Virus record (IMG/VR): IMGVR_UViG_3300035698_001791
Location: 1-25,267 of that record
Length of the DNA stretch: 25,267 bases
DNA from: a virus
Direction: 5' to 3' (one strand)
Made by a program: the position numbers and the translations under genes. The notes under the pieces are model-generated. The model was not told where the DNA came from. It saw nothing but the letters and a program-made list of their open reading frames with translations, and searched no databases. Below are positions 1 through 25,267 of this stretch, piece after piece (positions within the stretch are counted from its first letter, which is position 1; the number at the start of each line of letters is the position of its first letter).

Positions 1-6
1 CAAACA

Positions 7-222
7 TTAGTCTTCTCCTTCATCATAATTATCATCAAAGGCTTGATCCCACTCTCCAGGGGTAACTCCTGTCATAAGGAACTCCCGTTGATCCTCATCG
101 CAGTCAGGGAAGGCATCTTGGATCAAGGCACCTAAGTTGTAATTCCGTATTTGAGCTGTGGTGATGGGTATCTCAAGTTCCCTTTCGACTCCCGACAACA
201 TAGAAGTTTTCTTAACAAGCAT
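7..222 (-). CDS. Small conserved phage protein, function unknown (71 aa)
   Basis: Acidic 71-residue protein. The middle and C-terminal part (GALIQDAFPDCDEDQREFLMTG, then TPGEWDQAF) matches from memory a small family found in many tailed phages whose members carry an 'LIQdAFPxLxxxxREFLxTGxTPxEWD' pattern; no function is known to me. There is no signal peptide or membrane segment, and the tail is rich in Asp and Glu. The ATG at 222 is preceded by AAAGGAAG with a normal spacer, which supports this start. It lies 12 bases after the next gene upstream and is the last gene in the window. A morphogenesis or late accessory role would be a guess. Confidence 0.75.
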   Translation of the reverse strand: MLVKKTSMLSGVERELEIPITTAQIRNYNLGALIQDAFPDCDEDQREFLMTGVTPGEWDQAFDDNYDEGED

Positions 223-234
223 GGTATCTTCCTT

Positions 235-600
235 TCAAAAGTTTACTTTGAGACCTCGCCCCACGGCGACATCCACAAGGACTTCCCTCCACCGTTCTGG
301 GTTAAGAAAGTCGTGGATGCTCTGTAGTTTGGTTAGTAGGCTGCGAGTGTCTGACTGGAAGAGGGCCTTAACCTCAGGGAAAGTATCAAAGACAACTTCC
401 ACATCCAAACCCTCCATACTCCCATGGTAGAGATCATCAGGGATTAGACAACCAACAGCGCAACTGGTTCCGTTTGTTCCACGGTAAAGGCAAACAGACC
501 CTGGAGTAGTGATGTCAGAAGCCCGTACACCCTGTTTGAGGAGGTGGGTGGCTACTTTGTCAAGGACTTCTTGACAGCCCATTCTTGTACTCATTTTCAT
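235..600 (-). CDS. Conserved phage protein with YRG/CAVGCLIPD motif, function unknown (121 aa)
   Basis: I take the ATG at 600 as start because AAAAGGA sits about 8 bases before it. The frame is open back to 648 but that extension has no ribosome site and runs into the upstream gene. The protein contains LYRGTNGTSCAVGCLIPDD followed by MEGLDVE. This resembles a recurrent tailed-phage family (YRG..G..CAVG.LIPD..Y...MEG) that is uncharacterised as far as I know. The two Cys residues in SCAVGC could bind metal or form a disulfide, but nothing shows this. The C-terminal half is helical and ends with a LQSIHDF segment. No transmembrane segment is seen. Confidence 0.72.
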   Translation of the reverse strand: MKMSTRMGCQEVLDKVATHLLKQGVRASDITTPGSVCLYRGTNGTSCAVGCLIPDDLYHGSMEGLDVEVVFDTFPEVKALFQSDTRSLLTKLQSIHDFLNPERWREVLVDVAVGRGLKVNF

Positions 601-628
601 AGTAGTGTTCCTTTTACTGTTGTTTTTG

Positions 629-925
629 TTAGGCAGGAAAGAGTTCAAGCAAGGTAGCTGCTACCTGCTCCACTCCCTCAATAGTCTGGTAACCGAGAAC
701 ATCCCCTGTGATAGGAGTTGTGTAGTCAATACCGCCGTCAGGGTTTATGATTGCCACCTCAAACTGCGTACCAGCCTCGTCAGAGTAGCCAAATCCGGAG
801 TGAAGTACACTCAAGCTGTAGCCGTTGGTGAGGTGGGTCTCAACTTGTTCTGTGTTGAACTTAGAGACTGTAATGCGAGTGCCAAGAGCTTCGATGCGCG
901 CCAAGTTTGTTTCAAGAGTAGTCAT
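629..925 (-). CDS. Hypothetical phage protein (98 aa)
   Basis: The ATG at 925 has a strong GGAGGT site 7 bases upstream, and its position 4 bases after the SleB-like gene's stop codon implies coupled translation. A longer in-frame reading to 973 would overlap that gene and has no ribosome site. The 98 residues form a soluble alpha/beta-looking protein: a helical N-terminus (TLETNLARIEALG), a region with TQFEVAIINPDGGIDYTTP, and a helical C-terminus (GVEQVAATLLELFPA). I do not recognise the family. It may simply be one of the short accessory proteins of this late operon. Confidence 0.7.
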   Translation of the reverse strand: MTTLETNLARIEALGTRITVSKFNTEQVETHLTNGYSLSVLHSGFGYSDEAGTQFEVAIINPDGGIDYTTPITGDVLGYQTIEGVEQVAATLLELFPA

Positions 926-929
926 GGTG

Positions 930-1328
930 TTACCTCCAGGGGGTTTCATTGGTGTAGAAGATGTGGGAGCCATACTGGCCGTCCAGGGTGTAGGCGTTCT
1001 TCCAGAAAGGGCTTACGGAAGCAGTGTGGTAGTGGGTGGAGGAGATAGAAGTGTCCTCTCCACCCTCGAGCGCCAAAGCAGCCACCTCCAAAACCTGCCC
1101 CTGCATCGCTGCATCAAAGAAGGTGTCGTAGGCGTAGATATCATCAGACAACCCGTCATGGGTAAAGCTGAACTGTCGGTCCTCGAACACAACCCCACAT
1201 ACTGTGTCAGGGTAGCGTTCATCATGTACCCGATTGATAACCACTTCAGCAACAAGGAGTTGCGCGTCAAAGGTTTCACTTCGGGCTTCAAAAAAGATGG
1301 CGGTAGCCAAACATAGTAGTGGTGTCAT
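930..1328 (-). CDS. SleB-type cell-wall hydrolase (Hydrolase_2), probable peptidoglycan lytic transglycosylase
   Basis: 132 residues covering essentially a bare SleB/CwlJ (Hydrolase_2) catalytic domain. AIFFEAR at residues 10-16 holds the expected catalytic Glu14. It is followed by VAEVVINRV (27-34), YPDTVCGVV (39-47) and QFSFT (52-56), and the second half has THYH (98-101) and GSHIFYT (120-126), all typical of the family. Family members cleave glycan strands of peptidoglycan. There is no clear cleavable signal peptide, although residues 3-12 are hydrophobic. ATG 1328 follows AAAAAGGAATGACACC. It is a second peptidoglycan enzyme besides the M15 peptidase at 22895-23362, so it may act in entry, in a second lysis step, or as the partner of the small membrane proteins upstream. 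Confidence 0.88.
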   Translation of the reverse strand: MTPLLCLATAIFFEARSETFDAQLLVAEVVINRVHDERYPDTVCGVVFEDRQFSFTHDGLSDDIYAYDTFFDAAMQGQVLEVAALALEGGEDTSISSTHYHTASVSPFWKNAYTLDGQYGSHIFYTNETPWR

Positions 1329-1364
1329 GGTGTCATTCCTTTTTTTTTTAACTGTGTGGTTTTC

Positions 1365-1676
1365 TTAGTAGTCAACACCAGCGTAGTGAAACTTAACTTC
1401 CTCAATGTGGCAATAGAGTCCACCTTCTTTCTCGTAGTAGTCTTGGGTGACAGTCCACTCCCGTAGCATCGCTGGGTTGCTGCAGTTTACCCCAGAGACC
1501 TTTGTGTTATCGAAGTGGGCAGGTAACTCATCAACAGTGATCTCAATTACCGCCCCGTTACCTGCCGCCTTTGCTCGTTCGAAGTCGTCTGTCCAGGTTA
1601 CTTCTTTTAGTTCCTGGTAGCCGTCACCAAGTTGGAAAGCTTCTTTGAAGGTGGTACCTCGGTAGAATTTGTGCAT
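1365..1676 (-). CDS. Small protein of unknown function, faint ADP-ribosyltransferase-like pattern (103 aa)
   Basis: ATG 1676 is preceded by ATAGGAAAAACC, a plausible ribosome site. The open frame extends to 1754, but that part is Asn/Thr-rich and lacks a ribosome site. The 103-residue protein reads FYRG at 4-7, VTWTDDFERAKAAGNGAVIEI at 26-46, and LREWTV at 71-76. The order 'aromatic-RG', 'S/T-W-T...A..A', a hydrophobic strand and then a late Glu resembles small R-S-E type ADP-ribosyltransferase-fold proteins, but this is only pattern resemblance and no nearby gene supports it. It is soluble, with two Cys residues (65 and 89). Treat it as hypothetical. Confidence 0.65.
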   Translation of the reverse strand: MHKFYRGTTFKEAFQLGDGYQELKEVTWTDDFERAKAAGNGAVIEITVDELPAHFDNTKVSGVNCSNPAMLREWTVTQDYYEKEGGLYCHIEEVKFHYAGVDY

Positions 1677-1727
1677 GGTTTTTCCTATGTTTGTGTTGTT
1701 TACATTGGTTGTGTTGTAGTTGTGTGT

Positions 1728-1746
1728 GGGCTGCAAAGCCCGTTCA
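1728..1746 (-). repeat. Short hairpin repeat TGAACGGGCTTT...GCCC, copy 1
   Basis: TGAACGGGCTTTGCAGCCC on the minus strand, with stem GGGCT/AGCCC around TTGC. It lies in the 152-base gap (1677-1828) between two small genes. The gap also holds CCAACT-TGT-AGTTGG, a perfect 6-bp hairpin at about 1753-1767. No open frame in the gap has a ribosome site. Confidence 0.5.
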
Positions 1747-1828
1747 TTTTCCAACTACAAGTTGGTTACCACCACCTCCACTAAGGGGGTGCATCGGAAT
1801 AAGGTGAGTATTAGCAAAGTGGTTGTCA

Positions 1829-2236
1829 TCATGCTTCTTGGGGTCCACCAGTGGACTTGTGAAGCGGTCGCTGAACATCACCAGAAGAACCTTCACCCCC
1901 AGATCGAGGGTCATTTTCAGCACTTCCACTACTAGGCTCATCAACATTACTCTTGATCCTTTCAGGTAAGTAGTCTGTTAGCATGAGGAGAAACTTCTTT
2001 AGCTCCTCCTGTTTTTTAGTATAGGTTGCGAAGTAGTAGGCCACTTCAACGAAGTAGAAGCCCATCACGATAGGTAAGTTTGAGATCCCAAAGGCCCAAG
2101 CAAAAGCTAGGAAAAGAATCACAAACACATAGGGGTTCAGGGCAACAAGTTCCCTAGTTGTGTATTTGTGGAAAGCTAGTCTAATGAAAAGACCTATCAC
2201 GAAAGCTAGCGCAAATCCTAGAATTGTAGTTCCCAT
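1829..2236 (-). CDS. Three-helix membrane protein with hydrophilic C-terminal tail, function unknown
   Basis: Three hydrophobic segments occur in the first 75 residues: ILGFALAFVIGLFIRLAF, PYVFVILFLAFAWAFGI and LPIVMGFYFVEVAYYFA. A charged segment (TKKQEELKKF) and a Ser/Gly/Asp-rich tail follow. I prefer the ATG at 2236, because GGAG lies 6 bases upstream. The in-frame ATG at 2248 would add four residues (MENS) but has no ribosome site. Small size, three helices and a position two genes before a cell-wall hydrolase would fit a holin or lysis regulator, but I see no family-level match. The lysis cassette at 22301-23362 already supplies a better holin candidate. Confidence 0.68.
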   Translation of the reverse strand: MGTTILGFALAFVIGLFIRLAFHKYTTRELVALNPYVFVILFLAFAWAFGISNLPIVMGFYFVEVAYYFATYTKKQEELKKFLLMLTDYLPERIKSNVDEPSSGSAENDPRSGGEGSSGDVQRPLHKSTGGPQEA

Positions 2237-2298
2237 TGAGTTCTCCATTCGGTTGGTTTTTATTATTATTATTGTTTTACGAGCAGTGCCTTACTCAG

Positions 2299-2344
2299 GG
2301 TTAGAAAAAAGATGTAGTAGGCCCCACCCCCGAAGGAGCAGGGG
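2299..2344 (-). terminator. Possible rho-independent terminator after the first small membrane gene
   Basis: Downstream of the stop at 2352 the minus strand forms CCCC-TG-CTCC / GGGG-T-GGGG around a TTCG loop (arms 2335-2344 and 2322-2330). A run of six T follows at 2305-2310. The T run is about 11 bases from the stem, which is long for a strong terminator, so this is tentative. Confidence 0.38.
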
Positions 2345-2351
2345 TAGGTAG

Positions 2352-2561
2352 TTAGGCCAATAGGATCCAGGTTGCCTTACTCTTTCCCCGTGTAGCTGCC
2401 CTTCCGAAGAAAGCCAGCAGTAGAACATCTGGTCCCAAGAAGGGTGCCAGAAGCATTAGTAGAGCACGCATCTTCTTTGGAAAACCCTCCGTCATGATGT
2501 GTGTCAGGAAGGCGGAGCTAACCATGTTGGCTGCGATAATCGAGAGGATGAAAATAGACAT
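2352..2561 (-). CDS. Small two-helix membrane protein, paralogue of the gene at 2629-2808 (69 aa)
   Basis: 69 residues with two hydrophobic segments (IFILSIIAANMVSSAFLTHI and ALLMLLAPFLGPDVLLLAFFG) separated by MTEGFPKKMR, and a basic C-terminus. It aligns over most of its length with the next gene upstream: both have a first helix, then MT-(E/D)-G-(F/W), a basic turn, a second helix containing (L/F)GP(D/V)V(L/I)L, and an aromatic/Gly end. ATG 2561 is preceded by AAAGGGAACACT. The 49-base leader just upstream is nearly identical to that of the paralogue. Function is unknown. Two-helix topology is compatible with a small holin or inner-membrane modulator. Confidence 0.72.
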   Translation of the reverse strand: MSIFILSIIAANMVSSAFLTHIMTEGFPKKMRALLMLLAPFLGPDVLLLAFFGRAATRGKSKATWILLA

Positions 2562-2566
2562 AGTGT

Positions 2567-2615
2567 TCCCTTTCTAGGGTATGGTCAGTAACCACTGACA
2601 CTGATCGGTTGATAC
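2567..2615 (-). repeat. Leader repeat, copy 1 (upstream of gene 2352-2561)
   Basis: A 49-base stretch matching 2816-2864 without gaps at 45 of 49 positions, ending 6 bases before the ATG. On the coding strand it contains the perfect hairpin GTCAGT-GGTT-ACTGAC (2584-2599) and CCCT-AGAA-AGGG, in which AGGG belongs to the ribosome site. The shared leader implies a duplicated and perhaps functional regulatory or translation-control element. Confidence 0.85.
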
Positions 2616-2628
2616 AAAGGTATCGTCT

Positions 2629-2808
2629 TTAGCGAGCCTTGGTGAGGCCCACCCATGTTAACCAGAGAATTACTACTGGTCCAAACACAAGTGCGAGAAG
2701 TACTGTTGGAAAGCGTTTCCACAAGCTCCAACCATCAGTCATCGCTGCTGCGAGGATTGCCAAGCTGGCAAGGTTGATGATAGTAAACACGATTATGAAA
2801 GTATGCAT
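2629..2808 (-). CDS. Small two-helix membrane protein, paralogue of the gene at 2352-2561 (59 aa)
   Basis: I choose the ATG at 2808, giving 59 residues, because it follows GAAAGGGAAACCTTC exactly as in the paralogue. A frame open to 2850 would put the start inside the leader repeat. Two hydrophobic segments, FIIVFTIINLASLAILAAA (about 4-22) and TVLLALVFGPVVILWLTWVG (about 34-53), flank the basic turn MTDGWSLWKR. The protein ends in TKAR. It shares the MT(D/E)G turn and GP.V second-helix pattern with its neighbour, consistent with tandem duplication. It is the first gene after the terminator at 2941-2966, so it probably begins a new transcription unit. Function unknown. Confidence 0.72.
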   Translation of the reverse strand: MHTFIIVFTIINLASLAILAAAMTDGWSLWKRFPTVLLALVFGPVVILWLTWVGLTKAR

Positions 2809-2815
2809 GAAGGTT

Positions 2816-2864
2816 TCCCTTTCAAGGGTATGGTCAGTAGCCGCTGACACTGGTCGGTTGATAC
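2816..2864 (-). repeat. Leader repeat, copy 2 (upstream of gene 2629-2808)
   Basis: Second copy of the 49-base leader; it differs from 2567-2615 at four positions. The hairpin becomes GTCAG-CGGCTA-CTGAC (2833-2848), one closing pair shorter, while CCCTTGAAAGGG keeps the potential to pair with the AAGGG ribosome site. Confidence 0.85.
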
Positions 2865-2869
2865 CACTG

Positions 2870-2880
2870 TATTATTATAG
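2870..2880 (-). promoter_or_regulatory. Candidate promoter element CTATAATAATA
   Basis: The coding strand reads CATCTATAATAATACAG here, between a terminator and the start of a small-gene unit. TATAAT would be a perfect sigma-70 -10 box, but I see no good -35 hexamer at 16-18 bases. The same 11-mer occurs at 22088-22098 in front of the portal gene, also just after a terminator. It could therefore be a phage-polymerase promoter core. Suggestive only. Confidence 0.4.
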
Positions 2881-2903
2881 ATGCGTTAAATTTCCCTCTT
2901 TTT

Positions 2904-2922
2904 GGGCCAAAAAGCCCGTTCA
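2904..2922 (-). repeat. Short hairpin repeat TGAACGGGCTTT...GCCC, copy 2
   Basis: On the minus strand TGAACGGGCTTTTTGGCCC forms a GGGC/GCCC stem. The 12-base part TGAACGGGCTTT is exactly repeated at 1735-1746, where it also makes a GGGCT/AGCCC hairpin. Both are intergenic. An RNA-level signal is possible. Confidence 0.5.
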
Positions 2923-2940
2923 AATTACTCCGAAAACGGT

Positions 2941-2966
2941 AAAAAAGACGCCCCGTGAGGGACGCC
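2941..2966 (-). terminator. Rho-independent terminator after the HNH gene
   Basis: The minus strand reads GGCGTCCC-TCAC-GGGGCGTC (8 pairs, with G-U wobbles) followed directly by TTTTTT, 4 bases after the HNH stop codon. This is the best terminator in the window and probably ends the head-tail transcription unit. Confidence 0.85.
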
Positions 2967-2970
2967 TAGT

Positions 2971-3324
2971 TCATTTCTTTTTCTTAGGTTTTGTTTTAGG
3001 TTTAGCCTTTTGGGCAGGTCTGGGTTTAGCCCAAGACACCCTATTCCGATTGTTCTCACTTCGGGTAGCACGTCTTAGGTTTGAAGGACGGTTATCTGAC
3101 CGATCTCGATTCTTATGGTCAACATCACCAGAACGAATCTTCTTCCCAGTGGTAATCTCCTTGACAACCCTGTGGACGTAGTGGGCTTTACCATCAATGC
3201 GGACAGTCTTATAACCATCCCCGTGATTGGTACCAGCGAGAGAACCCGCAGCCTTTCGACCACGGGCCTCTTTCCAGTAGAGATTACCACCCTTAACCTT
3301 GAATAGTTTCTTCCATTTCTTCAT
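2971..3324 (-). CDS. HNH endonuclease, free-standing homing type (117 aa)
   Basis: Residues 38-95 match the HNH_3 pattern of phage homing endonucleases: YKTVRIDGKAHYVHRVV, tGK, GDVDHKNRDRSDNRPSNLR, then ATRSENNRNR. The likely catalytic and zinc-proximal residues are His51, Asp69-His70, Asn82 and Asn91. The tail is strongly basic (KPKTKPKKKK), which suits DNA binding. There is no DNA-binding NUMOD domain, so it is a minimal enzyme. It is inserted between the tape-measure gene (stop 14 bases upstream) and a terminator. ATG 3324 follows AAAGGTACTCC. It may be a selfish intergenic endonuclease; a role in DNA packaging is known for some HNH proteins, but those sit beside terminase genes. Confidence 0.88.
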   Translation of the reverse strand: MKKWKKLFKVKGGNLYWKEARGRKAAGSLAGTNHGDGYKTVRIDGKAHYVHRVVKEITTGKKIRSGDVDHKNRDRSDNRPSNLRRATRSENNRNRVSWAKPRPAQKAKPKTKPKKKK

Positions 3325-3339
3325 GGAGTACCTTTCTTG

Positions 3340-6300
3340 TTATCGACGGTAGTTGTTCTCTCTGTTCTGCCTGTTTACGCCACCAGCGATCTCAGGCATC
3401 ATCATGACAATCTCCTTACGAGTCTGGCGGGAGACGTCACCTTGTACGTTGATGTTGAAGGTGGAGGTGGAGGAGTTACCACCAGCCCCCTTCAGAAGAC
3501 CATCAACCTTATCAGCAGGGACAACAAGCTCACCAGGTGTCAACATGGTAGGTACAGAATCGATGTCTGTTCTTGTTGTTTCAACTGGTTTGACAATACC
3601 GCCACCGTTTAGCCCGGTAGCAGGTTCCCCGGAGAAGAGACCTAGTAGCCCAGAGAAGAACCCGCCACCGCCACCGCCGACACCGCCAAGATCAGAGAAG
3701 AAGCCCTTGATAGCGTCAAAGGAGCCTTTGAAGGCGTCAACGAAACCGGACAGGTCAATGTTACCTGCCTCGTTACTTACCGCGCCCTTGATAGACTCGC
3801 CCACCTTCTGCCCCAGATCATCTCCAAAGTCGAAGAGTGAACTGAAAATCCCAGTGAAGAATTCTTCCAAGTTCAAGGCCTCAAAGGCAGCATCTACAAA
3901 CGAATTGACAACTGTATCGATAATACGCATACTGATGTCGTCAAGCATGTCAAAGAAGAACTCCTTGATTGTCATAGCTCCAGTGAGGACCGACTTTAGG
4001 CCCTCCTTGAAACTGTTCTGGATACCTTCGGCGTTGTTAACAGCTTCGTTGTAACGCTCTTGTAGACGGATCCTATGCTCCAACTCACTATTCAGTGCCC
4101 TGCTATTATCAATCTCATCGACAGACATGGCACTAAGCTCTTCTTCGATCTCTCGGATACGTAGCAGGTTTTCTAGTTCTTCCTGAACCCCGTCCTGGCC
4201 AAGGGAGAACATTCTTGAGAAGTCAAGGTCACCCCCAAGTCCTTCAAAGGTGGCTTGGAGACCACCCACTGTGCTACTAGCAAGAGTTTCTGCAATAGCT
4301 CGCTGTGAGGCTTCGATTGCATCTTGGGCAGCATTTCGGGCAGCAACCTCATCTAGGGCGAGGCTGTTGAGGTTCTCTTGAGCAGCAGTGTAGAGACCGA
4401 CATTCCTGTAAAGCTCACCAAAGATGTCAGCGCCAAAGCGAGCGGCAACATTGTTCTCCACGGAGAAACCCACGTCAGCGAGCATTGACATGACTTCTTC
4501 AAAGGGTGTTGTAGTATCACCACCGCCACCGCCCACAGAAGGTACTGTAGAAGTATCCAAGGGTGAGCCGACTGCATCAACTAGTCTCTGCCTTGCAGCA
4601 GCTAGCTGCCCAGAGAGTATAGAGTGAAGTGATGCATCTCCTGTACCAGACAGGGATAGTTGTTGAAGACTAAGCGACAAAATATCAACAGCGGAACTTA
4701 GTCGGATGATCTCACTTATGCGGCTTGGGCTAAAGGCCATGATACCGTCGATATCGCTAGTTGTATCAACCTGCTCAAGGGCGTGTTGTAAAGCGCCTTC
4801 CCGATCAATCATACCGCGTGTCAGGGCATTCTGTTTTCCAACAAGCACCCCTAGGCTGCTAGATAGTTGATCAATCCTAACCTTGATAGCATTAAACGCA
4901 TCGGCACCAATACCTTCCTCTAAAAGATCTTGGTTTAATGATTGAAGCTCATTCAGTTTTGCTGCGATGTTTTGGTTTATTGTAGTGATACCTGTACCAA
5001 ACTGGTCCATGTAGTCAACTATAGCGTCATCAGAGGGTAAGAGGTTCAAAACGTCAATACCGAAGTCTTCAAGTCTCTCATTCACCTGTTCAAGTCTTGA
5101 AAGGAGAACCTCTTCTACCCCTTCACCGCCACCAAAGTCGGCAACCAGACCCTCTGCGAAGGTTTCTAGACTGCCCTCGAATAACCGGAGTAGGCGGTCA
5201 CGGGCCGCTGTTAATGCGTCGGCATCCCCAGTCGAAGGGTCGGTTTCAAGGTTATCTAGTGCTGCGGCGTAGTTATCGATCATAGCTTGGATCTCAGCAG
5301 TCGCTTCGTCGAGGCCAAGTTTTGACAGCACGGTCGCCATACGATCTACTTTACCCTCTAGGTCAAAAGAATCTGACAACCCCTCAAGTTCAAGAGCAGC
5401 GGACTTAAAAGCTTCTTCTGACTGTAGGCGGAGAACTAGCCTTTGACCAGCAGCAGCTTCCGTATTTGCTGCTTCAAGATCCTCTACAAGCTTTGACGCA
5501 AGCCCTTTAAGTTGTAAAGGCGAGGTCGAAGTATCATCAAAGATTGCGGTAAAGAAATCGTTAAGTTGTTCATTCAGCTTAACAGAAACGTCTGGGTCCA
5601 AAACTAGACCACTACCCTCTGCTATTCGAAGTTGCTCTAACAAACCGATGAATGCGTCACCAGAGTCACTGCCAGAAGAGTCTTGGGTAAAGGCCTCGTT
5701 GTTCAGAATCTCTGAGATTGCAGAAAGGGGGAGAATCCCCTCCTCAAGAGCGTCACTGAAAGCACTCATCGCAGCAGAAGTTTCCTCTTGAACTTCAAGA
5801 ACACCTAGGCGAGTTGCAAGTATACCCTGGGTCTGAAGCTCACCACCACCAAAGAATCTACCTGCGTTATCAGCAAAGGTCGTAGAGAACAGCTCTCTTA
5901 GTGGAGCTATCAAGAGGTTAGTTTGAGCAGCAGCAGCAGCAGTTTGTCCATCTTCTGTTGGAGGTGCTAGGCTGAGCACTGCATCGCGGGTAAGTAGCAC
6001 TGCTCTCTGAACACGACGAGTTTCCGCTGCAGTTAGATCATGCCCCTCTGCAATTGTCTTCTGAGCATCAGTCAGGATCTGGTTAGTATTCTCTGCTAGT
6101 CGCATAGTGCGAGCAACAGCATCAGGATCAGCACCTTCAAAATCTATTGAATCAATGATACCACTGAAGTTAATTTCGATGTCACCCATGCTTTCAAAAG
6201 AACCCAAAGAGGCCCTAAGCTCTTTACTGATTTTACGCGCTTCACGAGAAGCCACACCGAAAAAGCCTAAAACACCGTCATAGGCATTTCCAAGTTTCTC

Positions 6301-9300
6301 GCCAAAGGAGTCACCTTCACCAAAGATGGCTACTACTAGCAAACCACCAATAGCTATGGCAGCAGCAACGGCGGCAGCGACAGCTGCGATGGCACCGAGC
6401 GTTGTAGCTACTACACCCCCAATGAGAGCAGTAACTCCAGCAAGCATAGAGCCTTGTCCAGCCAAGTGCAGGGAAATTCGTGCAGCAACCGCAGCGATTC
6501 TCATCTTTTCAAAGCCAGCAATAACTATACTTGCTGCTGATTTTACAAAAGAACCTATCCCTTTGAGAGTGAAAGACCCTGCAAGAAGAAGTCCAATCAG
6601 CCCAAGGGGGCTGCTCACAAGGTTGCCAACACTACTTGATAGTTTACCAAGGGTGCTCTCCGCTTCGTCAGCGGTTCCCTCTACAGCAGCATCTGCTTGG
6701 GTTGCTGAAAGTACGAAGATAGCTGCGATAGCTACACCGATTTTATGGCTGTTACGTCTTACAAAGTTGCCGAAGTTCTGGAAAGACCTCGCAGAAGACG
6801 CCATTAGCGCCGCAAAGTTGGTACTAAAAGAAACCCCAAGAGACATGATTGAGGTAATAGCCGAAGCGAAGGCACTCTTAGCGGCGATACCGATAGGAGA
6901 GAACATACCTCCTGCCTTAGAAATTACCCCGGAAAGGCTACTAAACACAGCGGTCAGGTTTGCACCAAGGGTACCACCCAATGTACCACTGAAGGCGGAG
7001 GCAAGGATCGTCTTTACAGAGGTTGCTGCCTGGGTTGCGGCAGTAACTATGGGAGCAAACATGGTTCCAACTGCAGAGTTAGCCCCAGATAGTTTACCAA
7101 AGCTCTTTGTGATACCTGATAGAAGGTCTGCAAAGAAGTTACCACCTAGGGCGGCAGTAAAGGAAGCTCTTGTTGACATCGCAAAGGCTATTGCGCTGGC
7201 TGTAACCCGAGAGAACATAACCCCCGCCTTGTAGCCAAAGGCCTCAAGGTTTTGGAAGGCGCTGATTGCACCTGTAAGCAGTGTTGCCCCCATGTTCCTA
7301 TTAAGAGAACCACTACTCTTTGACCAGGCGACTCCAATCTTTTTCTGAATGGACTTTACCTTCGAGAAACCCTTATCCAGCAGAGCAGAGCTACTGTCGC
7401 CAAAGAGGTAAGTTGCCACCAGACCTCCAGAGATTAGGAGGTCAAGCCCATTCCCAGAACCAGTGAAGACGTTGTAGATTGAGTTGGCAGCTGCGGTTAT
7501 GACACCCATCTTGACTAAAAGATTGCGGCCCTTATCTTTACCAAGGTAAGCCGCCTGATAGAAAGGCACCTTTGGTGGTTTAGGTGCTGTTAGTTTATTA
7601 GGGTTTCCTTTGAGAACGGCGGCTTGGAACAGGGCGTTAGACTTAAGGTAAGCTTTGTTCTCAACATCGAGGGCCTTTCTCTGAGACTTTACAGAGGAAC
7701 TGATAACACCTCTGAACTTTGAGCTAAGGACAAAGGCGGTAAGGGCACCAGAAATTAGTCCAAATACAGCGGCACCAATACCAGACTTTGTGAAGGCACC
7801 TGCAACAAGACCAGGCAACCCTGTTAGGGAATCTGCAAGACCCCTACCAAAACCAACAACCGCCTGTCCGAGTGCTCGGATGATTTCAGGGATGTTTTGT
7901 ATGATAAGCTCGATAAACTGACCAGCAGCAGAACCGAGGCCTTTCGCAAAGTCACCAAACATACCAGAATCAAGGAAACCATCGCCGATAGAATCAACCA
8001 GAACAAGACCCAGTGTTGCGAGTAGACCACCACGAAGGAAGGTAGTAAGCCCAAGAGACAAGCTCTTACTGAAGAAACCCACCAACTTAGCACCGAAGAT
8101 TGCCGCGATGATTGCGGTAAGTCCTGGGCTAATTTCGTTGATTGACTTGTAGATTTCAGCGCCTAGTTTGGAAATAGGTTTAGCAATAGAGGTGAAAAGA
8201 TTGGCGAGACCGTCCTTTAGGTAGCCAATAGGGTTCGCAATGAAGCTATTAGCTTCCATCTTGAAGTCGATTTCAAAGGTCAGGTTTCTTGCCTTATCAC
8301 CAATAGAGGTAAAGATACCTGAGAAAGCAGACCTAGCCTTCAAATAAGCCGCTTCAAAGTTATCGGAAACACCTGTAGTGAACCTCTTTACAAGTTCACT
8401 CGCTTTTGACAGGTTTGTCTGTGCAAGATACAACACTTGTTCCATTGTGTCGGTCCACCAAGAGTTACCAATGACTTGGTCATAGACCCAGAAGAAGGCC
8501 CGTTCAATCTCAGTTAGCACACTCAGTATGACACTCCGTACTGCAAGCATCTTCTCAGTGCCAATTACCTTTACAGAATTGAAAAGCAGTGTCACTTGCT
8601 TAGTTACTTCCCCAATAGCCCTTGCTGTGTCGTTAGAAATAGCCTCACCTACACGACCAACACCTTGGCCAAACTTATAGATGGACACCATTACGGTGCG
8701 GTACGAGGAGAGTGTCTTGATATTCTTAACCACCTCTTCGAGGAGGTCGTTTGACAATCCAAGTAGGAAAGAGAAAGTTTCCATAGAAGTTGGTCTGAAG
8801 CGAGCAACGGACTGGTTGAGGAGGCCTGCCTGAACAAGTAACCCAGTCAAAGAGTTCTTAGCTGGCAGGAAGATGTTTGTGACCTTAGCACCTAGGTTAA
8901 CCCAACGACGACCATAAAGATCAATAGCTTCAGCAATGTCATCCATCGCTGTACGCGCTTCCTCGATACTATCTGCTTGGAAAAGCCTTGTGATAGCACC
9001 TCTTGAACCACCGAAAGTCATACTGTCTTTGAAGTTTGAGAAGGCGAGGGATAGCTTCCTCGTCATAGTCAGTGCTTTGAGTAGGTGCTTAACCAACCCC
9101 GCCCCAATTAAGTCTGAGAAAGTTCTAGTCGGTAAGATAACCGTATAAATTGCGTTAGATACACGACCAGCGATGGCACCGAGGATGTTAGCTACACCCC
9201 CAAGGATAGTGATGGTGTTCTCTGCAAACCGCTGTACAGAGGCTATCTTGGCATAGAGGCTAGTCTCGATAAGAGCAGAGTCCCTCACTATGAAGGTAGT

Positions 9301-10089
9301 TAACCTCTGGAAGCCAGAGGTGAAGACTGCTGTGAAACCTAGTGTCTTACTAATATCCCCTTTTAGTCGATTAAGTGTGTCTGATAGCACAACAAAGGCA
9401 CCAGAGGAAGTAGCTTCCAGGATTTCAAACTCAGCGTTGAGCGCATCAGTCTGGTTCAGAAGGGCGTTGAAAACAACATTAGTCGTCAAACCACCCTCAG
9501 CGGCGAGAGCACGAAGATCGCCCATACCTATCTGAAGTTCGTCTGAAATGGCACGAGCAATACGAGGTGCTTGCTCTAGTACCGAGTTAAGTTCTTGTCC
9601 CCGTAGTGTACCAGAAGCTAGACCCTGGCCAAGCTGGAAGATAGCCGCACTAGCGGACTCTGCTCTACCACCAGAGAGGGTGACAGCCTTGGCTACACTA
9701 GAAGTTGCCTTCTCAATGTCTTGTACAGAAGCTCCCGCATCCCTCAGCGCTAGTCCAAAACGGTTGAAAGTTTCAGCGGCTGTATTAACAGACACCCTTG
9801 CATTACGGGCGATCGCGTAGAGATTGTTTAGGCTCGCACCTAGTTGGTCTGTTCTACCAGTCACTAGCGCAATTCTGTTTTCTAGTTCTGTAAGGCTATC
9901 TGTGGCCTTGTTTATACCCCTAACCGCCACGGTTACGCCGAAGGCAGAAGCAAGCCCCCCTGCGAGACGGGTTAGGCTACGGGTGACATCTTTTGATCGT
10001 TTGTCAATGTTGGAAACAGAGGTTTCAAGTCGTTTCAAGTCCTGACGCGCAGAGCGAGTATCTGCATTTACTCTGATATTTACTGCCAT
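3340..10089 (-). CDS. Tail tape measure protein (2,249 aa)
   Basis: ATG 10089 has a perfect AAGGAG 8 bases upstream, so I use it rather than an in-frame start at 10146, which would lie inside a hairpin. The N-terminal 250 or so residues (helices with RSARQDLKRLETSV, then a region ending GLASGTLRGQELNSVLEQAPRIA) are typical lambda gpH-like tape-measure sequence. The centre has many long hydrophobic and Ala/Gly-rich helical stretches. Near the C-terminus (about 2177-2191) is DSVPTMLTPGELVVP, a signature of tape-measure C-termini. The protein sets tail length; at roughly 1.5 Angstrom per residue, 2,249 residues suggest a tail of over 300 nm. It follows the chaperone genes, which coat it during assembly. 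No peptidase motif was recognised. Confidence 0.96.
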   Translation of the reverse strand: MAVNIRVNADTRSARQDLKRLETSVSNIDKRSKDVTRSLTRLAGGLASAFGVTVAVRGINKATDSLTELENRIALVTGRTDQLGASLNNLYAIARNARVSVNTAAETFNRFGLALRDAGASVQDIEKATSSVAKAVTLSGGRAESASAAIFQLGQGLASGTLRGQELNSVLEQAPRIARAISDELQIGMGDLRALAAEGGLTTNVVFNALLNQTDALNAEFEILEATSSGAFVVLSDTLNRLKGDISKTLGFTAVFTSGFQRLTTFIVRDSALIETSLYAKIASVQRFAENTITILGGVANILGAIAGRVSNAIYTVILPTRTFSDLIGAGLVKHLLKALTMTRKLSLAFSNFKDSMTFGGSRGAITRLFQADSIEEARTAMDDIAEAIDLYGRRWVNLGAKVTNIFLPAKNSLTGLLVQAGLLNQSVARFRPTSMETFSFLLGLSNDLLEEVVKNIKTLSSYRTVMVSIYKFGQGVGRVGEAISNDTARAIGEVTKQVTLLFNSVKVIGTEKMLAVRSVILSVLTEIERAFFWVYDQVIGNSWWTDTMEQVLYLAQTNLSKASELVKRFTTGVSDNFEAAYLKARSAFSGIFTSIGDKARNLTFEIDFKMEANSFIANPIGYLKDGLANLFTSIAKPISKLGAEIYKSINEISPGLTAIIAAIFGAKLVGFFSKSLSLGLTTFLRGGLLATLGLVLVDSIGDGFLDSGMFGDFAKGLGSAAGQFIELIIQNIPEIIRALGQAVVGFGRGLADSLTGLPGLVAGAFTKSGIGAAVFGLISGALTAFVLSSKFRGVISSSVKSQRKALDVENKAYLKSNALFQAAVLKGNPNKLTAPKPPKVPFYQAAYLGKDKGRNLLVKMGVITAAANSIYNVFTGSGNGLDLLISGGLVATYLFGDSSSALLDKGFSKVKSIQKKIGVAWSKSSGSLNRNMGATLLTGAISAFQNLEAFGYKAGVMFSRVTASAIAFAMSTRASFTAALGGNFFADLLSGITKSFGKLSGANSAVGTMFAPIVTAATQAATSVKTILASAFSGTLGGTLGANLTAVFSSLSGVISKAGGMFSPIGIAAKSAFASAITSIMSLGVSFSTNFAALMASSARSFQNFGNFVRRNSHKIGVAIAAIFVLSATQADAAVEGTADEAESTLGKLSSSVGNLVSSPLGLIGLLLAGSFTLKGIGSFVKSAASIVIAGFEKMRIAAVAARISLHLAGQGSMLAGVTALIGGVVATTLGAIAAVAAAVAAAIAIGGLLVVAIFGEGDSFGEKLGNAYDGVLGFFGVASREARKISKELRASLGSFESMGDIEINFSGIIDSIDFEGADPDAVARTMRLAENTNQILTDAQKTIAEGHDLTAAETRRVQRAVLLTRDAVLSLAPPTEDGQTAAAAAQTNLLIAPLRELFSTTFADNAGRFFGGGELQTQGILATRLGVLEVQEETSAAMSAFSDALEEGILPLSAISEILNNEAFTQDSSGSDSGDAFIGLLEQLRIAEGSGLVLDPDVSVKLNEQLNDFFTAIFDDTSTSPLQLKGLASKLVEDLEAANTEAAAGQRLVLRLQSEEAFKSAALELEGLSDSFDLEGKVDRMATVLSKLGLDEATAEIQAMIDNYAAALDNLETDPSTGDADALTAARDRLLRLFEGSLETFAEGLVADFGGGEGVEEVLLSRLEQVNERLEDFGIDVLNLLPSDDAIVDYMDQFGTGITTINQNIAAKLNELQSLNQDLLEEGIGADAFNAIKVRIDQLSSSLGVLVGKQNALTRGMIDREGALQHALEQVDTTSDIDGIMAFSPSRISEIIRLSSAVDILSLSLQQLSLSGTGDASLHSILSGQLAAARQRLVDAVGSPLDTSTVPSVGGGGGDTTTPFEEVMSMLADVGFSVENNVAARFGADIFGELYRNVGLYTAAQENLNSLALDEVAARNAAQDAIEASQRAIAETLASSTVGGLQATFEGLGGDLDFSRMFSLGQDGVQEELENLLRIREIEEELSAMSVDEIDNSRALNSELEHRIRLQERYNEAVNNAEGIQNSFKEGLKSVLTGAMTIKEFFFDMLDDISMRIIDTVVNSFVDAAFEALNLEEFFTGIFSSLFDFGDDLGQKVGESIKGAVSNEAGNIDLSGFVDAFKGSFDAIKGFFSDLGGVGGGGGGFFSGLLGLFSGEPATGLNGGGIVKPVETTRTDIDSVPTMLTPGELVVPADKVDGLLKGAGGNSSTSTFNINVQGDVSRQTRKEIVMMMPEIAGGVNRQNRENNYRR

Positions 10090-10111
10090 GTGTTTTCTCC
10101 TTAATAAGAAT

Positions 10112-10153
10112 GCCCCCGACAGATACTCCCTTATTTGGGAGACCATCGGGGGC
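10112..10153 (-). promoter_or_regulatory. Two-tier hairpin between the gp10-like gene and the tape-measure gene
   Basis: Outer arms GCCCCCGA/TCGGGGGC (10146-10153 and 10112-10119) pair perfectly over 8 bases. Inside, CTCCC/GGGAG (10137-10141, 10126-10130) encloses a 6-base loop. ATTCTTATT follows, then the AAGGAG of the tape-measure gene. It may be an attenuator or an mRNA processing or stability element lowering tape-measure dosage. It is not a classic terminator because the T run is interrupted. Confidence 0.6.
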
Positions 10154-10162
10154 CAAGCATCG

Positions 10163-10492
10163 TCAGGTATCTATGATACCGATTGCAAAAAGTGTTTGTT
10201 CAATGAAGAACTTTGGGGCTTGTTTGCTACTACCTCTATTCAAGTACTCAACGTGTTCTACGTCATTCCTCAATGATCCAATCTGACCCCCTGTTAGTAA
10301 AGAGTGTCTTTTCTGATTGTACCAGCCAGCCCGAGCTTCCCCTGTATCCACTGGGGTAACAACTGAAAGTTGCTCTGTAGCGTAGTCTATAAGTCTAAAG
10401 AGGTCTGTTTCTGCCAGCTTGAAGACTTCTGCTTCAATCCTCTTAATTTCATCTCGGAAGTTCACTACCTCCAGCGTTATCTTGTTTGACAT
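10163..10492 (-). CDS. HK97 gp10-like neck/tail component (109 aa)
   Basis: The central block TPVDTGEARAGWYNQKR, then LRNDVEHVEYLNRGSSKQAPKFFIEQTL, is the conserved core of the HK97-gp10 family (VDTG.L/AR..W, N...Y..Y...G...QAP..). These proteins act at the head-tail joint or tail completion. ATG 10492 follows TAGGAAAAAAG. The start overlaps the end of the frameshifted chaperone extension by 44 bases in another frame. In many siphophages this gene lies between the neck and major-tail genes; here it comes after the tail chaperones, just before the tape measure, which is a shuffled order. A minor tail role is therefore also possible. Confidence 0.78.
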   Translation of the reverse strand: MSNKITLEVVNFRDEIKRIEAEVFKLAETDLFRLIDYATEQLSVVTPVDTGEARAGWYNQKRHSLLTGGQIGSLRNDVEHVEYLNRGSSKQAPKFFIEQTLFAIGIIDT

Positions 10493-10829
10493 CTTTTTTC
10501 CTAACTAGGTTTACTTTGTCGCCACCTGTTGCTTGTAGCATTCTTTTTAGGAACAACCCCTTAGGTACAGCCCTGTCCTCTTTCGACCTTGAGTCTGCAA
10601 TGTCTTTTATCGCCCTGAGTGATGGGAAGAGGTCTTCCCCTTTAGCCTTGACTCCGGCAGAACTAAGTATCAAAGATGTTCTCTGATCGTCCCTCCAGCC
10701 AACTGGCCTCCGCTTAAAGTACTCAATCCATTTTAGAAGCTCTGTGTAGGGCATTTCCTCTTCCAACCTGTATACAGGTATGTGAAGGTGATAAGCTAGT
10801 TCGTAGATAGACTCTTCCGAGTCGGTTAG
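10449..10829 (-). CDS. Tail assembly chaperone gpT-like extension, made by -1 frameshift
   Basis: This frame has no convincing start of its own; only a TTG at 10766 and an ATG at 10754, neither with a ribosome site. It is entered from the gene at 10826-11134 by -1 slippage, adding 126 residues for a fusion of about 228. The first part (ESIYELAYHLHIPVYRLEEEMPYTELLKWIEYFKRRPVGWRDDQR in single-letter order) carries the usual gpT hallmarks: 'LA..l.iPv..L...M...E...W..Y....P.G..R.D.R'. In lambda, gpG and gpGT bind the tape measure and recruit tail-tube protein. The C-terminal half (SRSKEDRAVPKGLFLKRML) is basic and unlike lambda. Confidence 0.88.
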   Translation of the reverse strand, partial: LTDSEESIYELAYHLHIPVYRLEEEMPYTELLKWIEYFKRRPVGWRDDQRTSLILSSAGVKAKGEDLFPSLRAIKDIADSRSKEDRAVPKGLFLKRMLQATGGDKVNLVRKKDVKQDNAGGSELPR

Positions 10830-10835
10830 TTTCCC
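10810..10835 (-). other. Programmed -1 ribosomal frameshift site (GGGAAAC plus stem-loop)
   Basis: The heptamer G-GGA-AAC (10829-10835) fits the canonical X-XXY-YYZ slippery pattern and sits directly before the zero-frame TAA (10826-10828). After a 5-base spacer, GACTC-GGAA-GAGTC (10810-10823) forms a perfect 5-bp hairpin of the kind that stimulates slippage. Lambda uses GGGAAAG at the matching place. Confidence 0.93.
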
Positions 10836-11134
10836 GAGCTAGCGTCCTGCAAGCCCGAGTAAACAAGAATTGCTTCTGTTAGCTCTGTTAGTTCACCAAT
10901 AGGGAAACTATCGAAGTCATCGTCTGAAAGCTCCTTAGCCTCATCTACTGCTACACGGATAACATCCCGCAGCAGGGATACTTGGGAGTCTGACGACTTG
11001 GACTTCTGTGATTTCTTCACAATCTCTTGTACTTCAAGAACTTCCTTTACTGAGAGGCGGGTGATTGTGATATCCTCCTCCATAAATTTAACAGTTTTCG
11101 TAACTTTCTTACCAACGAGGGATTTCATCGACAT
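10826..11134 (-). CDS. Tail assembly chaperone gpG-like (102 aa)
   Basis: 102-residue acidic protein with an N-terminal beta-rich part (KKVTKTVKFMEEDITITRLSVKEV) and a helical C-terminus (DVIRVAVDEAKELSDDDFDSFP followed by LTELTEAILVYSGL), the usual architecture of gpG-type chaperones just before a tape-measure gene. It ends at a TAA that immediately follows the slippery heptamer, so most ribosomes make this short form and some make the gpGT-type fusion. ATG 11134 follows AATAGGAAAATACAA; a second ATG two codons later is possible. Both products probably coat the tape measure in the cytoplasm and are absent from mature tails. Confidence 0.88.
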   Translation of the reverse strand: MSMKSLVGKKVTKTVKFMEEDITITRLSVKEVLEVQEIVKKSQKSKSSDSQVSLLRDVIRVAVDEAKELSDDDFDSFPIGELTELTEAILVYSGLQDASSGN

Positions 11135-11144
11135 TTGTATTTTC

Positions 11145-11384
11145 CTATTCTTTTACTTTTGTATCTGTGAAGAGTTGTTTGTTGTTTTCCTGGAAATCAT
11201 CCAGCATCTTACGTACTTCATGAAGCACAGAGAGTGTCTCCATGATGTCCCGACCCACTTCCTTGTCATTATCAAAGTCCTTGAACCGTTCAAAGGTCTT
11301 GCGGATACTGATGTCAGTGCTTCTGCGCATGTGCTTGAATGTTGTCCGCATAACAAAACTCTTACTAAAGGGTTTATCTTGCAT
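11145..11384 (-). CDS. Small helical protein between major tail and chaperone genes, function unknown (79 aa)
   Basis: Starting at ATG 11384, which has a weak GAAAGA site, the product has 79 residues. It is mostly helical and charged: TFKHMRRSTDISIRKTFERF, then GRDIMETLSVLHEVRKMLDDFQENNKQLF. The open frame extends to 11468 into the major tail gene, but that part crosses the hairpin at 11406-11427 and has no ribosome site. Its position between tail tube and gpG suggests a tail-assembly accessory role. I do not recognise a family. Confidence 0.62.
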   Translation of the reverse strand: MQDKPFSKSFVMRTTFKHMRRSTDISIRKTFERFKDFDNDKEVGRDIMETLSVLHEVRKMLDDFQENNKQLFTDTKVKE

Positions 11385-11405
11385 AACTATTCTTTCAGGT
11401 TGGGC

Positions 11406-11427
11406 GGGAAGCCCCGAAAGGCTCCCC
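11406..11427 (-). terminator. Stem-loop directly after the major tail gene (partial terminator or mRNA stabiliser)
   Basis: The minus strand reads GGGGAGCC-TTTCGG-GGCTTCCC, 8 pairs with one G-U, beginning 9 bases after the tail-tube stop codon. No T run follows, so it is more likely a 3' end stabiliser or partial attenuator that sets high tail-tube expression relative to the chaperones. Confidence 0.55.
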
Positions 11428-11436
11428 ACTAGGTTT

Positions 11437-11964
11437 TTATGCAGCAGCGACTGTGGAAGGACCAGCAAAGTCCGACTGCGAAGAAAGTGTCACTGTGGCA
11501 GTAGTAGCGTCTGTCAACTGTGGGTTGACAAGGATCGCTTCAATCTTACCGATAAAGTAGAACTCTGTGTTCTCTTGAGCGATAGTAGATCCCAAGGAGG
11601 TAGCCATATCAATAGCGCCGCCAGTCATGAGAACGCGGAAGACGACCTCTGTACCTTTGAGTGCTTCAATAAATGCCATGTCCTCTGGGACGTAGTTGAC
11701 AGTAACGTCAAGGGAAGGTGCATCTGCTTGACCTTGAACCTGCGAAGAGGTGGCCTGACCGTAAACAGGGACGTTTACGATGTTAGAAGGCGTACCGACT
11801 GAGGGGAATTCCCGAACAGAGGGCATACGTGTGATGTCTGCGGCGTTAGCTGTTTGGAACAGGGCAGCAAACTCAGAAGGTGTATCTGTGAGTGCTGGGA
11901 TTGTGCCAGAGAAAATGTCGAGGTAAGTGTAGATACCTGCACCGATAGTAGAAATATGTGCCAT
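11437..11964 (-). CDS. Major tail protein, tail tube subunit (175 aa)
   Basis: A 175-residue, beta-rich protein with few charged residues (NIVNVPVYGQATSSQVQGQADAPSLDVTVNYVPEDMAFIEAL, read in order, is typical tail-tube sequence). The C-terminal part has alternating Thr/Val strands (TATVTLSS). It sits between the tail-terminator gene and the tail chaperones, exactly where siphophages encode the tube protein. No sheath gene is present, so the tail should be non-contractile. ATG 11964 follows TATGGAGACTAACTA, 3 bases after the upstream stop. The hairpin after its stop fits high expression. Confidence 0.85.
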   Translation of the reverse strand: MAHISTIGAGIYTYLDIFSGTIPALTDTPSEFAALFQTANAADITRMPSVREFPSVGTPSNIVNVPVYGQATSSQVQGQADAPSLDVTVNYVPEDMAFIEALKGTEVVFRVLMTGGAIDMATSLGSTIAQENTEFYFIGKIEAILVNPQLTDATTATVTLSSQSDFAGPSTVAAA

Positions 11965-11967
11965 TAG

Positions 11968-12369
11968 TTAGTCTCCATAATGTATGAATTTGATTTGGTA
12001 GGTTGCGCTGTAGAGCGACTTGTTGTCTTTGTCTATACCTTCCGTCCTGATGAAGGAAGTTCCAAGCTCTGTTCCGTTGACCAACCTCTTGTTTTGGAAA
12101 ACGGTGTTAAGGGAATCAGCTATTTCCATGATTCTTTTCTGCCCAGCACCTGCCTTAACAAAGATCCTTAGAATGACCAACCCTGTTAGGTTGACCGATC
12201 CTTGGTAGTCTCTGTTGCTAGAGGTGGAAGGTAGGATGCTAATTCTACAATACTCATTGGGGTTAGAAATATCACCAAAGTAGTTCTCAGGTAGGACCTC
12301 AATCCCAGCCGCTTGCCAAGTAGCGGAGGCAATAACAGAATTGATGTCGTCTAGGAGGTTTTCAAACAT
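11968..12369 (-). CDS. Tail terminator / tail completion protein (133 aa)
   Basis: 133 residues: an N-terminal helix (LLDDINSVIASATW), a variable loop, strands with NEYCRISILPSTSS and GLVILRIFVKAG, a helix (QKRIMEIADSLNTVF), and a C-terminal strand set (SLYSATYQIKFIHYG). This alpha/beta order matches gpU/DUF4128-type tail terminators. The ATG overlaps the previous stop as TAATG, implying coupled translation. Its place between head-closure and major tail genes supports the role of capping the tail tube and joining it to the head. Identification is by fold pattern and position. Confidence 0.72.
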   Translation of the reverse strand: MFENLLDDINSVIASATWQAAGIEVLPENYFGDISNPNEYCRISILPSTSSNRDYQGSVNLTGLVILRIFVKAGAGQKRIMEIADSLNTVFQNKRLVNGTELGTSFIRTEGIDKDNKSLYSATYQIKFIHYGD

Positions 12370-12707
12370 TAGTTGTCCTCCTTGGTCAACATCACCTGAA
12401 TTACGAAGTCGTCGTCTGTGTAGGAACCCAGGTTATAGACAACACCATCAATAGTTAAGGTGTCGTAAACGCTGATGTCCACACCAGACTTCATCATAGC
12501 CTCTGTTGTGTTTGCTTTTGTTATGGGGTTTGTCTTAGTCATCTTAATAACTTCTACAGAGGTTGTGGTGGTTGTACCAACAACTGCCCCTGTGGCGAAG
12601 TCATAGCTACCTACAGAGGTAGAAGACAGAGTAGCAACCTTCTTGAGGTCACCTACAGCAGTGAAAGCCTTATCCACTGCTGCAAGTACTTTGTTTCTTA
12701 GTGACAT
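12369..12707 (-). CDS. Head closure / neck protein (112 aa)
   Basis: I start at ATG 12707, which overlaps the previous stop as TAATG; a start at 12725 would be inside the upstream gene. The protein is 112 residues, Thr- and Val-rich and predominantly beta: DFATGAVVGTTTTTSVEVIKMTK, then ISVYDTLTIDGVVYNLGSY and VIQVMLTKED. Small beta-barrel proteins of this size following the adaptor gene are the head-closure or stopper proteins (HK97 gp7 / SPP1 gp16 class). Assignment rests on position and beta character. Confidence 0.65.
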   Translation of the reverse strand: MSLRNKVLAAVDKAFTAVGDLKKVATLSSTSVGSYDFATGAVVGTTTTTSVEVIKMTKTNPITKANTTEAMMKSGVDISVYDTLTIDGVVYNLGSYTDDDFVIQVMLTKEDN

Positions 12708-13207
12708 TAGTTTGCCCTCCACCATGAGGAGGCTTGACCTCCAACAGCAAGCAGAGGCTTGATGTGCTTCATAGCGTTGTTTGTGACTATCGCAACACGA
12801 GTAACATCTGAGTTAGAGTCGCTTAGGGAAATGGAACCTACAGAGATAGACTCAAAAGTCTGGGTCTTCTGTTGTTGAAGGTCCTCATTACTAACTAGAT
12901 GGAACGCTTGTTCGTAAACGGCGATTTTCACTCTCTGAGGAACCTCGTCCTCGGCGATGCTAACAGCTTGACCCATTTTAGGATCAAAGTAGGGGTTGCA
13001 ACTCCGAGGCCAAGCAAGAGCCTGGGAAGGACTAACAGCGGAACCGATCCAAGAGTTTTCGTCGATTAGCTGCGTGGCAGTAATCAAGGATTGTTCCTTT
13101 ACTAGAGTACTTTGTTGAAACCATTCGAGAGTATCAACTCGGTCATCGAGGTAAGAATCAGCTTCACTTACGGTAACGTAACTGTTGGTGTTTAAAGTTA
13201 AAGCCAT
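12707..13207 (-). CDS. Head-tail adaptor, DnaT-like/gp6-type connector (166 aa)
   Basis: The N-terminus (SYVTVSEADSYLDDR, then LITATQLIDENSWIGSAVSPSQALAWPRS) matches the phage family annotated 'DnaT-like ssDNA-binding', which by position and helical fold acts as a head-tail connector beneath the portal. Hallmarks are 'YVTV.eAd.Yl..R', 'L..AT..iD...W.G...s..QaLaWPR' and 'vP..vk.A..E.A'. The second part contains VPQRVKIAVYEQAFHLV. ATG 13207 is preceded by AGGAGG. It lies 16 bases after the major capsid gene, the normal place for the adaptor. Confidence 0.82.
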   Translation of the reverse strand: MALTLNTNSYVTVSEADSYLDDRVDTLEWFQQSTLVKEQSLITATQLIDENSWIGSAVSPSQALAWPRSCNPYFDPKMGQAVSIAEDEVPQRVKIAVYEQAFHLVSNEDLQQQKTQTFESISVGSISLSDSNSDVTRVAIVTNNAMKHIKPLLAVGGQASSWWRAN

Positions 13208-13223
13208 TAGTCCCTCCTAGAGA

Positions 13224-14342
13224 TTAAGCGTGGAAGATTGGCAAGATACCAAGGTTCAGAGCATTCACTTTACGCGTGTAAGCTGTTTTAGCAGCCAGGT
13301 CAGCGTTAGAAGCAAAGGCAGTAGTCGCGCCAGCCCAGTCATAACCCATTGGGTGCATGATGTAACCATAACGATACCAGATGTTAGTCGAACCACCACC
13401 AGTGTAGGAAGCCGCATCACGGTCAACTTCAACAGGGGTTGGGACGCTAACAGGAGCAAAGGAGATTGCCTCTGGCTTGATGAGGAAAGTACACTTCGAA
13501 GAGCGAGTATTCAGGTCACCAGCAGCCGCACCAGCAATCATCTGGTCAGCACGAGTTGGAATCAGGCGGAACTTACCACCAAAGATTGTCGAGAACTCAA
13601 GGTTACCATCAGTAACAGTTGTATCGTCAACGAGGTTAGCAGCACGGAACTCAGCCATGTTTTCAGGCGAAGTAACCATGTACATGTAGTCTGGTTCGTA
13701 GTCTTTAAAGCCCATACCAACTGCACGGAAAAGACGCTCACCACGGGAAGCGCCAACAGCTGTGCTGTCGAACAACCGACGCTGGTCGCCAACTACTGTA
13801 GCAGCATCGCCGAATTCACCTGCGGCGTTGATGTCTACAAAGAAGCCTGTAGCGGCAGTGTCTGCATCAGTATCAAAATCGAGCATACCACCAGCACCAG
13901 CACCACCAAAGTCACCGAGGGCAACTTCAGAACCAGCAACACCTTTAAGAACGGACAACAGGCCGTTGTGCTCATCTTGGGCACGGACTTCAGAGAAGTC
14001 ACGAGCGATCTTCAGGAGACCGTCCTGCTTAGAAACAACTTCCTGCAAGTTTACCTGCTTAGCACCGAAGGTACGAACAGTCTTGATGTAGGAGCTGACT
14101 TCAGTCGTGATGTCCGTGTAAGTACCATCCGCAGCGTTCGAAAGCGAAGCTACGTTGATGTTAGCCGACAAAGGCTGGTACCAGCGCATTTGACCGATAA
14201 AGCTTTCGCCATCGGCGGTAATGTCGTCACGTTGACCAACAATACCTGTCGAGTTCAGTTTACGAGCAGCCGTGTAGGCTTCATCGCTATAGGCAGAAAT
14301 CGCGATGGCGATGTTCTGAAAGTCTGTATTTGTAATAGTCAT
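13224..14342 (-). CDS. Major capsid protein (372 aa)
   Basis: 372 residues placed between scaffold and adaptor genes. Features expected of an HK97-fold coat protein include a helical N-terminus, a long spine-helix-like region (KTVRTFGAKQVNLQEVVSKQDGLLKIARDF at about 87-116), a strand-rich axial domain and a C-terminal segment (GYIMHPMGYDWAG at 326-338, then NLGILPIF at 363-370). There is no N-terminal delta domain, consistent with a separate scaffold gene, and I see no prohead protease gene in the window. ATG 14342 follows AATAAGGAAAACACCC. Highly expressed coat genes often have this ribosome-site quality. Confidence 0.86.
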   Translation of the reverse strand: MTITNTDFQNIAIAISAYSDEAYTAARKLNSTGIVGQRDDITADGESFIGQMRWYQPLSANINVASLSNAADGTYTDITTEVSSYIKTVRTFGAKQVNLQEVVSKQDGLLKIARDFSEVRAQDEHNGLLSVLKGVAGSEVALGDFGGAGAGGMLDFDTDADTAATGFFVDINAAGEFGDAATVVGDQRRLFDSTAVGASRGERLFRAVGMGFKDYEPDYMYMVTSPENMAEFRAANLVDDTTVTDGNLEFSTIFGGKFRLIPTRADQMIAGAAAGDLNTRSSKCTFLIKPEAISFAPVSVPTPVEVDRDAASYTGGGSTNIWYRYGYIMHPMGYDWAGATTAFASNADLAAKTAYTRKVNALNLGILPIFHA

Positions 14343-14365
14343 TGGGTGTTTTCCTTATTAGAAAA

Positions 14366-15127
14366 TTAGTAGCCAAAGCTACCGAGTTTACCCTTACGGG
14401 CTTGTTCTAGTATTTCATCCCCCGTCATCTCCAGCACACTCTTAGTCTTGTCTGTGGCTGAATTACCACCGGGTTTATCTTTCCCGCTACCTGAGTTAGG
14501 TTTAGTTCGGAAGAGGAATTCGTTGTCTTTATCTTTTGAGTATTCTTCAACAAAGGAAGCGATTGTTTTACCGTCTTTGCTGACCCAGTCTCCGTCTTCG
14601 TCCTGCTTGAGGTTATCGATTACGTCGCGGCGGGCCATTTCACGGCTGCGATCATTTTTGAAGTCAAGACTAGCGAGTGCGCTTGACACCACTTGGTCTC
14701 GTTTTAGAGAAGTATTCTCCTCTTGGAGCAGCTTTACCTTGGCTTCTGACTCCAGGACTTTCATTTCTGCTAGTTCCTGTAGCTTACCATCAGCCTCTAG
14801 TTGCTTCATCTTCTCTTCTTTTTGAGACTTAGCAAGGTCAGATTGTTCTTTCTCTGTCTTGGCAAGTTTCTCAGCCATCTTGTCCATGTTTGCCTTCATC
14901 TTAGCAAGCTTCTCGTCAGCAAGACGTTCAACACGAGCCTCAATATCGTCATCATCTTCTGACCCGGAATTATCACCGTCATCGTCTTCGGCAGCTTCGG
15001 CCTCAGCGAGTTGTTTCTCTGCTTCAGTGATTTCAATCAGCAGTTTGGCGGATTCACCCTTGTCATTAGTTTCAGACTCCTTAGCTTTGAGGTCTTCGAT
15101 CAGTTTCTTAATTTCTTCAATACTCAT
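14366..15127 (-). CDS. Capsid scaffolding protein (253 aa)
   Basis: 253 residues, very rich in Glu, Lys, Asp and Ala. A coiled coil runs over about 65-150 (RLADEKLAKMKANMDKMAEKL and following), preceded by a poly-acidic stretch near 47-62 (EDDDGDNSGSEDDDD). The C-terminus is compact (LEMTGDEILEQARKGKLGSFGY), as in scaffolds whose C-terminal helix binds the coat. It lies immediately before the major capsid gene. ATG 15127 follows TTAAGGAGATACC. It should direct procapsid assembly and leave before or during packaging. Confidence 0.85.
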   Translation of the reverse strand: MSIEEIKKLIEDLKAKESETNDKGESAKLLIEITEAEKQLAEAEAAEDDDGDNSGSEDDDDIEARVERLADEKLAKMKANMDKMAEKLAKTEKEQSDLAKSQKEEKMKQLEADGKLQELAEMKVLESEAKVKLLQEENTSLKRDQVVSSALASLDFKNDRSREMARRDVIDNLKQDEDGDWVSKDGKTIASFVEEYSKDKDNEFLFRTKPNSGSGKDKPGGNSATDKTKSVLEMTGDEILEQARKGKLGSFGY

Positions 15128-15218
15128 GGTATCTCCTTAAGCACAGCTTAATGTGTAGTTGTTAAGAGCAAGGCACGGCCTCATCTCTGGTTTGTTGGTC
15201 TCGACTATTACAAATAAA

Positions 15219-15659
15219 TCATAGACCTATGTGACTGTAATCGTTGTCACAGTATGGTAGTTTTAAAAGTTGGCAGAGGTTGTTATGATAAACACCAACA
15301 TCCTTCGCACAACTTCTAATTGAGACCCCTTGCTTCATCTTTCTCAAGGTGTAGCGCAAGTCTGCAAAAGTTATCTTATTCAGGTTTCTATTGAACTCAG
15401 GTTTGTACTCTGCTATGAGACGGCCTTCAATGAAGCGTATCTCTGCAAAATCCCTTGTTTCGTATAGAATCTTTACAAAGTTATTATTTCCATTCTTTAG
15501 TGCAGAAGCAATCAACCACTCGTAGTGGTCTTCACTCCTCTTCAAAAACTGGAAAGCTCTGTGAACTTGGCCGCTCCCTAGGTATACTAGTGTACCGTCA
15601 CTCTCATAGTGACCATACACAACCCAAGTTTGGTCTGCGTTCTTTACTCTGTTACTCAT
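15219..15659 (-). CDS. GIY-YIG family endonuclease, free-standing homing-like (146 aa)
   Basis: The N-terminal half fits the GIY-YIG nuclease fold: VVYGHY (13-18) and VYLGSG (25-30) form the two Tyr motifs, Arg34 follows in QVHRAF, and Glu79 in FIEGRLIAEYKPEFN is the metal-binding Glu, with Asn90 after it. The C-terminal part (LRKMKQGVSIRSCAKDVGVYHNNLCQLLKL, 105-134) looks like a helix-turn-helix for DNA binding. It is wedged between the MuF-polymerase gene and the scaffold gene, with its AAAGGAG overlapping the stop region of the former. It is probably a selfish homing endonuclease in the head operon. Confidence 0.82.
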   Translation of the reverse strand: MSNRVKNADQTWVVYGHYESDGTLVYLGSGQVHRAFQFLKRSEDHYEWLIASALKNGNNNFVKILYETRDFAEIRFIEGRLIAEYKPEFNRNLNKITFADLRYTLRKMKQGVSIRSCAKDVGVYHNNLCQLLKLPYCDNDYSHIGL

Positions 15660-15668
15660 GGTTCTCCT

Positions 15669-18600
15669 TTACGGCCCAATTCCATAGAAATATGTACCAT
15701 CGGGCGTTGAAAGTATTTCTGCGCGAGTGATCGCGTTTGGTGGGTCGATTAGGCCAAGGCGTTTTGCCTCGTCTAAGAGATTGTGGTAGGTTGTTCGGGA
15801 CATCCCCGAGCGGCGCATTTCTAGAAGGGTGCGCCGGATAGTATCACCTTCGAGAGCATCCGCATAGATGGTTCTCAAGGCAGTTCTAGCACGATCAGCT
15901 TCAGCAATGTTAGTGAAGAAGGCGTCGTGAATTGTTCCTGTTGCAACGTTGTTCTCTCGACCCCACAAGTGGAAGCGTCTAACAATCACTGCATCATTAC
16001 TGTGGTTCCCATTGACACCGAGGCCAATAGAGGCTCTCGAAACCGAGCCTTTCCCTAGTAGTCTTCCGTCCTCAACAGAGGATTCAATGATGTTCATAAC
16101 CTGCCTACCAGTGACAGGGTCTCTGAAGGCAATCCGCTCTTGGATCTTTGGTCTATAGCGTTGCATCATGATCTTACCATCAAAGGTAACCCAGGGGATG
16201 TCAACACTCTGTGTTTCTTGTACGTAGTCTTTAGCTACTCTTTTCCAGAAGTTGATGAAGTTAGTTGTGACAGGTGCCCTACGGGCCAAGTTAGCGGACA
16301 TAATACGAGACACAGCCTCAAAGTCCCTTGGTGTAATGATACCTTGCCTTGCGTTCATAATCTTCTCTACAAACTCTGCTGTAGAATTGTGGATGGCCAT
16401 AGCCTCTGTCATCAAATGACGTCCAGCTGGGACGCTATTATTAACAAGTTCCACAAGTTCTTGCCTAAAAGCAGTTAGTTCGCTTACTGTTTGAGTAGCC
16501 CTTAGGCGAGTAGCCACCTTGATCTGACCATCAATTATTCGAAGTTGTTCACTGAGGTCAGCCTTGGTGATAGTAATGAAACCCTTGCTTTGAAGGATTG
16601 ACTGAAGCTTGCCAGCAACGTTAGCTGTCTTTGTGGCTTCACCAGCACCGTAGAAAGTTACCATATTTTGTGCTTTCGCGGCTTTTGCCAAGTCTTCCCA
16701 AGTTAGGTTTGCATTCCTTAGGGCAGCAATCCTCAAGAACTCGGGGTCATTGATAGTATCCATTGCAACTAGGTCATACAACCTGTTCTTTTGTGTTGTC
16801 GCAAGAACATTAGAAGACATAGCAATAGAGCGGTCACCTGTTGAAAGAGCAATGATCTGTGCCCCTGAAGAAGAGGCATCGTTCTCAATCATTAGCCTTG
16901 TTTGGTAAGAGGACAACCGTTGTAGGTTTCCAAAGTTACCCTCAACATGGTCGTAGATACGAGCATACTCAAGCGAGAGTCTAGCGAGTTTAGCTACCTC
17001 TGGTCCTTCAAGTCCACGGATAAGGGGGTGTTCAAGAAATTCTCTTACACGACGATCTCGTTGGGTCTTCTGTTGAAGTAGACGGCCAAGTTCTAGTAAG
17101 GCCTTCTCGTTTCTCCGAAAGATAGAGACACGGCCTGACTGGGTGAGAGCCTCATCAGCTGGACCCAAGAGGGCACCGATCTGAATACGAAGCTCACGTA
17201 CACTAGCCGCGTCTATGTTAACAGCCCTGCCAGAGTTTAGGAAGGGTCTAACAAGCTCACCTCCTGTAGGAGTAAGGTAGCCACGGTGGTAAACTCGCCC
17301 ACGGGAGTCTAAGAAAGCCTGCGTCCTAAAAGGAGCGTCTCTCAAACGGTGGTACTTTGCTGTAGCCATAAGTCCATAACCTTGCTCTCCTCGGGCGAGG
17401 ATCTCATGCCTGAACTCATTTAGGCTGTCATAGTAGGCAGCACGTCCGCGTGGATCTCGAAACCTTGTCAGGTAGTCCATGAAGTCAAAGTATTCACTAT
17501 CAACAGCATACTCCACGTTTGTAACATGGTTCATCATCTGCGCCATCTCTCGATCGATCTGTTTAGGATCGTAGTCGGCAAACTTATTTGCGGAGATGAT
17601 AGGGATTCCTGTGTCATTGCCTCGGGCATCAACAAAGGTTTTCTTACCAGCAGTTACATAGAGACGATCTCTAGAGGAGGTAACCCCTAGTCGCCTAGCA
17701 ATAGTGGCTCTACGCTCGGCTTCCTGTAGCCTTAGGAGGTTCTTGTCAATGACAACAACTTCGCGACTAATAGTATCGCCCCAACCGCCAGAAGCGCGTC
17801 CTGTGTCCAGATCTAGAACACCTCTACGAACTTTACCTCGGAAACCAATCCGGATCATATTCTGATCTTTCATGTAATCAAGTATCTTTGAACCCTCTAC
17901 ATGATAGGACCTAATGGTGCGGGTAACACCAGGAAGATTGCCAATATCCTCTGCGAGTTGCCTGCCAATAGCAATAGCAAGGCTGTCATAGTCTGTTGAC
18001 TGTCCAGAAGCAACCAGCTTAAAGGACTTAGTTAGGGCTGCGAGAGCCTTCGTGTCTAGGATTTTTGAGGTAGGTGCTCTGCTAAAAACCAGGAACTCTA
18101 GGTCGAGAACTCTTCGGACCTGGGCGTTCAGCTTGGAAACTTGCGTTGTCCACCAGGAGTCAGAAGGTTCCACCAGCTCACCATAAGCCTTCTTGAATTT
18201 ACGGTAGGCCTTCCTTAGAGGTACAATCTTGTCCAAGAGGTCACTCTTGAACTGTTTAACCTGCTTTTGTGTGACAAGGAACTTAGAGAAGTAAGTTCGC
18301 ATAGGGGAACGACCAGTAAGGTACATTCTCTGTGCGAGTTTAGTTCCCTCAGTACGACGCCAAGCATCGATAAAACGTTGGTCCCTTAGGTGATTTCTGG
18401 CAAGGTCATCAAGGTTGTAGTACTTACCCATAATCTGAACTTGAGGGACGTCTGCACTCAGATACCTTACAAACATCTCTGATCTTGCTCTTGAGCGTGT
18501 GTCAAGGAGACGTGATACGTTCTGTACAGCAAACCTATTCTCAGCACGGATAACAGCGGTGAGGTCACCCCAAGGGAGTTTATCATGATTGTAACGCTGG

Positions 18601-20048
18601 AATACCACACGTAGGTTCTCAAGGGCCACAGTCTGTTGGTTCAGAGATATACGATCGTCAAGCCCCGCCACAGCTGACTCAATGAAATTCTTCTGATCCA
18701 AGGTTAGATCTTTCGAGTTCCTCAAAAAGTCAATACGCTCTTGATAGAGGTTAAAGTCAGGGTCATAAAGTAGGCTGTTCTTGATTTCTCCTGTCAAAGG
18801 GTCCGCTGAGAAGTTACGCTCATCAAACTCATTACCAACACGTCGGCGTGAAGCTTGCTTACCCACCAAAGAGGTGCCTCTGTAGTTTGTCAGAGCTAGG
18901 GTGGAGTTAAAGTCGTCAGAGTCATGAATGAAGAGGTTTCTCAAGTCTTCCTTGTGGCGGGAACTGTTGATTAACATTGCCGGAGTTTTAGCTGCCACAG
19001 GGAGGGCGGCGGCTTTCACTGCCTGCCTAGGGCGGAAAACAGCAGTAGCTGCAGCGGCTCGGGCGCGTAAGGCTTGGATACTAAGAACAACCCCTTTTGG
19101 AGAGATGAACTGTTCAGCACGAAGCTTACCCTGTCTGAAGAGATCAGCTGTAGTAGCACCACCAAGCAGCTTATCTTGTATAACGTTAGTCTGCCGTCTC
19201 AGGAAGTCTGAGAAGGAGGTGATAGTGGCGGGGTTCCCGTTAAAGTCAGCAACATCTAGAGCGTTGACAGCACCCTTTTTGAGTCTAGCTGAAGCAGCCA
19301 TCGCCTGGAGGTCTTCCTTACTCTTCAAAACAGGGATCATCGTAGAACGACAATTCCAGTGTAGGGGTGGGCGATACTGTTTTTCGTCTAGGTCATAAAC
19401 CTTCCCGTTATGGTAGCTACAAATAGAGCTTGTTCGGGAGTCAAGAATAGCAGTGAACATGTAGCCAGCAAGGATGTCCTTGTTAGCCTCAATTACTTTG
19501 TCCATAGCAGCAGTTTGTGTTGAGGTAATTGCAGTCCGGGTTAGTGTCCGGGCCTGGTGTTCTGTGATCTTCGTTGTCTTTAGGACATCTTTGATGATAT
19601 CGTTGTTTGATAGTCCGTTTGCTAGTCCACTTCGGACCTTGTTTCTAATACGTACTAACTCTCCAGAAGAGATGTTCGCTAAGCCCGTTGAAAGTGTCCG
19701 GGGGCCTCGGATGGCAGGGCCAGTAATCTCAGCAAGAAGCTCACGAGTCCTTGGGCGAGTAACCTTGAAAAAGGAGCGAGCCTCTCTATGGAGGTTATCG
19801 GAGTGGAAGTCAAGCTCTGCTGTAGAAAACTCTCTCAAACCCCGACCGGAGCTAGCATTGATTTCTTTTGCAAAGCGTGTTATCTCTGGTTGGACATCAG
19901 CGCGGATGTTTCCGGAGAGGAGGTCACGAAGGCGCTTTCGGTGCCTACGGATGATTCTCCCATTTCCTACTTGTAAGCCTTCTTCATAAAGGCGTACGTC
20001 TGTCATGTGATCAATAATACGATCAAAGACTCTATCATTAACGTTCAT
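15669..20048 (-). CDS. MuF minor head protein fused to a single-subunit T7/N4-like RNA polymerase (1,459 aa)
   Basis: One uninterrupted frame; ATG 20048 follows ATAGGAGAACTAG. Residues about 130-245 are a MuF/SPP1-gp7 head domain: LTRTAITSTQTAAMDK, LDSRTSSIC (202-210) and PPLHWNCRST (227-236) with Cys210 and Cys233. An Ala-rich linker spans about 320-357. The C-terminal half carries the single-subunit RNA polymerase set: DSRGRVY (914-920; T7 D421/R425), motif A NDASSSGAQ with Asp1057 (T7 D537), motif B KAQNMVTFYGAG with Lys1125, Met1129 and Tyr1133 (T7 K631, M635, Y639, same spacing), GNHSND with His1349 (T7 H784) and motif C TIHDAF with His1374-Asp1375 (T7 H811-D812). The T7 Arg627 position is Ala1121, next to Lys1122. 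It follows the portal gene, as MuF genes do. I infer a virion-borne, injected polymerase that transcribes early genes. No ribosome site separates the two halves (checked at Met358). Confidence 0.93.
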   Translation of the reverse strand: MNVNDRVFDRIIDHMTDVRLYEEGLQVGNGRIIRRHRKRLRDLLSGNIRADVQPEITRFAKEINASSGRGLREFSTAELDFHSDNLHREARSFFKVTRPRTRELLAEITGPAIRGPRTLSTGLANISSGELVRIRNKVRSGLANGLSNNDIIKDVLKTTKITEHQARTLTRTAITSTQTAAMDKVIEANKDILAGYMFTAILDSRTSSICSYHNGKVYDLDEKQYRPPLHWNCRSTMIPVLKSKEDLQAMAASARLKKGAVNALDVADFNGNPATITSFSDFLRRQTNVIQDKLLGGATTADLFRQGKLRAEQFISPKGVVLSIQALRARAAAATAVFRPRQAVKAAALPVAAKTPAMLINSSRHKEDLRNLFIHDSDDFNSTLALTNYRGTSLVGKQASRRRVGNEFDERNFSADPLTGEIKNSLLYDPDFNLYQERIDFLRNSKDLTLDQKNFIESAVAGLDDRISLNQQTVALENLRVVFQRYNHDKLPWGDLTAVIRAENRFAVQNVSRLLDTRSRARSEMFVRYLSADVPQVQIMGKYYNLDDLARNHLRDQRFIDAWRRTEGTKLAQRMYLTGRSPMRTYFSKFLVTQKQVKQFKSDLLDKIVPLRKAYRKFKKAYGELVEPSDSWWTTQVSKLNAQVRRVLDLEFLVFSRAPTSKILDTKALAALTKSFKLVASGQSTDYDSLAIAIGRQLAEDIGNLPGVTRTIRSYHVEGSKILDYMKDQNMIRIGFRGKVRRGVLDLDTGRASGGWGDTISREVVVIDKNLLRLQEAERRATIARRLGVTSSRDRLYVTAGKKTFVDARGNDTGIPIISANKFADYDPKQIDREMAQMMNHVTNVEYAVDSEYFDFMDYLTRFRDPRGRAAYYDSLNEFRHEILARGEQGYGLMATAKYHRLRDAPFRTQAFLDSRGRVYHRGYLTPTGGELVRPFLNSGRAVNIDAASVRELRIQIGALLGPADEALTQSGRVSIFRRNEKALLELGRLLQQKTQRDRRVREFLEHPLIRGLEGPEVAKLARLSLEYARIYDHVEGNFGNLQRLSSYQTRLMIENDASSSGAQIIALSTGDRSIAMSSNVLATTQKNRLYDLVAMDTINDPEFLRIAALRNANLTWEDLAKAAKAQNMVTFYGAGEATKTANVAGKLQSILQSKGFITITKADLSEQLRIIDGQIKVATRLRATQTVSELTAFRQELVELVNNSVPAGRHLMTEAMAIHNSTAEFVEKIMNARQGIITPRDFEAVSRIMSANLARRAPVTTNFINFWKRVAKDYVQETQSVDIPWVTFDGKIMMQRYRPKIQERIAFRDPVTGRQVMNIIESSVEDGRLLGKGSVSRASIGLGVNGNHSNDAVIVRRFHLWGRENNVATGTIHDAFFTNIAEADRARTALRTIYADALEGDTIRRTLLEMRRSGMSRTTYHNLLDEAKRLGLIDPPNAITRAEILSTPDGTYFYGIGP

Positions 20049-20081
20049 CTAGTTCTCCTATGAGAAGTTAGTATGTTATTC

Positions 20082-20155
20082 TGGCAAGGGTAGGAGGAAT
20101 CGAACCCCCACACGCGGTTTTGGAGACCGATGCTCTTCCATTGAGCTATACCCCT
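20082..20155 (-). tRNA. tRNA-Trp (anticodon CCA)
   Basis: A complete cloverleaf on the minus strand. Acceptor AGGGGTA/TACCCTT has one G-T pair; the D-arm is GCTC/GAGC. The anticodon loop is CTCCAAA, giving CCA, in a 4-5 bp stem. The T-arm is GGGGG-TTCGATT-CCTCC. Discriminator G is followed by an encoded CCA tail (20082-20084). It reads UGG. The gene lies 33 bases before the MuF-polymerase ATG. Confidence 0.94.
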
Positions 20156-20402
20156 TGAATTGGCAATGGTTGTTTTACTACGTTGGTACAACCACTAAAA
20201 CCTCGATAGGTCTTTTCGACATAGAGAAGCCTCGCCTTATTGGAATTAGGTGCCCCCTGGTGTAACCACCGTGAGGTCTTAGAAGGAGGTTCCGAAGACT
20301 AGTCCTAATTGCTGTTGACTTATATACCGACCTAGCAAGCCGGTTTTAGGCACACCCTCACGTTACTAGTATGTGGGGATTTTCATTCTGAGTAGCCTAA
20401 AC
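20156..20402 (-). other. 246-base non-coding stretch between two tRNA genes
   Basis: No convincing open frame on either strand. The minus strand holds several short inverted repeats: GGTG-GTTA-CACC, ACCT-ATCG-AGGT, a GACTAGTC palindrome, and GGTTGT...ACAACC near 20170-20195. TATATAAG occurs but without a clear -35. It could be a structured leader for the downstream gene, a tRNA processing spacer, a small RNA or decayed tRNA genes. I could not fold a third tRNA. Confidence 0.5.
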
Positions 20403-20476
20403 TGGTTGCGCAGCTGGGAGTTGAACCCAGAGTAAGAGATTATGAGTCTCCCGTGTTACCATTACACTACCGCGCG
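20403..20476 (-). tRNA. tRNA-Met type (anticodon CAT) with C1-A72 mismatch
   Basis: The minus strand gives acceptor CGCGCGG/CTGCGCA, TA at 8-9, D-arm GTGT/ACAC, anticodon arm GGAGA-CTCATAA-TCTCT (anticodon CAT), variable TACT, T-arm CTGGG-TTCAACT-CCCAG, discriminator A and encoded CCA. The first acceptor pair is a C-A mismatch, a hallmark of bacterial initiator tRNA. However the anticodon stem lacks the three G-C pairs and position 11-24 is T-A as in elongators. Initiator, elongator Met and lysidine-modified Ile2 all remain possible. Confidence 0.92.
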
Positions 20477-20482
20477 TTAAAG

Positions 20483-22060
20483 TTATTCTTCTACAGTGAC
20501 CTGATCGTTACCAGCGCCAGGTGTAAAGCCAAGAGGATCTGTTTGGATCTCTTCAATAGCATTGTCATCATCGTAGTCAGCAGGGAGGAAGTCGTTGTAC
20601 TTCGCAATGCTAATAAAGACAGTGCGAGGGATAAGACCTTGCTGATACCACTCGGAAACAAGCCGCATGGCAGCGTCACCACCAACCATAGGTGAGAAGT
20701 CAGAAGACATCTGAAAGTCAACATCGTTAGCTGACAAGCTAAGGTTGTAGCGCCAGTTAAGCATGAAGGCAATCACCTCCTGCATGGTACCAGACACCTT
20801 AGCGTTCAAGGCACCCAACTGAGCTGTTTGGGAAGCATTACGGATCTCCAAGGCAACCCCAGAAGCGGCTGGCTCAGGGGTTAGCATACGGATGCCCATC
20901 TTAGCCATCTCTTCAACAGTAGACTCGATTGCCCGATCCATGTCTGCCAAGGCAGCAGTGGGGGTCTCCAAGACAGTAATATCGTCGCCTTGACGGACCC
21001 TAAGCCAAGAGCCTAGACCAGAACCTACGAGGGCAGTGAAGTCCTCATCATTCATGTCGGATTTGACAATAGGGGTGTAGGTTGCAGCACCTAAGAGTAG
21101 GTGGTTACGACGAGAAACCTTGTTGTAAAGAGCAATCTCTCTCTCAATTAGGGGCATGAGAATAGGTTCAATAGGCTCGATCTGACCATTCAAAGGCCAA
21201 GCGGGGATTTTAGTAAGTCTCTCACCAAACATCTGTGGCGTAGCGGAGTCAACGAGCTTGAAGCCACTCTCAGCATAGGTGTCTTTATACTCTTGTCTCA
21301 CTTCACCGTTGTTGAAGGTGATAAGCCCACTACCGTCTGTCTTTTGATAAGTGTCGATCATGAAGTAACCATCATCATCAAGGTAATGGTCTACCACGGT
21401 ATCAACATACTCAGGGTGCCAAGGGTTATCAGTACCAAACTTGGTAGTGAGGCTCCTGGTGACAAACCGAGCCAGAGTCTTGATACGGGTAACTGGGTGG
21501 ACCGCCGTCTGAGTGTTAATTACAGTTTCTGCTTCCAGAAGGATTGGGTAAGGTGCAATACTCTCTCGTTGTTCAGGTGTCATGCTGTCCCAAGTAGGTG
21601 TATCTACAGAAGGATAGTCAACATAGACCCAACCTCGGGAGGTTTGGAGTTCTTCCCAAAGTGCATTATCTAGAAAGTTGAAAAGAGAACCACCATCTAA
21701 GGTGAAGTTTGTCTCCAACCAGTCAGCGGCTTCCTCAGGCACTCCCTCGGGTAGGTTCAAGTCAGACTTCTTCCTAAGAAGGGCGCTGATGAGGACCTTT
21801 GAATACTGAGAAACAAGTCCAGGAAGCTCTGCTTCTGTTTTATAGAAATTATACTGACCTTGCGACATAGAAGGTGAGAAAGGGATGAGTAGGTTTGCGT
21901 TTTCCATATCAGATACAAACTCGTCATGGGCTAAGGCAGTAGCTTGCCCTTGTAGGATGGCTCTTGAACGTTTCCACAGAGGTTTGATCGAGAGATAGCT
22001 ATCTGTAGGGTCAGCTACCGACTTTTTTAAAGCCTTTGGTGACTTCTTACTTTGAGCCAT
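20483..22060 (-). CDS. Portal protein, DUF4055 family (525 aa)
   Basis: 525 residues. The N-terminal region (KPLWKRSRAILQGQATALAHDEF at about 26-48, a loop ending LLIPFSP, then GQYNFYKTEAELPGLVSQYSKVLISALLRKK) has the arrangement of DUF4055 phage portal proteins: a 'W...r..L.G' helix, then a 'Y..Y...A.......t...l.g..fR..' helix. A long central helix bundle (IALYNKVSRRNHLLLGAATYTPIV) and a C-terminal acidic tail follow. The portal is the dodecameric DNA gate and binds terminase, MuF protein and adaptor. ATG 22060 follows AAAAGGAGACTTAA. It opens the head operon just after a terminator and a structured leader; two tRNA genes separate it from the MuF gene. Confidence 0.87.
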   Translation of the reverse strand: MAQSKKSPKALKKSVADPTDSYLSIKPLWKRSRAILQGQATALAHDEFVSDMENANLLIPFSPSMSQGQYNFYKTEAELPGLVSQYSKVLISALLRKKSDLNLPEGVPEEAADWLETNFTLDGGSLFNFLDNALWEELQTSRGWVYVDYPSVDTPTWDSMTPEQRESIAPYPILLEAETVINTQTAVHPVTRIKTLARFVTRSLTTKFGTDNPWHPEYVDTVVDHYLDDDGYFMIDTYQKTDGSGLITFNNGEVRQEYKDTYAESGFKLVDSATPQMFGERLTKIPAWPLNGQIEPIEPILMPLIEREIALYNKVSRRNHLLLGAATYTPIVKSDMNDEDFTALVGSGLGSWLRVRQGDDITVLETPTAALADMDRAIESTVEEMAKMGIRMLTPEPAASGVALEIRNASQTAQLGALNAKVSGTMQEVIAFMLNWRYNLSLSANDVDFQMSSDFSPMVGGDAAMRLVSEWYQQGLIPRTVFISIAKYNDFLPADYDDDNAIEEIQTDPLGFTPGAGNDQVTVEE

Positions 22061-22086
22061 TTAAGTCTCCTTTTGAGTTCATTTTG

Positions 22087-22140
22087 TTATTATTATAGTA
22101 ATAATAAGGGCTTAGGTGAGAACCTTGATAAGACCCTTAT
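22087..22140 (-). promoter_or_regulatory. Structured leader of the portal gene with candidate promoter CTATAATAATA
   Basis: Two overlapping inverted repeats precede the portal gene. The distal one (22104-22140) pairs ATAAGGG/CCCTTAT with CTTA/TAAG and GGT/ACC inside, capped by TCTC. The proximal one (22087-22107) has perfect 9-base arms TTATTATTA/TAATAATAA around a 3-base loop. The 11-mer CTATAATAATA (22088-22098) is shared with 2870-2880. N4 virion polymerase recognises hairpins with 3-base loops, so a similar role here is conceivable but unproven. Confidence 0.42.
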
Positions 22141-22174
22141 GATGACGATAATAAGGACAGAAAACAGCCCCTTC

Positions 22175-22195
22175 ATCATTAGGCGGCAGTATTTT
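22175..22195 (-). repeat. 21-base direct repeat, copy 1 (duplicate of a gene end)
   Basis: Matches 22297-22317 with one mismatch. The second copy encodes the last residues and stop (NTAD-stop) of the candidate spanin. This copy would read QNTAA-stop in a 16-codon frame, so it looks like a leftover of a partial duplication flanking the terminator. Confidence 0.75.
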
Positions 22196-22200
22196 GTGCC

Positions 22201-22250
22201 TTAAAAATAAGGAGGTTGTGCTCATACATTTTAGGGTAGCAGCAACCTCC
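22201..22250 (-). terminator. Rho-independent terminator closing the lysis cassette
   Basis: On the minus strand GGAGGTTG pairs with CAACCTCC (8 bp) and TGCT/AGCA extends the stem past a one-base bulge. The U-rich run TTATTTTT follows directly at 22203-22210. It separates tail-fibre and lysis transcription from the portal-headed unit. Confidence 0.72.
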
Positions 22251-22259
22251 CATATCATT

Positions 22260-22285
22260 GGTGACTATCAGCTTTCGCTGTCACC
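22260..22285 (-). promoter_or_regulatory. Hairpin with GAAA tetraloop after the candidate spanin gene
   Basis: The minus strand reads GGTGA-CAGC-GAAA-GCTG-ATAG-TCACC: two stem blocks with a 4-base bulge and a GNRA-type loop, 16 bases after the stop codon. There is no T run. It may protect the 3' end of the mRNA upstream of the terminator. Confidence 0.5.
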
Positions 22286-22296
22286 GTTTATACTCT

Positions 22297-22317
22297 ATCA
22301 TTAGTCGGCAGTATTTT
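22297..22317 (-). repeat. 21-base direct repeat, copy 2 (end of candidate spanin gene)
   Basis: Contains the final codons and TAA of the gene at 22301-22738. Its partner at 22175-22195 lies 122 bases away, beyond the terminator. Confidence 0.75.
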
Positions 22318-22738
22318 TGGATAAAAATGTTTTCTTCCCCCAAATCTGTTCTGGGCTGGGTAATCTGTAAAGAAAATAAGACCAAAGTAGGAAGAGGGCG
22401 ATGATACCAGCAAAGATCTTTGGATCAAGCTCATTGATGGTGACCTTACCCTCTCCGGAGTTGTCCACCTTTCGGTTTGTTGTCTCCTGGGAAATAGTGC
22501 CAGTGTTCCCCTCTCCCCGTACAACGGGACGAAGGGTTGTGTTTAGTGCGGTGTTGTTTGCCACTTCTCTACCGATGACAGCGGTGGCGTCTATACCACC
22601 GTCACTACCCCCGAGGCCAATAGCCCCGAGAGCAGCGTCTGTAGCAATGTTCTTAGCTGCCCCGCATCCAGTCACCAACAGCAGGCTGGCGGAAACCAAA
22701 AGCAGCAAGAGTAAAGACCGTAGTCGGCCAAATAACAA
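22301..22738 (-). CDS. Candidate unimolecular spanin (lipoprotein with C-terminal membrane anchor, 145 aa)
   Basis: Start TTG 22738 is supported by AGAGGAG 7 bases upstream and a stop codon two codons before it in the same frame. The N-terminus is a lipoprotein signal: Arg residues, LLLLLLVSASLLL, then the lipobox VTGC with Cys25 and Gly26 (no Asp at +2, so outer-membrane sorting). About 80 periplasmic, Thr/Val/Gly-rich residues follow, then one membrane helix (FAGIIALFLLWSYFLY, about 109-124) and a basic tail. A lipid anchor at one end and an inner-membrane helix at the other is the u-spanin plan of phage T1 gp11 (131 aa), which fuses the inner and outer membranes. It follows endolysin and holin and overlaps the holin by 86 bases. 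Confidence 0.75.
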   Translation of the reverse strand: MLFGRLRSLLLLLLVSASLLLVTGCGAAKNIATDAALGAIGLGGSDGGIDATAVIGREVANNTALNTTLRPVVRGEGNTGTISQETTNRKVDNSGEGKVTINELDPKIFAGIIALFLLWSYFLYRLPSPEQIWGKKTFLSKNTAD

Positions 22739-22898
22739 TATCTAACTCCTCTGTTTGACCCAAGGCGGCAAGGTAGACGCAACCTACTATCATGACGACA
22801 GCAAGTTCCCTCGACCAAGTCCTACCTCTGGGTTTTGTAGTCTCGACTGGTTTGGTAGCTTCGGCTGGGTCATTAGCTTCCACTACGGCTTCTGTCAC
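22653..22898 (-). CDS. Holin, two transmembrane helices (81 aa)
   Basis: GTG start at 22898 overlaps the endolysin stop as GTGA, with GAGG 9 bases upstream. The N-terminal 28 residues are hydrophilic (VVEANDPAEATKPVETTKPRGR). Two helices follow: ELAVVMIVGCVYLAALG (31-47) and LDIVIWPTTVFTLAAFGF (52-69), with a short tail. Two helices, small size and position directly after the endolysin and before a spanin-like gene indicate a class II holin that permeabilises the inner membrane. The 3' part also encodes the spanin start in another frame. Sequence alone does not prove hole formation. Confidence 0.75.
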   Translation of the reverse strand: MTEAVVEANDPAEATKPVETTKPRGRTWSRELAVVMIVGCVYLAALGQTEELDIVIWPTTVFTLAAFGFRQPAVGDWMRGS

Positions 22899-23362
22899 GG
22901 GTAAGTGCCTCGTGCAAGTTCGAAGTGAGGCCCGTCAGGGAAGCTCCCTGGGTAAGCCTTAGCCAGAGCCTTACCAGAGCGGTCCCAGACACGTACATCT
23001 GGTACTTTCCAGTTACCACCCCATCGAAGAGCTACACCGTGCTTCTTTGAGGCAGCTAGCATAGCGTCTGCAATAGGGTAGTACTGATCCCAGTCTTCAA
23101 TGTTTGGGATACCATCTCCATCTACGTCGCCGTGGAAGGGGTAGGGTGGCAGGTCCACCGCATGTCCTGTAATGTGACGGGAGTTCATAGTTTGTGACTT
23201 CCCTTTACGTACCAACATACGTTGGCGTTCTACAGAGCGAAGACCCTCCGAGATGGAGAAATCTTGTTCAGAGATGCTGATAGCATATTCCACAAGCTTA
23301 ACCAATACGGGGTTTACCCCCTGTAGACGACTCTTGCTCTGTTTACCTAGTTTGTAAGGCAT
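22895..23362 (-). CDS. Endolysin, M15 peptidase (VanY / L-Ala-D-Glu type) (155 aa)
   Basis: SRHITGHAVD at 61-70 is the M15 zinc motif (SxHxxGxAxD) with ligands His63 and Asp70. DGPHFEL at 143-149 supplies the third ligand, His146. EGLRSVERQ at 39-47 and LRWGGNW at 112-118 are also typical. The enzyme should cut peptidoglycan stem peptides. An unusual insert follows the zinc motif: GDVDGDGIPNIEDWD (78-92), which resembles thrombospondin-type-3/EF-like calcium loops, so calcium might activate it. There is no signal peptide; export would need the adjacent holin. ATG 23362 follows AAAAGGAAAAGTAA and overlaps the fibre gene by 20 bases. Confidence 0.9.
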   Translation of the reverse strand: MPYKLGKQSKSRLQGVNPVLVKLVEYAISISEQDFSISEGLRSVERQRMLVRKGKSQTMNSRHITGHAVDLPPYPFHGDVDGDGIPNIEDWDQYYPIADAMLAASKKHGVALRWGGNWKVPDVRVWDRSGKALAKAYPGSFPDGPHFELARGTYP

Positions 23363-24119
23363 TTACTTTTCCTTTTAAAAACTCTATCTGAGTTTGTTGT
23401 GATTTTACGGCTTCAATGAGGTGGGCGACAATGTTACCGTAGTTCACACCAAGATAACCGTCTCCACCTTCAGTTACTACCTCTGGCACAACCTTCTGTA
23501 CAGCCTGAGCAAGGAGACCAATGTTGGTTTTACCCTTCATTGTGTAGCGGACCCCTTGTAGTGACAGGACGGTTTCAAGGGAATCCTCACCAAGCTTAGT
23601 GATGTTACTCTTTAGCCTCTCATCAGAAGTGGTATTGAAGTCTGTAGCGGTGGCAGTGCCTGTGATAGTAACCCCTGTAGCAGAGGTTGCCAGCTTAGAG
23701 GCATTGTCATAGAAAAGAGTGACCGCCCCGTCCGCTACTGCTGTGAGAATACTCTCTGTGCCAGCTAGGTTCTGTACCGCCAGGTTATCGCTACGGATCT
23801 CACTTAAGGTAGAATCTTGGGCCAAAACTAGCTCATTACTAGCTCCAACCCTCACCTCATTAGTGATATCCGCAGCATCGGCTTCAAGCTCTGTTGAGGT
23901 AGCCTTTAGCGTGAAGAGGGACTTCCACCCACTGCGGTAGACCTTTAAAACAGGGTCTGTACCGCTTGTATCCAGCCAAAACTTACCAGCCAAAACCTCA
24001 TTAGTTGGGGCGGCTATGCCTGAGTGACAGGTATTTACTGCGGCCAGGGCTGCGTTGAGGTAGGAGGTATAGGATACCCCCGTTTGGTTGGCGTCGATTA
24101 CTGTGCTTGCTGTTGCCAT
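23343..24119 (-). CDS. Tail fibre protein with C-terminal S74 intramolecular chaperone (258 aa)
   Basis: The C-terminal region (about 162-258) is a Peptidase_S74 chaperone domain: TTSDERLKSNI with the catalytic Ser165-Lys170 pair spaced by five as in endosialidase-type proteins, then IGLLAQAVQKVVPEVV, YGNIVAHLIEAVKSQQ and a trimer-forming coiled coil at the end. After trimerisation the chaperone probably cleaves itself off before Ser165. The N-terminal part (GKFWLDTSGTDPVLKVYRSG, then beta-rich repeats) is typical of collar-like fibre domains. ATG 24119 follows AATAAGGAGATGCCACT. It follows the gpJ-like gene by 12 bases, so host receptor binding is likely. Confidence 0.88.
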   Translation of the reverse strand: MATASTVIDANQTGVSYTSYLNAALAAVNTCHSGIAAPTNEVLAGKFWLDTSGTDPVLKVYRSGWKSLFTLKATSTELEADAADITNEVRVGASNELVLAQDSTLSEIRSDNLAVQNLAGTESILTAVADGAVTLFYDNASKLATSATGVTITGTATATDFNTTSDERLKSNITKLGEDSLETVLSLQGVRYTMKGKTNIGLLAQAVQKVVPEVVTEGGDGYLGVNYGNIVAHLIEAVKSQQTQIEFLKGKVNALQTR

Positions 24120-24131
24120 AGTGGCATCTCC

Positions 24132-25267
24132 TTATTGACCAATTGCTTGCCAGTCTACTATCCTAACGACACGACTACCAGCGTTATAGATTGAGTAGGT
24201 GAAACCAGTATTACTACGGCCACCTACGACGACTTCATCTCCTTGTGAACCACCAATAACCTGTAACCCAACCGTGGGGGTGTCGGCTCCACCCGGACCT
24301 GGGTAAAAGGCGGTGGTGAAGGTTACTGTCGTATCAGCCACTAAGCCACTTGTGGAGGAACCCTTTTTAACAAGGTCTTGCTTGTCAAGAGTTACCCCTA
24401 GGTCTGACACAGAGATAGTATTGTTTGTGTCAGTTACAACACCTGTTAGCTTGAACCTCATACCCCAAGCCCCAAAAGAGCCAATGGTTAGAGCCTCGTA
24501 GGTAGACCAGGTGGGGGTACCTGAAGGGTCATCTTGCGTAGTAGAAATCAAGATGTTTAGTTCAGCCCCTGCTGGAGGCCCTGCAAAGTTTGTTATAGCA
24601 GAGACATTCACATAATCATCAACGTCTGTGTTGTTGTTAACCACAGTTGCTTCCAAGTAGGGGGTCACCCTAACGTTGGTAACTTGCCCTAAGTCTACAG
24701 GCCCACTAAAGAGATATTCCATAGAGGTTTGCCCTGCATCTAGGACAAGGTTCACACCACTCAAGGCACAGTTGGTCTTAGTACCAGAGAAACTTAAACT
24801 GTCTTCGTCCAAGGAAGACACCTGATTGTAGGAAGAGTCTTGGAAGGTGCTAATAAACTGGGCAGCTGACACAGAGTACACACCAGAAGTGTCCTTAAAC
24901 TTGAGGTAGTAGGTGCCTTGTAGTGTTGGCACAGTTTTGTTGTTTGTGTTACCATCAATATTATCAACCAAGACAGTAGCTGAATCCCAAGAAGCAGCAC
25001 CTCCAGTACTATTGTGGAAGCGTATTTCTGCTGAACCCCCATAGATGACATCAATGGCAACAGGCCGCGCCCAAGAGAGGCTGGTTTGACTATTATTAGT
25101 ATTACCCGTGAAGGCTAAGGGGGTCTCCGGAGGTTGGGCAAGACCCACAACAACTTTTGAGAAGGTAGTAGAGGGGCCATCGTAACCAAAGACACTGACC
25201 GGGGTGATCCGTAGGTCATACTCAACCAATTGCAAGTCAGGTATCTGTGTGGAGTTGTCCAAGGTTG
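24132..25267 (-). CDS. Central tail fibre / gpJ-like protein with fibronectin-III-like domains (5' end outside window)
   Basis: The frame is open to the right edge, so the start lies beyond 25267; at least 377 residues are visible. The first visible part (LVEYDLRITPVSVFGYDGPSTT, then PPETPLAFTGN, SQTSLSWARP) looks like a fibronectin-III domain as found in lambda gpJ-type tip proteins. A second beta-sandwich follows (AEIRFHNSTGGAASWDSA to GTYYLKFKDTSGVYS). The last 200 residues are beta-rich with many Thr, Ser and Asn. It heads the fibre and lysis genes and is probably the host-recognition spike or tip. No start or ribosome site can be judged here. Confidence 0.78.
   Translation of the reverse strand, partial: TLDNSTQIPDLQLVEYDLRITPVSVFGYDGPSTTFSKVVVGLAQPPETPLAFTGNTNNSQTSLSWARPVAIDVIYGGSAEIRFHNSTGGAASWDSATVLVDNIDGNTNNKTVPTLQGTYYLKFKDTSGVYSVSAAQFISTFQDSSYNQVSSLDEDSLSFSGTKTNCALSGVNLVLDAGQTSMEYLFSGPVDLGQVTNVRVTPYLEATVVNNNTDVDDYVNVSAITNFAGPPAGAELNILISTTQDDPSGTPTWSTYEALTIGSFGAWGMRFKLTGVVTDTNNTISVSDLGVTLDKQDLVKKGSSTSGLVADTTVTFTTAFYPGPGGADTPTVGLQVIGGSQGDEVVVGGRSNTGFTYSIYNAGSRVVRIVDWQAIGQ

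Follow-up and report, generated by a model that had tools for sequence, protein, structure and literature searches.

N4-like phages, which have short tails, are known to carry single-subunit RNA polymerases in their virions. The N4 virion RNA polymerase (vRNAP; gp50 of the Schitoviridae) is a packaged enzyme of the T7 family that transcribes the early genes, including that of a second polymerase, and is about 3,500 residues long with flanking injection and encapsidation regions; to our knowledge, it has no MuF part. The promoters of N4 vRNAP are hairpins with a 3-nt loop (PMC4496689). MuF head proteins are also described with C-terminal effectors, and those named in the sections of the sources used here are RNase, 2H phosphoesterase, RelA/SpoT and toxin domains (PMC5512222, PMC5576092). 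A fusion of MuF to an RNA polymerase, of which no description is found in open-licence papers, is encoded by the viral window analyzed here (the whole 25,267-nt stretch of IMG/VR record IMGVR_UViG_3300035698_001791).

The fusion gene (15669..20048, minus strand) starts with ATG and encodes a protein of 1,459 residues (MuF-RNAP), with MuF at the N-terminus and a polymerase running to the C-terminus. The parts of the protein, all encoded on the minus strand, include: (i) a head-morphogenesis part (residues 1-335; 19044..20048) that matches phrog_241 of PHROGs (head morphogenesis, E 1.7e-54) and holds the MuF core (residues 134-238; 19335-19649; Pfam PF04233, E 3.4e-15, 57.2 bits against a cut-off of 29.6), in agreement with the placement of MuF at residues about 130-245 by the initial annotation, (ii) a conserved linker of about 210 residues (336-543; 18420..19043), which is without a Pfam match but includes residues 401-450, among the best conserved of the whole fusion protein, and (iii) a T7-type RNA polymerase part of about 916 residues (544-1459; 15672..18419), delimited by an AlphaFold2 model, Foldseek and VIA. 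The polymerase part matches Pfam RNA_pol (PF00940, residues 1042-1413, E 3.5e-9), exceeding the curated cut-off, and phrog_414 (RNA polymerase, residues 911-1410, E 1.9e-22). A structure search with a model of MuF plus linker (residues 1-560) gives no significant matches, only helical-bundle rows. The single 1,459-residue frame read from the letters is borne out by Pfam, PHROGs and 40 full-length relatives, in which the frame is uninterrupted, the C-terminus is conserved and no frameshift separates the halves. Thus, a MuF head protein and a complete T7-type single-subunit RNA polymerase are confirmed on one conserved chain.

Other MuF proteins with a C-terminal polymerase, which the initial annotation proposed to look for, are numerous: at least 513 relatives are found. 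Two clades are distinguished, with a mutual identity of only 30-40%. The host phages are a widespread family, mostly uncultured and little studied, with hundreds of environmental members. Cultured representatives are the roseophages DSS3_VP1 and DSS3_PM1 (Naomviridae), which also encode the full-length fusion (59% identity across 1,459 residues), share the portal-MuF-major head order and have a second RNA polymerase gene (gp080). In DSS3_VP1, whose laboratory host is Ruegeria pomeroyi DSS-3, the fusion protein is locus KNU84_gp108. Their fusion protein is labelled 'head morphogenesis' or 'minor head protein-like protein', the polymerase being unmentioned in the record. The likeness of the window, a 25-kb fragment, to the Naomviridae lies in its MuF-RNAP identity to DSS3_VP1 and in the same surrounding gene order. 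The genes for dU-DNA of DSS3_VP1, by contrast, are not found in most of the relatives tested; dU-DNA is not a general reason for carrying the polymerase, as 2 of 15 records have a dCMP deaminase and 2 show YfbR-like proteins, the latter only below the cut-off.

The AlphaFold2 model of the polymerase part (pLDDT 80) matches T7 RNA polymerase by Foldseek (E 6.5e-18) and by VIA (Z 30.9, 596 residues aligned, rmsd 7.1), both over model positions 215-1128, consistent with the palm and fingers fold that had been expected from the letters. The VIA comparison with 8dh1 gives Z 30.2 (500 residues aligned, rmsd 3.4), and that with N4 vRNAP gives Z about 17. Likewise, hhalign matches a T7/SP6/RNAPII profile (97.3%, E 2.7e-11), and a profile search of the PDB aligns T7 RNA polymerase colinearly, with N4 chains not among the matches. 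A tree built on 202 anchored columns from MuF-RNAPs, RNAPII (the separate polymerase of the same phages), T7 and SP6 groups the MuF-RNAPs of the two clades in a single branch (100/100), away from the other three; a recent duplication of RNAPII is thus not supported as the origin of MuF-RNAP.

The catalytic residues cited in the initial annotation (D914, R918, D1057, A1121, K1125, M1129, Y1133, H1349, H1374 and D1375) are all at their positions and, other than A1121, are invariant in 41/41 clade-1 sequences and in 20/20 sequences drawn from both clades, with Met1129 dropping to 90% or more in the larger alignment A4. On the minus strand, these residues form the DxxGR motif (Asp914-Arg918; 17295..17309), of which the Asp and Arg are invariant in both clades and the G is variable, motif A (Asp1057; 16878..16880), motif B (Lys1125-Met1129-Tyr1133-Gly1134; 16647..16676) and the stretch from His1349, the counterpart of T7 His784, to motif C (His1374-Asp1375; 15924..16004), which aligns with HSQD and HDSF of T7. 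DxxGR, motif A, the His784 residue and motif C are in order and colinear with T7. Motif B is left unaligned by hhalign, as its spacing differs: anchored motifs place 68 residues between A and B and 224 between B and His784, compared to 94 and 153 in T7, while a whole MAFFT alignment of all polymerases misplaced motif B. The motif B assignment is instead proposed from the conserved K-x3-M-x3-Y-G pattern, which would form the end of a helix (1117-1133) predicted by AlphaFold2. The motif-B codon is also a site of introns or breaks in several phages of both clades (e.g., a group I intron inside the homologous codon 1130 of L057), and such spots are typical of highly conserved enzyme sites. At position 1121, the Ala read in place of T7 Arg627 is indeed present throughout clade 1, but the absence of Arg is a trait of that clade, as clade 2 has Arg in 14/17 and Gln in 3/17 sequences, and it does not point to decay. 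Strong purifying selection acts on every part of the fusion (pN 0.12-0.14 against pS 0.67-0.80, compared with L002).

The fusion gene sits amid late structural genes. The portal protein gene (20483..22060; phrog_145, E 1.3e-43; DUF4055) is directly upstream, with two tRNAs between, and the major head protein gene (13224..14342; phrog_247, E 3.2e-26) is downstream; these genes adjoin the fusion on the same (minus) strand. Further along the minus strand, a tape measure gene of 2,268 residues (3340..10146; PF20155, E 1.1e-48) indicates a long tail. A second PF00940 gene, encoding the separate T7-like RNAPII, is carried by 11 longer records of 36-104 kb (G001-G004, G006-G012) and by the DSS3_VP1 isolate.

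Promoter-like motifs of these phages are of two classes, and the window carries both. Class i is variable and lies ahead of structural genes. In the window, AAAATACTGCCGCCTAATGATGAAGGGG (22168..22197, minus strand) is upstream of the portal gene and is noted also in G001 (4 sites) and L057, while a second copy, AAAATACTGCCGACTAATGA (22298..22319, minus strand), completes a tandem arrangement that matches L057. The class-i type tracks the RNAPII lineage: the VP1 type occurs in DSS3_VP1 and in L105, where the RNAPII, over its first 316 residues, is nearest to that of VP1 (66%), and another type occurs in the window, L057 and G001. Class ii is a conserved 27-bp motif, often followed by a hairpin. 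The window has a diverged copy, AAAAAGAGGGAAATTTAACGCATCTATAAT (2869..2903, minus strand), downstream of the tape measure gene, and a short hairpin, ATAC-AGTG-GTAT (2860..2873, minus strand), comes directly after it. Among viral contigs, class ii is found in 79 stretches (81 non-redundant sites), whereas the exact motif occurs once in 84,980 bacterial and archaeal genomes. All of the class-ii records tested (30/30) have MuF-RNAP and/or RNAPII, and wherever the locus also includes the start of RNAPII (62/62 sites), class ii is on the same strand, 0.8-7 kb upstream of RNAPII. A similarly spaced motif, CGGAAAA-N5-YATCTTATATGAA, is noted in clade 2, with the clade-2 MuF-RNAP present in 22/26 of the records with it. 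Hairpins of 5 bp or more directly follow class ii at 50/81 sites, compared to about 1.4 expected from shuffling, and the conserved bases are upstream of them; as 31/81 sites are without a hairpin, an N4-type hairpin promoter is set aside as a full account of class ii. The promoters would probably be double-stranded and T7-style, unlike the hairpin promoters of N4. Which polymerase would read which motif is suggested by position, conservation and exclusion. A comparison of specificity loops is weakly favourable but is given little weight, as the RNAPII loop boundaries were misplaced and the numbers for the MuF-RNAP loop add only a modest amount of information.

MuF-RNAP is thus likely to be a virion RNA polymerase that is delivered by a MuF head protein and reads class ii to yield RNAPII, which in turn reads class i. 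Inside the head, the MuF part would dock the fusion protein at the portal, and the protein would leave along the long tail together with the ejected DNA. Its polymerase part would next read the class-ii early motifs, which precede the RNAPII gene on its coding strand, and the RNAPII so made would read the class-i motifs in front of structural genes, an N4-like cascade of virion polymerase and second polymerase that may have been reached separately in long-tailed phages. In favor of this model are the MuF domain with the adjacent portal and major head protein genes, the separate RNAPII as in N4 and the position of class ii before RNAPII; presence in the virion, injection and activity are inferred. 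Counting against it, a protein of about 160 kDa would need to unfold to pass a long siphovirus tail.

Other explanations differ in how well they account for these features. An assembly chimera or a frameshift joining two genes has a negligible chance of making the fusion, since the same full-length protein is found in hundreds of independent contigs and in both roseophage isolates. While the clade-1 Ala at the Arg627 position could suit a catalytically dead polymerase part retained as a structural or DNA-binding module, such a role is highly improbable: both clades keep every other catalytic residue unchanged, the Arg of most clade-2 proteins weakens the case from Ala1121, and introns or breaks recur at the motif-B codon. 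An active polymerase that is not injected but produced late to transcribe late genes, with MuF merely tethering it to the assembling head, would fit the location of the gene among late structural genes; this is improbable, as RNAPII would already serve the late genes and the class-i motifs fit RNAPII. In addition, MuF proteins form part of the virion, and delivery of effectors is predicted for their fusions (PMC5512222).

It is unlikely, finally, that host RNA polymerase reads class ii to produce RNAPII, as in T7, and that injected MuF-RNAP does other work (e.g., pulling in DNA by transcribing). T7 itself depends on the host enzyme early, and the clade-1 class ii includes a perfect TATAAT, the sigma70 -10 hexamer, so that host RNA polymerase could read it, a point against the virion-polymerase model. 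However, TTGACA is missing at -35, where the conserved bases are AAAAGT, and clade 2 has TTATAT in place of TATAAT yet retains the spaced G/AAA and ATCT blocks. A start set by the -10 would, moreover, land inside the hairpin at 50/81 sites, and the exact motif is almost missing from bacterial genomes.

The virion-polymerase model, if true, would provide a second, separate route to the virion-polymerase strategy, taken by a family whose environmental members number in the hundreds, account for how these phages start transcription and predict concrete early and late promoters. Delivery of a large enzyme by a long-tailed phage becomes testable, new T7-type polymerases with private promoters could serve as orthogonal tools, and a gene so far labelled only 'head morphogenesis' is re-annotated as a MuF-RNA polymerase fusion. 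The fuller account, in which a widespread long-tailed family has a head-borne, MuF-fused T7-type polymerase that passes through the tail as a 160-kDa enzyme, a two-polymerase cascade, two private promoter classes and an origin separate from N4, is favored with some reserve.

Compared to known systems, MuF-RNAP shares with polyvalent proteins and MuF polymorphic toxins a MuF head domain joined to an extra functional domain (PMC5512222, PMC5576092). With T7 RNA polymerase it shares the fold, DxxGR, motifs A and C, His784 and promoter-like motifs of comparable length; it differs in its fusion to a head protein, its deep separate branch and, in clade 1, the Ala for Arg627. Similarly to N4, the MuF-RNAP phages encode a second polymerase separately. 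By contrast, the alignment places Thr, Gly and Phe of N4 vRNAP at T7 Asp421, His784 and His811, whereas MuF-RNAP keeps all three T7 residues, and the size and architecture of the N4 family are not matched by a 1,459-residue protein with an N-terminal MuF and a C-terminal polymerase. The likeness to the active part of about 1,100 residues of the N4 enzyme, drawn in the initial annotation, is corrected accordingly: the T7-like part has about 916 residues and is nearer T7 (Z 31) than N4 vRNAP (Z 17). As it is nearer T7 in structure and motifs, MuF-RNAP looks like a separate solution that may work like N4 vRNAP and is no member of the N4 family.

The MuF-RNAP gene (15669-20048, minus strand) is a single unbroken ORF with an ATG start that encodes 1,459 aa. 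The initial annotation read a MuF head domain and a polymerase in one frame, and database matches bear out both parts: (i) Pfam places MuF (E 3.4e-15) on residues 134-238 and RNA_pol (E 3.5e-9) on residues 1042-1413, both over the curated cut-offs, and (ii) in PHROGs residues 1-335 match head morphogenesis (E 1.7e-54) and residues 911-1410 match RNA polymerase (E 1.9e-22). The genes for the portal, major head protein, head-tail and tail proteins and tape measure protein (2,268 aa) are on the same strand, as are two tRNA genes, tRNA-Trp and tRNA-Met (20082-20155 and 20403-20476), between portal and MuF-RNAP. The roseophage DSS3_VP1 has a tRNA-Asn in the same place, and the related record L057 has three tRNAs immediately ahead of its MuF-RNAP gene. 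A 146-aa ORF (15219-15659), weakly similar to homing endonucleases (phrog_314, E 0.008), separates the MuF-RNAP from the next head gene. The 25,267-bp record is probably a fragment.

The polymerase part has a T7 fold. The polymerase-core profile matches T7 RNAP chains of the PDB colinearly (best E 8e-5), and hhalign, run against a profile of T7, SP6 and RNAPII, reaches 97.3% (E 2.7e-11), with motif B left unaligned. An AlphaFold2 model of residues 330-1459 (pLDDT 80.3, pTM 0.72) matches T7 RNAP by Foldseek (E 6.5e-18) and by VIA, with a Z of 30.9 for model residues 215-1128 (protein residues 544-1457); the comparison with N4 mini-vRNAP, proposed earlier alongside that with T7, gives a VIA Z of about 17.

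The catalytic residues cited from the sequence are all upheld, and all but Ala1121 are invariant in both clades. Asp914, Arg918, Asp1057, Lys1125, Met1129, Tyr1133, Gly1134, His1349, His1374 and Asp1375 are invariant in 41/41 clade-1 sequences and in 20/20 sequences covering both clades; in a larger alignment Met1129 is nearly invariant and the other nine show no variation. The Ala reported at 1121, the position of T7 Arg627, is found throughout clade 1, and clade 2 has Arg (14/17) or Gln (3/17), a naturally occurring substitution within the catalytic site. The A-B spacing is 68 in MuF-RNAP vs. 94 in T7, and the B-His784 spacing 224 vs. 153. In the model, Lys1125-Tyr1133 end a predicted helix (1117-1133) that is followed by Gly1134, a Lys-Tyr placement predicted to be the same as in the T7 O helix. 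Motif B is also a site of interruption: in L057 (8894-9136) the polymerase is split at codon 1130 by an intron of group I (RF00028, E 7.2e-22), in EBPR siphovirus 1 (L084, 28911-29762) it breaks at that codon too, on either side of an HNH endonuclease gene, and records G026 and G035 have breaks at about 1125-1131, with further breaks or inserts in several clade-2 records.

The search for other MuF proteins with a C-terminal polymerase, suggested at the outset, finds at least 513 relatives in IMG/VR. The isolates DSS3_VP1 and DSS3_PM1 encode the full-length protein, which is 59% identical and carries a head-protein annotation, and each of 40 full-length relatives has one open frame; an accidental fusion is ruled out on these grounds. 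Non-synonymous change is low across all parts compared with the relative L002 (pN 0.12-0.14, pS 0.67-0.80), the dN/dS values being rough because synonymous sites are near or at saturation. The second clade (48 loci) surrounds EBPR siphovirus 1, whose 30% identical MuF-RNAP is in pieces. A tree built from 202 motif-anchored columns, without N4 vRNAP, unites the MuF-RNAPs of the two clades on a single branch (100/100), with T7, SP6 and the second RNAPs that these phages encode outside it. Within the sampled sequences the fusion therefore looks old and single, and the tree argues against recent duplication of the second RNAP. Pelagibacter phage Kolga encodes a related MuF protein of 633 aa without the polymerase part (17153-19054) and an RNAPII-like gene (5564-7852), possibly a state without the fusion. 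An in-frame insert of ~126-130 aa near residue 250, right behind the MuF core and without a convincing Pfam match, is present in L069 (7206-7585) and L074 (10738-11129) and likely in L098 and L102.

A separate PF00940 polymerase, labeled RNAPII by analogy with N4, is encoded outside the MuF gene in 11 of 19 records tested (G001-G004 and G006-G012; 36-104 kb) and in DSS3_VP1 (gp080); the remaining 8 (all 27-44 kb) show MuF-RNAP alone. Promoter-like motifs of two classes, i and ii, occur in these phages. The class-i motif of DSS3_VP1, TAATAGGKTRCGTTAAAGARGGGG, has 12 sites, all on the coding strand and 8 of them intergenic, where intergenic DNA is ~6% of the genome by our own gene calls. Versions differ among other phages; in the window, the G001 and L057 type is present twice, upstream of the portal gene.

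Class ii of clade 1 is AAAAAGTGAGAAAA-N4-GGCATCTATAATGA. In viral contigs the 22-base exact pattern matches 79 stretches, which yield 81 non-redundant sites; across 84,980 genomes of bacteria and archaea it matches once. Conservation extends to bases beyond the pattern, which are unaffected by the search's own selection: about 1-1.8 bits immediately upstream, and 0.9-1.4 bits both for the spacer TAA and for the TGATA that comes next. Among 30 class-ii records of 18-75 kb, MuF-RNAP is found in 22, RNAPII in 23 and at least one of the two in all 30. Where an RNAPII start is in the same locus, 62/62 sites lie on the same strand, 0.8-7 kb upstream of RNAPII, although not all are independent because some loci overlap or share one genome. 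A perfect hairpin of at least 5 bp directly follows 50/81 sites, with about ten different stems, compared to 1.4 on average and 4 at most in 50 shuffles. The window has one diverged copy with a short hairpin (2860-2903). Two similar leaders in the window, at 2611-2624 and 2860-2873 (a hairpin, then GTATCAACCGA(C/T)CAGTGTCAG...), precede neighbouring small genes, only one leader with the class-ii core. The early region of clade 2 has a recurring GCGGAAAA-N5-(C/T)ATCTTATATGAA, which by its sequence is similar in design to class ii: the distance from the G/AAA block to the ATCT block equals that of clade 1, and TATAAT is not conserved at these sites. The motif occurs at 12 sites in five genomes vs. 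about 0.8 expected by chance for the searched core; a pattern scan finds 52 stretches, and 22 of 26 long records with the motif have a clade-2 MuF-RNAP.

In the proposed mechanism, MuF-RNAP would be docked at the portal and ejected together with the DNA, class ii would be read by MuF-RNAP and class i by RNAPII. The assignment of class ii to MuF-RNAP is favored because class ii precedes RNAPII, shares its design between both MuF-RNAP clades and is without a -35 hexamer, and because a start ~7 bases past TATAAT would cut the hairpin often found there. The TATAAT of clade-1 class ii is the main weakness of this argument. A virion polymerase, hairpin promoters and an RNAPII are described for N4 (PMC4496689), and, under the proposed model, MuF-RNAP would function as N4 vRNAP does. 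By family, MuF-RNAP is distinct from N4 vRNAP, as it has MuF in place of the N4 flanking regions and keeps T7 residues that are absent from N4 vRNAP in the alignment.
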